NCBI RefSeq assembly: GCF_014648655.1
Contig: NZ_BMRN01000003.1
Span: 390,335-454,334, forward strand
DNA from: Streptomyces atratus
GTDB lineage: Bacteria; Actinomycetota; Actinomycetes; Streptomycetales; Streptomycetaceae
Direction: 5' to 3'
Length of the DNA stretch: 64,000 bases
In this document: positions 1-64,000 of the stretch, piece after piece
Numbering within the stretch: position 1 is the first letter of the stretch
Layout of the letters: each line of letters opens with the position of its first letter
Notes under the pieces: model-generated
Seen by the model: the letters and a program-made list of their open reading frames with translations, nothing else
Told to the model about the DNA's origin: nothing
Database searches by the model: none
Made by a program: the position numbers and the translations under genes

Positions 1-376
1 TCGAGGCGCCCACGAGGCCCGCGACGCCGATCGCCGAGAAGATCATGTAGAGGATGAAGTACGCGACACCGTCCAGGGCACGCGCGCCCAGGCGACGCCC
101 CATCGTGGCGAGTTCGACGGTGCCGAGGCCCGCGACGTTGATGTAGCCGTTGTTGGCCTGGAGGGTGCCGCCCGGCTGCTGGGGCGGGTAGCCGTAACCC
201 GGCTGGCCCGGCTGCTGGCCCGGCTGCTGCGGGTAGCCGTAGCCCGGCTGGCCCTGCGGCGGCACGCCCTGAGGTGCCTGCTGCGGGTAGCCGTAACCGG
301 GCTGGCCCTGCGGCGGCTGGTTCGGCTGCTGGCCGTAGGGGTTGTTCGGATTCGGGTTCGGGTCGCCGAAACTCAT
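1..376 (-). CDS. RDD family membrane protein, N-terminal part (3' end outside window)
   Basis: The ATG is at 374-376 and the frame runs off the left edge. Residues 1 to about 65 are a low-complexity Pro/Gln/Gly/Tyr segment with repeated GYGYPQQ units, also visible as DNA repeats at 170-350. It is followed by a stretch reading ARALDGVAYFILYMIFSAIG, which fits the first membrane helix of an RDD domain with its Arg-Asp-like start (here R-x-LDG). The family consists of small polytopic membrane proteins of uncertain role, sometimes linked to ion transport. The same kind of N-terminus occurs in the protein at 28074-28676. Only the family is inferred; the C-terminal helices are not in the window. 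Confidence 0.8.
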   Translation of the reverse strand, partial: MSFGDPNPNPNNPYGQQPNQPPQGQPGYGYPQQAPQGVPPQGQPGYGYPQQPGQQPGQPGYGYPPQQPGGTLQANNGYINVAGLGTVELATMGRRLGARALDGVAYFILYMIFSAIGVAGLVGAS

Positions 377-601
377 CTGGGCGTTCCTCCAACGTGCATG
401 CGGGGACGATGCGGCCGCACGGAGGAAAGAAAGGTCAGTGGTCCGCCCCCCGGTACTACTGCGGCACTGCGGCAATAATCGTTATAAACGAAATGTAAGT
501 TTGTCCAGTCGCGGCGCTTGCTTGTTGCGCAAGTGCAACATCGCGCCAACGTCCGAGGCCTGAATTGGTACGCGGGTGGGGTCATCCGCGAGTATGGGGA
601 C

Positions 602-1465
602 ATGACTGCCCAGATTCTCGATGGCAAGGCCACCGCAGCCGCGATCAAGTCCGATCTCACCGTCCGCGTGGCGGCCCTCAAGGCACAGGGCATCACCCCT
701 GGCCTGGGAACCCTGCTCGTCGGGGACGACCCGGGCAGCCGGTGGTACGTGAACGGCAAGCACCGTGACTGCGCACAGGTCGGCATCGGCTCCATCCAGC
801 GCGAACTCCCCGACACCGCCACCCAGGAGGAGATCGAGGACGTCGTACGGGAGCTCAACGCCAACCCCGAGTGCACGGGGTACATCGTGCAGCTTCCCCT
901 GCCCAAGGGGATCGACACCAACCGCGTCCTGGAACTGATGGATCCGGCCAAGGACGCCGACGGCCTCCACCCGATGAACCTCGGGCGGCTCGTACTGAAC
1001 GAGACGGGCCCGCTGCCCTGCACCCCGCAGGGCGTCGTCCAACTGCTCCGCCACCACGACGTGGAGATCAACGGGGCACACGTCGTGGTCGTCGGCCGCG
1101 GTGTCACCATCGGCCGCTCGATCCCGCTGCTGCTGACCCGGAAGTCCGAGAACGCCACCGTCACCCAGTGCCACACCGGTACGCGTGACCTCTCCGCCCA
1201 GCTCAAGCAGGCCGACATCATCGTCGCCGCCGCCGGAGTGCCGCACATCATCAAGCCCGAGGACGTGAAGCCGGGCGCGGCCGTGCTCGACGTCGGCGTC
1301 AGCCGGGACGAGCACGGCAAGATCGTCGGGGACGTGCACCCTGGCGTGGCCGAGGTCGCCGCCTGGATCTCCCCGAACCCGGGCGGTGTCGGCCCGATGA
1401 CCCGCGCCCAGCTGCTCGTCAACGTGGTCGAGGCGGCCGAGCGCAACGCAGCCGACGCCGTCTGA
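602..1465 (+). CDS. folD: Bifunctional methylenetetrahydrofolate dehydrogenase / methenyltetrahydrofolate cyclohydrolase
   Basis: FolD interconverts 5,10-methylene-, 5,10-methenyl- and 10-formyl-tetrahydrofolate in the cytoplasm with NADP, feeding purine and formyl-Met synthesis. The 287-residue product is the usual length. Visible motifs: [14 protein letters not shown] with the catalytic Tyr and Lys, [21 protein letters not shown], the dinucleotide-binding [12 protein letters not shown] and the C-terminal [12 protein letters not shown]. An upstream in-frame extension to 518 exists, but the ATG at 602 gives the family N-terminus ([10 protein letters not shown]), so it is preferred. The DUF3017 gene follows after 29 bases, probably in the same transcript, an arrangement common in Streptomyces. 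Confidence 0.97.
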
Positions 1466-1494
1466 GCCGGCTGACCCGATCCGGAAGGAACCCC

Positions 1495-2205
1495 ATGGGT
1501 GCTGGTACGAGTCCTGCCGACCCGGCCGCCGAGGCGGACGGGACGTCTCCGGTGCCGTCGGACGCGGACGTGCCCGGTGCGGGCGCGGCGGACGAGGCTG
1601 CGCCGGATCGGGCTGCGACCCGTGAGGGCGCTGCTTCGGAGGGTGCTGCTCGCGAGGGGGCGGTCGTCCGGGCGGATGCGGACTTCGATGCCGACGCCGA
1701 TGAGGACTCCGGCGACGCGGACCGGGGCGAGGACACCCGCCCGGAGGCTGTCGCTGCCGCCGGTTCCGGCAGCGGCGCCCCGGCCGGCGCACCGCACGGC
1801 GGTCCGCGTCCGTCGCGGAGGTTCCCGTCGTTCACCCGGGACACCGCGCGCCCCGAGGGCGGTGGCCGTGCCGCGTCCGGGGACGCGCCCGCCCCGGCCC
1901 GGCAGTGGCCGCTGCTCGCCGTGCTCTGCACGGCCGGGATCGGGCTGCTGATCGTGGCCGTCGACCCCTTCGCAGAGGCCTTCAGGATCGGCACGATGCT
2001 GATCGGTGTGGCCCTCATCGGGGGTGCCGTGCTGCGGGTCGTGGTCCCGTCGGTGGGCATGCTGGCGGTCCGTTCCCGCTTCACCGACCTGGTGACGTAC
2101 GGGCTGCTCGGTTTCCTCATCGTGATGCTCGCGCTGGTGGCACAGCCCGAGCCGTGGCTGGACATTCCGTTCCTGGAGCACGCGGTCCACTTCACGATCC
2201 GCTGA
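1495..2205 (+). CDS. DUF3017 domain membrane protein
   Basis: This 236-residue protein has a long acidic, Ala/Gly-rich N-terminal part (about residues 1-130), probably disordered and cytoplasmic. Three hydrophobic segments follow: WPLLAVLCTAGIGLLIVAV, an IGTMLIGVALIGGAVLRVVV segment, and YGLLGFLIVMLALVAQP. The C-terminal half fits DUF3017, an actinobacterial family of unknown function usually encoded directly after folD, as here. A GGAAGGA ribosome site lies about 8 bases before the ATG at 1495. No catalytic motif is visible. The very acidic N-terminal part is poorly conserved in this family as I know it, so its exact length may vary between strains. Confidence 0.85.
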   Translation: MGAGTSPADPAAEADGTSPVPSDADVPGAGAADEAAPDRAATREGAASEGAAREGAVVRADADFDADADEDSGDADRGEDTRPEAVAAAGSGSGAPAGAPHGGPRPSRRFPSFTRDTARPEGGGRAASGDAPAPARQWPLLAVLCTAGIGLLIVAVDPFAEAFRIGTMLIGVALIGGAVLRVVVPSVGMLAVRSRFTDLVTYGLLGFLIVMLALVAQPEPWLDIPFLEHAVHFTIR

Positions 2206-2637
2206 GGCCGTCCGTACAGCTGCAGCTGCAGCTGTGGCGCGCGGCTCGAGGACGGTGCCCGTCCCCTCCCCCGAGAAGGGACGGACACCCGAGGGCGGGG
2301 GCAGCCACCGGAACGCAAGCGTTCCGGAACATGGTGACTTGAGCGGCCTCGCCCCTGTCCTGGCTTCAGCCTCGTGGACGGCGAAGACCGCTACAAGGGA
2401 ACCCTGTGGCCTGTGGCACGGAAGTGACCATTCCGCCACGGTGTGATCGCTCCGCAACGTGTTCGGTACGCATCGGTGTGTTCGGTACACATCGGTGGTG
2501 CCGGGGGCGTGCGCGGGGGCGCCCCGAGCCCCGAACGCCCCCGTGCGCCCCGTCTGCTGGAACTGTCGTCCTGCGTTCGCGCGTACTTCTGGGTAGTCCA
2601 GAGCGGAAGAGGAACCGGATCCGGGCAAGGGGAAGCA
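2206..2637. other. Intergenic region with palindromes and tandem repeats
   Basis: No convincing gene lies in these 432 bases. They hold a 20-base perfect palindrome built of CAGCTG units (2216-2235), a 9+9 inverted repeat CCGGAACGC-AA-GCGTTCCGG (2308-2327), and a tandem 19-base repeat (2459-2496). The first may form a hairpin at the end of the folD-DUF3017 transcript. The others look regulatory for the following HTH gene, though no promoter boxes can be assigned with confidence. Confidence 0.6.
2459..2496. repeat. Tandem 19-bp direct repeat upstream of the HTH membrane protein
   Basis: Two head-to-tail copies, GTGTTCGGTACGCATCGGT and GTGTTCGGTACACATCGGT, differ at one base. They end 141 bases before the ATG at 2638. 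A 19-base period is close to two helical turns, so a dimeric regulator could bind both copies on one DNA face. That function is inference. Confidence 0.7.
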
Positions 2638-3123
2638 ATGCCTCGTTGGAAGGCGCTGTCGGATGAACTCGACCCGCAGGTCAGGGAGTTCGCCGGCCAG
2701 CTGCGCAGGCTCGTCGACCGCGGAGGGCTGAGTATCGCCGCGGTGGCCGACCGCACGGGCTACAGCAAGACGTCGTGGGAGCGGTATCTGAGCGGGCGTC
2801 TGCTCGCGCCCAGAGGGGCGATCGTCGCTCTCGCCGAGGCGACGGGTACCAGTCAGGCGCATCTGACGACCATGTGGGAGCTGGCGGAGCGGGCCTGGAG
2901 CCGTTCCGAGCCGCGCCAGAACATGACGGTGCTGAGCGTCAGCGGCCCCGGCGCGCGCAGTGCGGGGATACCGCCCCGGGACCCGGTCACGGTCCGTTTC
3001 AACGGCGGCCGGGGGTGGCCGGCCGTCGCCGGCCGGAGACGGTCGGTCGTGCTCCTCGCGGGTGTGGTCGGCGCGCTGCTGGTGCTGGCCGCGGTGGTGC
3101 TGCTGACAGGACCGGGGCTCTGA
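2638..3123 (+). CDS. XRE-type helix-turn-helix protein with C-terminal membrane anchor
   Basis: The ATG at 2638 follows a purine-rich GGGGAAG site and gives 161 residues. Residues about 12-75 form an HTH of the XRE type (LSIAAVADRTGYSKTSWERY, with the second helix around YSKTSWERYLSGR). The last 30 residues contain one strongly hydrophobic segment, SVVLLAGVVGALLVLAAVVL, followed by a short tail. A DNA-binding domain on a single-pass membrane anchor suggests a regulator tethered at the membrane or one released by processing. Such small HTH-TM proteins next to mdh recur in Streptomyces. The target is unknown; the tandem repeat at 2459-2496 is a candidate for autoregulation. Confidence 0.8.
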   Translation: MPRWKALSDELDPQVREFAGQLRRLVDRGGLSIAAVADRTGYSKTSWERYLSGRLLAPRGAIVALAEATGTSQAHLTTMWELAERAWSRSEPRQNMTVLSVSGPGARSAGIPPRDPVTVRFNGGRGWPAVAGRRRSVVLLAGVVGALLVLAAVVLLTGPGL

Positions 3124-3281
3124 CGGCGGGCCGTACGGGAGCCGCCACCCGGTCTCCACCGGACCGCCGCCTTCGGAGCGACCGGGACGGGTGACCGGGA
3201 TTCGGCCGGGTGAGCGCTGTGTGACGGGTTGTGTGCGGTGCCACAGGGGGCCGGGCGGTCGGGGGGTTCCGGGTCGGATAG

Positions 3282-4364
<1,083 letters not shown>

Positions 4365-4385
4365 TCCGTACGCCCTCCGAGGCGT

Positions 4386-4429
4386 ACACCACCGTCCCCG
4401 GCAGCGACTGCTGCCGGGGACGGTGGTGT
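4386..4429 (+). terminator. Hairpin terminator after mdh
   Basis: A perfect 20-base-pair inverted repeat (ACACCACCGTCCCCGGCAGC and its complement) with a four-base GACT loop starts 22 bases after the mdh stop. No T-run follows, which is normal for Streptomyces terminators. Confidence 0.9.
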
Positions 4430-4484
4430 CGGTACGTGGCCGTGGCCGGGAACTGACCGCCCCGCTTCCCGAGTCTGGGCTGTC

Positions 4485-5861
4485 ATGCGCGTGACGATGA
4501 TTCTTCCGGCCCTGACCGAGGCGACCAGCCCGTTGTTCCGGCCCATCAAGTACTCGCTCTTCCCGCCGCTCGGCCTGGCGACCCTCGCCGGCTACCTGGA
4601 CCCGGACGACGAGGTGACGCTCCTCGACGAGCATGTCGAGCGGGTCGACATCGAGACGCTCGACAGCCCCGATCTGCTGGTCGTCCAGCCGTACATCACC
4701 TCCGCCCGGCGCAGCTACGAGATAGCCGATCACTTCCGCGCCCGGGGTGTCCATGTCGCCATGGGCGGCCTCCATGTGACCTCGCTCCCGGACGAGGCGT
4801 CGGCACACGCCGACACGATCTTCACCGGGCCGGGGGAGGACACCTGGCCGCTGTTCCTGAAGGAGTTCCGGGACGGTGTGCCGGGCCGCCGGTACGACTC
4901 CAAGCTGCGCACCCTGGCCGGACTGCCGCCCGTACGGCGGGACCTGATCAAGCGGCATCTGTATCTGGTGCCCAACTCGATCGTCGTCTCGCGCGGCTGC
5001 CCGCACCACTGCGACTTCTGTTACAAGGACGCGTTCTTCGAGGGCGGCAAGTCCTTCTACACCCAGGCCGTGGACGACGCCCTCGCCGAGATCGAGCGGC
5101 TGCCCGGCAGGCATCTGTACTTCCTCGACGATCACCTGCTCGGCAACCGGCGCTTCGCCGAGGCGCTCTTCGACGGGATGGCCGGAATGGGGCGGCTCTG
5201 GCAGGCGGCCGGCACCGTGAAGTCGGTCCTCCAGCCGGATCTGCTGGAGCGGGCCGTGGACGCGGGGCTGCGCAGCCTGTTCGTCGGCTTCGAGACCGTC
5301 AACAGCGCGAACCTCGCCGAACGCCGCAAGGACCAGAACATCGGCAAGGACTACGCGGCCGCCGTGCGCCGGCTCCATGACACCGGTGTCATGGTCAACG
5401 CCAGCTTCGTCTTCGGGCTCGACCACGACGGCCCGGACGTCTTCGACCGTACGGTGGAGTGGGCCGTCGAGCAGGGCATCGAGACGGCCACCTTCCACAT
5501 CATGACGCCGTATCCGTCCACCGGTCTGTGGAAGCAGATGGAGGCCGAGGACCGGATCGTCCACCGGGACTGGGATCTCTACGACACCCGCCACGTCGTC
5601 CACCGCCCGAAGGGAATGACTCCCCGCCAGCTGGAGGACGGGTACTGGCGCGCGTACCGGGACTTCTACCGGTGGTCCAACATCTGGCGCGGCGCGGCCG
5701 CCCAGCCGGGCACGCACGAGCGGCTCAGGCATCTGGCGTACGCGGGCGGCTGGAAGAAGTTCGAACCCGCGTGGGACGCCCTGATCCGCTCCCGCAACGT
5801 GGTGCGGGCCATGCCGATGCTGGAACGGACCCTGGCGGCCTTCGGCGGCAGACAGGCGTGA
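4485..5861 (+). CDS. B12-binding-type radical SAM protein
   Basis: The 458-residue protein has an N-terminal B12-binding-like Rossmann region (about 1-135, including LFPPLGLATLAGYLDP and AMGGLHVT). It is followed by a radical SAM core with the CxxxCxxC cluster motif at C172, C176 and C179 (RGCPHHCDFCYKD) and the GFETVN strand typical of the Elp3-like fold. The DxHxxG cobalamin motif is absent, as in many members of this class. Substrate unknown; relatives include methylases and ring-forming or hopanoid/tetrapyrrole-modifying enzymes. The ATG is at 4485; the gene stands between the mdh terminator and a convergent neighbour that ends 21 bases away. No partner gene gives a pathway. Confidence 0.85.
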   Translation: MRVTMILPALTEATSPLFRPIKYSLFPPLGLATLAGYLDPDDEVTLLDEHVERVDIETLDSPDLLVVQPYITSARRSYEIADHFRARGVHVAMGGLHVTSLPDEASAHADTIFTGPGEDTWPLFLKEFRDGVPGRRYDSKLRTLAGLPPVRRDLIKRHLYLVPNSIVVSRGCPHHCDFCYKDAFFEGGKSFYTQAVDDALAEIERLPGRHLYFLDDHLLGNRRFAEALFDGMAGMGRLWQAAGTVKSVLQPDLLERAVDAGLRSLFVGFETVNSANLAERRKDQNIGKDYAAAVRRLHDTGVMVNASFVFGLDHDGPDVFDRTVEWAVEQGIETATFHIMTPYPSTGLWKQMEAEDRIVHRDWDLYDTRHVVHRPKGMTPRQLEDGYWRAYRDFYRWSNIWRGAAAQPGTHERLRHLAYAGGWKKFEPAWDALIRSRNVVRAMPMLERTLAAFGGRQA

Positions 5862-5882
5862 CCGTGCGCGGCCCCGGGGCGC

Positions 5883-6617
5883 CTACCCCTTCCGCAGCTC
5901 TTCCGCGATCTCGCGTACGGCTGCCATGGCCCGGCGCTGCAGTCCGGGACCGAAAGTGATCCGGTCGGCGCCCAGTTCCCCCAGTCGGCGCGGGGTCGGG
6001 CCGTCCGGCCGGGCAAGGGCGTTGAGCGGGGCCGGGACGGCGGCGGCCAGCCGGGGCAGGGCCTCGGGCGGGGCCATGATCGGGTAGACGCAGTCCGCGC
6101 CCGCCGCCACGTACAGCAGGGCGCGGCGGACCGTCTCCGTCTCCGGGTCGGTGCCCTCGGGGACGCCCCGGACGTAGGTGTCGACGCGGGCGTTGATGAA
6201 GAGCGCGTCGCCCGCGACCGCCCGCACCTGCGCGAGCCGGTCCGCCTGCCGCTGGGCGTCGACGAGGGTGCCGTCGGCCGAGTCCTCCAGATTGCAGCCG
6301 ACGGCCCCGGTGCCGAGGAGCCGCTCCACCAGCTCCTCCGGGTCCAGTCCGTACCCCGCCTCGATGTCCGCCGAGACGGGCACGGAGGCCGGGACGGCCC
6401 GCACGATCCTGGCCACGGCCGCGAACATCTCGTCGGCGGGCGTCGCCCCGTCCTCGTAACCGAGCGAGGCCGCGACCCCGGCGCTCGGTGTGGCGAGCGT
6501 CGGGAAGCCCGCCTCGGCGAAGACGCGCGCACTCCCGGCGTCCCACGGGCCGGGGACGACCAGTGGGTCGCCGGGGGTGCGGTCGTGATGCAGGGCGCGG
6601 AGGACGGATGCGGTCAC
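5883..6617 (-). CDS. Isocitrate lyase / PEP mutase superfamily protein
   Basis: The GTG at 6617, with AGGAG about 7 bases upstream, gives 244 residues, shorter than true isocitrate lyase and typical of the PEP mutase/oxaloacetate-hydrolase-like group. Visible: LVVPGPWDAGSAR, the metal-binding strand SADIEAGYG, NLEDS, INARVDTYVRG, a LYVAAGADCVYPIMA segment and TFGPGLQRRAM. It probably cleaves or forms a C-C or C-P bond next to a 2-oxo acid, with Mg2+; the exact substrate cannot be told. It is the second gene after the AhpD-like protein (gap 59), likely one operon divergent from the MocR regulator at 7240. Confidence 0.85.
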   Translation of the reverse strand: MTASVLRALHHDRTPGDPLVVPGPWDAGSARVFAEAGFPTLATPSAGVAASLGYEDGATPADEMFAAVARIVRAVPASVPVSADIEAGYGLDPEELVERLLGTGAVGCNLEDSADGTLVDAQRQADRLAQVRAVAGDALFINARVDTYVRGVPEGTDPETETVRRALLYVAAGADCVYPIMAPPEALPRLAAAVPAPLNALARPDGPTPRRLGELGADRITFGPGLQRRAMAAVREIAEELRKG

Positions 6618-6676
6618 GCGGGGCTCCTGTGGGTGTGTCGGGGGAGTGGCGGTGCGCGTCGGGGTTCCTGCGGGGG

Positions 6677-7192
6677 TCAGTGCTTGATGTCGCCCGGCGT
6701 GTAGTGACCGGGCACCATGCGAGTGGTCACGGCGAACCGGTTCCAGGCGTTGATCGTCGTGATCGCGGCGATGAGGTGGGCGAGCTCGGTCTCGTCGAAG
6801 TGCTTGGCGGCCTTCTCCCACACCTCGTCCGGAACGAAACCGTCGGTCAGTACGGTCACCGCCTCGGTCAGCTCGATGGCCGCGATCTCCTTGGGCGTGT
6901 AGAAGTGCTGCGACTCCTCCCACGCGCCGAGCTGGACGATCCGCTCGATGGACTCGCCCGCCGCCAGGGCGTCCTTGGTGTGCATGTCGAGGCAGAACGC
7001 GCAGTGATTGAGCTGCGAGGAGCGGATCTTCACCAGCTCCCCGATGACCGGGTCGAGGCCCTTGCGGGATGCCGCGTCCAGCCGGACCAGGGCCTTGTAG
7101 ACATCGGGGGCGAGTGCGGCCCACTGCTGCATACGGGGGGTGTGCTCGGGGTTGAGTTCGGAGGTCGGGTGGCTGTGCTCGTTCGTCGTCAT
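6677..7192 (-). CDS. Carboxymuconolactone decarboxylase / AhpD-like protein
   Basis: This 171-residue protein carries the AhpD-type redox motif HCAFCLDMHTKDA (CxxC plus His) in an all-helical CMD domain. Despite the family name, this branch (AhpD core/YciW-like) usually acts as an alkylhydroperoxidase-like or thiol-dependent peroxidase component rather than a decarboxylase. It starts 47 bases from the oppositely oriented MocR-type regulator, which is the usual arrangement of MocR proteins with their target, so PLP- or metabolite-responsive control is likely. Confidence 0.9.
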   Translation of the reverse strand: MTTNEHSHPTSELNPEHTPRMQQWAALAPDVYKALVRLDAASRKGLDPVIGELVKIRSSQLNHCAFCLDMHTKDALAAGESIERIVQLGAWEESQHFYTPKEIAAIELTEAVTVLTDGFVPDEVWEKAAKHFDETELAHLIAAITTINAWNRFAVTTRMVPGHYTPGDIKH

Positions 7193-7239
7193 GGGTACGA
7201 CGTTACGGCGAGGATGGCGCAGCTGTATGGTCCATTTCC

Positions 7240-8643
7240 ATGACAGATTCCTGGGCCACTTTCGGTGCCGACCTGCATCTGGAAACGACGGGTGCGGCGG
7301 GGCTGCGGGCCGGGCTCATGGACGCCCTGCGCGAGGCCGTACGGACGGGGCGGCTCGGGCCCGGCACCCGGCTGCCGTCCTCCCGCAGCCTCGCCGTGGA
7401 CCTCGGCATCGCCCGGAACACCGTCGCCGACGCGTACGCGGAGCTGGTCGCCGAGGGGTGGCTCACCGCCCGGCAGGGTTCGGGGACCAGGGTGGCGCGG
7501 CGGGCCGAGCCGCGCCGGACGGCCACCAGGGCGACACGCTCCCGGCCGGTGCGCTCCCGGCCCGCCCACAACCTGCTGGCCGGGTCGCCCGACCTCTCGA
7601 CGTTCCCGCGCGCCGACTGGCTCAAGGCGGCCCGCCGCGCCCTGACCGCCGCACCCAACGACGCCTTCGGGTACGGCGATCCGCGCGGGCGCATCGAGCT
7701 GCGCACCGTCCTCGCCGACTATCTGGCCCGCGCCCGCGGTGTGTACGCGGACCCGGAGCGGATCGTGATCTGCGCCGGTTTCGTGCAGGCGCTGAAGCTG
7801 ATGGGGACGGTGCTGCGCAAGCGGCGGGTGCGGGAGGTGGCCGTCGAGTCGTACGGACTGGACGTGCACTGGAAGCTGCTCGCGGACGCCGGTCTGCGCA
7901 TGCCCTGTCTGCCGGTCGACGGACTCGGGGCCAGGACCGGTGAACTGGCCGGGCTGCGCGGTGTGGGTGCGGTCCTGATGACGCCCGCGCACCAGTTCCC
8001 GACGGGGGTGCCGCTCCATCCCGAACGGCGGGCCGCGGCGGTCGACTGGGCGCGCGGCACGGGCGGACTGATCCTGGAGGACGACTACGACGGGGAGTTC
8101 CGCTACGACCGGCAGCCGGTCGGTGCGCTCCAGGGCCTCGACCCCGAACGCGTCGTGCACCTGGGAACGACGAGCAAGTCGCTGGCGCCCGGACTGCGAC
8201 TGGGGTGGATGGTGCTGCCGGAGAATCTGGTGGGGGAGGTGGCCGAGGCCAAGGGGCTGAGCGACTGGTCGTCGAGCGCGCTGGAACAGCTGACGCTCGC
8301 GGAGTTCATCGAATCGGGTGCGTACGACCGTCATGTGCGCTCGATGCGGCTGCGCTACCGCCACCGTCGCGACCAGCTCGTCGCGGTGCTGGCGCAGCGG
8401 GCGCCCGATGTCCGGATCAGTGGTATCGCCGCCGGACTGCACGCCGTGCTCGAACTCCCGGAGGGCAGTGAGCCCTCGGTGATGCGGGCGGCCGCGTGGC
8501 AGGGGCTGGCACTGGAGGGGATCTCGCGCTTCCGGCACCCGGAGGCGGAGCCGGGGCGCGACGCGCTGGTCATCGGCTACGGGACACCGACCGACAGCGC
8601 CTGGGCAGGGGCGCTGGAGGCACTCTGCCGGGTGCTCTCCTGA
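7240..8643 (+). CDS. MocR/PdxR-type transcriptional regulator (GntR HTH fused to aminotransferase fold)
   Basis: 467 residues. The N-terminal winged helix of GntR type covers about 15-85 (GPGTRLPSSRSLAVDLGIARNTVADAYAELVAEGWL). A fold-type I aminotransferase-like domain follows, with the PLP lysine in GTTSKSLAPGLRLGW and the aspartate region EDDYDGEFRYDR. MocR proteins bind PLP and act as regulators rather than as transaminases. Divergent transcription with the CMD/ICL-like pair, only 47 bases away, makes that pair the probable target. A second, distantly related MocR protein ends convergently at 8791. Confidence 0.9.
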   Translation: MTDSWATFGADLHLETTGAAGLRAGLMDALREAVRTGRLGPGTRLPSSRSLAVDLGIARNTVADAYAELVAEGWLTARQGSGTRVARRAEPRRTATRATRSRPVRSRPAHNLLAGSPDLSTFPRADWLKAARRALTAAPNDAFGYGDPRGRIELRTVLADYLARARGVYADPERIVICAGFVQALKLMGTVLRKRRVREVAVESYGLDVHWKLLADAGLRMPCLPVDGLGARTGELAGLRGVGAVLMTPAHQFPTGVPLHPERRAAAVDWARGTGGLILEDDYDGEFRYDRQPVGALQGLDPERVVHLGTTSKSLAPGLRLGWMVLPENLVGEVAEAKGLSDWSSSALEQLTLAEFIESGAYDRHVRSMRLRYRHRRDQLVAVLAQRAPDVRISGIAAGLHAVLELPEGSEPSVMRAAAWQGLALEGISRFRHPEAEPGRDALVIGYGTPTDSAWAGALEALCRVLS

Positions 8644-8728
8644 GGCCGGGAACGCGAAAGCCTCCCATGTACGGATCACTTCTCCGAGTGGGGCCGCCCG
8701 GCCGCTTTGTCCCGCGTCTCCTCCTTTC

Positions 8729-8766
8729 CTTTGGGGTGCACCGGATCCTTTGGGGTGTACCGGAAC
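8729..8766. repeat. Tandem 19-bp repeat between two convergent MocR genes
   Basis: Two adjacent copies, CTTTGGGGTGCACCGGATC and CTTTGGGGTGTACCGGAAC, differ at two bases. They sit between the 3' ends of two convergent genes, so a promoter role for those genes is not evident. No terminator hairpin was recognised in the gap. Confidence 0.7.
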
Positions 8767-8790
8767 GCATGCTTCCGCTTGCTTGCTTCG

Positions 8791-10215
8791 TCAGGCCACC
8801 GTGAAGGAGCGGAGGGGGCCCGAGCCGTGGCCGGACTCGCACGCGGCCCACGCTTCGCCGAGCCGGTCGACCGCGATCCGCAGGGTCTCGGGTTCGTTCA
8901 CGAAGGACAGGCGGAGGTGATCGGCGAAGCCGCGGTCGGGCGAGGTTCTGGCGCCGGGGAGTACCTGAACTCCGTACCCGAGTGCGAGCTGGGCAAAGGT
9001 CTCTCCGTCGCCGTGCGGGAGCCGTACCCACAGGAAGGGGCCGCCGGACGGGCGGGTCCACGACCATGTCGGCAACCGTGACCGCAAGAGTTCGCTCATC
9101 AGGTCGAGACGTGCGGTCAGTTGCCCTCGCCGTGCCGTGGCCATGTCCTCGGACACCGGGAGGAGACGGGAGGCCAACTGCTGGCCGACGTCTGAGGACC
9201 CGAGGTCTGCCACGACCTTCAGGCGGGCGAGCCTGGTCATCAGCGCGCCGGGCGCCCGCAGCCAGCCGATCCGCAGGCCGGGCCAGAAGAGCTTGCTCAA
9301 GGATCCGACGGTGATACCGGTAGCGGCGGTCGGCAGGGGGTGCCAGCGCCCTTCGAAGACCAGGTCGGCGAGGGTCGTGTCGTCGACGACCGGGACACCG
9401 GCGCGCTCGGCGAGCCGGGCGATCTCGGTGCGGCGCTGGGTGCTCATGACCGTACCTGTCGGGTTCTGGCAGGTCGTCATCACGTACAGCAGCGAGACGG
9501 GGTGACGGGCGAGCGTCTCGCGCAGCGGGCGTACTTTGATGCCCTCGGCGTCGGTGGGCAGCGCGAGGAGCCTTGCCCCTGCGGCGTGGGCGGCGTCGAG
9601 TGCGCCGACGTAGCTGGGGTTCTCGGTGACGATGACGCCGCCGTTGCGGCCGAACAGTGTGAAGAGCAGGCTGATCGCCTGCTGCGCTCCGTTGGTGACG
9701 AGCACTTCGTCGGCCGTGGTCGGCAACCCGAGCCGGGTGTGGCGGGCGGCGATCCGGGCCCGCAGGGAGGGAAGGCCGAGCGGCTGGTAGCCGAAGCCGG
9801 CGGTCGGCTCGTGCAGGCCGGTGGTGTCCGCTGCCGGGCGGGGTACCGCTTCGGGGCCGACGACGACGGATCCGGACAGGTCCACCACACCGGCTGCCGG
9901 CTCGCCCGTCAGTTTGGCCGACGGCATGGTCGCGGCGGGGACCGCGGGGCCGATCCAGCGGCCGGAGGCGACGACCCGGGTGCCGCTGCCGCGCTCGCTT
10001 TCCAGCAGACCCTCCTCACGCAGAAGCCGGTAGGCGCCGATCACGGTGGTCCGGCTGATGCCCAGCGACCGTGCGAGGTCGCGCTCGGAGGGCAGCCTGG
10101 AGCCGGCGCCGAACTCACCCCGGCGCACGGCGCCACGAAGGCCCTCGGCCAGCCGTTGGTAGAGCGGTCCGGGCGAGCCGCTGATGAGACCAGCTGACGG
10201 GGTCGAGGCATTCAT
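8791..10215 (-). CDS. MocR-type regulator / PLP-dependent aminotransferase-like protein
   Basis: The ATG at 10215 gives 474 residues: GntR-type HTH at about 20-85 (GAGSRLPSERDLARSLGISR, SERGSGTRV), then an aminotransferase fold with VTNGAQQAISLLFTLFG, TENPSYVGALDAA, CQNPTGTVMS, VVDDTTLADL and the PLP lysine in TVGSLSKLFWPGLRIGW. It diverges from the trans-sulfuration-type gene at 10279, across a 63-base gap holding TCCAAT/ATTGGA inverted repeats. It is therefore probably the PLP-sensing regulator of that gene. Confidence 0.88.
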   Translation of the reverse strand: MNASTPSAGLISGSPGPLYQRLAEGLRGAVRRGEFGAGSRLPSERDLARSLGISRTTVIGAYRLLREEGLLESERGSGTRVVASGRWIGPAVPAATMPSAKLTGEPAAGVVDLSGSVVVGPEAVPRPAADTTGLHEPTAGFGYQPLGLPSLRARIAARHTRLGLPTTADEVLVTNGAQQAISLLFTLFGRNGGVIVTENPSYVGALDAAHAAGARLLALPTDAEGIKVRPLRETLARHPVSLLYVMTTCQNPTGTVMSTQRRTEIARLAERAGVPVVDDTTLADLVFEGRWHPLPTAATGITVGSLSKLFWPGLRIGWLRAPGALMTRLARLKVVADLGSSDVGQQLASRLLPVSEDMATARRGQLTARLDLMSELLRSRLPTWSWTRPSGGPFLWVRLPHGDGETFAQLALGYGVQVLPGARTSPDRGFADHLRLSFVNEPETLRIAVDRLGEAWAACESGHGSGPLRSFTVA

Positions 10216-10219
10216 GCAG

Positions 10220-10260
10220 TCCAATGTTGCCCTGATTGGATATCGGAAACAATGCCAATC
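10220..10260. promoter_or_regulatory. Candidate MocR operator between divergent genes
   Basis: TCCAAT at 10220-10225 and ATTGGA at 10235-10240 form an inverted repeat 9 bases apart; GATTGG (10234) and CCAATC (10255-10260) form a second one. The shared half-site lies between two divergent starts, as expected for a MocR operator. Binding is inferred. Confidence 0.55.
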
Positions 10261-10278
10261 GGCCTGCATGCTCGCGCT

Positions 10279-11469
10279 ATGGACTCTTTCCTGGCCCTTG
10301 AGACTCTTCTTGCGCACGCCGATGCCGATCCCGAAGAACTGAGCGTCGCGCCCCCCATCCACCAGGCGGTGAACTACTCGGCCGCCACGGCGGAGGAGTT
10401 CGACGCGCTCAACGAGCAGTCCCGGCCCCCGCACTACTACCGGCGCTACGGCAACCCGACGCAGGCCCGGCTGGAGCGCGTTGTCGCGGCCGCGGAGGGT
10501 GCCGAGGCGGCCCTGGCCACGGCGTCCGGCATGGGTGCGATCACCACGACCTTGGTTGCCCTGCTGTCCCAGGGCGACCACGTCGTCGCCCAGCACAGCA
10601 TGTACGGCGGCACGCTGAGTCTGCTGCGGGATGTCGCACCCCGCTTCGGCATCGAGGTGACCTTCGTGGACCAGACGGACACCGATGCCTTCGCCCGGGC
10701 CCTCACGCCGGACACCAAGCTGATCATGTTGGAGACGCCCAGCAATCCGCTGCTCCGGCTGACCGATGTGAACGCGGTCACCGCGCTGGCCCGCGCCCGC
10801 GGCATCCTCACCTTCGCCGACAACACCGTGGCGACCCCCTTCAACCAAAGGCCGCTGGATCAGGGCGTGGACCTCGTCATGCACAGCGTCACCAAGGCCA
10901 TATCGGGGCACGCGGACGTGCAGGCCGGGATCGTGCTCGGGAGCGACGAGCTGATCGAACGGCTCTGGAAAGCGCACACCATGGTGGGCTCGGTGATCAG
11001 CCCGTTCGACGCCTGGCTCGCGCTGCGCGGCCTGCGGACACTGTCGTTGCGGGCGGAGCGGCAGAATCGGTGCGCGCAGGCCGTCGCGGAGTACCTGGCC
11101 GGTCACCCCGCGGTACGAACGGTGAACTACCCCGGGCTCCCCGGTCATCCCCAGCACGACCTCGCGAAGCGGCAGATGAGGGGTTTCGGCGGACTGCTGA
11201 GCTTTGAACTCCGCGGTGGCCGGCTGGCGGCCGAGCAGCTCATCTCGGCGCTGCGCCTTCCGGTGCGTTCCCCCAGCCTGGGCGGCACCCGCTCGACGCT
11301 GGTGCGGCCCGCCGCGATGTGGTCGAACGAACTGACCGAGGAGGAACTCGCCGAGGCCGGAGTTCCGGCCGGCCTGATCCGGTTCGCGGTCGGCCTCGAA
11401 CACGAAGCAGACCTGATCGTCGATCTCGGTCAGGGGCTCGCCGGGCCGGACTCGGAGAACGTCGAATGA
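10279..11469 (+). CDS. Trans-sulfuration-type PLP enzyme (cystathionine/methionine gamma-lyase family)
   Basis: 396 residues from the ATG at 10279; an ATG at 10252 is in frame but lies inside the operator-like repeats. Cys/Met-metabolism PLP domain: YYRRYGNPTQARLE, ATASGMGAITTTLVALLSQGDHVV, SMYGGT, LIMLETPSNPLLRL, FADNTVATPFNQRPLDQG and the PLP lysine in MHSVTKAISGHADV. It could be a methionine gamma-lyase, cystathionine gamma-lyase or O-acyl-homoserine sulfhydrylase; the sequence alone does not decide. No other sulfur genes adjoin. Divergent from a MocR regulator that probably controls it. Confidence 0.9.
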   Translation: MDSFLALETLLAHADADPEELSVAPPIHQAVNYSAATAEEFDALNEQSRPPHYYRRYGNPTQARLERVVAAAEGAEAALATASGMGAITTTLVALLSQGDHVVAQHSMYGGTLSLLRDVAPRFGIEVTFVDQTDTDAFARALTPDTKLIMLETPSNPLLRLTDVNAVTALARARGILTFADNTVATPFNQRPLDQGVDLVMHSVTKAISGHADVQAGIVLGSDELIERLWKAHTMVGSVISPFDAWLALRGLRTLSLRAERQNRCAQAVAEYLAGHPAVRTVNYPGLPGHPQHDLAKRQMRGFGGLLSFELRGGRLAAEQLISALRLPVRSPSLGGTRSTLVRPAAMWSNELTEEELAEAGVPAGLIRFAVGLEHEADLIVDLGQGLAGPDSENVE

Positions 11470-11848
11470 CGGCGGACTCGCGACCGATGGTCCCCGGCGC
11501 GGAACGGGCCGAGGCCAAGGACCCGATGCCCGTACGCGACCCATGGGACGACCGGGTGATTGCCTGCGTCCCGCAGGCCGGGCCCTGACACGCGCACACG
11601 GTCGTCGCCACAGCCGCAACCATCCGCGGACGGCTGCCGTGCCTCCGCCCACGCCGAAGTGCTGCGCGGGGCCGCCGCGCGTGCCGGTCCGCGTGGCAGG
11701 CGGATCGTGCCGCCACCTCATCGACACCGGCGTCGTCCCGCAGCCCAATCCGATCGGAGTACCCAGACCGTGACTTCCGCGCAGTCCACCGTCCGCTGCA
11801 CGCGGCACGATTCCATCGAGGGCGTCGCCGACGGCCTCGCCCGCTTCC
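11470..11848. other. Intergenic region, no supported gene
   Basis: A 30-codon GTG frame (11770-11862) ends inside the convergent transporter gene and shows no recognisable family; it could be a remnant but is not called. No hairpin or repeat was recognised here. Confidence 0.5.
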
Positions 11849-12712
11849 TCAGCCGTCACTGATCCGGCCGGCCGGCATGTCCGCCGGGGCCTCGCCGAAC
11901 CGGGCCAGGGCCAGCGCTCCCGCCACCGCCACCACGAAACCGGCGACCGCCGGCCAGACCAGGCCCTCGCGGGTACGGTCCCCGAGCCAGATGACGCCGA
12001 CGAGCGCCGGGCCGATCGTCTCGCCCAGCACCATGCCGGCCGTCGCCGTCGTCACAGAACCGCGCTGCAGCGCCGAGGTGAGCAACAGGAACGCCGAACC
12101 GCCGCCCAGCAGCAGCGCGTACCCGGCGGGGTTGGTGAGCAGCGCCGACGGGGACACGTCGTCGATCAGCCGGACGGTGACCTCGACCACCCCGAAACCG
12201 CAGCCCGCGCCCAGGCCCAGGACCAGAGCCCGCGGCCGTTCCGGGAGCCGTCCGGCCGCCGCGCCGATCAGCAGAATGCCGAGGGAGATTCCCAGCATGG
12301 TCCAGCCCAGGGCTGCCGAACCGGTCCCGTGGCCCTCACTGCCGGAGGAGAGCCCCAGCATGCCCAGGCCTGCGCAGACGACGCCGACCGCGGTCCATTC
12401 GACGCCGCTCAGCCGCACCTTGAGGAGCCGGGCGGCGACCACCGCCGTCACGGCGAGACTCGCGGCCAGGGCGGCGCCCACCGCGTAGATCGGCAGGGAC
12501 CGCAGGGCGATGATCTGGAGGGCGAAACCGCAGCCGTCGAGGGCGAGTCCGGCGATGTAGCGCCACTGGCGCAGGGCGCGCAGCAGCAGCGCCGGATCGA
12601 CCCCCGCGTCCGACCCCGGCGCGGCTGCGGCGCGCGAGGCGACGGCCTGGAGGACGGAGGCCGTGCCGAAGCAGACGGCGGCGCCGAGCGCGCAGATCAT
12701 CCCGAGGAACAC
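11849..12712 (-). CDS. EamA/DMT-type membrane transporter
   Basis: 287 residues with about nine to ten hydrophobic segments, starting MFLGMICALGAAVCFGTASV, typical of drug/metabolite transporter superfamily proteins. Other helices include YALLLGGGSAFLLLTSAL and VWPAVAGFVVAVAGALALA. The two-fold EamA repeat is plausible: the second half begins near residue 140. Substrate unknown (amino acids, nucleosides or choline-like compounds in the superfamily). It stands alone; its promoter must lie in the AT-richer stretch 12713-12850. Confidence 0.85.
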   Translation of the reverse strand: MFLGMICALGAAVCFGTASVLQAVASRAAAAPGSDAGVDPALLLRALRQWRYIAGLALDGCGFALQIIALRSLPIYAVGAALAASLAVTAVVAARLLKVRLSGVEWTAVGVVCAGLGMLGLSSGSEGHGTGSAALGWTMLGISLGILLIGAAAGRLPERPRALVLGLGAGCGFGVVEVTVRLIDDVSPSALLTNPAGYALLLGGGSAFLLLTSALQRGSVTTATAGMVLGETIGPALVGVIWLGDRTREGLVWPAVAGFVVAVAGALALARFGEAPADMPAGRISDG

Positions 12713-13072
12713 ACTGGGACTCTACTTGCGGCCGTTCGGCGCACCCATTTTCGGCCGTTTTATCCCATAACTGGATCAGTGGCTTGGTTTGTTGGCTTGA
12801 TTCATAAATTATTCGTGGGAATCGTGATTCACCCGCTGGTCAGCACGTCTCAGCGGAGCGAACACCCCCGGCGAACTCCTCCAACCGGCCCCGGGACTGC
12901 GTGAGTTCATCCACCCTCATACCAGCAGGAAACCACCAGAACGGCCACTTGCCCAGAGATGTAACAAAGCCCTACTGGCCAGGGCCCTTCGTTCGGATCA
13001 CGCCGGGCTCGCGGGCCCTGACCCGATCCGGACGAAAGGCCCCGGAACCTGCCCGGCGACGACCGACGGAAC
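12713..13072. other. Intergenic region with transporter promoter and rocD terminator
   Basis: The AT-rich part (about 12730-12830) lies upstream of the transporter start and probably carries its promoter. The right part holds the hairpin at 12982-13042. No gene with coding character was found. Confidence 0.55.
12982..13042 (-). terminator. Hairpin terminator after rocD
   Basis: Arms of 18 bases at 12982-12999 and 13025-13042 pair with one mismatch and one G-T wobble, enclosing a 25-base GC-rich loop. It starts 31 bases beyond the rocD stop on the minus strand. Confidence 0.8.
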
Positions 13073-15533
<2,461 letters not shown>

Positions 15534-15652
15534 GTCCAAGGGCCCTGGCGGTTTCGCGGCCGCAGGCGTCACACTGGCGACGGGAAGTTGATCCGGTGGA
15601 TGGCTGAAAACCGGCCATTGACCATCGACCATCGAGGATTGAGGAGAACGAC

Positions 15653-16243
15653 GTGGGGACCGTAACGCTCGGCGTTTCGATCGCGGTCCCGGAGCCCTAC
15701 GGCAGCCTGCTCCAGGAGCGGCGCGCGAGCTTCGGGGATCCTGCCGCGTATGGCATTCCCACCCACGTCACGCTCCTCCCGCCGACCGAGGCCGAGGCGG
15801 CCGACCTGCCCGCGATCGAGGCGCATCTCGCGCAGATCGCCACGGGCGGCCGCCCGTTTCCGATGCGGCTGGCCGGCACGGGGACCTTCCGTCCCCTCTC
15901 GCCGGTCGTCTTCGTCCAGGTCGTCGAGGGGGCCTCGGCCTGCTCGTGGCTGCAGAAGCGGGTCAGGGACTCCTCCGGGCCGCTGGTGCGCGAGCTCCAG
16001 TTCCCGTACCACCCGCATGTGACCGTGGCGCACGACATCGCCGAGCAGGCGATGGACCGGGCGTACGAGGAGCTCTCCGACTACGAGGCCGCCTGGACCT
16101 GTGGTTCCTTCGCGTTGTACGAGCAGGGCCCGGACAGCGTCTGGCGCAAGATCAACGAGTTCCCGTTCGGTGCCGGGGACGGCGCGCCCGTCGTGCCCGC
16201 GCAGGGCGGCTCCTCCGTGGACGAGCCCTCCCTGCATCCCTGA
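15653..16243 (+). CDS. 2'-5' RNA ligase family (2H phosphoesterase) protein
   Basis: 196 residues from a GTG at 15653 with GAGGAG upstream. Two H-x-T motifs, THVTLLPP (about residue 38) and PHVTVAHD (about residue 121), define the 2H phosphoesterase fold, which acts on cyclic phosphates in nucleotides or RNA ends. The last 40 residues are probably disordered. It follows trpS by 119 bases and may share its transcript, an arrangement seen in other Streptomyces. The physiological substrate is unknown. Confidence 0.9.
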   Translation: MGTVTLGVSIAVPEPYGSLLQERRASFGDPAAYGIPTHVTLLPPTEAEAADLPAIEAHLAQIATGGRPFPMRLAGTGTFRPLSPVVFVQVVEGASACSWLQKRVRDSSGPLVRELQFPYHPHVTVAHDIAEQAMDRAYEELSDYEAAWTCGSFALYEQGPDSVWRKINEFPFGAGDGAPVVPAQGGSSVDEPSLHP

Positions 16244-16293
16244 GCGGCCCCGGCGGGCCCTCTTCACTCCTTGAGCGCCCCGGCGCCCGAGGA

Positions 16294-17094
16294 TCAGACC
16301 GGCAGGCGCCGGAACAGCGGGCGCGGTGCATGCCGCAGTGCCGACATCACTACACGCAGTGACCCCGGCACCCACACCGTCTCCGAACGCCGCCGCAGAC
16401 CCGTCACGATCGCCGCCGCGACCGCGTCCGGAGTCGTTGTGAGAGGCGACGCCTCCAGCGGAGCAGCGGCGAACCGTGCCACGGTGAGCCGCGGCGTCGC
16501 GGGCCGGGCCGCCGTTTTTGGCCGTACGGCGCCGGGGCGTACGACCATCACGTGCACCCCCGTGCCGTACAGCGCGTCCCCCAGCCCCTGTGTGAACGCG
16601 TCCAGGCCCGCCTTGCTGGACCCGTAGATGAAGTCGGCACGGCGGACGCGTTCGCCGGCCGCCGAGGACAGCACCACCAGCGAGCCGTGCCCCTGCGCCT
16701 GGAGCGCTCCGGCGCACACCAGCCCGGCGGAGACGGCCCCCGTGTAATTCGTCCGGGCGACCCGGACCGCTGAGAGCGGCTCCTCCTCGTCACGCTCCTG
16801 GTCGCCCGCGATACCGAAGGCGAGGAGCACCATGTCGATGTCGCCCTCGGTGAAGATCTTGCCGAGGGCGGTCTCGTGGGACTCGGAGTCGAGGGCGTCG
16901 AAGTCGACCGTACGGACGTCGGCGCCGCGTGTGCGCAGTTCGGCGGCGGCCGACTCCAGTCCGGGCGAGGGGCGGCCGGCCAGCCAGACCGTACGGGTCC
17001 GGCGGGCGATCAGCCGGCGTGCGGTGGCGAGAGCGATCCGAGACGTTCCGCCGAGAACGAGCAGGGACTGCGGGGCACCGAAGGCGTCCTTCAC
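16294..17094 (-). CDS. Short-chain dehydrogenase, DprE2-like
   Basis: 266 residues, classical Rossmann SDR. N-terminus SLLVLGGTSRIALATARRLI carries the TGxxxGxG-equivalent (GGTSRIA), NYTGA matches the Asn-containing strand, VLSSAAGERVR and YGSSKAGLDAF hold the catalytic Ser and YxxxK. The sequence type and the pairing with the FAD oxidase upstream (gap 60) match decaprenylphosphoryl-2-keto-erythro-pentose reductase (DprE2), the second half of the epimerase that makes decaprenyl-phospho-arabinose. What prenyl sugar Streptomyces would make with it is not clear from the sequence. Confidence 0.85.
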   Translation of the reverse strand: MKDAFGAPQSLLVLGGTSRIALATARRLIARRTRTVWLAGRPSPGLESAAAELRTRGADVRTVDFDALDSESHETALGKIFTEGDIDMVLLAFGIAGDQERDEEEPLSAVRVARTNYTGAVSAGLVCAGALQAQGHGSLVVLSSAAGERVRRADFIYGSSKAGLDAFTQGLGDALYGTGVHVMVVRPGAVRPKTAARPATPRLTVARFAAAPLEASPLTTTPDAVAAAIVTGLRRRSETVWVPGSLRVVMSALRHAPRPLFRRLPV

Positions 17095-17154
17095 GAAAAC
17101 ACTCCTTGCGGACGAGGGGGCGGGGGAGGACGAGAGGGCGGAAGACCGCAGCGG

Positions 17155-18504
17155 TCAGAGCGACAGGCGGCGCGACAGGTCCGAGCGGAACGCCCCGTTC
17201 GGGTCCAACTCGGCGCGCAGTGAACGGAATTCGGCCAGCCGTGGATACATCGCGGCCAGCATCTGAGGCCGCAGCCGGGAGTCCTTGGCCAGGCAGACCC
17301 GGCCGCCGGCCTCCGCCACCTCCTCGTCCAGCGAGTCCAGGAACCCGGCCAGGCCCGGCAGCGCTGCGGGCAGATCGAGGGCGAGGGCCCAGCCGGGCAT
17401 CGGGAACGACAGCCAGCCCGGGTCGCCTTCGCCGAACCGTTTGAGCACGGCGTGGAACGACGGGCAGCGCCGCCGGGAGATTTGGCGCACGATCCGGCGC
17501 AGCGCCTCCTCCTGTCCGTGCCCGACGACGAACTGGTACCGCACGGATCCGCCGCGCCCATGGATCCGGTTCCAGTGCGGCAGGCAGTCCAGGGGGTGGA
17601 AGAACGCGGGCAGCTTCTGGAGCTCGCCGACGCGGTACCTGGGGGCGCTGCGGTAGTGGAGCTCGTTGAGGAGGGCGACGGAGGTACGGCCGAGCAGCCC
17701 TTCCGGTACGAGAAGGGGTGCGACCGGCAGTTGTCCCGGGCGGAACGCGAGCGGTGTGCGCCGGGCGTGCGCCGGGAGCGCGTACCGGGGGGCGTGCTCC
17801 CCGCGGGTGATTACGGAGCGCCCTGTCGCCCGGCCGCGGGCGAGGAGATCGATCCAGGCGGCCGAATAGCGGTAGCGGTGGTCTCCGGTGGAGAGCCTGG
17901 CCAGCAGGTCGTCCAGGTCGACGGTCCGTTCGGTGTCCACCGACATCCAGGAGCTGGTGACACGGTGGCACCGGAGCGTGGCGGAGAGGATCACACCTGT
18001 CAGACCCAGACCGCCCGCGGTCGCGTCGAAGAGGTCGGTGCCGGGCCGGACCGTGCGGATCTCGCCCTCGGCCGTCAGCAGCTTCAGCTCCTGGACGTGC
18101 CGAGAGAAGGAGCCGGAGAAGTGATGGTTGCGGCCGTGGATGTCGGCGCCGATCGCGCCGCCCACGGTGACATGACGGGTGGCCGGTGTGACGGGGGCGA
18201 ACCAGCCGAGCGGCAGCAGGACTTCCATCAGCCGGTGCAGGCTGACCCCGGCGTCGCAGACCACCAGGCCGGTGCCGGCGTCGATGGTGCGGATCCGGTT
18301 CAGCGCGGTCATGTCGAGGACGGAGCCGCCCGCGTTCTGTGCGGCGTCGCCGTGGGACCGGCCGAGCCCCCGGGCGATGGAACCGCGGGGTCCGCATCCG
18401 AGTACCGTCGCCGCCGCCTCCTCGTACGTACGGGGGCGGAAGCGCAGGGCGGTCGTTGGGGCGGTACGGCCCCAGCCGGTCAGGGACACGGTGTCGACAG
18501 ACAT
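17155..18504 (-). CDS. FAD-linked oxidase, DprE1-like
   Basis: 449 residues with an FAD-binding PCMH-type domain (ARGLGRSHGDAAQNAGG near residue 45, TPATRHVTVGGAIGADIHG near 106) and a C-terminal oxidase domain. It ends with a segment collinear with mycobacterial DprE1: FPMPGWALALDLP, LAKDSRLR and LDPNGAFRSDLSRRL. The catalytic Lys (K418 in M. tuberculosis) is present at K407. The position of Cys387, the target of covalent benzothiazinones, is Ala375 here. Oxidises a polyprenyl-phospho-sugar at C2; the partner reductase follows. The ATG at 18504 is 140 bases from the divergent brkB-like gene. Confidence 0.88.
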   Translation of the reverse strand: MSVDTVSLTGWGRTAPTTALRFRPRTYEEAAATVLGCGPRGSIARGLGRSHGDAAQNAGGSVLDMTALNRIRTIDAGTGLVVCDAGVSLHRLMEVLLPLGWFAPVTPATRHVTVGGAIGADIHGRNHHFSGSFSRHVQELKLLTAEGEIRTVRPGTDLFDATAGGLGLTGVILSATLRCHRVTSSWMSVDTERTVDLDDLLARLSTGDHRYRYSAAWIDLLARGRATGRSVITRGEHAPRYALPAHARRTPLAFRPGQLPVAPLLVPEGLLGRTSVALLNELHYRSAPRYRVGELQKLPAFFHPLDCLPHWNRIHGRGGSVRYQFVVGHGQEEALRRIVRQISRRRCPSFHAVLKRFGEGDPGWLSFPMPGWALALDLPAALPGLAGFLDSLDEEVAEAGGRVCLAKDSRLRPQMLAAMYPRLAEFRSLRAELDPNGAFRSDLSRRLSL

Positions 18505-18644
18505 GGTGGTGACCGTATCGCCCGAGAAAACCCTTTCGAGGGATTTGTTACAACACTCACCGATATGGGTGATTGAGTAAGTGTCAGCCCGTACGGCGGC
18601 GAAGGGGTACCGGTTTTCCGTGCCCGGGAGGGTAGTCGTACGTC

Positions 18645-19574
18645 ATGGACTGGCTGAAAAACCTCCCTGTCATCGGGCCGATCGTCTCCCGGCTGATGGC
18701 GACGCACGCCTGGCGCTCGTGCGAAACGCTGGAACGGGTCCACTGGGCCAGGCTCGCCGCCGCGATCACCTTCATCAGCTTCCTGGCGCTCTTCCCGCTG
18801 ATCGCGGTCGGTGCGGCGATCGGTGCCGCGCTGCTCTCCACCGAGCAGATCCACAAGATCGAGGACAAGATCGCCGAGCAGGTGCCGGGCATCTCCGACC
18901 AGCTCGGCATCAGCGATCTGGTCGCCCACGCGGGCACGGTCGGGCTGGTCGCCGGTGCGCTGCTGCTGTTCACCGGCATCGGCTGGATCGGCGCGATGCG
19001 GGGCTGTCTGCGCGCCGTGTGGGGCATGGACGACATGGACCTGGGCAATCCGGTCATCCGCAAACTCAAGGACGTCGGGCTGCTCTTCGGTCTGGGCGGG
19101 GCGGCGCTCGCGACTCTCGCCGTCTCCTCGGCCGGTTCCGTCGCCGTCGGCTGGACCGCCGGTCTGCTGGGTATCTCGGACCGGGGTGCGGGCGGTGTGG
19201 TGCTGCAGGTGGCCGCCTTGGTCGTGGCGGCCCTCGCCGACTTCCTGCTGCTGCTCTACCTGCTGACGCTGCTGCCCGGCGTCGAGCCCCCACGGCGCCG
19301 GCTCCTGGTTGCCGCGGCGATCGGCGCGGTCGGCTTCGAACTGCTCAAGCTGCTGCTCGGCAGCTATATGAAGGGCGTCGCGTCGAAGAGCATGTACGGC
19401 GCCTTCGGGGTGCCGGTCGCGCTGCTGCTGTGGATCAACTTCACGGCAAAGCTGCTGCTGTTCTGCGCCGCCTGGACGGCGACGCGGAACAGCGAGGACG
19501 CCGAGAGGGACTCCGCGCCCGTCAGCGACGAGGAAGGCGGCGCACCAGGTCCGGCAGCGGCCAGCGCCGGTTGA
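18645..19574 (+). CDS. YihY/BrkB family membrane protein
   Basis: 309 residues with about six hydrophobic segments, first AAITFISFLALFPLIAVGAAIGAAL. The family includes the YihY/virulence factor BrkB proteins, once called RNase BN in error; function is unsettled, with transport or envelope roles proposed. Conserved features seen: an amphipathic N-terminal helix, WGMDDMDLG, and the segment YGAFGVPVALLLWINF. The 3' end overlaps the convergent carboxypeptidase gene by 53 bases, so each stop lies within the other gene. Confidence 0.9.
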   Translation: MDWLKNLPVIGPIVSRLMATHAWRSCETLERVHWARLAAAITFISFLALFPLIAVGAAIGAALLSTEQIHKIEDKIAEQVPGISDQLGISDLVAHAGTVGLVAGALLLFTGIGWIGAMRGCLRAVWGMDDMDLGNPVIRKLKDVGLLFGLGGAALATLAVSSAGSVAVGWTAGLLGISDRGAGGVVLQVAALVVAALADFLLLLYLLTLLPGVEPPRRRLLVAAAIGAVGFELLKLLLGSYMKGVASKSMYGAFGVPVALLLWINFTAKLLLFCAAWTATRNSEDAERDSAPVSDEEGGAPGPAAASAG

Positions 19575-20787
19575 CCAGGAACACCCCGCCGGCCAGCAGC
19601 GCCAGGACGCCTCCGGCGATTCCCAGCGCGATCCCGACGCCCCCGCCCCCGCCGCCGTCGCCTTCGGCGGCAACGGCCTCGGTGTCGTGCGAGGGGCCGT
19701 TCCTTCCCTTGTCCTCCTCGCGCGCCGCCGCGGGGCCCTTCCCGGTGCCGGTCCCGGTACTGGCGGACCTCGGGGGCACCAGTTCGCCGACCGGGGTCAC
19801 CTTGCCGCTCGCGGCGAAGCCCCAGTCGAGGAGGCCGGCGGCTTCCTTGTAGACGGCGTGGGGCTCCTTGGACGACGGGTTCATGACGGTGACGAGCAGC
19901 ACCTTGCCGTTGCGTTCGGCGACACCGGTGAAGGTGTTGCCCGCGTGCGTGGTGTAGCCGTTCTTGACCCCCGCGATGCCCTTGTACGGGTCGACGCCGT
20001 CCGCACCGGTGAGCAGCCGGTTGGTGTTCTGGATCTTGAAGGTCTCGCGCTTCCCGTTCTTCTTCTTCGCGCCGGGGAAGTCCGCCTCGGCCGTCGAGCA
20101 GTACTCCCGGAAGTCCGCCTTCTGCAGCCCGCTGCGGGCGAACAGCGTCAGGTCGTACGCGCTGGAGACCTGATCGGGCGCGTCGTAGCCGTCGGGCGAC
20201 ACCACCTTCGTGTCGAGCGCCTGCAACTCCTCGGCATGTGCCTGCATGTCGGCGACGGTCTTGGGGATGCCGCCGTACATCGAGGACAGCACATGCACCG
20301 CGTCATTGCCCGAGCGCAGGAACACCCCGAGCCACAGGTCGTGGACCGTATAGCTGAGGTGTTCCTTGACGCCGACCAGGCTGCTGCCCTCGCCGAGATC
20401 GGCGAGGTCCTTCTCCTGCACCGTGTACGTCTGGGTCTTCGGCTGCAGGCCGGGCATCACGGTGTCCGCGAAGAGCATCTTCAGGGTGGAGGCGGGGGGC
20501 AGCCGCCAGTGCGGGTTGTGCGCCGCGAGGACCTCGCCGTTCTCCGCGTCCGCGACGATCCAGGACCTGCCCGTGAGGTCCTTGGGCAGTACCGGGGCGC
20601 CGACCCCCAGCTTGACCTGCGTGCCGGTCCGGCCCAGCAGCTCGCCACCGACCCGGGACATGCCGGCGGGTGGCTTCGGCCGGTTGGCGGAGGCGTCCTT
20701 GTCGACCGCCGATGCCGGACTGACGACAAATGTGGACAACAAGGCGGCAGAGGTGACCGTAAACGCGATCTTTTTCAGAGCAAGCAC
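19522..20787 (-). CDS. D-alanyl-D-alanine carboxypeptidase (low-molecular-weight PBP, DacC-like)
   Basis: 421 residues from a GTG at 20787. N-terminal signal peptide (KKIAFTVTSAALLSTFVVS, cleavage after ASA), then a serine carboxypeptidase S11 domain: active-site SxxK as S100-T-L-K103 (PPASTLKMLF), SGN in LRSGNDAVHVL, and KNG in GVKNGYTTHAGNT where most family members have KTG. The C-terminus has a Gly-rich linker and a membrane helix (GIALGIAGGVLALLAGGVFLV) with a basic tail. It trims the terminal D-Ala of peptidoglycan stem peptides at the outer face of the membrane. Divergent from the SCO4848-type gene at 20909. Confidence 0.92.
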   Translation of the reverse strand: MLALKKIAFTVTSAALLSTFVVSPASAVDKDASANRPKPPAGMSRVGGELLGRTGTQVKLGVGAPVLPKDLTGRSWIVADAENGEVLAAHNPHWRLPPASTLKMLFADTVMPGLQPKTQTYTVQEKDLADLGEGSSLVGVKEHLSYTVHDLWLGVFLRSGNDAVHVLSSMYGGIPKTVADMQAHAEELQALDTKVVSPDGYDAPDQVSSAYDLTLFARSGLQKADFREYCSTAEADFPGAKKKNGKRETFKIQNTNRLLTGADGVDPYKGIAGVKNGYTTHAGNTFTGVAERNGKVLLVTVMNPSSKEPHAVYKEAAGLLDWGFAASGKVTPVGELVPPRSASTGTGTGKGPAAAREEDKGRNGPSHDTEAVAAEGDGGGGGGVGIALGIAGGVLALLAGGVFLVNRRWPLPDLVRRLPRR

Positions 20788-20908
20788 GGTCGGAAACGTA
20801 CAGGGCGAGGATATGAATGCGGGTGCGGATTGCTTGACCCGCCGTGCGTTCCGCCGGGACAGCCCACCCCGGGCAGCTTCGCCGGAGCGCGGCGGAGATA
20901 CTGGGGCC

Positions 20909-21154
20909 ATGAAGCTCAGCCGCCCCGTCTCCTGGTTCCTGCTCGCCTTCGGGGTGTGGAGCTGGTTCATCTGGATCACTTTCGTCAAGAACCTGTGGAA
21001 GGACGGCAGCGGACTCGCCTTCGACGACGCGGGTGACCCGACTGCGTACTTCTGGGTGCATCTGCTGCTCGCCATCACGTCCTTTCTCCTGGGGACGGCC
21101 GTTGGTGTGATCGGGTTCCGTGGGGTCAGGGCCCTGCGCCGCGAAAGTGCATAA
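20909..21154 (+). CDS. SCO4848-family small membrane protein
   Basis: 81 residues, two membrane helices (SWFLLAFGVWSWFIWITF and WVHLLLAITSFLLGTAVGVI) with a charged loop between. This is a small conserved Streptomyces family of unknown function, next to the D-Ala-D-Ala carboxypeptidase gene as in other species. The ATG at 20909 is 29 bases ahead of the phosphoesterase gene, so the two are likely cotranscribed. Confidence 0.85.
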   Translation: MKLSRPVSWFLLAFGVWSWFIWITFVKNLWKDGSGLAFDDAGDPTAYFWVHLLLAITSFLLGTAVGVIGFRGVRALRRESA

Positions 21155-21183
21155 CAAGCCGTACGACGGGCGGGGGAGCGCAA

Positions 21184-22455
21184 GTGGCAGTGGCCGGTCT
21201 CGCGGTGACGGCAGTCGTGGTGCTCGCGCTGCTCGTCGGCGTGCACCGCTATCTGTGGCGCCGCTTCGTCGGTGACACGACGGCCGAGGGCAGCGCCCTG
21301 CGCCGGACCGGCACGGTGGCCGCCTTCCTCCTGCCGCTGCTGACCATCGGCGCCCTGGTCTCCGGCCGTACAGGTGCGCCCTTCTGGCTCCAGCGGGTGC
21401 TGGCCTGGCCGGGATACCTGTGGCTGGCCGCGCTGCTGTATCTGACGCTGGCTCTGCTGGCGGGCGAGGCGGCACGGCCGATTCTGCGACGGGTGCTCGC
21501 GGGCCGTGCGAACGGGGCGAGCCGGTCGGACCGTCCGTCGGTGACGAAAGTGCTCACGCCCGAGGCCGCCGACGCCCCCGCAGCGGACATCCTCGTCGCC
21601 GATGCCCCCGTAGCGGACACCCTCGCCCTCCCCACGCGCCGCCTGTTCGTCGCGCGGGCCGTCGGGGGCGCCGCCGCCGTCGCCGGGCTCGGCACGGTCG
21701 GCTACGGCACGTACGGCGTGCTGCGCGGGCCGCGGGTCAAGCGGATCACCGTCCCGCTCGCCAAGCTGCCCCGCTCCGCGCACGGCTTCCGGATCGCCGT
21801 CGTCAGCGACATCCACCTCGGCCCGGTCCTCGGCCGCGCCCACACCCAGCGGATCGTCGACACGATCAACCGGACCCAGCCGGATCTGGTCGCCGTCGTC
21901 GGTGATCTCGTCGACGGAACCGTCGCCGACCTCGGTCCGGCCGCGGAGCCGCTGGCGCAGCTGACTGCCCGCCGGGGCAGTTTCTTCGTCACCGGTAATC
22001 ACGAGTACTACTCCGGCGCCGACCAATGGGTTGATCACGTAAGGGAATTGGGGCTTCACCCCTTGGAGAATGCCCGGACCGAGATCGACGGATTCGATCT
22101 CGCGGGCGTCAACGACATTGCCGGGGAGAGCGAGGGGCAGGGCCCCGATTTCGATCGCGCGCTCGGCGACCGGGACCGTACCCGCGCCGCAGTCCTCCTC
22201 GCTCACCAGCCCGTCGTCATCCACGATGCCGTCGCCCACGGCGTGGACCTCCAGCTCTCCGGCCACACCCACGGGGGCCAGCTCTGGCCGGGCAATTTCA
22301 TCGCAGAGTTGGCCAATCCCACGGTCGCCGGGCTCGACCGCTACGGCGACACCCAGCTGTACGTCTCGCGTGGAGCGGGCGCCTGGGGGCCGCCCGTACG
22401 GGTCGGTGCACCCTCCGACATCACCGTCGTGGAGCTCGCCTCCCGACAGGCCTGA
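21184..22455 (+). CDS. Membrane-anchored metallophosphoesterase
   Basis: 423 residues from a GTG at 21184. Three or four hydrophobic segments in residues 1-110 and another around 160-185 precede a calcineurin-like phosphoesterase domain with the dinuclear-metal motifs SDIHLGP, GDLVDG, TGNHEYY and HTHGGQLWP. Such proteins hydrolyse phosphodiesters or UDP-diacylglucosamine-like lipids, probably at the membrane surface; the real substrate is unknown. It is the second gene of a likely pair with the SCO4848-type protein. Confidence 0.92.
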   Translation: MAVAGLAVTAVVVLALLVGVHRYLWRRFVGDTTAEGSALRRTGTVAAFLLPLLTIGALVSGRTGAPFWLQRVLAWPGYLWLAALLYLTLALLAGEAARPILRRVLAGRANGASRSDRPSVTKVLTPEAADAPAADILVADAPVADTLALPTRRLFVARAVGGAAAVAGLGTVGYGTYGVLRGPRVKRITVPLAKLPRSAHGFRIAVVSDIHLGPVLGRAHTQRIVDTINRTQPDLVAVVGDLVDGTVADLGPAAEPLAQLTARRGSFFVTGNHEYYSGADQWVDHVRELGLHPLENARTEIDGFDLAGVNDIAGESEGQGPDFDRALGDRDRTRAAVLLAHQPVVIHDAVAHGVDLQLSGHTHGGQLWPGNFIAELANPTVAGLDRYGDTQLYVSRGAGAWGPPVRVGAPSDITVVELASRQA

Positions 22456-22643
22456 CACTCCGTCGATGGCCTGTTACCGATCTTGTCGATCGACCCAAGG
22501 TTTCAAGTGCCGAACAAAAGGCTATGAGTCCCACTTTTGCTCTTCCAGATGTGAAAATCGTGTGATTGGCTGAGCGCAAACATGCGGTGATGTGCGTGTC
22601 TGAACGCAACGCCGAGGTGGGGCTGGTAAGGGAGAGCACGGCA

Positions 22644-24200
22644 ATGCGGTCGATCCGGGCACGGATTCTCGCGGTTCTCGCGGTTTTGGTCATCGCAGGC
22701 GTCGGCGCCTGGCAGCTGCTTCCCTCGGACGAGGTGAAGAAGGACCCGATCGCGGTCGGTACGACGGACGTAGTCACCTCGCTCGACCCGGCAGGTGCGT
22801 ACGACGCCGGTTCCTGGGCGATGTACAGCAACATCTATCAGTCCCTCATGACGTTCAAGTCCGGGGCGATCGTCCCCGAACCCGACGCCGCCGAGAGCTG
22901 TGGGTTCATCGGCCAGAAGCTCCAGACGTACCAGTGCAAGCTGCGCGACGACCTGTTCTTCTCCAACGGTCGCAAGATGACCGCCGCCGATGTCAAGTAC
23001 TCCATCGAGCGCATGATCAGGATCAAGACGGATGTCGGTCCGTCGGTGCTGTTCCCGAGCCTCAAGAACGTGGTGTCCGAGGGCCGCACCATCACCTTCA
23101 ACCTCTCCTCGCGCGATGCGACCTTCCCGCAGAAGCTCGCCACGGGAGCCGGATCGATCGTCGACCGCGAGTCGTACCCGCCGAACAAGCTCCGGGCCGG
23201 AAGCACGGTCGACGGCTCGGGCCCCTACATCCTGAAGTCGTACCGGCCGAGCGCCACCGCCGAGCTGGTCCCCAACCCCCGGTACAAGGGTGCGCTGAGC
23301 AAGACCGGTGTCCCGGTCACCGTGCACTACTACAAGGGGTCGGAAGCACTCCTGGCGGCCTGGAATTCCGGGCAGGTCGATGTGACGCACCGCCAGCTGC
23401 CGCCTGCCACGCTCGCCGAGCTGAACCCCGGCGACCCCGATCTGCGCGTCACCGAGGCGGGCAGCGCCGAAATCCGCAATCTCGTCTTCAACGTCCGTGA
23501 CAGTTCCCCGTTCGCCGACAAGAAGGTCCGGCAGGCCATCGCTTCGATGCTCGACCGCGGGCCGCTGGTGACCGATATCTACAAGGGCACGGTCGAACCG
23601 CTCTACTCGCTGATCCCGCAGGGCTACATCGGGCACAGCACACCGTTCTTCGACGCCTATCCGTCGCCCGATCCCGCGCGCGCGAAGAAGCTCCTGGAGC
23701 AGGCCGGCGTGCAGACGCCGCTGCACTTCACCTTCGGCTACCGCGGCGGCGACGAGGCGTACGCGAACGAGGCCGCGGAGCTGCGCAGGCAGCTGGAGGC
23801 GGGCGGCCTGTTCAAGGTCACGGTCAAGGCCGTCGAGTGGACGAAGTTCCAGAAGGAGTACGCGGCCGGCAAGTACGACGCGTACACCGTCGGCTGGTTC
23901 CCCGACTATCCGGACTCCGACACTTTCAGCCAGCCGCTGGTGGGCCACAACAACAGCCTCCACAACGGCTACTCCAGCAAGAAGATGGACGCCCTGATCG
24001 GCGCCACGCTCCAGTACAGCGACCGCAGCCGTACCTCGGCGGACTTCAAGGAGCTCCAGGCGCTGGTCGGTGAGGATGTGCCGCTCGTGCCGCTGTGGCA
24101 GAAGAAGGACTATGTCGTCAGCACGACCGATGTCTCCGGTTCGCAGTACCTTTCGGACGGCACCGGCCTCTGGCGGCTGTGGGAACTGAAGCGGATCTGA
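22644..24200 (+). CDS. ABC transporter substrate-binding protein (SBP_bac_5, peptide/nickel type)
   Basis: 518 residues from the ATG at 22644 (AAGGGAGAG upstream). An N-terminal hydrophobic segment RILAVLAVLVIAGVGAW is followed by a family 5 solute-binding domain (TTDVVTSLDPAGAYD; DDLFFSNGRKMTAADVKYSI; YPDSDTFSQPL). The usual lipobox cysteine is missing, so the protein is either secreted or held by an uncleaved helix. No permease or ATPase genes adjoin on either side, making it an orphan binding protein. Oligopeptides are the commonest ligands of the family, but this is not shown here. Ends at a strong bidirectional hairpin. Confidence 0.9.
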   Translation: MRSIRARILAVLAVLVIAGVGAWQLLPSDEVKKDPIAVGTTDVVTSLDPAGAYDAGSWAMYSNIYQSLMTFKSGAIVPEPDAAESCGFIGQKLQTYQCKLRDDLFFSNGRKMTAADVKYSIERMIRIKTDVGPSVLFPSLKNVVSEGRTITFNLSSRDATFPQKLATGAGSIVDRESYPPNKLRAGSTVDGSGPYILKSYRPSATAELVPNPRYKGALSKTGVPVTVHYYKGSEALLAAWNSGQVDVTHRQLPPATLAELNPGDPDLRVTEAGSAEIRNLVFNVRDSSPFADKKVRQAIASMLDRGPLVTDIYKGTVEPLYSLIPQGYIGHSTPFFDAYPSPDPARAKKLLEQAGVQTPLHFTFGYRGGDEAYANEAAELRRQLEAGGLFKVTVKAVEWTKFQKEYAAGKYDAYTVGWFPDYPDSDTFSQPLVGHNNSLHNGYSSKKMDALIGATLQYSDRSRTSADFKELQALVGEDVPLVPLWQKKDYVVSTTDVSGSQYLSDGTGLWRLWELKRI

Positions 24201-24237
24201 CGGTCCGCCGCGCCGGATCCGGCGCGTACGACAGGCA

Positions 24238-24276
24238 GAGGGGCGGCCTCCCGGCACTGCCGGGAGGCCGCCCCTC
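24238..24276. terminator. Bidirectional hairpin between convergent genes
   Basis: Perfect 19-base-pair inverted repeat around C24257 (GAGGGGCGGCCTCCCGGCA and complement), between the stops of the binding protein (+) and the TetR gene (-). It can end both transcripts. Confidence 0.9.
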
Positions 24277-24290
24277 CGCCCGGGACCTGC

Positions 24291-25001
24291 CTAGGCCCGA
24301 CGCTTCGCGGCGCCGGGCAGGAACTCCTCCAGCACCTCGTGAATCTGCCGCACCAGCGGTCGCAGCACCCGGAAGCGGGAGAGCGCGATGGCGCGGGCAC
24401 CGATCGGGGCGGAGCGCTCGACCAGGCGGCGGCTGCGTTCGGTGTGCTCCGTCCGGTCGTACACCCAGTAGAGCACCAGGCCCATCTGCATCAGCCACAT
24501 CAACTGCGGTAGCAGCTCGGCCAGTTCGGGATCGGTCTTGGCGTCCGAACCGGCCAGGCACCGCCGGTGGATGGAGATCGCCGCCTCGCGGGCCGCGATC
24601 GAATCCGCCGAGAACGGACTGAGCGGGCTCTCCGGGTCGGCGGCGTTCTTGAAGAACTGGGCGGCGAAGCGGTGGTACGGCTCCGCCACGTCCAGCCACG
24701 TGAGCAGGACCCCGCGCATCCGCACCGCGAGGTCCTTGTCGCCGTCCAGGACCGGCTGGACCGCCGCTTCGTGCTCGGCGGCGAGCCGGTCGTAGAAGCC
24801 CTGGACGAGGTGTTCCTTGTTCGTGAAGTAGTAGTAGGCGTTCCCGACGGAGACGCCGGCCTCCTGGGCGATGGCCCGCATCGTCGTCTTGTCGTAGCCA
24901 CGTTCCTGGAAGAGCCGGAGCGCGGTTTCGAGGATGAGTGTGCGGGTCTGCTCGCTCTTGGGAGCCTTGACTTCCTTCACGTCCTTCGCTTCCTTCACCA
25001 C
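24291..25001 (-). CDS. TetR family transcriptional regulator
   Basis: 236 residues if the GTG at 25001 is used; GTGs at 24998 and 24980 are alternatives, the last with AAGGAAG 8 bases upstream. N-terminal TetR HTH: RTLILETALRLFQERGYDKT, then MRAIAQEAGVSVGNAYYYFTNKEHLVQGFYD. The C-terminal ligand domain is unassigned. It is the third gene of a compact minus-strand operon (membrane protein, DCC protein, TetR), whose promoter carries two TTGAAC-NN-GTTCAA palindromes, so autoregulation is likely. Confidence 0.9.
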   Translation of the reverse strand: MVKEAKDVKEVKAPKSEQTRTLILETALRLFQERGYDKTTMRAIAQEAGVSVGNAYYYFTNKEHLVQGFYDRLAAEHEAAVQPVLDGDKDLAVRMRGVLLTWLDVAEPYHRFAAQFFKNAADPESPLSPFSADSIAAREAAISIHRRCLAGSDAKTDPELAELLPQLMWLMQMGLVLYWVYDRTEHTERSRRLVERSAPIGARAIALSRFRVLRPLVRQIHEVLEEFLPGAAKRRA

Positions 25002-25024
25002 AGCCCCGAGGGTATCCGCCCCGG

Positions 25025-25453
25025 TCAGTCCCCGGATCCGGGGACCGTACAGGCACTGTCCCCGGACCCGCACGGTGTCGCGGTCAGCGACCGGTACTTC
25101 GCGGCGGCGAGCACGGTCGCCCGGGCGAACGGGCGGCCTGCCGGGGTGGCCAGCCAGTGGGACCTGGGCCGGTGTTCGGCCAGCGCCCAGAGGCAGACGA
25201 TCCATGCGTCGGTCCCGCGGTAGATCTGCCCCCGGTCGCCGATCACGGTGATCTCGTCGAGCGTCGCGGCGTGGTCGAGCCCCGGGAAGCGGCGTCGTGC
25301 CTCTTCGGAGGCTGCCGGGACGAGGTCGAGCGGGACGAGCCGGCGCTGCTTCATCAGCCACTGGCGCAGATGGACGCAGAGCGAGCACTGTGCGTCGTAC
25401 AGCACCGTGAGGCGTTCGACGGACAGCCGCTGCCCGCCCGTTCTGACCGTCAT
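25025..25453 (-). CDS. DCC family thiol-disulfide oxidoreductase-like protein (DUF393)
   Basis: 142 residues from the ATG at 25453. The family signature YDAQCSLC (usually YDGxCxxC) lies at about residues 19-26, in a thioredoxin-like fold predicted to have dithiol redox activity. The stop-start gap to the upstream membrane protein is 7 bases, so the two are translationally close. Substrate and partner unknown. Confidence 0.9.
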   Translation of the reverse strand: MTVRTGGQRLSVERLTVLYDAQCSLCVHLRQWLMKQRRLVPLDLVPAASEEARRRFPGLDHAATLDEITVIGDRGQIYRGTDAWIVCLWALAEHRPRSHWLATPAGRPFARATVLAAAKYRSLTATPCGSGDSACTVPGSGD

Positions 25454-25460
25454 GGCGCGC

Positions 25461-25892
25461 TCAGGCCCTGGTGGTGGGTGCGGCCCACGGACCGTTTCCC
25501 GGAGCCGTCCAGCCCTGCGGCGGTACGGGCGGGGTCTGCTCACGCTCCATCAAGCCCCTGCGGCGGATCTTGTTGAGCACATAGACGTTGCCGAGGTGCA
25601 GCACGCCGAGGACGAGCAGGACGACGCCGAGCTTCACCGACAGCGCCTCGAAGAGGCCGCGGGCGTCGGCAACCCCGTCGTCGTTCCTCAGATAGAGGGT
25701 GACGAAGCCCAGGTTGACCAGGTAGAAGCCGACCACCAGCAGGTGGTTGACGGCATCGGCGAGTTTCTCGTTCCCGTGCAGCACATCGGCGAGGAACACC
25801 CTGCCGTTGCGGCTGAGCGTGCGCGCCACCCAGACGGTGAGCGCCACGCTGATCAGCAGGTAGATGACGTACGCGACAACAGTGAGGTCCAT
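25461..25892 (-). CDS. Small integral membrane protein, first gene of a DCC/TetR operon
   Basis: 143 residues from the ATG at 25892, with GGGAGG about 8 bases upstream; a further in-frame ATG at 25919 would overlap the palindrome. Three hydrophobic segments: LTVVAYVIYLLISVALTVWVA, HLLVVGFYLVNLGFVTLYL, and a VKLGVVLLVLGVLHLGNVYV segment. The Pro-rich tail is probably cytoplasmic. No characterised family recognised; homologous small membrane proteins are common in Streptomyces next to DCC proteins. Confidence 0.85.
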   Translation of the reverse strand: MDLTVVAYVIYLLISVALTVWVARTLSRNGRVFLADVLHGNEKLADAVNHLLVVGFYLVNLGFVTLYLRNDDGVADARGLFEALSVKLGVVLLVLGVLHLGNVYVLNKIRRRGLMEREQTPPVPPQGWTAPGNGPWAAPTTRA

Positions 25893-25905
25893 GCCCCACC
25901 CTCCC

Positions 25906-25919
25906 TTGAACGCGTTCAA
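25906..25919. promoter_or_regulatory. Palindromic operator candidate, copy 1
   Basis: TTGAACGCGTTCAA is a perfect 14-base palindrome 14 bases upstream of the ATG at 25892. Copy 2 lies with its centre 44 bases away. TetR-type proteins bind such sites, and a TetR gene closes this operon. Confidence 0.65.
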
Positions 25920-25949
25920 AAGCTGGTGTCATGGACTGTAGACCTGTCT

Positions 25950-25963
25950 TTGAACATGTTCAA
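25950..25963. promoter_or_regulatory. Palindromic operator candidate, copy 2
   Basis: TTGAACATGTTCAA, a perfect 14-base palindrome with the same half-site as copy 1, overlaps the stop codon of the MFS gene (25960-25962). Confidence 0.65.
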
Positions 25964-27186
25964 GCAGGTACCTCGGCGGCTCGCTCCCCCTGCTTGCCGG
26001 GCGCCCCGAAGCGCCGTACGCCCGGCACCGCCGCCGTCGCCAGACAGGCGGCGCCGACCGTCACCGCAGCGACGGCCAGGGGGACTTCGGCGCCCCAGGC
26101 CGAGGCGGCGAGCGGGGCCAGGGCATATCCGAGCGGCATCGCGCCGAGGGAGAGCAGCCAGTCGTACGAGGTCACGCGGGCCAGGGCGTGCGCGGGCACG
26201 GCGGACTGGACCGAGGTCTCCCAGACCGGGTTGAGGAAGCCGAGCCCGGCCTGTGCGATGCCGTACGCGGCGATGGTCACGACGACGGGTGCGTGGACGG
26301 CGAGAAGGCCGAGCGGGAGGGCGTACGTGGCGAGGCCCAGGTTGGCGATCAGGACCGGGCGGCGGGGGTGGGCCCGGCCGGCCAGCAGGGAGCCGAGGAG
26401 CAGGCCGACCGCGCCGGTCTGGAGGAGGGCGACCCAGACGCCCTTGCCGCCCAGTTCCCGGACGAAGAGGGCCGGACCCACGGTCATCAGGACGGCCGCC
26501 GCGCAGTTCCAGGCGGCGTGGGCGATCAGGCTCGTCCAGTACCAGTCGCGGCCCCTGACCTCGCTCCAGCCCTCCTTGAGGTCGGTGAGCAGGGAACGCC
26601 GGGGGATGGGTACATGCCGGACCTTCATGGCGGACAGCAGCGCCGCGCTCACCGCGAAGCTCGCGCCGTCCAGCACGAAGGCCCAGCCCGGGCCCGCGGT
26701 GAGGATCAGGGCTCCGGCGAGGGCCGGGCCGCCGAGCCGGGTCACGCTGTTGACCACCGCCATCAGTGAGTTGGCGCGCAGCAGCCCCGACTCCGCCACG
26801 GTGCCGCGGATCAGTGGTGAAACGGTCGGCATCGCGAACGCCCCGGCGGCGCCGCCGATCGCCTCGGCGAGGGCGATCTGCCAGAGCGCGGGGGAGCCGC
26901 CGAGCAGTTCCGCGCCGACGAAGAGCTGGGTCACGCACCGTACGAGATCGGTGGTGAGCGCGACGGTGCGGGCGTTGAAGCGGTCGCCCACGACGCCACC
27001 CAGTGGCAGCAGGAGCAGCTTGGGGATCATTGCGCATCCCAGGACCAGGGCGAGCGCTCCGGTCGATCCTGTGGCCAGATAGACGGCCAGGGAGAGGGCG
27101 GTGGGGATGGCGGAGTCGCCGAGGAGGGAGAGGGTGCGTCCGATGAAGAGCAGGCGGAAGGCGCGCGTGCGCAAGGGGTGCGGCAT
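25960..27186 (-). CDS. MFS transporter
   Basis: 408 residues with about 11-12 hydrophobic segments. MFS signature around GGVVGDRFNARTVALTTDLVR (loop 2-3 type GxxxDRxxxR). Members of this branch resemble macrolide/multidrug efflux proteins of the Mef type. It diverges from a MarR regulator 87 bases away, a pairing typical of regulated efflux pumps. No substrate can be named. It ends inside the second palindrome of the following operon. Confidence 0.9.
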   Translation of the reverse strand: MPHPLRTRAFRLLFIGRTLSLLGDSAIPTALSLAVYLATGSTGALALVLGCAMIPKLLLLPLGGVVGDRFNARTVALTTDLVRCVTQLFVGAELLGGSPALWQIALAEAIGGAAGAFAMPTVSPLIRGTVAESGLLRANSLMAVVNSVTRLGGPALAGALILTAGPGWAFVLDGASFAVSAALLSAMKVRHVPIPRRSLLTDLKEGWSEVRGRDWYWTSLIAHAAWNCAAAVLMTVGPALFVRELGGKGVWVALLQTGAVGLLLGSLLAGRAHPRRPVLIANLGLATYALPLGLLAVHAPVVVTIAAYGIAQAGLGFLNPVWETSVQSAVPAHALARVTSYDWLLSLGAMPLGYALAPLAASAWGAEVPLAVAAVTVGAACLATAAVPGVRRFGAPGKQGERAAEVPA

Positions 27187-27214
27187 GCGCGCAATCTATT
27201 TTGGTTCCGAACTA

Positions 27215-27226
27215 TTCGTCAACGAA
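27215..27226. promoter_or_regulatory. MarR operator candidate
   Basis: TTCGT-CA-ACGAA, perfect 5-base arms, lies in the unusually AT-rich 87-base gap between the MFS and MarR starts. Two related direct segments (TTGGTTCCGAAC and TTGTACCGAAGG) flank it. Position and symmetry fit a MarR site controlling both genes; binding is inferred. Confidence 0.5.
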
Positions 27227-27273
27227 ATATCTTGTACCGAAGGATAGTTGGGGGCCGGGCGTACGCTTTCCCC

Positions 27274-27783
27274 ATGGAGCGACGCGACTGGACCGACGGA
27301 CATGTGGAGCGCTGGAAGCCGGTCCTTCCCCACCTCGATCCCGATGTCGAGGGCGCGGTGACCCGTATGAAGAAACTCTCCGTCCATCTGCGCCGGGTAC
27401 GCGAACAGTCCCTGGTCGACTTCGACCTCGACCGCCAGGAGTTCGACACGCTCCACAAGCTGGCCGGACGCGGCGGAAAGGCGGCCCCCTCCGAGCTCGC
27501 CGCCGACCTCGACCTCGCGCCCGCCTCCGTCACCGGCCGTCTGGACGCGCTCGAACGGCGCGGCTTCGTCCGCCGTACGCCCTCCACCACCGACCGTCGA
27601 CGGGTCGATGTGGAACTCACCGGCGAGGGCCGCTCGACCTGGCTGGGCGCGATGGACGTCCTCGGCCACGAGGAGTACCGGCTGCTCGGCGTCCTCGACA
27701 AGGACGAACGCACACTGCTCAACGACATGCTGCGGCGCATCATGGTGGTCGCCGAGGACCGGGGCGGCGCCGAGTGGGACTGA
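27274..27783 (+). CDS. MarR family transcriptional regulator
   Basis: 169 residues from the ATG at 27274; no ribosome site is evident, so translation may be leaderless or weak. Winged helix: FDTLHKLAGRGGKAAPSELA, then DLDLAPASVTGRLDALERRGFV and the wing RRTPSTTDRRRVDVELT with the conserved DxRxxxxxLT pattern. It is likely the repressor of the divergent MFS gene, responding to a small phenolic or drug ligand; the ligand is unknown. Confidence 0.92.
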   Translation: MERRDWTDGHVERWKPVLPHLDPDVEGAVTRMKKLSVHLRRVREQSLVDFDLDRQEFDTLHKLAGRGGKAAPSELAADLDLAPASVTGRLDALERRGFVRRTPSTTDRRRVDVELTGEGRSTWLGAMDVLGHEEYRLLGVLDKDERTLLNDMLRRIMVVAEDRGGAEWD

Positions 27784-27802
27784 GGTGCGGGGTGCCGGGC
27801 GC

Positions 27803-28081
27803 TCAGTCGGCTTCGTCGTCAGGGTCTTCGACGACGTGATCGGCCGGCTCCGCCCGGAGTTCGTCCAGATCCCTCGCCAGGATGCGGCCGAACGCCTCGT
27901 TCCACTGCGCGGCCGCCTGCTCCACCGACGAACGGAAGCCGCGCCGCAGCGGCACGCCTGCGAGCAGCAGGGTGAACGCGGCGACCGGCCGCAGCAGCGG
28001 GCGCCCGTGCAGCGTCGCGATCCAGCGCGACGACGGTGACGGTGTGCCGGCGGCGGGCCGTCCCTGCGGACCGTCAGATGC
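27803..28081 (-). pseudogene. Coding-like frame without a start codon (gene remnant)
   Basis: Between stops, this frame encodes about 92 residues with strong high-GC codon bias: a Pro/Gly/Ser-rich start, then RWIATLHGRPLLRPVAAFTLLLAGVP (given here in parts: RWIATLHGRPLLRPVA and AFTLLLAGVPLRRGFR) and an acidic tail ending VVEDPDDEAD. It contains no ATG, GTG or TTG in its first half, and an in-frame TGA sits at 28082-28084. It may be a gene that lost its 5' part, or one expressed by frameshifting from the gene ending at 28074. No family recognised. Confidence 0.5.
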
Positions 28082-28676
28082 TCATCGCGCGCGCCGTGTT
28101 GAGCTGGGCCATCACCATGGGGAAGGTGTCCGGGCCCATCGCCGGGATCATCGTCGAGTGGTGCCTGCCGCCGCTGGTCACCGAGACCTGGATGAAGCCG
28201 GTCGTCTTCTTCTCCTTCATCAGGAGGAAGAGCAGACCGACCAGGCAGAGCAGCGCGAAGACGATCGCGAGCACGATCGCGACCGTCGGGATCTTCTCCT
28301 CGGTGCGTGACAGGTCCGTGGCCGTCCACACGGCGCCCTTGAGCGGCATCGTGCCGGCCGGCGTCACGATCTGGTCGTTCATGACGGTGATGTCACCGAA
28401 CGTCAGCATCGGTACACCGCCGCCGGGCAGTGCCCCCGGCTGCTGCGGGAAGCCGTAACCGGGCATGGTCGGCTGAGCCGCCTGGCCCTGCGGGTAGCCG
28501 TAACCCGGGCCGGGCTGGGCCGCGGACTCGGGCAGCTGCTGCGGGTAGCCGTAGGCCGGCGTGCCCGAACCGGGCAGACCGTGCCCCTGGCCGTCCGCGA
28601 CGGTGGGCGGATTGCCCGGCTGCTGGGGAGGGCCCCACTTGTATGAGTCGTCCGCGTACGGATTCGGATCGCTCAA
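28074..28676 (-). CDS. Pro/Gly/Tyr-rich single-pass membrane protein
   Basis: 200 residues from a TTG at 28676 with GGGGAA upstream (N-terminus SDPNPYADDSYKWGPP). Residues 1-95 are low complexity with GYGYPQ units; one membrane helix follows near residue 140 (VAIVLAIVFALLCLVGLLFLL), then a basic segment and a C-terminal domain with IQVSVTSGGRHHSTMIPA. Homologues are conserved in Streptomyces as hypothetical membrane proteins; function unknown. Its N-terminus is of the same kind as the RDD protein at the left edge of the window. Confidence 0.78.
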   Translation of the reverse strand: MSDPNPYADDSYKWGPPQQPGNPPTVADGQGHGLPGSGTPAYGYPQQLPESAAQPGPGYGYPQGQAAQPTMPGYGFPQQPGALPGGGVPMLTFGDITVMNDQIVTPAGTMPLKGAVWTATDLSRTEEKIPTVAIVLAIVFALLCLVGLLFLLMKEKKTTGFIQVSVTSGGRHHSTMIPAMGPDTFPMVMAQLNTARAMSI

Positions 28677-28788
28677 CGTTCCCCGCTTTCGATCAAGCCT
28701 GTGCGCCCCGCGCCTTGCTGCGCCGGAGGCGGCGAACCGGTGTCCGGTTCCGCATGACCGTACCGGCAAGACCCGAGCGGTGCAGCAA

Positions 28789-28831
28789 GAGGCCCCGATT
28801 CCCGCAGTGTTCGTGCGGAAAACGGGGCCTC
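28789..28831 (-). terminator. Terminator of the sdhCDAB operon
   Basis: GAGGCCCCG at 28789-28797 pairs with CGGGGCCTC at 28823-28831, with an inner CCGCA/TGCGG stem. It lies 27 bases beyond the sdhB stop on the minus strand. Confidence 0.85.
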
Positions 28832-28857
28832 GGATGCAACTGGTGCTCCGGTGGCGG

Positions 28858-29625
28858 TCAGAAGCGGCGCGTGATCAGCGCCCGCTTGACCTCCTGGATC
28901 GCCTTGGTGACCTCGATGCCACGCGGGCAGGCGTCCGTGCAGTTGAAGGTGGTGCGGCAACGCCACACACCGTCACGGTCGTTGAGGATCTCCAGGCGCT
29001 GCTCGCCGCCCTCGTCGCGCGAGTCGAAGATGAAGCGGTGCGCGTTGACGATCGCCGCCGGGCCGAAGTACTGGCCGTCGTTCCAGAACACCGGGCACGA
29101 GGACGTGCACGCGGCGCACAGGATGCACTTGGTGGTGTCGTCGAACCGCTCGCGGTCCTCGGCGGACTGCAGACGCTCGCGGGTCGGCTCGTTCCCCTTG
29201 GTGATGAGGAAGGGCATGACATCGCGGTACGCCTGGAAGAACGGGTCCATGTCGACCACGAGGTCCTTGAGGACCGTGAGGCCCTTGATGGCCTCGACCG
29301 TGATCGGCTTCTCCGGGTTGATGTCCTTGATCAGCGTCTTGCAGGCGAGCCTGTTCTTGCCGTTGATCCGCATCGCGTCGGAGCCGCAGATGCCGTGCGC
29401 GCAGGAGCGACGGAACGTCAGCGTGCCGTCGACGTCCCACTTGATCTTGTGAAGGGCGTCGAGAACACGCTCCTTCGGGTCGATCTCGATCTGGAAGTCC
29501 TGCCACTGGGCCTCGTCGGAGACCTCGGGGTTGAAGCGGCGGATCCGGAAGGTGACCGTGATGTACGGGGAGGCAGGGGACGCCGAGGGGTCGGTCCCCA
29601 CCTTGTCCATGGTCGGGGTAGCCAT
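28858..29625 (-). CDS. sdhB: Succinate dehydrogenase iron-sulfur subunit
   Basis: 255 residues. Passes electrons from SdhA to quinone in complex II at the membrane. The 2Fe-2S ligands lie in RSCAHGICGSDAM and NRLAC; the 4Fe-4S and 3Fe-4S ligands lie in CILCAACTSSCP and CRTTFNCTDACPRGI. A 20-residue N-terminal extension precedes the ferredoxin-like domain. The ATG shares one base with the sdhA stop (TGATG), so translation is coupled. Last gene of sdhCDAB. Confidence 0.97.
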   Translation of the reverse strand: MATPTMDKVGTDPSASPASPYITVTFRIRRFNPEVSDEAQWQDFQIEIDPKERVLDALHKIKWDVDGTLTFRRSCAHGICGSDAMRINGKNRLACKTLIKDINPEKPITVEAIKGLTVLKDLVVDMDPFFQAYRDVMPFLITKGNEPTRERLQSAEDRERFDDTTKCILCAACTSSCPVFWNDGQYFGPAAIVNAHRFIFDSRDEGGEQRLEILNDRDGVWRCRTTFNCTDACPRGIEVTKAIQEVKRALITRRF

Positions 29626-31385
29626 CAGTACTTACGCTCCATCGGCTGGTAGCGGGTCTGGACGACCGGCTTGTAGTCGAGCCGGATCGACTCGGTGCCG
29701 TCGTCGGCGACCTCGCGGTACGCCATGGTGTGGCGCATGAAGTTGACGTCGTCGCGGTTCGGGTAGTCCTCGCGGTAGTGACCGCCGCGGGACTCCTTGC
29801 GGGCCAGCGCGGAGGTCGCCATGACCTCGGCCAGGTCGAGCAGGTTGCCCAGCTCGATGGCCTCCAGGAGGTCCGTGTTGAACCGCTTGCCCTTGTCCTG
29901 GATGGACACGTTGAGGTAGCGCTTGCGCAGCTCGGCGATCTTGTCGACGGCCGTCTTGATGGTCTGCTCGGTGCGGAACACCATCACATTGGCGTCCATG
30001 CACTCCTGCAGCTCCAGACGGATCGTCGCGACCCGCTCGGTGCCCGTCGAGTTGCGCAGCCGCTCGACCTGGTCGACGACCATCTGCGCCGGGTTCTCGG
30101 GAAGCTCGACGAAGTCGTTCTTCGCGGAGTACTCGGCGGCGGCGATGCCCGAGCGGCGTCCGAAGACGTTGATGTCGAGCAGCGAGTTGGTGCCCAGACG
30201 GTTGGCGCCGTGCACGGAGACACACGCGACCTCGCCGGCGGCGTACAGGCCCGGGACGACGGTGGTGTTGTCGGCCAGCACCTCGCCCTCGACGTTGGTC
30301 GGGATGCCGCCCATGGCGTAGTGCGCGGTCGGCTGGATCGGAATCGGGTCCGTGTAGGGCTCGATGCCGAGGTACGTACGCGCGAACTCGGTGATGTCCG
30401 GGAGCTTGGCGTCCAGCTGCTCCGGCGGCAGGTGCGTGAGGTCGAGGTAGACGTGGTCGCCCTCGGGGCCGCAGCCGCGGCCCTCACGGATCTCCGTGTA
30501 GATGGAGCGGGACACGACGTCACGGGACGCGAGGTCCTTCATGACGGGCGCGTACTTCTCCATGAAGCGCTCGCCGTCCTTGTTGCGGAGGATGCCGCCC
30601 TCACCACGGGCGCCCTCCGTCAGCAGGATGCCCATGCGCCAGATGCCCGTCGGGTGGAACTGGAAGAACTCCATGTCCTCCAGCGGCAGGCCGCGGCGCC
30701 AGGCGGCGGCCTGGCCGTCACCGGTCAGGGTGTGCGCGTTCGACGTCACCTTGAAGAACTTGCCGGTGCCGCCGGAGGCGAAGATGATCGCCTTCGCCTG
30801 GAAGACGTGGATCTCGCCGGTCGCCAGCTCGTACGCGACGACGCCTGCGGACTTCTTCAGCCCGGTCTCGGGGTCCTCCTGGAGCAGGAGGTCCAGGACG
30901 TAGAACTCGTTGAAGAACTCCACACCCTCCTTGACGCAGTTCTGGTACAGCGTCTGGAGGATCATGTGGCCGGTGCGGTCGGAGGCGTAGCAGGACCGGC
31001 GGACCGGGGCCTCGCCGTGGTTACGGCTGTGGCCGCCGAAGCGACGCTGGTCGATCCTGCCCTCGGGCGTGCGGTTGAACGGCAGGCCCATCTTCTCCAG
31101 GTCGAGAACGGAGTCGATGGCCTCCTTCGCCAGGATCTCGGCGGCGTCCTGGTCGACCAGGTAGTCGCCGCCCTTGATCGTGTCGAAGGTGTGCCACTCC
31201 CAGTTGTCCTCTTCCACGTTGGCGAGCGCGGCGGCCATGCCGCCCTGCGCGGCGCCCGTGTGGGAGCGGGTCGGGTAGAGCTTGGTGAGCACGGCGGTAC
31301 GGCTGCGCTTCGTGGACTCGATGGCCGCGCGCATACCGGCGCCGCCGGCGCCGACGATGACGGTGTCGTACTTGTGGATCTGCAT
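29625..31385 (-). CDS. sdhA: Succinate dehydrogenase flavoprotein subunit
   Basis: 586 residues from the ATG at 31385 (GAGGAA upstream). FAD-binding [17 protein letters not shown] at the N-terminus, the covalent-FAD His region [14 protein letters not shown], the substrate motif FHPTGIW and the catalytic Arg region [11 protein letters not shown] with HLPPEQLD. Oxidises succinate to fumarate in the citric acid cycle and donates electrons to SdhB. Third gene of the operon, 29 bases after sdhD. Confidence 0.97.
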
Positions 31386-31414
31386 GATTTCCTCTGGTCC
31401 CTCTGGCCCGGCGC

Positions 31415-31891
31415 CTAGCGGATGTTCGGGTCGAAGGTGAAGATCACCAGCGTGCCCAGCAGGACGGTGAACACCGTGGCGGTGTACAGCAGCATCTTCA
31501 GCCAGAAGCGGGTGTTGTCCCGTTCGGCGTAGTCGTTGATGACCGTACGGAGGCCGTTGGCGCCGTGCAGCATGGCCAGCCACAGCATCGCCAGGTCCCA
31601 GACCTGCCAGAACGGCGAGGCCCAGCGGCCCGCCACGAAGGCGAAGCCGATCTTGGAGACGCCGCCGTCCAGCACCAGCTGGATCAGCAGGTGGCCCAGG
31701 ACCAGGACGACCAGGACGATGCCCGACAGGCGCATGAAGAGCCAGGCGTACATCTCGAAGTTGGTGCGCGAACCCTTGGGGGTCTTGCCGGTCCGCTTGC
31801 GCGGCGGCTCGATGACCGGGGCCGGGTGGTCGACGTCGTAGAGGCTGACGCCCTCGACGGAACCGATCGCGGCGGAGGACTCGGTGGACAT
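31415..31891 (-). CDS. sdhD: Succinate dehydrogenase membrane anchor subunit
   Basis: 158 residues, about 60 soluble N-terminal residues and three membrane helices ([58 protein letters not shown]). HGANGLR carries a probable haem-ligand His. Anchors SdhAB and binds quinone with SdhC. The ATG at 31891 is 5 bases after the sdhC stop. Confidence 0.93.
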
Positions 31892-31896
31892 TGGCC

Positions 31897-32277
31897 TCAG
31901 CTCCCGAAGACTTCGCGTACGGCGTGGCCGAGGACGGGGTACAGGGCCCCGACCATCAGCACGACCCAGACACCCACGACGGACCAGAGCATCTGCTTCT
32001 GGTAGCGCGGGCCCTTGGCCCAGAAGTCCACGGCGACGATGCGGAGACCGTTCAGCGCGTGGAAGAGAATGGCGGCCACCAGGCCGTATTCGAGGAGCGC
32101 GACGATCGGCGTCTTGTACGTGGCCACGACATCGTCGTAGGCCTCGGGGGAAACGCGGACGAGAGCGGTGTCCAGGACGTGAACGAACAGGAAGAAGAAA
32201 ATGAGGACACCGGTGACTCGATGAGCCACCCACGACCACATGCCTTCCCGGCCGCGGTACAGCGTTCCAGCCGGCAC
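31897..32277 (-). CDS. sdhC: Succinate dehydrogenase cytochrome b556 subunit
   Basis: 126 residues from a GTG at 32277 (GGAGGG upstream); an ATG at 32352 would add 25 residues of no family resemblance. SdhC signature: [46 protein letters not shown] with the haem-ligand His. Three helices. First gene of the operon, so the promoter lies in 32278-32484. Confidence 0.93.
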
Positions 32278-32484
32278 GGAAGAACCCTCCGGGAGCGGGG
32301 ATTGGGGCCGGCCGGCTTGACTGTCGGTCTGACCCGGCCGGGTACGGTCCACCGGCCCCGGCCATCGTAGCGACGGTTTGTCGGTTCGTTCGCGCGGGGG
32401 CCTCTGGTGTGATCAAAGTGGCAATCAAACAGGCACGGACGGGCTAGAACGGACTGGTTGCCAGGGCTGACCGGAACCGTTCCG

Positions 32485-33057
32485 TTATGAACCCGATACC
32501 AGCTCGATGATGCGGCCCCGGGCGAGTCGCCGCATCTCGTCCGCGGTGACCACTCGCTCCTGGTCGGGGTCGTGGGCCAGCCTGGCCCGGATTCCGGCGA
32601 GCACCTGGTCCGGTTGTTCGGCGGGTTCGAATCCGTCCAGGCAGATCACGAAGACATGGCCGAAGCGGCACTCGTACGCTGCGTGCGCGGCCCGGAGTGC
32701 GAGATGGGCGGAGTGCGGCGCGGCGGGGTGCAGTCCGGGGGAGACCTCGGCGGCGAGTGCCTCGGCGAGATCCGGCGGGGGCAGGTCATAGCCCGCCTCG
32801 TCGGCGGCGGCCAGCAGTGCGTCCAGGTCGGGGTAGGGGCGGTGGGCGGCCACCCGCCCGGCCCAGCGCCGGCTGCCGAAGCAGTCCAGCAGGGCGGCCT
32901 CGGCCTCGGCGGACGGTGCGGTGTTGAAGCGGTCGAGTTCCGGGGCGGCGGCCCGGCCCTGCGCCGGTCCGGAGTTCTGGACGGGTACGGCCCTCCGGGT
33001 GGCCGGTCGCAGCAGTCGCTTCGGGAGGCCGGCGTGGGACTCGCTGGACCTGGACAG
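32485..33057 (-). CDS. 2-oxo-4-hydroxy-4-carboxy-5-ureidoimidazoline (OHCU) decarboxylase-like protein
   Basis: The frame has the OHCU decarboxylase pattern: RFNTAPSAEAEAALLDCFGS, SRRWAGRVAAHRPYPDLDALL, YECRFGHVFVICLDG and a final EMRRLARGRIIEL. The enzyme belongs to the uric acid to allantoin pathway, but no purine-degradation genes adjoin. No ATG, GTG or TTG occurs between the in-frame stop at 33073-33075 and the conserved domain; the first later GTG (32853) would cut off the family N-terminus. The CTG at 33057 has GAGGAG exactly 6 bases upstream and gives 190 residues, so it is the probable start. A frameshift upstream is the alternative. Confidence 0.7.
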   Translation of the reverse strand: MSRSSESHAGLPKRLLRPATRRAVPVQNSGPAQGRAAAPELDRFNTAPSAEAEAALLDCFGSRRWAGRVAAHRPYPDLDALLAAADEAGYDLPPPDLAEALAAEVSPGLHPAAPHSAHLALRAAHAAYECRFGHVFVICLDGFEPAEQPDQVLAGIRARLAHDPDQERVVTADEMRRLARGRIIELVSGS

Positions 33058-33313
33058 CGTGGGCTCCTCGAATCAACGGCATCTGTGAACCTGGAATGGG
33101 GCGGGACGGGTGAGACCAGGCGGATGCAGGGTGAAGGGAGAGACGAATGTGCCTCAAAGGTAGCGAGGCCGGGCAACGGTCGTCCGACAGATGCGCGAAC
33201 TTCACCCGGACGGGAGAGTTTCGGAACGTCTGATGGACCGTATCGCAGGAGATTGCCCGGCTATCTCCTGACTTATGCTCTATTTCCCCATCGATACCGG
33301 AGGATTCTGACCG

Positions 33314-34918
33314 ATGTCGCCCTCACGCGGCGCTCTTGTGGCCGGTGCGCTCCTCACCGCGGCGGCTGCCGCGACGATCGCCGTCGTCGTCTGGCCGGAA
33401 AGCTCCGACAGCGGACTCGCGGGGGAGTCGGGGTCCCGCACTCCCTCGCGCTCCTCGGCCGCCCCCTCGCCGACCCGGAGCTACCCGCTCTCCACTCCGC
33501 CCCGCACCATCCCCGCCGTACGCGAGCACATTGCCGCCCGCGGTCCCGGCTGGCGGCCCGGCCCGGCCGCCGGGGTCGTCATCGCCGACGGCAGCGGGAC
33601 GCTCGCGGACGAGGGGCAGCTGCTCGCCGAGGAACTGAAGATCCACTACCGGGGTGACGTCCCCGCCCGCGCGGGCGATGTGGAGCTGGCCCTCACTCCC
33701 GGCAAGGGCACCCCGGAGTCGTACACCCTCAGAACGCACGACGGACGAGTCACGATCAGCGGCCCCGACCAGGCCGGCGTCTTCTACGGAACCCGAACCC
33801 TGAAACAGTCGGTGCGCGCCGATGGCGACATGCCCGAGGGCGAGGTGCGCGACCGCCCCGACCGGCCGCAGCGCGGCCTCAACCTCGACATCGCCCGCAA
33901 GTACTACACCGTCGCCTGGATCGAGGACCGGCTGCGCGAGATGGCCGACCTCAAGCTCAACCAGCTCGGCCTGCACTTCTCCGACGACCAGGCGTTCCGT
34001 ATCCAGTCCGACACCCACCCCGAAGTGGTCTCGCCGCAGCACCTCACCAAGGCGGAGGTGCGGCAGATCCTCGGCCTCGCGGGCCGGCTGCACATCGAGG
34101 TCGTCCCCGAGATCGACTCCCCCGGCCATCTGGGCGCGGTCCTGCGCGCCCACCCCGACCTCCAGCTGCGCAATGTGTCGGGTGTGCGCTCGACCGGATC
34201 GCTCGACATCTCCGATCCGGGGGCGGCCAAGCTCATCGATGAACTCCTCGGCGAGTTCACCGAGCTGTTCGGCGGCCGGTACTGGCATCTCGGCGCCGAC
34301 GAGTACCGCGCCCTGATGGTGAAGGACCCGGCCGCCTCGTACCCGCAGCTGCAACGCGCCGCCCAGCAGAAATACGGACCACAGGCCGGCATCAAGGACC
34401 TCGCCACCGGCTGGCTCAACGACCGCGCGGCGGTGGTCCGCCCGCACGGCAAGCAGCCCAAGGCCTGGAACGACGGCTTCTTCCGCGACGGAGTCGTCCA
34501 CGCCGACAAGGACATCGAGGTCGAGTACTGGACGGGCAAGGAGTACGGCGCCCGGCTGCCGGAGGAGTATCTGGCCGAGGGCCGGCGCGTGGTGAACCTC
34601 AACGACGAGTTCCTCTATTACGTACTCGGCCAGCCCAACAACTTCGTCTACCCCACGGGCAAGCGGATCTACGAACAATGGACTCCGCTCGTCCTGCGCG
34701 GCACCCAGCCGGTCCCGGCGCGCTACTCCGGCCAGATCCTGGGCGGCCGGTTCGCGGTCTGGGGCGACCTCCCGAACGCGCAGACCCCGGCGCAGGTGGC
34801 GCAGGGCATCCGGATGCCGCTGCGAGCGACGGCCCAGAAGCTGTGGGACCCGGGCAAACCGGCGCTGAGCTGGGATCAGTTCCGGGCACTGGCCGCGCGG
34901 ATCGACGGGGTGGGCTGA
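33314..34918 (+). CDS. GH20 beta-N-acetylhexosaminidase, secreted or membrane-anchored
   Basis: 534 residues from the ATG at 33314. An N-terminal hydrophobic segment (GALVAGALLTAAAAATIAVVV) and a Ser/Pro-rich linker lead to a GH20 N-domain and the TIM barrel. Catalytic Asp329-Glu330 lie in HLGADEY; also visible are RPQRGLNLDIARKYY, HFSDDQAFR, VPEIDSPGHLGAV and GGRFAVWGDL. It removes terminal GlcNAc from chitooligosaccharides or muropeptides outside the cell. Single gene; no chitin-regulatory site was identified. Confidence 0.93.
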   Translation: MSPSRGALVAGALLTAAAAATIAVVVWPESSDSGLAGESGSRTPSRSSAAPSPTRSYPLSTPPRTIPAVREHIAARGPGWRPGPAAGVVIADGSGTLADEGQLLAEELKIHYRGDVPARAGDVELALTPGKGTPESYTLRTHDGRVTISGPDQAGVFYGTRTLKQSVRADGDMPEGEVRDRPDRPQRGLNLDIARKYYTVAWIEDRLREMADLKLNQLGLHFSDDQAFRIQSDTHPEVVSPQHLTKAEVRQILGLAGRLHIEVVPEIDSPGHLGAVLRAHPDLQLRNVSGVRSTGSLDISDPGAAKLIDELLGEFTELFGGRYWHLGADEYRALMVKDPAASYPQLQRAAQQKYGPQAGIKDLATGWLNDRAAVVRPHGKQPKAWNDGFFRDGVVHADKDIEVEYWTGKEYGARLPEEYLAEGRRVVNLNDEFLYYVLGQPNNFVYPTGKRIYEQWTPLVLRGTQPVPARYSGQILGGRFAVWGDLPNAQTPAQVAQGIRMPLRATAQKLWDPGKPALSWDQFRALAARIDGVG

Positions 34919-35040
34919 GCGGGGCGGACCGGATTCCCCGTGGACAGGGGGGTGGGCAAGGGTTACGTTCGGCCGCGCGCTCCGGGGGAGGGGCGCGCGT
35001 TCTTGCGTTCCTCGCTCAGAATCCTGGGGGGTTCCACATC

Positions 35041-35838
35041 GTGCTGTGCTCCACCTGCCGTCTCAGACCGCCGGTCACCGCGGACGGACACTGTCTTCTC
35101 TGCGCCGGACCGGCCGGGGCGGCGGCACCGGGGCCGCCGGTCCCGGCCTTCGTCGCTCCGCAGCAGTATCTGCGCTCGCCGGACGGGCTCGCGAAGGCCG
35201 TCGTCATTCTGCTGGCCGTCGTCGCCGTGGCCGACCTGCTCGCCGTGGCAGCGGGGCTGAACATCCGCCGCCTGCTCGCCGACGGGCTGGAGAACGACTT
35301 CGCGACGTACGACGACGCGGAGGCGACCCTCGCGGACAATCTCTACGGGTCCGCCGGTGTGCTGCAGGGTGTGATGACCCTGGCCACCGGCATCGTCTTC
35401 ATCATCTGGTTCCGGCGCGTGCGGATGAACGCCGAGGTGTTCGACCCGAGCGTGCAGCCGATGTCGCCCGGCTGGGCGGTCGGCGCCTGGTTCGTCCCGG
35501 TCGCCAACCTGGTGCTGCCGCGTCGGATCGCGGGTGGCATCTGGACCGCGAGTGCCCAGACCAACACCGACGGCAGTTGGCGCACGGTCCCGGCCACCCC
35601 GATGAATCTGTGGTGGGGGGCGTGGGTCTGCTCACTGGCCTTCTCCTGGGTCACGTCCCGGCAGTACATGAGGGCCGAGGAGACGCAGGAGATCATCGAC
35701 GCGGCGGGGCTGGTGATGGTGTCCGACGCCCTCGACATCGTGGCCGCGGTGCTCGCGATCCTTTTCGTACGCAAGCTGACCCGGATGCAGGGGGAGCGGG
35801 CGGCCCTCGGCGTGTATCCGCTGGGAGTCCAGGGGTAG
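35041..35838 (+). CDS. DUF4328 domain membrane protein with N-terminal zinc-ribbon-like motif
   Basis: 265 residues from a GTG at 35041. The first 25 residues contain CSTC and CLLC, a zinc-ribbon-like pair. Four or more hydrophobic segments follow (VILLAVVAVADLLAVAAGL, a GIVFIIWFRRVRMNAEVF segment, SPGWAVGAWFVPVANLVLP, LDIVAAVLAILFVRKL). The SPGWAVGAWFVP segment is the core of DUF4328, an actinobacterial membrane family of unknown function. Confidence 0.85.
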   Translation: MLCSTCRLRPPVTADGHCLLCAGPAGAAAPGPPVPAFVAPQQYLRSPDGLAKAVVILLAVVAVADLLAVAAGLNIRRLLADGLENDFATYDDAEATLADNLYGSAGVLQGVMTLATGIVFIIWFRRVRMNAEVFDPSVQPMSPGWAVGAWFVPVANLVLPRRIAGGIWTASAQTNTDGSWRTVPATPMNLWWGAWVCSLAFSWVTSRQYMRAEETQEIIDAAGLVMVSDALDIVAAVLAILFVRKLTRMQGERAALGVYPLGVQG

Positions 35839-35973
35839 CGGGACGTGCCCGCTGAGCGATGCTATTCGGTCTCCCCGGTGACGCTTTTGAGCCATCCGGC
35901 GCTGAACGCGGTAACTGGAAGTGCCCCGTCCCCGTGCACGCACGCACGGGGGCACGGCCGACGGGAGACGCCG

Positions 35974-36555
35974 ATGAGCCTGCTGGAACTGATCGCCGCC
36001 GCCGACGAGCGGGGGCTCGCCGCGAGCGCGGTCGCCTGCCTCGACCGCTGCCTGCCGCAGCCCGCCGACGGGGCCGATCCGGATCCGCTGCGCCCGCTCT
36101 GGTCGGGGTGCGCGGACGGCTCCGTGTGGCCGGACCGCTTCGCGCAGGTGCGCGCGGCGCTGGATGCCGCGGCCGATACGGAGGGGGCGGCGCCACAGAT
36201 CCGGAGGCTGCTGGGCGAGGTACCCGTGGACCGGGCGGCGCCGGAGCTGCGGGAGTGGGCGGATGCCTGTTCGCTTGCCGCGCTGGAGATCCACCGGCGG
36301 TTCGACATGCCCGGCGGTGACACGACCGCTCACGATACGGACCTGCTGCGGCGCTGCCGTACGGGCGACCTGGAGGGCGGCGGCCCACTGGTCACCGGTG
36401 AACTGCGCCGTCAGATCCAGATCCTGGAAACCCTCGCGGAGACCACGGACACGGTGGGCAGCGGTGCCGCCCTGCGCCGGGTGGTCGACCTGTCGACAGA
36501 GGGCCGCCGGGTGCTGCGCGCGGTGGTGTCGCGCCAGGCCCGCGGCCGGGCCTGA
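35974..36555 (+). CDS. Conserved hypothetical protein
   Basis: 193 residues from the ATG at 35974 with GGGAG upstream. Predicted mostly helical and soluble, Ala/Leu/Arg-rich, beginning MSLLELIAAADERGLAAS. No known domain recognised. It follows the DUF4328 gene by 135 bases on the same strand and ends just before the decayed accessory region. Confidence 0.7.
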   Translation: MSLLELIAAADERGLAASAVACLDRCLPQPADGADPDPLRPLWSGCADGSVWPDRFAQVRAALDAAADTEGAAPQIRRLLGEVPVDRAAPELREWADACSLAALEIHRRFDMPGGDTTAHDTDLLRRCRTGDLEGGGPLVTGELRRQIQILETLAETTDTVGSGAALRRVVDLSTEGRRVLRAVVSRQARGRA

Positions 36556-36602
36556 CCCGAGGGGCTCCGTTCCGTGAGTGAAGGAGGCAGGCGGCCCGAG
36601 TG

Positions 36603-36818
36603 CTACGGGGCCAGGGTCAGCCCGATCCGGATCCCGGTGGGTGAACCGAGCGCCGACGCCCCGTAGAACAGGCCGGTGTCGGGCTTGATACCCGAGGTGC
36701 TGGTGTTGTCGATCTGCAGGATCGTGCCGTTGCCGGCGTCCTCGCCGATCGCGATGTCCGCCCGTGCGTAGCCGGAGAGGTCCGTCAGCGACACGGACGA
36801 GCCGAGCCGGTCGTCGAA
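36603..36818 (-). pseudogene. C-terminal remnant of an FG-GAP repeat protein
   Basis: The minus-strand frame ends at a TAG at 36603 and reads RLGSSVSLTDLSGYARADIA, then GEDAGNGTILQ and a tail ending in ALGSPTGIRIGLTLAP. This is the last integrin-like FG-GAP repeat (FGxxVxxxDxxGDGxxDLxxG) and tail typical of secreted Streptomyces FG-GAP proteins. The bulk of the gene, including signal peptide and earlier repeats, is absent; the frame runs into transposase-like sequence. Confidence 0.65.
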
Positions 36819-36935
36819 CACGCGGCCGCGACCTGGCGGAAGACCTTCGGCCATCACCCGCTGTTCGCGTTCGTCGACCACGGCCGGGCGGGGTCCGGCG
36901 AGCCCGTCGGCGCTCTGCTGCGGCCGGGGTCCTGT
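36819..36935 (+). mobile_element. IS1380-type transposase fragment (central part)
   Basis: In the plus frame through 36834-36836 (TGG), the translation reads TWRKTFGHHPLFAFVDHG and GSGEPVGALLRPG, the central motif of IS1380-family transposases. Neither end of the gene is present and the frame soon ends. It abuts the FG-GAP remnant, which may have been truncated by the insertion. Confidence 0.65.
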
Positions 36936-37042
36936 GGGCGGCCGACGGATGGCGGGCCGCCGCGCCAGGTTGGACTTTCGTCGTTGGCCGTCGCGACCAA
37001 TGGCCGGCGCGGAGCGGGTTGAGAGGGTCTTAACGTGGCCGG

Positions 37043-38866
37043 GTGACTCGTGTGGAATCTACGGCCCTCAAAGCATCGGCTCGCCAGGCACTGGCGGCGA
37101 GGCTGCGTTCGGCGACCCTGCGGCTGGCCGCTTTGGGCAGGGCTCTCTTGGCTCCCGGAATGTGGTCTCCGTGGCGCATCGTGGGCGAATCGCTGCTGAG
37201 CGTAGCGTTCGGGTTGCTGGGAGCAGGTCTCGCGGCCCTGGACCAAGGCGGCACCGTACGGATCGCTGCCGCCGGGCTGGCGATCGCAGCGCTGTCACTT
37301 TTGCGCCGGACGCTGCCCGCGACCGTGCTGCTGGTGACCGCCGTCGGCTCTGTCCTGTTCGGCGCTCTCGCTCCGTTGGTCCTTGTCGCCGCCTGGTCGG
37401 CGGGGCGGCGGATCGACGGGGTCGGCAAGGCCGTCAGTACCTTCGCCCTCGCATACGTACTCAACCTCGGCCTGGCAGTCGTGCAGGCGCTGCCTCACCT
37501 CTCACTGCCCCGCTTGGTCTTCGGCGTCCTGTGGCCGCTGGTCGCGATCATCGTTCCCGGCCTGGCCGGCCGCTACCGGGCGCAGCAACATACGCTGACC
37601 GACACGCTCCGGGAGTACGAGGCCCAGCAGCAACGCGAGCGCGCGATGATCGCCGGACAGGCCCGGGCGCGGGAGCGTCAGCGCATTGCGCAGGACATGC
37701 ACGACAGCCTCGGCCATCAGCTGGTGCTCATCTCGGTGCACGCGGGCGCGCTGGAGGTGGACCGCGAGCTGACCGGACGGCAGCGGGAGGCAGTGGGGGT
37801 GCTGCGCGAGGCGTCGGTGGCCGCGATGCACGAGCTGCGCGAGGTGGTACAGGTGATGCGGGACAGCACGGAGGCCCCCCACCAGGACCGCACCACCCCA
37901 GGCGTCGCGGCTGCGGCGGCGGAGGACACCACGACGCTGTCGCGCGGGGTGGCGGGCATCGAGGGCCTGGTAGGGACGTCCCGGAGCGCGGGCGCGGCCG
38001 TGGAGCTGCGGCACTCCGGCGAGCCGTGCCCGCTCCCCCCGACCGCCGATCACGCGGCGTACCGCATCGTTCAGGAGGGCCTGACCAACGCCCACAAGCA
38101 CGCCCCGGGCGCCCCGATCACCGTCGAGCTGCGGTATGAGCCGGACTCGCTGGTCGTGGAGGTCGCCAACGGACCCGCAACCGGGACGACGGACAACGGC
38201 CGGGGCGTGGTGAGCGGCGGCCAGGGGCTGACCGGGCTCGGTGAGCGGACCCGGCTCATCGGGGGCCTGGCGCACGCGGGCCCGACGGCGGACGGCGGCT
38301 TCCGGCTGGCGGGTGTGCTGCCGTACACATCGCCGGAAGGCCGTGTCCCGAGCCCCGAGCCCGGCAACGTGACGACGACGTTCGTTGATCCAACGAACAC
38401 CTTTTGGCAGCAGCCCCCGGGGGACTCCTTGGACGAGGGTGGTCCCGTCATGAACGGGAACGGTCTGAAGGAGCTGGCCAAGGCAATGAGCAGGAAGAAC
38501 GGAAGCGGCATAGCCATCGGCTGCGGGATGGTGGTACTGATTTCTCTGCTGCTGGTGATCGCCGCCGTCGGCGTCGGGGGATACGTCCTCCTGAACAAGG
38601 CGGAAAAGGCCAGGATCGAGCCGAAGCAGTACGACGCGGTGAAGGTGGGCCAGTCCGAGGCAGAGATCCGCAAACAGTTGCCCAAGGAGAACTCCTTCGT
38701 GACCGACGGCCTGGAAGTGGGTGCGCCGCCCGTGCCCAAGGGCGCGAAGTGCCTCAGCCTGACTTCCACGGAGTCCAGCAACGATCCGGATATGGAGCTG
38801 GTCTTCCGGTTCTGCTTCAAGGACGGCAAGTTGACCGAGAAGAAGTCCTTCGAGGTGAGGAACTGA
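37043..38866 (+). CDS. NarL-type sensor histidine kinase with C-terminal membrane/SmpA-like extension
   Basis: 607 residues from a GTG at 37043. Four to five helices (about 45-180) lead to a HisKA_3 dimerisation domain with phospho-acceptor H220 (RIAQDMHDSLGHQL) and an HATPase (ADHAAYRIVQEGLTNAHKHA, then GQGLTGLGERTRLIGG). A normal kinase of this class would end near residue 435. Here the frame continues through a linker into a second membrane helix (about 490-517, GMVVLISLLLVIAAVGVGGY) and a domain with DAVKVGQSEAEIRKQLP, resembling SmpA/BamE-type lipoprotein domains. An internal ATG at 38450 could start it separately. The response regulator follows after 74 bases. Confidence 0.88.
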   Translation: MTRVESTALKASARQALAARLRSATLRLAALGRALLAPGMWSPWRIVGESLLSVAFGLLGAGLAALDQGGTVRIAAAGLAIAALSLLRRTLPATVLLVTAVGSVLFGALAPLVLVAAWSAGRRIDGVGKAVSTFALAYVLNLGLAVVQALPHLSLPRLVFGVLWPLVAIIVPGLAGRYRAQQHTLTDTLREYEAQQQRERAMIAGQARARERQRIAQDMHDSLGHQLVLISVHAGALEVDRELTGRQREAVGVLREASVAAMHELREVVQVMRDSTEAPHQDRTTPGVAAAAAEDTTTLSRGVAGIEGLVGTSRSAGAAVELRHSGEPCPLPPTADHAAYRIVQEGLTNAHKHAPGAPITVELRYEPDSLVVEVANGPATGTTDNGRGVVSGGQGLTGLGERTRLIGGLAHAGPTADGGFRLAGVLPYTSPEGRVPSPEPGNVTTTFVDPTNTFWQQPPGDSLDEGGPVMNGNGLKELAKAMSRKNGSGIAIGCGMVVLISLLLVIAAVGVGGYVLLNKAEKARIEPKQYDAVKVGQSEAEIRKQLPKENSFVTDGLEVGAPPVPKGAKCLSLTSTESSNDPDMELVFRFCFKDGKLTEKKSFEVRN

Positions 38867-38940
38867 GAAGTAGCGGGCGCTCGATCAGGGATGATGGCGA
38901 GTGACCGCAGGTAGACGCTCAAGGACCGCGCAGGGGAGTC

Positions 38941-39594
38941 ATGATCAGGGTTCTCGTCACGGATGACGAGCCGCTCATCCGGGCAGGCGTCAGGATGATT
39001 CTCTCCTCCGCCGACGACATCGAAGTCGTCGCCGAGGCGGGGAACGGCCGTGAGGCGGTCGAACTGGCCCAGACCCGCCGCGTGGACGTCGTGCTGCTCG
39101 ACATCCAGATGCCGGTCATGGACGGACTGACGGCCCTGGCCGAGCTGCACCGGACCGTGCCTGACACGCGGGTGCTGATCCTGACAACCTTCGGGGAACA
39201 GCAGAACGTACTGCGCGCCCTGACCGAGGGCAGCGTGGGCTTTCTGCTCAAGGACTCGGCGCCCGCGGAACTCATGCGCGCGGTCCGGGCTGCCGCGGCC
39301 GGAGACGCGTACCTGTCGCCGGGTGCCACCCGCCGCGTCGTGGACTCGTTGGCGTCCAGCCAGAGCGCCCACCGTGCCGAGCGGGCCCGCCGCCGGCTGG
39401 ACGCGCTGACCAACCGCGAGCTGGAGGTCCTGGCGCTGCTGGGTGAGGGCCTGTCCAACGCGGACGCCGGTCAGCGGATCCATATGAGCGAGGCCACGGT
39501 CAAATCGTACGTGAGCCGGATCCTGAGCAAGCTGGACTGCGAGAACCGAGTGCAGGCCGCACTGCTGGCACGAGACGCCGACCTGGGAACCTGA
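38941..39594 (+). CDS. NarL/LuxR-type response regulator
   Basis: 217 residues. Receiver domain with phospho-acceptor Asp54 in VVLLDIQMPVMDG, acidic pocket TDDE near the start and the Lys in LLKDSAP. A C-terminal LuxR HTH follows (LTNRELEVLALLGEGLSNAD and SEATVKSYVSRILSKLD). It partners the kinase encoded upstream on the same transcript. Targets unknown. The pair is enclosed by IS1380-type fragments on both sides. Confidence 0.95.
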   Translation: MIRVLVTDDEPLIRAGVRMILSSADDIEVVAEAGNGREAVELAQTRRVDVVLLDIQMPVMDGLTALAELHRTVPDTRVLILTTFGEQQNVLRALTEGSVGFLLKDSAPAELMRAVRAAAAGDAYLSPGATRRVVDSLASSQSAHRAERARRRLDALTNRELEVLALLGEGLSNADAGQRIHMSEATVKSYVSRILSKLDCENRVQAALLARDADLGT

Positions 39595-39714
39595 CCACAC
39601 CACTCGATGACGTTGATGCACAGCCCGCTGCGGGTGGATCTCAACGGACAGGTCCGGGCCTTATTCAGCTCGTGCTTTCATGAGCCTGCTCGTCCATGCC
39701 TTGATCAAATAAGT

Positions 39715-39972
39715 GGAGAGTGCTTCTGACCTGCAACGATGGGACTTGTCTAGGGTCCTGTTGGCTGCACGGAAAGAAGCACTCTCCAGGTGAGCAAGCG
39801 TATCGGGTTGTATCCGCGTGTCCGCGTCGAGGGCGGTGGCGGCGGAGTGGTCTCGCAGGCCAGGGTCGGTACTGCTGGTCGAGGCGGTCCGTAAGTCCGG
39901 CCTGGACACCGCGATATCGGCGGCAATGGCGCCGTGGCGCAAGCCGCGGACCGTGCACGACCCGGGCAACGT
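39715..39972 (+). mobile_element. IS1380-type element remnant: left end and frameshifted transposase N-terminus
   Basis: A 13-base inverted repeat (GGAGAGTGCTTCT at 39715-39727, AGAAGCACTCTCC at 39775-39787) precedes a GTG at 39790. From there, frame 1 reads SKRIGLYPRVRVEGGGGGVV. After a frameshift near 39860, GSVLLVEAVRKSGLDTAISA and WRKPRTVHDPGN follow. These are the N-terminal motifs of IS1380-family transposases. The rest of the transposase is missing after about 39972. Confidence 0.75.
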
Positions 39973-40034
39973 GCCCATGACCAGGGGTGGTCATGGGCGC
40001 GGCTTCCCGGGCGACAGGGCGTTTCGGGCTGGTC

Positions 40035-40256
40035 CTACGCAGATCGGCGGCCGGGCGCGCCCTTGAGGGACGCGACGAACGACGTCCAGGCGGGGGCCGT
40101 GACCGTGAGGACCGGGCCGTGGGTGAGCTTGGAGTCGCGGACGGGGACGATGCCTGCGAGGCTGTCGGCGACCTCCACGCAGTCCCCGCCATCGCCGTTG
40201 CTGTGGCTGCTCTTGCGCCAGACTGCCGTGCTCAAGTCAATCCCGTTGCTTGCCAT
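40035..40256 (-). CDS. DUF397 protein (BldB-like small regulator partner)
   Basis: 73 residues. DUF397 pattern: AVWRKSSHSNGDGGDCVEVAD, VPVRDSK and the C-terminal WTSFVASLKG. These small proteins work with HTH/DUF5753 regulators in Streptomyces, as in the WhiJ/BldB-like systems. The start overlaps the end of the HTH gene by 20 bases, so the two are translationally coupled. Confidence 0.92.
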   Translation of the reverse strand: MASNGIDLSTAVWRKSSHSNGDGGDCVEVADSLAGIVPVRDSKLTHGPVLTVTAPAWTSFVASLKGAPGRRSA

Positions 40257-41091
40257 TTCGGTGATCCTCAGCCGCTTGCTCGATCAGGGCGAGGGACGCC
40301 TCCGGCGGCAGTGCGGCGGCCCTGAGTCGATCGTATGCCTTGCGGTACTGCTTCACGAGGGCCGGATCGTCGATGGTGTCACCGCTGTACTGCGCCTCCG
40401 TGCAGACCGGGGGCGGGGCGTCGGGGAAGGTCATGATCTTGGCGGTGCCCAGCATGAGAGGGTGTGGCCCGCAGTTCCACGGAAGGATCTGGGGAACGAT
40501 CCGGCGGCGCATTGCCAGCGCCGCGATGCGCTCCAGCTGTTCGGCCGCCTGAGCCGGTGGCAGAATCGGCTGGCGCAGTAGCGACTCGGGCAGGATCGCC
40601 CAGTATTCCGGGGTTTTGTGGTCGTCCTCGAAGAGGCTGGCCCGTGCCATCCGGGCGGTGACCTTCTCTTCCACCTCGTCGTCGGGCGCCAGCGGGTGTG
40701 CCGCCCGGACCACCGCCCGCGCGTACGCGTCCGTCTGCAGCAGGCCGGGAATCAGGGTCGGGCACCACTCCTCGATGGTCTCCGCGTGCTTCTCCGCCTC
40801 CAGCACGCGCTCGAAGTAGCTGGCGTGGCCTCGCCTCTTCGCCTTCCGTACGTCCTCGCAGCGGCGCTGGAAGAAACCGTCGGTATCCAGCGTCCGGTCC
40901 ACGTGCTCGGCCAGTTCGGCCGGCATGCGGCGCTGTCCGCGTTCGATCTCGCTGAGGTGGCTGAGGCCGTAGAAGCTGCCCTCCACCAGTTGTTGGAGGG
41001 TCAGTCCGGCTTCCTCCCGTTTCCAGCGCAACTCCTTGCCGTAGAAGGTGGGGACGCTTGCCGACCCGTCGATGTCCTTGCGCTGTCCCAT
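40237..41091 (-). CDS. XRE helix-turn-helix / DUF5753 regulator (WhiJ-like)
   Basis: 284 residues. N-terminal HTH_31-type domain (FYGKELRWKREEAGLTLQQLV, SFYGLSHLSEIERGQRRMPA), then DUF5753 (EEWCPTLIPGLLQTDAYARAV, WAILPESLLRQP, QILPWNCGPHPLM, YSGDTIDDPALVKQY). Paired with the DUF397 gene downstream, it is one of the many WhiJ-like modules of Streptomyces that influence development. Its usual third partner, often divergent, is probably the short gene at 41289. Confidence 0.92.
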   Translation of the reverse strand: MGQRKDIDGSASVPTFYGKELRWKREEAGLTLQQLVEGSFYGLSHLSEIERGQRRMPAELAEHVDRTLDTDGFFQRRCEDVRKAKRRGHASYFERVLEAEKHAETIEEWCPTLIPGLLQTDAYARAVVRAAHPLAPDDEVEEKVTARMARASLFEDDHKTPEYWAILPESLLRQPILPPAQAAEQLERIAALAMRRRIVPQILPWNCGPHPLMLGTAKIMTFPDAPPPVCTEAQYSGDTIDDPALVKQYRKAYDRLRAAALPPEASLALIEQAAEDHRNGKQRD

Positions 41092-41288
41092 CGTTCACCG
41101 CCATTGGTGTCGTGCCGCCCGTTTCACGGCGTGTTCGCCCGAGTCCCGGGGATTCCCGCGCCGATGCCAACGTGCAAGGGCATACGCGCAGTTCACGGCC
41201 GGGAGCCCGAAGCTCTTTCACGGTAGGTCGCACCGCGTCAGAGTGTGAGCGATTCCTCACAGAGCGCACTGGAAGGTGTGGCACCCCC

Positions 41289-41585
41289 ATGAACGACCAC
41301 CCCCACGACGGCGCGGGTACGGACGCCGATGCGCAGGACTGCGTGAACGACTTGCGGGCCGCGCTCGCCGCCCACGGCGTCACGCTGCCCTCCCTCGGCA
41401 TCGACCCGGCAGAGGTGACCCGATCCGGCCCGTTCGGAGACGTGATCCATCGGGTGGTGATCGGCATCATGGTCTGTCGTCCTGCCCGAGGCCGGTCCGC
41501 GACACTGCGAGGACGCCGGCTGTTCTCCGGAGAGGCGCCAATGGCCGGGACTCACAGCAGTTTCATTGCTGACAGCGCGGATTGA
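41289..41585 (+). CDS. Small protein divergent from the HTH/DUF397 pair, C-terminus apparently altered
   Basis: 98 residues from the ATG at 41289. The first 45 residues (CVNDLRAALAAHGVTLPSLG) resemble the short proteins often encoded divergently from HTH/DUF5753 genes, which normally go on to a conserved leucine/alanine-rich end. Here the sequence changes character after SGPFGDV, suggesting a fused or frameshifted C-terminus. The 3' end overlaps the convergent lipoprotein gene by 23 bases. Confidence 0.5.
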   Translation: MNDHPHDGAGTDADAQDCVNDLRAALAAHGVTLPSLGIDPAEVTRSGPFGDVIHRVVIGIMVCRPARGRSATLRGRRLFSGEAPMAGTHSSFIADSAD

Positions 41586-42051
41586 CGGCCCAGAAGTAGA
41601 GAGCGTTCGCATCGAGGTTCAGGAGAAAGTGAGGCGATCCCTCCACACCGTCTTCCTCCAGGTCACCGCTTCGGACCCAGCTGCCTCGGCGGTCCAGGAG
41701 AGAGTCCAGCTCCTTCGGCAGGGGGATCTCGGGGGACTGAAGCTGCCAGGTGCCGGTTCCACGTAGACGCGTCGCCTCGCCGTTGGCCAGCCAGGCGATG
41801 CCCTGCAACTTGTAGTCCGTGGGACCGGGCGCCCTGGCGTCCGGCGTGCCCAGTGGATGAGTGATCCAGCTGACCCTTTCGGTCTTTCCCGGGAGCCGGA
41901 TGCACTTGGCCAGCCGATCGGCATCATTGCTGACCACGGCCGCCTTGGGCTCGGGCTTCGCCCCCGGAGCACTGCCTGCGCAACCGGCCGCTGCCGGGAC
42001 GAAGACGAGCGCCGTCACAGACCACACCACGGTTCGGCCCACGCGACTCAT
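41563..42051 (-). CDS. Putative lipoprotein
   Basis: 162 residues from the ATG at 42051. Type II signal peptide: VWSVTALVFVPAAAGC with the lipobox Cys at about residue 24. The mature part has no recognised domain; it ends LYFWAVNPRCQQ. Probably anchored on the outer face of the membrane. Accessory to this region, no clear operon partner. Confidence 0.7.
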   Translation of the reverse strand: MSRVGRTVVWSVTALVFVPAAAGCAGSAPGAKPEPKAAVVSNDADRLAKCIRLPGKTERVSWITHPLGTPDARAPGPTDYKLQGIAWLANGEATRLRGTGTWQLQSPEIPLPKELDSLLDRRGSWVRSGDLEEDGVEGSPHFLLNLDANALYFWAVNPRCQQ

Positions 42052-42786
42052 TACGGCCCCTTCGCCTACGGCCCCGACCGCAGTGGCAGTCCACCCGATC
42101 CCCTCCGAGAGCATAGATCGGCGCCTTGAGCGCGACCTGTCGACGCTGAGAAAATCTCAATCGCTGCCTGAGAGACGGGCGAAGTGCCGTCCTCTGCAGT
42201 GGTTTTCTCCGAAAGGTGTGCACGCTCGCAATCGGCTGCCGGGCCGATGTGTAACCGGCCCGATTTCTCCGCGCCGCCGTCGGGCGTGTCACCAACCACA
42301 TTCCGGAGGACTACTTCGTGCTGCCTGATTCCCGGAAAACGTCGCGTACTTGTGTCGCCATCGGGACGATGCTCCCGCCGTTCCTGGCTTCCGCCTGCGG
42401 GCAGGGAGACCAGGGATCTGCCGCCGCCGAGGTCGAGTCGGGTCCGTGAGCGTGTCGCCCGGGGGCTCGTCCTCGTCGGTGCCACGCGCCACGATGAACC
42501 GGATCACGGCCTGGATCAGGCCGGGTGCCCATCCCCGTATCACCATCGGCTGAGGTTGGAAACCGGTATCGGAAACCGGTTCGGCGTTGGCGACGCTCGA
42601 GATGGGGCAATGGTTGTGCGAGCGGAAGCAATTCTTCCTGTTTCGGGCCGTGAGAACGAACACAGCGCCTTTCGCGTGATGTTCCCGGGCCCCTGAGCGC
42701 TGGGTCAGTGTCGGTGATCGTCGGTACTGCGAAGGGCAGGGTGAATCACGGGTGGGGACGAGCGGACAACGTTTCCCGAGGCGGCG
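42052..42786. other. Accessory intergenic region
   Basis: Apart from the small lipoprotein-like frame at 42318-42449, no frame here shows clear gene character on either strand. Codon bias is weaker than in neighbouring genes, in keeping with decayed or recently acquired DNA. Confidence 0.4.
42318..42449 (+). CDS. Very short putative lipoprotein, possibly truncated
   Basis: 43 codons from a GTG at 42318, preceded by an excellent GGAGGA 8 bases upstream. The N-terminus RKTSRTCVAIGTMLPPFLA is followed by SACGQGDQG, a plausible lipobox (LASAC). The mature peptide would be about 15 residues, so it may be the front end of a gene cut short by a stop at 42447-42449. Confidence 0.45.
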   Translation: MLPDSRKTSRTCVAIGTMLPPFLASACGQGDQGSAAAEVESGP

Positions 42787-43188
42787 GTGATGCGCTCCTG
42801 CACATCGGAGTTCGTCGCCCGGCTCACGGCGCGCAATCGGCTGCCCCTGGACTACTCGGTCGCCAGCCTCCGGCTCGTCGATCTGGTCGTCGACGGTCTG
42901 CGGCGGGATCAGCCGCAACGGAACCGGGTCGCAGGGACTCTGCTGGGGCTCGGGGCGTACACCGGCGAGGTGATCGTGCGCAGGGCCGGTGGGACATGGG
43001 TGGACTTCGACGCCGCACAACGGGAGCTGTTCCGGCAGGCGGTGGGCGTGCGGATGCCCGACGGACGGGTCTGGAATCCGCTCGGCAAGGTCGTCAACCG
43101 CTTCGAGTCGGGGGCGGAGGAATCGGTGCAGCGGCTGTATCTGCTGCTGCACGGACGGACAGCGCAGTGGAAGGCTGTATGCGGGTAG
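42787..43188 (+). CDS. Conserved hypothetical protein, possibly truncated at the N-terminus
   Basis: 133 residues from a GTG at 42787 (or the ATG at 42790). Motifs: LTARNRLPLDYSVASLRLVD, LLGLGAYTGEVIVRRAGG, WVDFDAAQRELF and VRMPDGRVWNPLGKVVNRFE. This pattern recurs in Streptomyces hypothetical proteins. In those, as I remember them, about 20 more residues precede the first motif; here the start is odd and an in-frame stop lies shortly upstream, which suggests a shortened 5' end. Confidence 0.65.
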   Translation: MMRSCTSEFVARLTARNRLPLDYSVASLRLVDLVVDGLRRDQPQRNRVAGTLLGLGAYTGEVIVRRAGGTWVDFDAAQRELFRQAVGVRMPDGRVWNPLGKVVNRFESGAEESVQRLYLLLHGRTAQWKAVCG

Positions 43189-43282
43189 CTCGCGTGCGTG
43201 GGGAACCTGTGACATTTCTTTGGATCCAGGCGCAGAGGGAAAGTAGGGGGGTTGCCCCGGCAGGGCACGGGCAGGGTGGCCG

Positions 43283-43942
43283 GTGCCGGACCGGGCGTTG
43301 AGTAGGGAAGTGTTGGGCACGGGCGGGGAGCAGCGCCGCAGGCAGATGTACGACGCCGAGCTCGGCGACGCCGTCGAACGTGCCCAGCAGGGGGACAAGG
43401 ACGCCTTCGCCGTCGCGTACCGGATGGTGCAGCCCGGCCTCCTCGGCTACGTACGCGGACTGGTCGGCGACGACGCCGAGGACGTGGCCTCCGATGCCTG
43501 GCTGGAGATAGCCCGCGATCTGGGGCGGTTCCGCGGCGACGGAGCGGGGTTCCGCGGCTGGACCGCGATGATCGCCCGCCACCGTGCGCTCGACCACTTG
43601 AGGAAGCTGAAGCGGCGGCCTCGTACCACCTTGATCGAACAGGACGTGCTTCAGTTGCCCGGCGGCCACGACACGGCCGCCGCGGCACTGGAGACGCTCT
43701 CCACCCGAGCGGCGCTGGAGATCATCGGCACGCTGCCGCGCGAGCAGGCCGAGGCCGTACTTCTGCGGGTGGTCGTCGGTCTGGACGGTCCTGCGGCGGC
43801 GCGCGTGCTCGGCAAGCGTGCGGGGGCAGTCCGCACGTCCGCGTACCGCGGACTCAAGAGGCTGGCGGGGCAGTTGTCCCCGGGCCGTGCGGCAGGTGCT
43901 GTGACAAACAAGGTGAGCCGGACGCTGGGAAATGAAGAATGA
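43283..43942 (+). CDS. ECF-type RNA polymerase sigma factor (module 1)
   Basis: 219 residues from a GTG at 43283; GTG 43310 and ATG 43346 are alternatives. Sigma region 2 at about 35-100 (DAFAVAYRMVQPGLLGYVRG, DDAEDVASDAWLEIARDLGRF, GWTAMIARHRALDHLRK) and region 4 at about 145-195 (LPREQAEAVLLRVVVGLDGP, RAGAVRTSAYRGLKRLAG). It overlaps the next gene by 4 bases (ATGA), so a membrane protein, probably its anti-sigma or regulator, is coupled to it. A paralogous module follows at 45016. Confidence 0.9.
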   Translation: MPDRALSREVLGTGGEQRRRQMYDAELGDAVERAQQGDKDAFAVAYRMVQPGLLGYVRGLVGDDAEDVASDAWLEIARDLGRFRGDGAGFRGWTAMIARHRALDHLRKLKRRPRTTLIEQDVLQLPGGHDTAAAALETLSTRAALEIIGTLPREQAEAVLLRVVVGLDGPAAARVLGKRAGAVRTSAYRGLKRLAGQLSPGRAAGAVTNKVSRTLGNEE

Positions 43943-44739
43943 GACACGAATCGCAGTGGCCGCCCGAAGCGCCGGAGACACCTGAACTTGCCGCCCTGCT
44001 CGCGGCAGCGCGGCGAACCGGGGCGCTCGACCCCGGCGACGAGAAGCGCGCGACCGCCGCCTTCGTGGCCGCGCGGGACGAGGGCGCGCACGCCGCGGTG
44101 GTGCGGTGGCGGCGTCGACGTGACGACTGGCGTCCGGCGGAACGACGGCGCGGTGGGCGCTCGTTCCGGGTGATGCTCGGCGGTTTCGTGGCCGTGACGA
44201 TGCTCGGCGGGGTCGCAGCGGCCGCCGGCTCGGGGGCGATCCCGGCACCTTTCGGCGGCGGGAAGCCCCACGGGGCGGAGTCCGCACGCCCCGCGTACAC
44301 CACTTCTGCAACACCCGGTGGGCGTCCCTCCGGCGAGGAGTCGCTGCTGACGGATGCCGGCGGCACGGCGCCGGCGTCCACGAATGCTCCGGGCGACGGG
44401 CGTCCTTCCGGTCGACCCGACCGGACACAGGGCGATGCAGCGCTGTGCCGTGTGTACCTCGGCGACCGGGGCAGCGGGAAGGCCAAGGACGCCACCGCCT
44501 TCGAACGGCTGGAGGCGGCCGCGGGCGATGCGTCGGAGGCGGCGGTGACGGCCTACTGCGACGGGCTCCTCGGACAGCCGTCACCGGGGGAGTCGAAGAA
44601 GGCCCGGGGCAACCGGGACGCGAAGGGGGAGGCGGAGAAGAAGGCCGTGCCGGAGGGGAAGCAGGGCGGCCGGGCGCCGTCGAAAGGGAGCGGGAACCCG
44701 ACCGGGAGCGACGGCAAGGACAGGACCGCTGTCGACTGA
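43939..44739 (+). CDS. Single-pass membrane protein coupled to the sigma factor (module 1)
   Basis: 266 residues. Soluble N-terminal part (about 1-75, cytoplasmic), one membrane helix (FRVMLGGFVAVTMLGGVAAAA) and a long Gly/Pro/Lys-rich outside part with two cysteines (ALCRVYLGDR and TAYCDGLLGQ). The topology suits an anti-sigma factor, and the ATGA overlap with the sigma gene supports that role, but no ZAS zinc motif is visible. Paralogue of 45891-47015. Confidence 0.75.
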   Translation: MRHESQWPPEAPETPELAALLAAARRTGALDPGDEKRATAAFVAARDEGAHAAVVRWRRRRDDWRPAERRRGGRSFRVMLGGFVAVTMLGGVAAAAGSGAIPAPFGGGKPHGAESARPAYTTSATPGGRPSGEESLLTDAGGTAPASTNAPGDGRPSGRPDRTQGDAALCRVYLGDRGSGKAKDATAFERLEAAAGDASEAAVTAYCDGLLGQPSPGESKKARGNRDAKGEAEKKAVPEGKQGGRAPSKGSGNPTGSDGKDRTAVD

Positions 44740-44840
44740 ATCGCCGACCGGTCCGTCACCGGGTCGAAGGGGTGTCCTCCGGGAACGGCACCGGGTGGGG
44801 TCCCGGACCGGCCGAACAGAGAGAACTGAGGGGGAACGAG

Positions 44841-44884
44841 GACGACCGGGGCCGCCACCCCCCACAGGAGAGGCCCCGGTCGTC
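44841..44884 (+). terminator. Hairpin terminator between the sigma modules
   Basis: GACGACCGGGGCC at 44841-44853 and its complement at 44872-44884 form a 13-base-pair stem with an 18-base loop, 102 bases after the first membrane protein gene. It separates the two sigma modules into transcripts. Confidence 0.75.
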
Positions 44885-45015
44885 TTCCGCGGGGCCGTAG
44901 GACGACCCCGCACTTCTCTCAGCGCCGTCGCTGCGTTTTCTGTCACACCGCACCGTGCCGGAAGAATGTTGCAGGTTGTACAAGCCATGGACGCGACCCC
45001 CGCGAAGGACGTAGC

Positions 45016-45891
45016 GTGCTGAGTCGCGCAGGGTGGCGCGGCAGTGATGACCAGCTGCGATTCGGGACAGCAGGACAGGTTGAGGGAGTGCTGGGGGACG
45101 ACGCGGAGCTCACTGCCGCGGTGCTCGCGGCGCAGGACGGGGACGAAGACGCCTTCCGTACTGTGTACCGCGCTGTACAGCCGCGACTGCTGGGCTACAT
45201 ACGGACACTCGTGGGGGATCCGGACGCCGAGGACGTGGCGTCCGAGTCCTGGCTGCAGATAGCGCGCGACCTCGACCGGTTCAGCGGCGACGCCGACCGC
45301 TTCCGCGGCTGGGCGGCACGGATAGCCCGTAACCGCGCCCTGGACCATCTGCGGATGCGCGGCAGGCGCCCCGCGATCGGCGGCGACGAGTCGGAGCTGT
45401 CGGAGAAGCCCGCCGAGTCCGACACCGCCGACGAGGCGATGGAGGCCCTGGCCACCGGCCGCACGATGTCGCTCATCGCCCAGCTGCCCCAGGACCAGGC
45501 CGAGGCCGTGGTGCTGCGGGTGGTCGTCGGCCTGGACGCGAAGAGCGCGGCCCTGACACTGGGCAAGCGGCCGGGGGCGGTACGCACCGCGGCGCACCGG
45601 GGACTGAAGCGGCTGGCCGAACTGCTGCGCACGGACGACGCGGACGATGACGGCGGCCACCCCGGTGACGGGGACGGCGAGGGCGGCGACGGCCGTGCCG
45701 AAGGCGGTGCGGGTATCGCCGCGGACCGTGTTCCCGCGGGCGATCCGGCGGATTCGCCCGCCCCTCGCACAAGCACGGCAGGCCGTACGGCGGAACTCGA
45801 CGCCGTGCCCGCCCAGCGCCCCTCCCACAACGGTTCGGCGGCGCCGGCCGGTGTGACGCATTCGCGTCCGTGGACGCAGAAGGACATGTGA
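45016..45891 (+). CDS. ECF-type RNA polymerase sigma factor (module 2)
   Basis: 291 residues from a GTG at 45016 (GAAGGA 6 bases upstream). Region 2: DAFRTVYRAVQPRLLGYIRT, DAEDVASESWLQIARDLDRF, GWAARIARNRALDHLRM. Region 4: LPQDQAEAVVLRVVVGLDAK and RPGAVRTAAHRGLKRLAELL. The first 20 residues and the acidic 90-residue C-terminal tail are additions not seen in module 1. Overlaps the next start by one base (TGATG). Confidence 0.9.
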   Translation: MLSRAGWRGSDDQLRFGTAGQVEGVLGDDAELTAAVLAAQDGDEDAFRTVYRAVQPRLLGYIRTLVGDPDAEDVASESWLQIARDLDRFSGDADRFRGWAARIARNRALDHLRMRGRRPAIGGDESELSEKPAESDTADEAMEALATGRTMSLIAQLPQDQAEAVVLRVVVGLDAKSAALTLGKRPGAVRTAAHRGLKRLAELLRTDDADDDGGHPGDGDGEGGDGRAEGGAGIAADRVPAGDPADSPAPRTSTAGRTAELDAVPAQRPSHNGSAAPAGVTHSRPWTQKDM

Positions 45892-47015
45892 TGGCCGACG
45901 AGCACTACGAATGGCTTGACAAGGACGCGGCGGAGAGATTGCTCCGCGGCGAACCGGTCGATCCCGTGGGCGGTCAGTCGCGTACAGAAGCGGAAAGGCT
46001 CGCGGCAGCGCTGGACGCCGCCGCACGGGCCGCCCGCCCGGCCACCGGCGAACTGCCGGGCGAGGCCGCGGCGCTGGCCGCCTTCCGCACCGCCGCGCAA
46101 TCCGCGCGCGCACGGGCACGGGCGGCGAACCCGCAGGTGAAGGGGTATGCCGGGAAGACGGGCGAACCGGCACCGGCAGACATACTCGAACCGGTGCACA
46201 TCCGGCCCGCCTCCGGCGGCTTCGCCCCGCACCGCCCCTCTTCCTCCGCGGGCTCCGGCCGTACCCGCTCCCTGGGCTGGAGTCGGCCCATCCGCTTCGG
46301 CCTGGTCGCCTCCTTCGCGGGCTGCGCGCTCGGCGGGGTGGCCGTGGCCGCGAGCACCGGGATGCTCCCCGGACCGTTCGGCGGGCACACCCCCGTACCG
46401 GCGACCTCCGTCTCCGCCGCGGCGACGCCCGAGGAGCTCGGCTCGGGAGCCGTCACCGACGAGAGCCCGTCCGCACAGCCGCCCGCCTCCCCGGAGACGG
46501 GGCCCGCCACCCGCCCGGCGGAGCCCTCCGCCCCCACCGGTGACCGGGACAACGGCAGAACCGGCAAGGGCGAGGACCGCAAGGGTGACGACAACCGGAA
46601 GCCCGACGGCACCGCGAGCGGAACCCCGAACGGCACCGAGAACGGCGAGCAGCCCGACGGCCCCGGGAACGGCACCTCCGGCGACTGGTACGCCAAAGCG
46701 CTCAAGGCCTGTCGCGACTACCGCAAGGGCAAGCTGGACGACGACCGCAGACGGCATCTCGAAGCGCTGGCGAAGGGCGCCCGCAATCTGGACCGGTTCT
46801 GCGACCGCATGATCGCCAAGGACACGGACGGCCGGAACAGCCCCGGCAGCGACGGCGAGCAGAACGACGACGATGATTCGAACGGGGACGGCGACGGCTC
46901 CAACACGCTCCCGGCGATCCGGTTCACCAACCCGCCGCCGCCCTCGCCCTCGAACCCGGTCTCCTCGCCGGCAGCGGACCGGGCGTCCCTCGACGCCGTC
47001 GGATCGCCCGGCTGA
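45891..47015 (+). CDS. Single-pass membrane protein coupled to the sigma factor (module 2)
   Basis: 374 residues from the ATG at 45891. N-terminal soluble region about 1-135, one membrane helix (FGLVASFAGCALGGVAVAAS), then a low-complexity extracellular part with a small conserved region, ALKACRDYRKGKLDDDRRRH and LDRFCDRMIAKD, whose cysteines match those of the module 1 protein. Likely controls the sigma factor; mechanism unknown. Confidence 0.78.
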   Translation: MADEHYEWLDKDAAERLLRGEPVDPVGGQSRTEAERLAAALDAAARAARPATGELPGEAAALAAFRTAAQSARARARAANPQVKGYAGKTGEPAPADILEPVHIRPASGGFAPHRPSSSAGSGRTRSLGWSRPIRFGLVASFAGCALGGVAVAASTGMLPGPFGGHTPVPATSVSAAATPEELGSGAVTDESPSAQPPASPETGPATRPAEPSAPTGDRDNGRTGKGEDRKGDDNRKPDGTASGTPNGTENGEQPDGPGNGTSGDWYAKALKACRDYRKGKLDDDRRRHLEALAKGARNLDRFCDRMIAKDTDGRNSPGSDGEQNDDDDSNGDGDGSNTLPAIRFTNPPPPSPSNPVSSPAADRASLDAVGSPG

Positions 47016-47221
47016 GAGCCGTGCGTGCCGGTCCTTTTCAAGCCGTCCACCACCAGGTGTGACGTTTTTCGAGGCCACGGCGCAGTACAGAGTGAGCCGA
47101 CTGGTCATCGGCAGCGCACAGAGCCGGGGTTCCCCCCGTACCTGCGGCTCAGCGCATTGGCGCGGGCGGGACACGTTCCCCCGGTCCCGTCCGCGCCCCT
47201 TTCCTTCCGGCCGGACCGGCC

Positions 47222-48142
47222 CTACCCGTAGACGACGACCTTGTCGCCCGTCCTCACCTGGGCGAAGAGCGAGGCGATCTTTCCCTCGTCACGGACATTG
47301 ACGCAGCCGTGCGAGGCGCCGCTGTAGCCACGGGCCGCGAAGTCCGCCGAGTAGTGCACCGCCTGGCCGCCGCTGAAGAACATCGCGTACGGCATGGCCG
47401 TGTGGTAGATCGTCGACACATGGTGCCGTGACTTCCAGTAGACGGAGAAGGTGCCTTCGCGGGTCGGCGTGTACTGGGAGCCGAAGCGCACGTCCATCGA
47501 CGAGACGACGCGGCCGTCGATCATCCATGACAGCGTCCGGCTGTTCTTGCTGATGCAGAGTACCCGGCCCGTCAGGCAGCGCTTGTCCGGCTTGGTTACG
47601 GGCAGGCTGGTCGGCGGATTCAGCTCGGCGGCCGTCGGCGCGTGCGTCATGCCGAGCAGCTTCTGCCAGGTGACGGTGTCCGTCCTGCCTGTACGGGAGA
47701 GGCCGCGCTTGCCCTGGAAGGACCGGACGGCGGCGACCGTCACGGTGCCGTAGTAGCCGGTGGGGGAGCGGTCGAAGTGGCCGATCTGCCGCAGCCGGGC
47801 CTGCAGTTCCCGCACCTGCTTGCCCTCGGAACCGCTCGCCATCAGCGTCGTGCCCTGAGGGTCCGGCTTCGGCGTGGGCGTCGCGGTGGCCTTCGGGGAC
47901 GACGAGGATGCGTCCGGCGAGGGCGACTGCGCCGCTGGGGGCTTGGCGTCATCGGTCGCCGTGGCCCGGGGCGGTGACGACGGGGCCGCGGACGCGCTGT
48001 CGGCGGGCTGCGCCTTGCAGCCGGCGGTCGCGGCGGTCATGGCGAGAACGGCGAGCGCCGCAGTGGTCGTGGTCCCCGCCCAACCCCGTGTCCTGACCCG
48101 CGCCCTGCGCCGTGACGTGCTTCCGGTGATGCTGCGTATCAT
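47222..48142 (-). CDS. L,D-transpeptidase lipoprotein with peptidoglycan-binding domain
   Basis: 306 residues from the ATG at 48142. Lipoprotein signal with Cys in MTAATAGCKAQ, a Ser/Pro/Thr-rich linker (to about 110), a PG_binding_1 domain (VRELQARLRQIGHFDRSPTG, AVRSFQGKRGLSRTG) and a YkuD domain with HYSADFAARGYSGASHGCVN, holding the catalytic His and Cys of the SHGC motif. It cross-links peptidoglycan 3-3 or attaches proteins at the outer membrane face. Convergent with the sigma module; its start is 242 bases from the mutase gene on the other strand. Confidence 0.92.
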   Translation of the reverse strand: MIRSITGSTSRRRARVRTRGWAGTTTTAALAVLAMTAATAGCKAQPADSASAAPSSPPRATATDDAKPPAAQSPSPDASSSSPKATATPTPKPDPQGTTLMASGSEGKQVRELQARLRQIGHFDRSPTGYYGTVTVAAVRSFQGKRGLSRTGRTDTVTWQKLLGMTHAPTAAELNPPTSLPVTKPDKRCLTGRVLCISKNSRTLSWMIDGRVVSSMDVRFGSQYTPTREGTFSVYWKSRHHVSTIYHTAMPYAMFFSGGQAVHYSADFAARGYSGASHGCVNVRDEGKIASLFAQVRTGDKVVVYG

Positions 48143-48383
48143 CTCGGCCCCCTGATTCTCCGGGTTTCTCCGGTGTCCCCTTGGACGGATTCCCGCTCTG
48201 CCCGGTTGCCAAAGCCCGCGCATGATGGGGAGAGCGGCGGCGAGGGTCGTGAGGGAGGGCTGTGAGCAAGGTCCCAGCCCGTGCACCTCCACCGGTCTCG
48301 CGCCCGCCGCTACAGTCCGTCGCGGGGATCCTTGGTTACCAGTAAGTAGCTTTACCGAGCAGCTTCAGCGGGAGGCACAGCAG

Positions 48384-49964
48384 ATGACGCGCGAGTCGGA
48401 GTCGGGACTGCCCATCGAGCCGGTGTACGGGCCGGACGCACTCGACGGGTGGAACCCCGACGACAAGCTGGGAGAGCCGGGTGCCTACCCCTACACGCGC
48501 GGTGTCTACCCGTCGATGTACACCGGCCGGCCGTGGACGATGCGTCAGTACGCAGGTTTCGGCACGGCCACGGAATCCAACGCCCGCTACAAGCAGCTGA
48601 TCGCCAACGGCACGATGGGCCTCTCCGTCGCCTTCGACCTGCCCACCCAGATGGGCCACGACTCCGACGCGGCGATCGCGTCCGGCGAGGTCGGCAAGGT
48701 CGGGGTGGCGATCGACTCGATCGACGACATGAGGGTCCTGTTCGGCGGAATCCCGCTCGACAAGGTTTCCACCTCGATGACGATCAACGCGCCCGCCGCG
48801 CTGCTGCTCCTCATGTACCAGCTGGTCGGAGAGGAGCAGGGCGTCCCGGCGGACAAGCTGACCGGCACCATCCAGAACGATGTCCTCAAGGAGTACATCG
48901 CCCGCGGCACGTACATCTTTCCGCCGGGGCCCTCGCTCCGGCTGATCGCCGACATCTTCAAGTACTGCCGGGCCGAGATCCCGAAGTGGAACACCATCTC
49001 GATCTCCGGCTACCACATGGCGGAGGCCGGGGCCTCGCCCGCGCAGGAGATCGCGTTCACCCTCGCGGACGGCATCGAGTACGTACGTACCGCCGTCGCG
49101 GCCGGCATGGACGTCGACGACTTCGCCCCCCGCCTCTCCTTCTTCTTCGTCGCCCGTACGACGATCCTCGAAGAGGTCGCCAAGTTCCGCGCCGCCCGCC
49201 GGATCTGGGCGAGGGTGATGAAGGAGGAGTTCGGCGCGAAGAACCCCAAGTCGCTGATGCTGCGCTTCCACACCCAGACGGCGGGCGTCCAGCTCACCGC
49301 CCAGCAGCCCGAGGTCAACCTGGTGCGCGTCGCCGTCCAGGGCCTGGCCGCGGTCCTCGGCGGTACGCAGTCGCTGCACACCAACTCCTTCGACGAGGCG
49401 ATCGCCCTGCCGACCGACAAGTCCGCCCGCCTCGCCCTGCGCACCCAGCAGGTCCTGGCGTACGAGACGGACGTCACGGCCACCGTGGACCCGTTCGCGG
49501 GTTCGTACGTCGTCGAGAAGATGACCGACGATGTCGAAGCCGCGGCCCTGGAGCTGATGCTCAAGGTCGAGGACATGGGCGGTGCGGTCAACGCGATCGA
49601 GCGCGGCTTCCAGAAGAACGAGATCGAGCGCAGTGCGTACCGCATCGCCCTGGAGACCGACAGCGCCGAGCGTGTCGTGGTCGGCGTCAACCGCTTCCAG
49701 CTCGACGAGGAGGAGCCGTACGAGCCGCTGCGCGTCGACCCCGCGATCGAGGCCCAGCAGGCGGCCCGGCTGGCGAAGCTGCGGGCCGAGCGCGACCAGG
49801 GCGCGGTCGACGAGGCGCTGGGCCGGCTGAAGAAGGCGGCCGAGGGCACGGACAACGTCCTGTACCCGATGAAGGACGCGCTGGCGGCGCGGGCGACGGT
49901 GGGCGAGGTCTGCAATGCGCTGCGGGGGGTGTGGGGGGCTTACGTGCCGTCGGACGCGTTCTGA
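48384..49964 (+). CDS. Methylmalonyl-CoA mutase-type catalytic subunit without B12-binding domain
   Basis: 526 residues from the ATG at 48384 (GGGAGG 8 bases upstream). TIM-barrel mutase motifs: [61 protein letters not shown] and RLSFFF. The Tyr and Arg equivalent to Tyr89 and Arg207 of methylmalonyl-CoA mutase are kept, unlike isobutyryl-CoA mutase. The sequence ends after the barrel, so the DxHxxG cobalamin domain must come from a separate small subunit, not found here. Rearranges a branched acyl-CoA, probably methylmalonyl/succinyl-CoA. Confidence 0.92.
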
Positions 49965-50053
49965 GGCGACGTGTACCCGTGAGGGTGATCTCTCGCCGAA
50001 TGTCCGTGGCCACGGATAAGCTCGTGAACAGTGGTCCCCGAAAGGAGGATGCC

Positions 50054-50659
50054 GTGGCTGTAATACAGCACGAGGTGCGGGAGCAGGAACAGCCCGAGCT
50101 GGCGCTCGGCGAGGCAGCCGAGCAGCTCGCACGCTCGCTGCCTGGGCATCGCGTGGAGATTCTCCAGGGGAGGCTCACTGTGACACCACCGGCGGACGGA
50201 ACGCACGCGCTGGCGTTGTCCTGGCTCGGCGAGGAATTCGGCGCCAAGGCGCGCACGGTGGGGCTCAGGCTCGTCCAGGCGGTCGGTCTGTGGCTGCCAA
50301 CCGGGCCGGACGACTACGCGATTCCCGATCTGTCGGTTGTCGAGGCAGACTTTCGGGACGCCCATGCAATGAAGAACTGCTACGCCGCCCACGCCTTCCG
50401 CATGGTGGTAGAGGTGACCTCGACCAACTGGGCCGACGACCTCGGTCCCAAGGTCGAGGACTACGCGCAGGCGGGCATTCCGGTCTACGTCGTGGTCGAT
50501 CGCAAGCATGACCAGGTGCTGCTCTGCAGCGATCCACGGAGCGGCGAGTACAAGAACAAGGTGTCCCACAAGCGCGGGACCTCGTTCACCGTGCCGGACG
50601 TGGTCGGCATCGAGATGAAGCTCTCCGTGGACCGCCTCCTGGACGGCGACGAGGACTGA
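50054..50659 (+). CDS. Uma2 family (DUF820) endonuclease-like protein
   Basis: 201 residues from a GTG at 50054 with an excellent AAAGGAGG 5 bases upstream; an in-frame ATG at 50000 has no such site. Restriction-endonuclease-like fold: EILQGRLTVTPPADG, DYAIPDLSVVE, VVEVTSTNWADDLGPKVEDY and GIPVYVVVDRK supply the Asp, Glu and Lys positions of a PD-(D/E)xK site. The family is very expanded in Streptomyces; its role is unknown. Confidence 0.9.
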   Translation: MAVIQHEVREQEQPELALGEAAEQLARSLPGHRVEILQGRLTVTPPADGTHALALSWLGEEFGAKARTVGLRLVQAVGLWLPTGPDDYAIPDLSVVEADFRDAHAMKNCYAAHAFRMVVEVTSTNWADDLGPKVEDYAQAGIPVYVVVDRKHDQVLLCSDPRSGEYKNKVSHKRGTSFTVPDVVGIEMKLSVDRLLDGDED

Positions 50660-50686
50660 CCCCACGACTTTCCGGACCTCCGGAAC

Positions 50687-50714
50687 GGAGTGTCGTACCC
50701 ACGTGCGACACTCC
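50687..50714. terminator. Inverted repeat between Uma2 and LysE genes
   Basis: GGAGTGTCG (50687-50695) and CGACACTCC (50706-50714) form a 9-base-pair stem with a 10-base loop, 27 bases after the Uma2 stop and just before the LysE start at 50720. It may end the first transcript or act as an operator. Confidence 0.5.
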
Positions 50715-50719
50715 CTCTC

Positions 50720-51385
50720 ATGCTGGGTGTCACCGATCTTCCGACCTATCTCGTCGGCCTGGTGCTGATCGTTCTGCTGCCGGGGCCGAATTCGCTGTAC
50801 GTGCTGTCCGTCGCCGCCCGGCGCGGTGTGCGTACCGGTTATGTGGCGGCGGCCGGGGTGTGGACCGGGGACACCGTGCTGATGACGCTGTCCGCGCTGG
50901 GGGCCTCGTCGCTGTTGCAGACGACGCCGGTGCTGTTTGCCGTCGTCAAGTTCGCGGGTGCGGGCTATCTGACCTGGCTGGCGATCGGCATGCTGCGGGC
51001 CGCGGTGGCCATGTGGCGCGAGCGGCACCGGCGGGTGGCCGAGCTGACCGAGGAGACCGCCGGGCCCGAGACCGCCGGGGCGATGGAGCGGCCGTACCGG
51101 CGCGCGCTGGTGGTCAGCCTCTTCAACCCGAAGGCGATCCTGTTCCTGATCTCGTTCTTCGTGCAGTTCGTCGATCCCGGCTACGCCTATCCGGCGCTGT
51201 CCTTCCTGGTGCTGGGCACCCTGTTGCAGATCGCCAGCTTCCTCTATCTGTCGATGCTGATATTCGGCGGCACCCGCCTGTCCGCCGCGTTCCGCCGCCG
51301 CAAGCGGCTGTCGGCGGGAGCCACTTCGGCGGCCGGTCTGCTGTTCCTGGGGTTCGCGGCGAAGCTCTCGCTCAGCAGCGTGTGA
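50720..51385 (+). CDS. LysE family amino-acid exporter
   Basis: 221 residues from the ATG at 50720; a GTG at 50690 is in frame but inside the inverted repeat. Five to six helices; LysE signature LIVLLPGPNSLYVLSVAARR near the N-terminus, and NPKAILFLISFFVQFV later. Close in type to leucine/threonine exporters (LeuE/RhtB). Substrate not determinable. Confidence 0.9.
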   Translation: MLGVTDLPTYLVGLVLIVLLPGPNSLYVLSVAARRGVRTGYVAAAGVWTGDTVLMTLSALGASSLLQTTPVLFAVVKFAGAGYLTWLAIGMLRAAVAMWRERHRRVAELTEETAGPETAGAMERPYRRALVVSLFNPKAILFLISFFVQFVDPGYAYPALSFLVLGTLLQIASFLYLSMLIFGGTRLSAAFRRRKRLSAGATSAAGLLFLGFAAKLSLSSV

Positions 51386-51580
51386 CCGCGGCGACGCCGA
51401 GCGGGGCCAGGTACGGCGTCACCCTCTCGGCCTCGCCCCCACTCCGCGGATCAGCCAGCCGTCGCGCCAGGCGTCACGTGAGTGTCGTCCAGCGTTCACC
51501 ATCCGTCGCCCCGGTGGCTGCTTCCTCCTCGACGGGGCTGATTACGTTGAGCGGCTACAAGATCGAAGGCGAGGGCCGGC

Positions 51581-52546
51581 GTGCCGAAACTGTCCGTTGT
51601 CGTACCGCTCCACAATGTCGCCCCGTATGCCGACACCACGCTGGGCAGTCTTGCCCGCAATGCGGCCGGGGACGTCGAATTCCTGCTGGTCGACGACTGT
51701 TCCACGGATGAGACGCCGTCCGTCATCGACCGCTGGGCCGCGAGACTCCCGCAGGCCCGGGTCATCCGGCACGACACGAACGTGGGGATCGCCGCCGCAC
51801 GCAACAGCGGAATCGAGGCGGCGAGCGGTGAGTTCCTCACCTTTCTCGACGGCGACGACTGGTACGCCCCCGAGCACCTGGCGCGGCTCCTGGAAGCAGC
51901 GGAGGAACTGGGCGTCGACTTCGTCCGCAACGACCACGTCCAGGCGACGGGCACCAGCCGGGTGATCCGCCGCGCCCCCGCCCGGGTGCGGGACAGGGCG
52001 ACGGACCCGCGGGCGGGGATCGCGTACTCGACGATGGAGACGATGGTCGACTACCCCTTCGTCTGGGCCGGGCTCTACCACCGACGGCTCTTCGAGGACG
52101 GTGCCCTGCGCTTCGACTCCGCCCTGCGCACAGCCGAGGACCGGTTGTGGACCTGGCGGCTGCATCTGCGGGCACGTACCTGCGCGGTCCTGGGGCTCCA
52201 CGGGATCTTCTACCGGCGCGGTGTCACCACCTCGCTGACCCAGATCAAGGACTCCCGCCAACTGGACTTCTTCCCCGCGTACGACACCCTGCTGGAGGAG
52301 TTGGCGCAGGACCGGGACGCGGAACTCCTCCTGCCCAAGGCGGTCCGTACGTACTGCGCGCTGATCGCCTTCCACAGCGAGAAGACGGGCGAATACGAGG
52401 CCGGCACCGCCCGCAGCCTGAGACGGGAGTCGATCGCCGCGCTGCACCGCATGCCCCAGCACGTACTGGACCACACCCTGATGACGATGGACACGAAGCG
52501 CAGCACTTTGCTCCGACGCCTGCGTGACAAGCAGAAGGCCGCCTGA
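51581..52546 (+). CDS. GT2 family glycosyltransferase (first GT2/polysialyltransferase pair)
   Basis: 321 residues from a GTG at 51581. GT-A domain: LSVVVPLHNVAPYADTTLGS, LLVDDCSTDETPSVID, GIAAARNSGIEAASGEFLTF and the DxD-type LDGDDW; a helical C-terminal part with RTAEDRLWTWRLHLRA and LLPKAVRTYCALIAFH. Transfers a sugar from a nucleotide donor, presumably building a repeat or primer for a surface polymer. Stop and next start are 3 bases apart. A paralogue with the same layout lies at 56843-57823 in opposite orientation. Confidence 0.92.
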   Translation: MPKLSVVVPLHNVAPYADTTLGSLARNAAGDVEFLLVDDCSTDETPSVIDRWAARLPQARVIRHDTNVGIAAARNSGIEAASGEFLTFLDGDDWYAPEHLARLLEAAEELGVDFVRNDHVQATGTSRVIRRAPARVRDRATDPRAGIAYSTMETMVDYPFVWAGLYHRRLFEDGALRFDSALRTAEDRLWTWRLHLRARTCAVLGLHGIFYRRGVTTSLTQIKDSRQLDFFPAYDTLLEELAQDRDAELLLPKAVRTYCALIAFHSEKTGEYEAGTARSLRRESIAALHRMPQHVLDHTLMTMDTKRSTLLRRLRDKQKAA

Positions 52547-52549
52547 CCC

Positions 52550-53893
52550 ATGCCTACGCGCACCCAGATCTTCCAGGTGTCGACCCTGTACGGGGCCGCC
52601 ACGCTCGCTGCCGCGCTCGACGCCGGCCAGTTCGGACCACCGGCGCAGAGCCGCCGGATCCTGCTGGTGTGCAACAACGCCCCGGTACCGGAGACGGCCG
52701 CCGGGCTGGACGCGATGCTCGGCTACGACCGCATCGCTGCCCGTTTCGACTCCGTCGTCAGCTGGAACGAAGCGATCCGCCCGTACCACCCGGGCGCCTG
52801 GGGTCCGCGTGCCGAGGACGTCGTGCTGTGGCAGCGCGCACTCCGGCTCGCCTGGGGACTGGGTGAGGAACCCGTCGAACTGGTTCTGGAATCCATCCAG
52901 GTCGACCCGGCCCGCGCACTCGGGGCGATCTTCTCCGAGAGCACCCTGCACGTCTACGCGGACGGCCTCATGAGCTATGGGCCGACCCGCACCAAGCTGC
53001 CCCAGACGATGGGCTGCCGCGTCCAGCGCGTGCTCCACCTCGACCTGGTGCCCGGGCTCAGGCCCATGCTCCTGTCCGAATTCGACGTGGAGCCCGAACT
53101 CGTGCCGGCGGACGCCTTCCGCAAGGTCCTCGGTGAGATAGCCGGGGCGACGGACGGCGACCCGCAGCTCACCGAGGCGGTGGAGCAGGCCCCCACCGCC
53201 GTACTCCTGGGCCAGTACCTGGCCGCCCTCGACATCCTCACCGCCGAAGAGGAGGAGGACCTGCACATCCGTATGCTGCGCGGGGCCGCCCGGGCCGGCC
53301 ACACGTCCATCCTCTTCAAGCCCCATCCCACCGCCCCCGCCCGCTACTCCGACGCCTTGGACCGCGCCGCCGTCGAGGCCGGGGTCCGGCTCGTCACGAT
53401 GGACACACCCCTGCTGGCGGAGACCCTCTTCGAGAGGTGCGCACCCGCACTCGTCGTCGGCTGCTTCTCGACCGCCATGCTCACCGCCGCGGCGTACTAC
53501 GGCATTCCCGTCGCCCGCGTCGGCACGGGCCGGGTGCTGGACCGCCTCGCCCCGTACGAGAACAGCAACCGCATTCCGCTGACGATCGTCGACCACCTCG
53601 TGCCCGATCTGGAGGACCAGGGCGGCGGTGACGTCCCCGCACTGCCGCCCAGCTCACCGGCGACCCTGGGCCCCCTCGTCCGCACGGTCGGCTACTGCAT
53701 GCAGTCCGAACTCCACCCGGAACTGCGCGGTGAGGCGGAGGACTGGCTGCGGGACCGGCTGGACGTCAGCACCCAGCGCTACTTCAAGCGCCGCCGACTC
53801 GGCAAGCTCTCCCTGCCCGGTGGCAGCGCCGAGGGCACCGCGGCCCGACTGCGCCGGACGGTGCGGCGCACCCGCAGCACCCTGAGTCGGTGA
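52550..53893 (+). CDS. Polysialyltransferase-like glycosyltransferase (PF07388 type)
   Basis: 447 residues. The three bacterial sialyltransferase motifs are visible: the D/E-D/E-G-like YADGLMSYGPT, the HP motif LFKPHPTAP, and the SS/ST motif GCFSTAML. The start QIFQVSTLYGAATLAAALDA fits the alpha-2,8-polysialyltransferase family. Expected to polymerise or add CMP-activated nonulosonic acid. It forms an operon with the GT2 gene before it. Confidence 0.88.
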   Translation: MPTRTQIFQVSTLYGAATLAAALDAGQFGPPAQSRRILLVCNNAPVPETAAGLDAMLGYDRIAARFDSVVSWNEAIRPYHPGAWGPRAEDVVLWQRALRLAWGLGEEPVELVLESIQVDPARALGAIFSESTLHVYADGLMSYGPTRTKLPQTMGCRVQRVLHLDLVPGLRPMLLSEFDVEPELVPADAFRKVLGEIAGATDGDPQLTEAVEQAPTAVLLGQYLAALDILTAEEEEDLHIRMLRGAARAGHTSILFKPHPTAPARYSDALDRAAVEAGVRLVTMDTPLLAETLFERCAPALVVGCFSTAMLTAAAYYGIPVARVGTGRVLDRLAPYENSNRIPLTIVDHLVPDLEDQGGGDVPALPPSSPATLGPLVRTVGYCMQSELHPELRGEAEDWLRDRLDVSTQRYFKRRRLGKLSLPGGSAEGTAARLRRTVRRTRSTLSR

Positions 53894-54002
53894 CGGCTGC
53901 TCAGCGGGCACGCGTCCTTCACCTCCGCGCCATCCGCAGGAAGTGACTGTTCACCTCGCCGGAGTTCCCCGGGCGGCGGTGCGTTCATAGCCTTCGAAGA
54001 CC

Positions 54003-55118
54003 ATGTCATCCACCGTCTCCCCGGCCGGAGCACCGGCCTCCTCGCCCTCAGCGGCACCAGCGGACCCACAGGCCGAAGAGGCTCAGGAGGCCCGCCCACG
54101 CCGCGAGCACCGTTACGACATCGATCTCATCAGACTGCTCTGCTCGGTCGGTGTGATCCTCTGCCATACGGGCTCCGCGTTCGTGAACGCCGTGGGCCGC
54201 AAGCCGTCGGGCGGCTCGGGCACCTACTGGGCAGGGCTGGCGGCGGACTCGGCGGGCCGATTCGCCGTGCCCCTGTTCTTCGCGATTGCCGGGTGGGTCG
54301 TCCTCGTCGGCGCCCCGCCGAAGGACGGTGCGAGGCTGCGGCAGCGCATTGTCCGCATCGCGCTGCCGCTCGCCGTGTGGACGGCGGTGTACCTGGCGTG
54401 GGGCCGCTGGCGCGGCACCAATGACGATCCGGTCGGTGACCTGGCACTCGACTCGGTCTTCGCCTCGGTGCGTCCCGCCTACCACCTCTGGTACCTGTAC
54501 GCCTACATTCCCGTGATCATGCTCCTGGCCTTCGCGACGATGGTGAAGTCGGGCAAGCGCCCGTGGGGCCTGGGCGCGGCGCTCCTGGTCCTGGCCGCGG
54601 CACCGTCGCTCTTCGGTGACCTCTCCTCGGTCACGGGCTGGGACGTGCCGCGTTTCGGCTGGGGCTTCGGCCCGTACCAGTTGATCTACGCGGTGCTCGG
54701 CGCGCTCCTGTTCGCGCTGCCCGCCGCAGTCGTCGGGAAGCGGCGCCTGCTGTGGCTGCTGCCGACGGCGGCGGCGCTGGCTGCGGTGATCGCGTACCAG
54801 CACAAGGTCCACTACGCGATTCCGTACGCCAGTGTGCTGGTGGCCCTGTTCAGCGCCGGTGTGCTGCTCACCCTGCACCGGCTGACGGTTCCCGAAGGGC
54901 TGCGCCCCCTCCTGACCCGGCTGGCCGACGCCTCCTTCGGCGCCTACATGGTCCACGTCCTGATCCTCGGCGTGCTCACCGACCTGTTCGTCTCCGCCGA
55001 CCTGACGTTGCCGGTGGCCGCTGCCCTGGTCGTCGCGGTGACCGCGGCGACGACGTTGCTGGCGTTCGGTGCGGGCCTGCTGTGGGCGCGGCTCGGGATG
55101 AGCCGGATGCTCGGCTGA
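54003..55118 (+). CDS. Acyltransferase_3 family membrane O-acyltransferase
   Basis: 371 residues with about ten membrane helices. The motif YDIDLIRLLCSVGVILCHTG carries the Arg-His pattern of the family. A 36-residue charged N-terminus precedes it. Members O-acetylate or succinylate surface polysaccharides and lipids; its place between the two GT2/polysialyltransferase pairs suggests it decorates that polymer. The stop is followed by an intergenic region ending in a shared hairpin. Confidence 0.88.
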   Translation: MSSTVSPAGAPASSPSAAPADPQAEEAQEARPRREHRYDIDLIRLLCSVGVILCHTGSAFVNAVGRKPSGGSGTYWAGLAADSAGRFAVPLFFAIAGWVVLVGAPPKDGARLRQRIVRIALPLAVWTAVYLAWGRWRGTNDDPVGDLALDSVFASVRPAYHLWYLYAYIPVIMLLAFATMVKSGKRPWGLGAALLVLAAAPSLFGDLSSVTGWDVPRFGWGFGPYQLIYAVLGALLFALPAAVVGKRRLLWLLPTAAALAAVIAYQHKVHYAIPYASVLVALFSAGVLLTLHRLTVPEGLRPLLTRLADASFGAYMVHVLILGVLTDLFVSADLTLPVAAALVVAVTAATTLLAFGAGLLWARLGMSRMLG

Positions 55119-55529
55119 GCCGCCGGGCCAGGACGACCGCACGCGGCGCGGGCCCCGGAGGGCCGACGCGCCGCGTGCGCCCGCATGTCACACGGGAATC
55201 CTGACTGACGCCGAGCACGATCGCAGAGCCGGTGCTGAGTCCACAACGGGTGTTCTTTTCGGTGATCGTGATCCGGACATGTGCGGCGGTGAACGCGCGG
55301 TGGATTTCCCGCATGCCCGAGGGGAATTTCCCCCGATAAGGAAAAGGGAGCGGCGAATGCGCCGTGCGACGGCCGGGGGAACGGTGCCTCCGCTCGCCGC
55401 AATGAATGGCAATCGGATTTTCCGTCGATCGTCGACGTGGCTGGTACGGCCCTCTTGGCATTCTCGGCGTGGCATCAAGGCCGTGGGTGCGGCCGGCCGC
55501 TCGCCCGGAATCCGGGCGAGCGGCCCTCG
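55119..55529. other. Intergenic region between convergent genes
   Basis: About 410 bases with no supported gene; short frames show no family resemblance. The right end holds a bidirectional terminator hairpin at 55495-55525. Confidence 0.55.
55495..55525. terminator. Bidirectional hairpin in the glycopolymer locus
   Basis: A perfect 15-base-pair inverted repeat (GGCCGCTCGCCCGGA and complement) around A55510, four bases beyond the stop of the minus-strand polysialyltransferase gene and downstream of the acyltransferase gene. Confidence 0.85.
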
Positions 55530-56846
55530 TCAGCGCAGTACGGCCCGCCCCAGCCGGCGAGCACGGCGCGCCGTCCGCCGCAGGGCCGGATTGCGCGAGA
55601 GCGTGGCGAGTCTGCCGGGCAGACCACCGGGGAGCCCGAGCACCGTCAGTTTGCGACGGGAGAAGAACTGCTGCTCGTCCGGTGTGACGCCGTCCTCGAG
55701 ATACGCGGCGGCGTCCGGCCTCAGATGCGGGTAGATCCGCGGCTGCATCATGAACCCGAGGGTGGTCACGAGCCGGCCCGGATCCCCAGGCGTCCGGGTG
55801 CGCCCCGTTTCGAGTTCGGGCAGCAGGGTGTGGGCGAGAACCGCCGGTACACGATTGCTGTTCTGGAGCGGGGTCAGGCGCTTCAGCAACGCTCCCGTCC
55901 CGGTGCGGGCGGTGTCCAGACCGTACAGCTGCCGGGCGGTGAAGAGCGCGGTGGAGAAGCAGCCCACGACGACTGCCGGGCGCAGCTGCTCGTACAGCGT
56001 CTCGGCGAGCACCGGCACGTCGAGAACGGTGAGTTCCACACCGAGCCGTCCGGCCTCGGACTCCAGGAGACGGGACCAGCGGGCGGGTGCCGTCGGATGG
56101 GGCTTGAAGACGATTCTCCGGTGCCCGAGCGCCGCGGCGCCACGCAGCATCCGCAGATGGAGTTCCTCTTCCTCCTCCGTCGTGAGGATCTCCAGCGCCG
56201 AGAGGTACTGGCCGAGAAGGAGCGCCGGACTGTCGTACGGGACCTTCGGCGCGGGCGAGACCGCTCCGACTTCCCCGAGGACCCTGCGGAAGGTGTCACC
56301 GGGGATGATCTGCGACTCCACGCCGAACTCCGTCAGCAACAAGGGCTTCAGACCCGGCACCAGATCGAGGTGGAGAAGCCGGCGCACGCGTGTACCGAGC
56401 AGCGGATCGAGCTTGATCCGGGTGGGCCCGTAGCTCATCAGCCCGTCCGCGTACACATCCACGGCCGCGCCCATGAAGATCCCGGTGACGGCGAGAGCCG
56501 GGTTGACCTGGATGGATTCGACGGTGAACTCGACGTCGTCGTCGCCGAGCCCCCACAGCCTGCGCAGATGGCGTTCCCAGAGCGGGACGTCCTCGGGCCG
56601 TGGGGACCAGCCCGACGGATGGAACGGTTCGATCGCCGCGTTCCAGGAGAGAACGTCGTCGAACCGGCCGCGCAGCGCCTCGAAGCCCGGCATCGTGTCG
56701 AGCGCCGGTGCGACCTCGGGGACGGCGGCGTTGTTGCTGATCAGCAGGATGCGCCGGTCCGCGGGCCGGACCAGGCCCGCGTCGATGGCCGCGGCCACGG
56801 TGGCCGCACCGTAGAGGGTGGACGCGCAGAAGATCTGGGTGGTCAT
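55530..56846 (-). CDS. Polysialyltransferase-like glycosyltransferase (second copy)
   Basis: 438 residues from the ATG at 56846. Same architecture as 52550-53893: QIFCASTLYGAATVAAAIDA, YADGLMSYGPTRIKLDPLLG, HLDLVPGLKPLLLTEFGVE, KPHPTAPARW and GCFSTALF. Overlaps the GT2 stop by 4 bases (ATGA), so the pair is translationally coupled. Differences in the C-terminal 150 residues from copy 1 may reflect acceptor specificity. Confidence 0.88.
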   Translation of the reverse strand: MTTQIFCASTLYGAATVAAAIDAGLVRPADRRILLISNNAAVPEVAPALDTMPGFEALRGRFDDVLSWNAAIEPFHPSGWSPRPEDVPLWERHLRRLWGLGDDDVEFTVESIQVNPALAVTGIFMGAAVDVYADGLMSYGPTRIKLDPLLGTRVRRLLHLDLVPGLKPLLLTEFGVESQIIPGDTFRRVLGEVGAVSPAPKVPYDSPALLLGQYLSALEILTTEEEEELHLRMLRGAAALGHRRIVFKPHPTAPARWSRLLESEAGRLGVELTVLDVPVLAETLYEQLRPAVVVGCFSTALFTARQLYGLDTARTGTGALLKRLTPLQNSNRVPAVLAHTLLPELETGRTRTPGDPGRLVTTLGFMMQPRIYPHLRPDAAAYLEDGVTPDEQQFFSRRKLTVLGLPGGLPGRLATLSRNPALRRTARRARRLGRAVLR

Positions 56847-57823
56847 GCGGTGGCCCCCGCACCTGCGAAGGGCCGGCGGCGCAGCCGCCGCAGTCGGGCG
56901 GACCTGTCGGTACCCATGGAATTGATCGTCTCTTCCAGAATGTTCTGCGGCATACGGTGCAGCGCGGCCGCACTCATGGTGAGAAGGCGGCGGGCCACGG
57001 CCGGTTCGAATTTGGAGATCCCCGCCAGGTGGTGGGAGATGATCGCGCAGTAGGTGCGTACGGCCTTCGGCAGCAGCGCGTCGGCCTCCGGATCCTGCGC
57101 GGTCTCTTCCAGCACCTGATCGAACGCGCGGATGAAATCGAGCTGCCGGATGTCGCCGATCTGGGTGAGTGAGGAGGCGACACCGCGCCGGTAGAACACG
57201 CCGAGCAGCCCGACCGCGGCGAACGACTCCGCCTCCCGGTGCAGCCGCCAGATCCACGGCCGGTCCTCGGCGGTGCGCAGCCCGTCCGTGAAGTGGATCA
57301 GACCGCGCTCGACCAGGCGGCGGTGATAGGCACCGGCCCAGGCGAACGGGTAGTCGACGGAGGTGGTGCGGCCGACCGGGAGAATCGCGTCGCGCGGACG
57401 CATCGGCACGTCGCGCAGGCCGTGGGGCACCCGGCGCACGGTGCGTGCCTTGGCGGTGCACTGCACGTGGTCGGTCCGTACGAAGTCGCAATCCAGACGG
57501 TCCATCGCGTCGACCAGGGCGGCGCAGTGTCCGGGAGCCAGCCAGTCGTCGCCGTCGAGGAATGTGACGTACCGGCCGCTCGACGCGTCGAGACCCGTGT
57601 TGCGGGCGGTCGCCAGCCCCTGGTTGTGCTCGTGCTGTCTCAGGACCACCCCCGGGATCTCGTCCCGCGCCCGGCGCAGGATGTCCGCGGTCCCGTCGGT
57701 CGAGGCATCGTCGACGAGGATGAACTCGAAGTCCTCGCGCGCATTGGCACGCAGGCTTCTGAGGGTGTCGGGGGCATATGTCTGCACGTTGTAGAACGGC
57801 ACGATGACGGAGAGCTTAACCAC
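56843..57823 (-). CDS. GT2 family glycosyltransferase (second pair)
   Basis: 326 residues from a GTG at 57823; a GTG at 57832 adds three residues. Neither has a clear ribosome site, so initiation may be leaderless. GT-A motifs: LSVIVPFYNVQTYAPDTLRS, ILVDDASTDGTADILR, GLATARNTGLDASSGRYVTF, LDGDDW, then DGLRTAEDRPWIWRLHREAE and LLPKAVRTYCAIISHH, closely matching the copy at 51581. It diverges from the DUF6716 gene across 208 AT-rich bases that must hold both promoters. Confidence 0.9.
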   Translation of the reverse strand: MVKLSVIVPFYNVQTYAPDTLRSLRANAREDFEFILVDDASTDGTADILRRARDEIPGVVLRQHEHNQGLATARNTGLDASSGRYVTFLDGDDWLAPGHCAALVDAMDRLDCDFVRTDHVQCTAKARTVRRVPHGLRDVPMRPRDAILPVGRTTSVDYPFAWAGAYHRRLVERGLIHFTDGLRTAEDRPWIWRLHREAESFAAVGLLGVFYRRGVASSLTQIGDIRQLDFIRAFDQVLEETAQDPEADALLPKAVRTYCAIISHHLAGISKFEPAVARRLLTMSAAALHRMPQNILEETINSMGTDRSARLRRLRRRPFAGAGATA

Positions 57824-58031
57824 CCGCGTCACGCTAAGGGCGGGTTCGGCATTTACCTTGTCCCGGAAAAAGACTGCGGGTGAACGACGCATGTGGGGAT
57901 AGTGAACCGGCGTGAATACGTGGGTTGCCCGGCCATTTTGTGAGTCGATTAGCCAACCGTCGGTGGTCTGTTAACCATCTGTTGCCGTCACGTTGGGCTG
58001 CGAATCGAAATGCCTTCCTAAGTTCTGGGAC

Positions 58032-59381
58032 GTGCCCCCACGTACCGAAAAGACGACCGCCCTCCGGGTAGCCGTACTCGCCGACTCCGACACCCGCTGG
58101 AAATGGGGCGCGCTCACCGCGCGCCGCCTCACCATCGACGCGTCCGGGACGTCGGCGCAGCGCGTCGAGATCAGCGGACTGCTGCTGCGCGGCCGGGCCA
58201 CCCCGACCCCGCGCCAGCTCGCCGAGGTCGGCGATGTCGGTATCGATGCCGACCGGGTGCGTGAGGTGACGGCCGTCGAATTCCTGCACACGGTCCGGGA
58301 CGAGGGATACGACGTCGTCGTACTCGCTCTCGTCGGGGGAGCCGTCCAGGCGATGCTGCACGGCCTCGCCGCGCTGCGGCTGCCCGCCAGGCCCGTCGTC
58401 GTCACCGGCTATGTCGGCGTCGTCTACGAGAAGCTCGCCGACGGACTGCTGCTGCGACATGGCGCGGATGTCGTCCTCGCCAACTCCCGCCACGACGCGG
58501 AGCGTTTCCGCACGGTGTACGAGGGAGTGGGCGCCGATGCCTCGGCCGTCACCGAGGCCGCGCTGCCGTTCCTCGGCGGCGAGCCGCACCGCCCGCAGGA
58601 GGGCCGCGACACGGTCGTCTTCGCCGCCCAGCCCTCCGTACCGGCCTCCCGCGCCGACCGTACGTATCTGCTGCGCAGGCTCGTCGAGCACGCCAGGCTG
58701 CACCCGGACCGCGAGGTGCTGCTGAAGCTGCGCTCCAAGCCAGGCGAGCACACCACGCACATCGAGGAACTCCCGTACCAGCGGCTCGCGGAGAAGCTGC
58801 CCGGCGGACTTCCGCCCAACTTCCGTCTGGTGTACGGGCACATGGGCGAGGTCCTGGACCGCACCGACCTGCTGGTCACGGTCTCCTCGACCGCCGCGCT
58901 GGAGTCCCTGCACCGGCGCATCCCGACCGCGATCCTCACCGACCTGGGCGTCCGCGAGGCCCTCGGCAACCACCACTTCATCGGCTCCGGACTGCTCACC
59001 TCCTGGGACCACCTGGACGGCGGCCACCGCCCGGAGCCCGACGGCGCATGGCTGGCCGGCCAGGGCGTCGCCGCCGACGGCACGTACGCCACGGCCTACG
59101 ACAACGCCCGCGCACGCGTCGAAGCCCTGCTCGCCGCCGCCCGCCTGCCCGACCTCGCCCCGTACTACACACCCGCCACCGCCCCCGGCTACCTCCCCGG
59201 CATCCTCGCCCGCCACCACCTCGCCCCCGACGGCCACCCGCTGCCGGGAGCCGAACGGCCCCGCGAGGTCAGCGGAGTGCGCGGCGCGGTCCGTGACGCG
59301 GTCCGGGAAGCGGCGCGCGGCGCGTACCGCCAGGGCGTCCAGCGGGTCGCCCCCGTCATCCGGCGGATGGGCGAGCTGTGA
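58032..59381 (+). CDS. DUF6716 putative glycosyltransferase
   Basis: 449 residues from a GTG at 58032. A GT-B-like two-domain layout: N-terminal LRVAVLADSDTRWKWGALTA, middle ANSRHDAERFRTVYEGVGAD, then VLLKLRSKPGEHTTHIEELP and LLVTVSSTAALESLHRRIPT, the last resembling the SS motif of sialyltransferase-like enzymes. The C-terminus has a basic amphipathic stretch. NCBI-style annotation of relatives is DUF6716 putative glycosyltransferase, found next to neuA/neuB. First gene of the neu operon. Confidence 0.85.
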   Translation: MPPRTEKTTALRVAVLADSDTRWKWGALTARRLTIDASGTSAQRVEISGLLLRGRATPTPRQLAEVGDVGIDADRVREVTAVEFLHTVRDEGYDVVVLALVGGAVQAMLHGLAALRLPARPVVVTGYVGVVYEKLADGLLLRHGADVVLANSRHDAERFRTVYEGVGADASAVTEAALPFLGGEPHRPQEGRDTVVFAAQPSVPASRADRTYLLRRLVEHARLHPDREVLLKLRSKPGEHTTHIEELPYQRLAEKLPGGLPPNFRLVYGHMGEVLDRTDLLVTVSSTAALESLHRRIPTAILTDLGVREALGNHHFIGSGLLTSWDHLDGGHRPEPDGAWLAGQGVAADGTYATAYDNARARVEALLAAARLPDLAPYYTPATAPGYLPGILARHHLAPDGHPLPGAERPREVSGVRGAVRDAVREAARGAYRQGVQRVAPVIRRMGEL

Positions 59382-59416
59382 ACACCTCCACTTCCACCAC
59401 GACACCAGGAGCAGCG

Positions 59417-60649
59417 ATGACGCCGCCCACCGTGCTCGCCGTGATCCCCGCCCGCGGCGGATCCAAGGGCGTCCCGGCCAAGAACCTCGCCCAGGTCGGC
59501 GGCGTACCGCTGGTCGCCCGTGCCGTACGCGCCTGCCTGGCCTCCCGTGAGGTCACGGACGTCGTCGTGACCACCGACGACGCCGCCATCGCCGACGCGG
59601 CCCGCGCCGCCGGCGACACGCTGGGCGCCCCGGAGCGGGTGCACATCGTCCAGCGTCCGGCGGCCATCGCGGGGGACAAGTCGAGCAGCGAGGACGCGGT
59701 GCTGCACGCCCTGGACGCGTACGAGGCGATGCACGACCGGAAGGCCGACGTGGTGCTGCTGGTCCAGTGCACCAGCCCCTTCGTCGTGCGGGAGGACATC
59801 GACGGCGTCGCCGCGGCCGTCGCCCGCGACGGCGCCGACACGGCGGTCACGGTGGCCCCGTTCCACGGCTTCCTCTGGCGCGACGGCAGTGCGCTGGAGG
59901 AGGACAACCACGGCGTCAACCACGACAAGTCCGTCCGGCAGATGCGCCAGGACCGCCCGGAGGACCTGCTGGAGACCGGCACCGCGTACGCCATGAACGC
60001 CGCGGGCTTCCGTGTCCACCGCCACCGCTTCTTCGGCCACACCGCCCTGGTGCGCACCGACGCCGCCCGGGTCCTGGAGATCGACGACCCGCACGACCTG
60101 GCCCGCGCCCGCGCCCTCGCGCCGCTCCTGGACCCCTCACCGCTGCCCACCCGGGACGACATCGACGCGGTCGTCCTCGACTTCGACGGCACGCAGACCG
60201 ACGACCGGGTCCTCATCGACGCCGACGGACGCGAGATCGTCGCCGTACACCGCGGCGACGGCCTGGGCATCGCGGCCCTGCGCAAGGCCGGAATGCCGCT
60301 GCTGATCCTCTCCACGGAACAGAACCCGGTCGTCGCGGCCCGCGCCCACAAGCTCCGCATCCCGGTCCTGCACGGCATCGACCGCAAGGACCTGGCGCTC
60401 AAGCAGTGGTGCGACGAACAGTCCATCGCCCCGGAACGTGTCCTCTACGTCGGCAACGACGTCAACGACCTGCCGTGCTTCGCGCTGGCCGGCTGGCCCG
60501 TCGCGGTCGCGAGCGCCCATGACTCGGTACGCGCCGCGGCACGCGCCGTCACGACCACCCCCGGCGGCTTCGGCGCCATCCGCGAGATCGCGGCCTGGCT
60601 GCTGGGCCCCACCCTCTCGACCACAGCTCCCACCCAGTCCCCCAAGTAA
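59417..60649 (+). CDS. neuA: N-acylneuraminate cytidylyltransferase fused to a HAD phosphatase (NeuA-HAD)
   Basis: 410 residues from the ATG at 59417 (AGGAG 6 bases upstream); a GTG at 59378 that overlaps the previous stop is in frame. Residues 1 to about 235 are the CMP-sugar synthetase (LAVIPARGGSKGVPAKNLAQ, VLLVQCTSPFV, TGTAYAMNAAGF, EIDDPHDLARARAL). Residues about 245-400 are a HAD hydrolase (VVLDFDGTQTDD, LSTEQNPVV, and VGNDVNDLPCFALAGW) like the 9-phosphate phosphatases KdsC/Kdn9P phosphatase. The fusion would dephosphorylate the nonulosonate 9-phosphate and then activate it with CTP. Confidence 0.9.
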   Translation: MTPPTVLAVIPARGGSKGVPAKNLAQVGGVPLVARAVRACLASREVTDVVVTTDDAAIADAARAAGDTLGAPERVHIVQRPAAIAGDKSSSEDAVLHALDAYEAMHDRKADVVLLVQCTSPFVVREDIDGVAAAVARDGADTAVTVAPFHGFLWRDGSALEEDNHGVNHDKSVRQMRQDRPEDLLETGTAYAMNAAGFRVHRHRFFGHTALVRTDAARVLEIDDPHDLARARALAPLLDPSPLPTRDDIDAVVLDFDGTQTDDRVLIDADGREIVAVHRGDGLGIAALRKAGMPLLILSTEQNPVVAARAHKLRIPVLHGIDRKDLALKQWCDEQSIAPERVLYVGNDVNDLPCFALAGWPVAVASAHDSVRAAARAVTTTPGGFGAIREIAAWLLGPTLSTTAPTQSPK

Positions 60650-60686
60650 CTCACCCCCCAAGCACCCCCCCCAGTCCCCCAAGTAA
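60633..60686 (+). repeat. Duplicated 17-bp unit at the neuA-neuB junction
   Basis: CCCAGTCCCCCAAGTAA occurs at 60633-60649, ending with the neuA stop, and again at 60670-60686, period 37. The second copy continues into AAGGAA, which serves as the neuB ribosome site. Confidence 0.75.
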
Positions 60687-60698
60687 GGAACGCACCTC

Positions 60699-61634
60699 AT
60701 GAGCACCTCCCGTCTGCGCACCCTCGGCACCCGCACCGCAGGCCCGGGCCGGCCCGTCTACGTCACCGGCGAGATCGGCATCAACCACAACGGCGACCTC
60801 GACAACGCCCTCGCGCTGATCGACGTGGCGGCCGAAGCCGGCTGCGACGCCGTCAAGTTCCAGAAGCGCACCCCGGAGATCTGCACCCCGCGCGACCAGT
60901 GGGACATCGAGCGCGACACCCCCTGGGGCCGGATGACCTACATCGACTACCGCCACCGCGTCGAGTTCGGCGAGGCCGAGTACCAGGCCATCTCCGAGCA
61001 CTGCGCCAGGCGCGGCATCGACTGGTTCGCCTCCCCGTGGGACACCGAGGCCGTCGCCTTCCTGGAGAAGTTCGACGTCCCCGCCCACAAGGTGGCCTCG
61101 GCCTCCCTCACCGACGACGAACTCCTGCGTGCCCTGAGGGCGACCGGCCGCACGATCATCCTCTCCACCGGCATGTCGACCCCGCGCCAGATCCGCCACG
61201 CGGTCGAGGTCCTGGGATCGAACAACATCCTTCTCTGCCACGCCACTTCGACGTACCCGGCCAAGGCCGAGGAGCTGAACCTCCGGGTCATCAACACCCT
61301 CCAGCAGGAGTACCCCAACGTCCCGATCGGCTACAGCGGCCACGAGACCGGCCTCCAGACGACCCTCGCCGCCGTCGCCCTCGGCGCCGCGTTCGTCGAG
61401 CGCCACATCACCCTCGACCGCGCCATGTGGGGCTCCGACCAGGCCGCCTCCGTCGAGCCGCAGGGCCTCACCCGCCTCGTCCGCGACATCCGCACCATCG
61501 AGGCCTCGCTCGGCGACGGCATCAAGAAGGTGTACGAGTCCGAGCTCGGCCCGATGAAGAAGCTCCGCCGGGTCGCGGGCGTCGTCGCCGAGAGCGCCGA
61601 GGCGGCCCCGGCCGCCGAGCCGGTCGCGGTCTGA
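60699..61634 (+). CDS. neuB: Nonulosonic acid (sialic acid/Kdn) synthase, NeuB type
   Basis: 311 residues. NeuB TIM barrel: VTGEIGINHNGDLDNALALI, DAVKFQKRTPE, FASPWDTEAVAFLEKFDV, KVASASLTDDELLRAL, STGMSTPRQI, LLCHATSTYPA, GYSGHETGLQTT and ERHITLDRAMWGSDQ. Condenses phosphoenolpyruvate with a mannose-type sugar or its 6-phosphate. It ends about 30 residues after the barrel and lacks the C-terminal SAF (antifreeze-like) domain of most NeuB enzymes; the tail is Ala/Glu/Val-rich. Follows neuA by 49 bases. Confidence 0.92.
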   Translation: MSTSRLRTLGTRTAGPGRPVYVTGEIGINHNGDLDNALALIDVAAEAGCDAVKFQKRTPEICTPRDQWDIERDTPWGRMTYIDYRHRVEFGEAEYQAISEHCARRGIDWFASPWDTEAVAFLEKFDVPAHKVASASLTDDELLRALRATGRTIILSTGMSTPRQIRHAVEVLGSNNILLCHATSTYPAKAEELNLRVINTLQQEYPNVPIGYSGHETGLQTTLAAVALGAAFVERHITLDRAMWGSDQAASVEPQGLTRLVRDIRTIEASLGDGIKKVYESELGPMKKLRRVAGVVAESAEAAPAAEPVAV

Positions 61635-61645
61635 CGGGCCGACCG

Positions 61646-62701
61646 GTGAACCTCGCCTTCGTCGAGAGCCCGGTCCAGCTCCTGAACGTCCTGGAGTGGG
61701 CCTACACAGAGGGAGGCGACGACCATGTCCTCACGGACGTCACGGTCGTCGTCCTCCCCCCGGTCGACCCGATGTCGCGCGGCCAGCTGCGCCGGATGGC
61801 GGAGCTGGCCCGCGACGAGGGCGTCAACGTCCGCTGGCAGGAGGCGCGCGGCGGTGCCGGCGCACCCCTGAAGAGCCTGCGAGACCTGTCCGGACTCGTC
61901 CGCAGGGCGGAACACGTCGTCATCGGAGACCCGTTCTCCCGGTACGTACAACTCCTGCTCACCATGGTCCGGGCCCGCCGCCTCACCGTGGTCGACGACG
62001 GCACGGCCACCATGGAGTTCGTCGCCCAGCTCGCGCGCGGCGAACGCCTGGTGCGCTGGCACCGCAAGGGCAGCTCGGGCCCGCGCGAACTGGTCCTGGC
62101 CCCGGTCACGGCCCGCGCCCGCAGCCGCTTCACCCCGTCCGCCACCCGTACGGTCGAGGTCTTCACGGCGATGCCGGTCGAGGCTCCGCCCGGCGTCACC
62201 GTCACTCCCAACACCTTCGCCTGGACCCGGGCCCGCTTCGGCCCGCCGCTGCTCACCAAGGGCGCGGACCTGGTCGGCACCTCGCTCGTCGAGACGGGCG
62301 TGGTCGACCAGGCCCAGTACCTGGAGGCCGTCGCGGCCCTGGCCCGCACCCATGGGGCCACCCGCTACTTCGCGCACCGCCGCGAGTCCACCGACAAGCT
62401 CCACGCCCTGGAGGCCGCCACCGGCCTGGAGATCGTCCGCCCCGACCTCCCCCTGGAACTCATCGCCCGCCGCGGACCCATCGGCCGTACGGTCCTGAGC
62501 TTCCCCTCCACGGTCGTCCACACCCTGCCCCTCGCCCTCGTCGGCACGGACGTCAAGGTCGCGGTCTGCGACATCGCCCCGGAATGGCTCCGCGACACGG
62601 CATCCCCGCGCGCCCAGGGATTCCTGTCGGGGGTGACGGAGACGGCTCGCGACGTGCAACGGCTGGCCCCGTGGCGCGCCACGGCAGTGACAGAGGCATA
62701 G
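61646..62701 (+). CDS. Sialyltransferase-like glycosyltransferase (GT52/polysialyltransferase-related)
   Basis: 351 residues from a GTG at 61646, 11 bases after neuB. Three motifs in the right order: LTVVDDGTATMEFV (D/E-D/E-G), RYFAHRRESTDKL (degenerate HP region) and LSFPSTVVHTLPLAL (SS/ST). The start NLAFVESPVQLLNVLEWAYT matches lipooligosaccharide sialyltransferase-type proteins. A terminal or linkage-forming nonulosonic acid transferase is the likely role. Last gene of the neu operon. Confidence 0.8.
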   Translation: MNLAFVESPVQLLNVLEWAYTEGGDDHVLTDVTVVVLPPVDPMSRGQLRRMAELARDEGVNVRWQEARGGAGAPLKSLRDLSGLVRRAEHVVIGDPFSRYVQLLLTMVRARRLTVVDDGTATMEFVAQLARGERLVRWHRKGSSGPRELVLAPVTARARSRFTPSATRTVEVFTAMPVEAPPGVTVTPNTFAWTRARFGPPLLTKGADLVGTSLVETGVVDQAQYLEAVAALARTHGATRYFAHRRESTDKLHALEAATGLEIVRPDLPLELIARRGPIGRTVLSFPSTVVHTLPLALVGTDVKVAVCDIAPEWLRDTASPRAQGFLSGVTETARDVQRLAPWRATAVTEA

Positions 62702-62872
62702 GACGCATCAGGCGGACACCCCTGGCACGGGGCGTCCCTGTAGGCGCGCGGGAAGGCGACCTGGCGTGACGTCACCGCTGAACAAGGACGTATCGACGAA
62801 AGCAGGGCCTGCCACGGTCGTCCACACGCTGCTCCCGCCCTGGCCCGCACCGAGGCGAAGGGCGCAAAGTCC

Positions 62873-63241
62873 TCAGACGGGCATGACCTGCACGTCGTAG
62901 GAGGGGATCCACTTGTCGCGGGTCAGGACAGTCATACCCTCGGTCCGGGCCTGTGCGATCAGTATCCGGTCGAACGGATCGCGGTGATGTGCGGGCAGTC
63001 TGCCCGCCCGCACGCCGTGTCCCGAGGTGATCGGAAGCGAGGTGAACTGGCTGTCCCGTGCCCGTTCAGCCAGGTCCTCGGGACCTTCGAGCTTTCCGAG
63101 GGACTGCTTGATCGCGATCTCCTACGGGGTGACCGCGCTGGCGAAGACCGAGGGCTCCGTGTCCAGCAGGTGTTTGATCTCGTCGGTGAGCTCGGCGGAG
63201 TCGTCGAGCCACCACAGGACGACAGGGGTGTCGAGCAGCAT
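62873..63241 (-). pseudogene. VapC-type PIN domain toxin broken by an amber codon
   Basis: The frame from the ATG at 63241 to the TGA at 62873 encodes a complete PIN protein: LLDTPVVLWWLDDSAELTDE, VFASAVTP, then a TAG (63122-63124) where relatives have Trp (W-EIAIKQSLGKL), and on to GHGVRAGRLPAHHRDPFDRI, LIAQARTEGMTVLTRD. A single TGG to TAG change explains it. The acidic residues of the nuclease site lie on both sides of the stop, so the toxin is inactive unless the stop is read through. Gap to the antitoxin 5 bases. Confidence 0.85.
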
Positions 63242-63246
63242 CTTCC

Positions 63247-63489
63247 TCAGCGCATCCCGAAGGCGTCGGCAAGGTCGTCCGGCAGGTCGTCGAAGTCCTC
63301 CCTGATGTGGATCTGTCCCTTGAGTGAGCCGCGCCCGGTCCGCTTCACCCGGGCATGGAGCGGCACGACCTCGGACGCCGGTTCTCCCGCTTTGGAGATC
63401 ACCACTTCCTCGCCTGTGGCCACCTGTTCCAGGATGCGCGAGAGGTGGGTCTTGGCCTCATGGACGTTGTACTGACGAGCTGCTTCCAC
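63247..63489 (-). CDS. Phd/YefM-type antitoxin of a VapC toxin
   Basis: 80 residues from a GTG at 63489. Phd/YefM motifs: RQYNVHEAKTHLSRILEQVA, GEEVVISKAGEPASEVVPL, then a toxin-binding tail IREDFDDLPDDLADAFGMR. It neutralises a PIN toxin and represses its own operon. The downstream toxin frame is broken, so the antitoxin persists alone. Confidence 0.88.
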   Translation of the reverse strand: MEAARQYNVHEAKTHLSRILEQVATGEEVVISKAGEPASEVVPLHARVKRTGRGSLKGQIHIREDFDDLPDDLADAFGMR

Positions 63490-63657
63490 GGCTGCCTCGC
63501 AGGGACGGATCGGCGGGTGGACCAACCACTGGACCAAGTGTCCCCCGCGATCCGGAGGCGTGCGTCGGTGACGGCTCTTGCCTGCCGGGTCGGGGGTGGC
63601 GGTCGGTGCCGATGCCGTACGCAAGCCCGAGCAGGTCGTGATGGATCACCCTGACTC

Positions 63658-63695
63658 GTAAGTGGCTTACACCCAGGGTTCGTTGGGGGTAAGCC
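63658..63695. promoter_or_regulatory. Nested inverted repeats upstream of the terminal membrane protein gene
   Basis: GTAAG-tgg-CTTAC (63658-63670), and GGCTTAC (63664-63670) with GTAAGCC (63689-63695) share an arm; the outer pair extends to 10 of 11 bases. They lie 41-78 bases before the ATG at 63736. Operator role inferred. Confidence 0.45.
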
Positions 63696-63735
63696 CTGAT
63701 AGTGGGAAGGGTCCGCCGGGCACGAGCATCGACGC

Positions 63736-64000
63736 ATGACGACGATGCGGATGGCGGCGGAGCGACAGCATGCAACAGCCGGTACGGATGGTGTGGCCGG
63801 GGTGACGCTGGGAACGGCCCTCCTCGCGGGGCCGGTCCTGATGGCGGGGTACGGGGTGGTGCGGCTGGTCGGGCGCGCCGTCAGCGATTACGGGCCCGGT
63901 GTGTGGTGGACGCTGGCGCACCTTCTGTTCCTGGCCGGGGTGCTCGCGTTCGTGCCGGTGTTCCTGGGGCTGCGGAAGACCGCCGTGGTGCGTGGCGGCA
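63736..64000 (+). CDS. Membrane protein, N-terminal part (3' end outside window)
   Basis: From the ATG at 63736, 88 codons are in the window. Two hydrophobic segments are visible: TLGTALLAGPVLMAGYGVV and VWWTLAHLLFLAGVLAFVPV. A short polar N-terminus precedes them. The rest is outside the window, so only a polytopic membrane protein can be claimed. Confidence 0.65.
   Translation, partial: MTTMRMAAERQHATAGTDGVAGVTLGTALLAGPVLMAGYGVVRLVGRAVSDYGPGVWWTLAHLLFLAGVLAFVPVFLGLRKTAVVRGG

Follow-up and report, generated by a model that had tools for sequence, protein, structure and literature searches.

We find two perfect 14-base palindromes of the form TTGAAC-NN-GTTCAA in a 64,000-nucleotide stretch of Streptomyces atratus DNA (the window; the whole stretch that we analysed), where they frame the promoter of an operon ending in a TetR-family gene. 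The palindrome pair very probably serves as the switch by which the candidate repressor controls itself and marks a small, hitherto undescribed group of cell-envelope genes under common control. Judging from sequence evidence, we assign a probability of about 0.88 to the reading that both palindromes are operators of the TetR whose gene closes the operon; this TetR would act by repression and negative autoregulation and would have further targets.

Twin palindromes frame the promoter of a TetR operon

The locus has the following features (window coordinates).

25906-25919, no strand assigned: proximal candidate operator TTGAACGCGTTCAA, covering roughly +10 to +23 of the predicted transcript and abutting the ribosome-binding site; the placement matches an alignment of 91 promoters
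25950-25963, no strand assigned: distal candidate operator TTGAACATGTTCAA, which supplies the -35 box with one half-site and overlaps the MFS stop codon
25958-25963, minus strand: predicted -35 box TTGAAC, inside the distal palindrome; 17 bp from TANNNT in most aligned promoters
25935-25940, minus strand: predicted -10 box TACAGT, read from the sequence; T, A and the final T are conserved at 0.89-0.91 in the promoter alignment
25461-25892, minus strand: first gene, MP, a small membrane protein of 143 aa; ATG at 25890-25892; kept behind twin sites across genera
25025-25453, minus strand: second gene, a DCC/DUF393-family thiol-disulfide oxidoreductase-like protein (Pfam PF04134, E 8e-12); likely start ATG at 25453
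24291-25001, minus strand: third gene, a TetR-family regulator (TetR_N and TetR_C_23) of the SCO4850 / PDB 3c07 type (PF00440, E 2.8e-19, above cut-off; PF17931, E 1.5e-26)
25960-27186, minus strand: MFS transporter (Pfam MFS_1) upstream of the sites; outside the conserved unit, adjoining the sites in some relatives only

The window, with a G+C content of 70%, holds two exact copies of the motif against 0.0003 expected. Scanning the whole 9.83-Mb genome, we found seven exact copies against 0.04 expected under a first-order model with the composition of the window, while a reversed control pattern gave no copy in the same genome. Twin pairs occur twice, against about 6e-9 expected per genome. 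The sequence-only reading, which had described two 14-base palindromes with a common half-site and centres 44 bp apart, was thus correct in its coordinates, and the pair lies far beyond chance.

Both palindromes belong to one predicted promoter. Reading along the minus strand, the distal TTGAAC (25963-25958) is followed by 17 bp and then by TACAGT (25940-25935). The same distance from the distal TTGAAC to TANNNT was seen in 80 of the 91 unique MP/DCC/TetR promoters and in 17 of 21 promoters of a second operon type that begins with a YndJ gene. The proximal palindrome lies beyond the -10 box and passes directly into the purine-rich ribosome-binding site. The MFS gene has its stop codon inside the distal palindrome (TCA on the plus strand at 25960-25962, TGA on the minus strand). 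This overlap had been pointed out earlier and it stands, but the distal copy is not merely an MFS-side element, since it holds the -35 box and both sites lie in one promoter.

The spacing of about four helical turns, also proposed earlier, is true of the 44 bp in the window but reflects no conserved helical phase, as the centres are 39-47 bp apart at TetR operons. The gap between the sites is 25-33 bp at TetR operons and 26-32 bp at YndJ operons, with nearly every value in between. We therefore rejected a helically phased, cooperative operator pair, which is unlikely given gaps that differ by over half a turn of the helix. A single promoter blocked at two independently bound sites would fit better.

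The MP, DCC and TetR genes form a tight operon on the minus strand. A Pfam search with MP gave no match, and the start codon of tetR is uncertain (GTG near 24998 or 25001). Upstream, a MarR regulator gene (plus strand, 27178-27783) diverges from the MFS gene, the two making a typical regulator-exporter pair (25960-27783) that is independent of the TetR operon. Genes for a D-Ala-D-Ala carboxypeptidase, a metallophosphoesterase-like membrane protein and an extracellular solute-binding protein are found near the operon, at about 19522-24200. A relative (L164) has the phiBT1 attB gene region (SCO4848 type) some 3 kb away. We asked whether the phiBT1 attB locus SCO4848-SCO4849 is the TetR operon itself and rejected this. 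The primer published for SCO4848 falls some 3 kb downstream of the twin sites, beyond TetR, so that the two are neighbouring but separate units; a sigma-E hit at sco4849 is therefore irrelevant to the twin-site promoter.

The sites co-occur with the SCO4850-type TetR gene

The nearest solved structure to the TetR of the operon is PDB 3c07, a putative TetR-family regulator that is homologous over the whole protein (E 7.7e-100). The two are as close as Streptomyces orthologues are among themselves. Gene order and published locus names make 3c07 very probably the S. coelicolor orthologue SCO4850. Performing literature searches, we found 3c07 as a structure only, SCO4850 only in regulator lists, no operator, regulon or ligand for either, and no relevant paper on TTGAAC-NN-GTTCAA.

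We compared 199 Streptomyces genomes, 147 of which encode a close homologue of this TetR. The site was present in 144 of these 147 genomes (mean of 3.83 copies) and in 7 of the 52 genomes lacking the gene (mean of 0.21 copies), giving a Fisher p of 1.9e-33 on counts that are not phylogenetically independent. In the three TetR-containing genomes that lack the site, the TetR gene is not beside MP or DCC. The twin pattern occurred in 120 of the 199 genomes, and 119 of these have the TetR; in the exception (G017), the contig ends inside the DCC gene, before the expected TetR position. Since Streptomyces share ancestry, we repeated the test in 269 other genomes of the class, where the site was found in 29 of 40 genomes with TetR and in 25 of 229 without it (p 1.7e-15). 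Outside the genus, a site precedes 23 TetR homologues by no more than 1.4 kb, and several of these sites are only 18-30 bp away, with TetR first in its operon. The sequence-only reading had asked whether the motif is common at random genome positions. With seven copies in this genome and almost none in genomes without the SCO4850-type TetR, it is not, and the proposal survives this check.

Scanning a GTDB-based collection with the twin pattern alone returned at least 118 stretches, and among the matches listed, 115 of 118 lie at MP(-DCC)-TetR or YndJ-DUF1990-LMF operons. The matches listed come from Streptomyces, Kitasatospora, Embleya, Actinacidiphila, Micromonospora, Catellatospora, Virgisporangium, Glycomyces, Nocardioides, Kribbella, Hamadaea and a few MAGs. 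DCC is dispensable, as five loci (L166, L182, L204, L219 and L245) have MP and TetR without a DCC match, and the upstream MFS gene is absent at most twin loci while the sites are kept. TetR is thus the constant regulatory partner of the sites.

A few matches are of separate interest. On a contig labelled as a Planctomycetota MAG, twin sites (L140 5523-5582) stand with MP, DCC and a TetR that is 46% identical, which reflects either horizontal transfer or a misbinned actinobacterial contig. On a contig labelled as an Acidobacteriaceae MAG, a twin site (L191 4750-4806) is located between ispE and a gene for a membrane protein with an SRPBCC-like domain, and no SCO4850-type TetR is near it. A third stretch (L216 93-892), unlike the other loci, has TTGAACAAGTTCAA several times in 0.8 kb and may be a repeat array that has nothing to do with the TetR system.

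Predicted repression and its alternatives

From the computed sites, promoter position, conservation and TetR link, we infer a mode of binding, repression, ligand release and envelope function. One TetR dimer would occupy each 14-bp palindrome. The distal dimer would cover the -35 box and the proximal dimer the transcript start up to the ribosome-binding site, so that RNA polymerase would be kept off by a steric block. A ligand, probably hydrophobic, would release the repressor. As tetR lies in its own operon, the outcome would be negative autoregulation. The YndJ-DUF1990-LMF operon would be governed by the same TetR through its equivalent twin site, and so would several single-site genes for envelope proteins.

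A palindromic candidate operator overlaps promoter elements in TetR's own transcription unit and is also found directly upstream of tetR in other genera. The suggestion of the sequence-only reading that the palindromes are candidates for TetR autoregulation gains strong support from the presence of TetR, and from its position just downstream, across families. The suggestion has to be widened, as the motif appears to serve not autoregulation alone but to mark a small regulon as well.

The TetR might instead bind the sites to activate, or to both activate and repress. Some TetR-family proteins are activators, and the direction of control cannot be read from sequence. However, operators placed over a -35 box and an early transcribed region normally hinder RNA polymerase, and going by this geometry, we regard activation as unlikely.

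A different TetR-family regulator with a similar motif, such as a KstR-like protein, could also own the sites. KstR of mycobacteria is a self-repressing TetR-family protein with the palindrome TnnAACnnGTTnnA and a regulon spread over the genome (PMC1995591), and TTGAACNNGTTCAA satisfies this published core. The genome encodes one KstR-like protein (C8:63370-63909), which scores 199 bits, under the 280-bit family cut-off. However, the sites accompany the SCO4850-type TetR gene in different families and hardly occur where that gene is missing; the only KstR-type match near the KstR-like gene differs (TGAAACTTGTTCTA); and the recognised targets are not steroid catabolism genes. We therefore consider a KstR-like binder very improbable. 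Two related candidates were rejected. The operon's TetR is not itself KstR, as it scores 36 bits against the 280-bit cut-off and shares only the HTH with KstR (E ~7e-6, residues 12-67). Neither do the sites represent a KstR cholesterol regulon, as they are not at sterol or lipid catabolism genes; the recognised targets are YndJ, DUF1990, LMF, TIGR01777, PBP, small membrane proteins and lipoproteins.

The divergent MarR would be another binder, controlling the MFS gene or the gap. Regulator-transporter pairs of MarR and MFS are common, and the distal site reaches into the MFS stop codon. The sites are, however, at the 3′ end of the MFS gene, about 1.2 kb from the MarR-MFS intergenic region, and they persist at most twin loci, where MFS is absent; there is hardly any chance that MarR is their regulator. 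Equally far-fetched are RNA or DNA hairpins (an MFS terminator or a leader structure) in place of protein operators: the repeats are perfect and one copy of the second twin locus sits within a longer perfect palindrome, but only 6 bp of each arm are conserved and no T run is present, the sites are conserved whatever gene lies upstream, the distal copy serves as the -35 box and is therefore not transcribed from its own promoter, and the co-occurrence with TetR would be left unexplained.

A second twin locus and a putative envelope regulon

The seven genomic copies comprise the window pair, a second pair and three single sites. The second pair (C23:60374-60431; L016 4375-4432), on another contig, has the identical 44-bp spacing and precedes an operon encoding a YndJ-like membrane protein, a DUF1990 protein and a homologue of lipase maturation factor (LMF). 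Its distal copy is the one embedded in a longer perfect palindrome (GGCCTCTCTTGAACGCGTTCAAGAGAGGCC), and the locus borders on a siderophore-type ABC transporter operon. The three single sites are near a lipoprotein-like gene, a penicillin-binding protein (PBP) gene and a small membrane protein gene. The second of these (L018 5326-5339) stands 30 bp before a transpeptidase-type PBP gene (5370-7004) whose product has an NTF2-like N-terminal domain, and the same arrangement was also found in L092 and L098, from other species.

We examined 30 single-site loci, 27 from relatives and three from this genome. A TIGR01777-family oxidoreductase recurred at six and a transpeptidase PBP with an NTF2-like N-terminus at three; further targets were two lipoprotein-like genes and several small membrane proteins. 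Outside Streptomyces, the site is 20-45 bp upstream of TIGR01777 at five loci (L305, L307, L309, L310 and L311), and TIGR01777 directly follows TetR at two (L313 and L315). At another locus (L314), TetR, YndJ and DUF1990 stand together behind one site; this independent linkage supports the YndJ-DUF1990-LMF twin locus as a true target. The only site with one mismatch, CTGAACGGGTTCAA (C3:215318; L008 1501-1514), looked like one more target, but it coincides with the opening codons of a gene for an MscL-like mechanosensitive channel and may be either a chance match or a real target.

The recurrent targets include membrane proteins, lipoproteins and PBP, most of them without known function, and they suggest an envelope regulon. 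We tentatively raise a broader possibility, at somewhat worse than even odds: the SCO4850-type TetR may act as master regulator over an envelope regulon, so far undescribed, that extends across the actinobacterial class and answers a membrane-derived lipid signal, with MP, DCC, YndJ, DUF1990, LMF, TIGR01777 and, in some species, PBP as its members.

Comparison with known systems

In the TetR/tetO system, two near-identical palindromic operators in one control region bind one dimer each and serve autoregulation. The present system likewise has two near-identical palindromes, each expected to bind a dimer, and predicted autoregulation. In contrast, tetO serves divergent genes at a fixed spacing, whereas here a single promoter is framed with variable centre distances, and the unit has no conserved drug pump. 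The actinobacterial LexA/SOS box is a palindrome with GAAC/GTTC half-sites and four bases between them; the present motif has two bases between GAAC and GTTC, and the targets examined included none that we recognised as a DNA-repair gene. With the KstR site, the motif has the AACnnGTT core and spacing in common. It differs in its fixed outer bases, TTG...CAA, in its apparent envelope targets and in its sites often being promoter-framing pairs.

As far as we found, this would be a TetR repressor that controls itself, a familiar type of system, yet one that is undescribed and widely conserved. The predicted operator gives a site and a target list at once for a repressor that has a close relative of solved structure. 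It also links several widespread families of unknown function (MP, DCC/DUF393, YndJ, DUF1990, bacterial LMF and TIGR01777) to one regulator, so that a shared role is testable by a single deletion. For Streptomyces work, the promoter is compact and strongly conserved and should be switchable by its own repressor.

Recognition helix and site

Nearly all TetRs with TTGAAC sites have the recognition-helix sequence GNAYYYF. Two distant TetR homologues with a GTT(N/H)YHF helix have a different site 22 bp upstream instead.

L303 1219-1232: CTGAACATGTTCAG
L302 1549-1562: CTGAACATGTTCAG

Helix and site may thus co-vary, which two cases can only suggest. The rule is not strict, as the helices SHAYYFF (L312) and GNAYHYF (L313) go with ordinary TTGAAC sites. 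A family of 11 TetR homologues (f17; ~51-55% identical) counts against a simple site-helix picture: the exact site is absent from six of their genomes, and at the six loci read, the helix is the same GNAYYYF, yet no site is near the TetR gene. At one of the two loci with the altered site (L303), the gene of the TetR homologue comes after a fadB-like gene, which hints at lipid metabolism.
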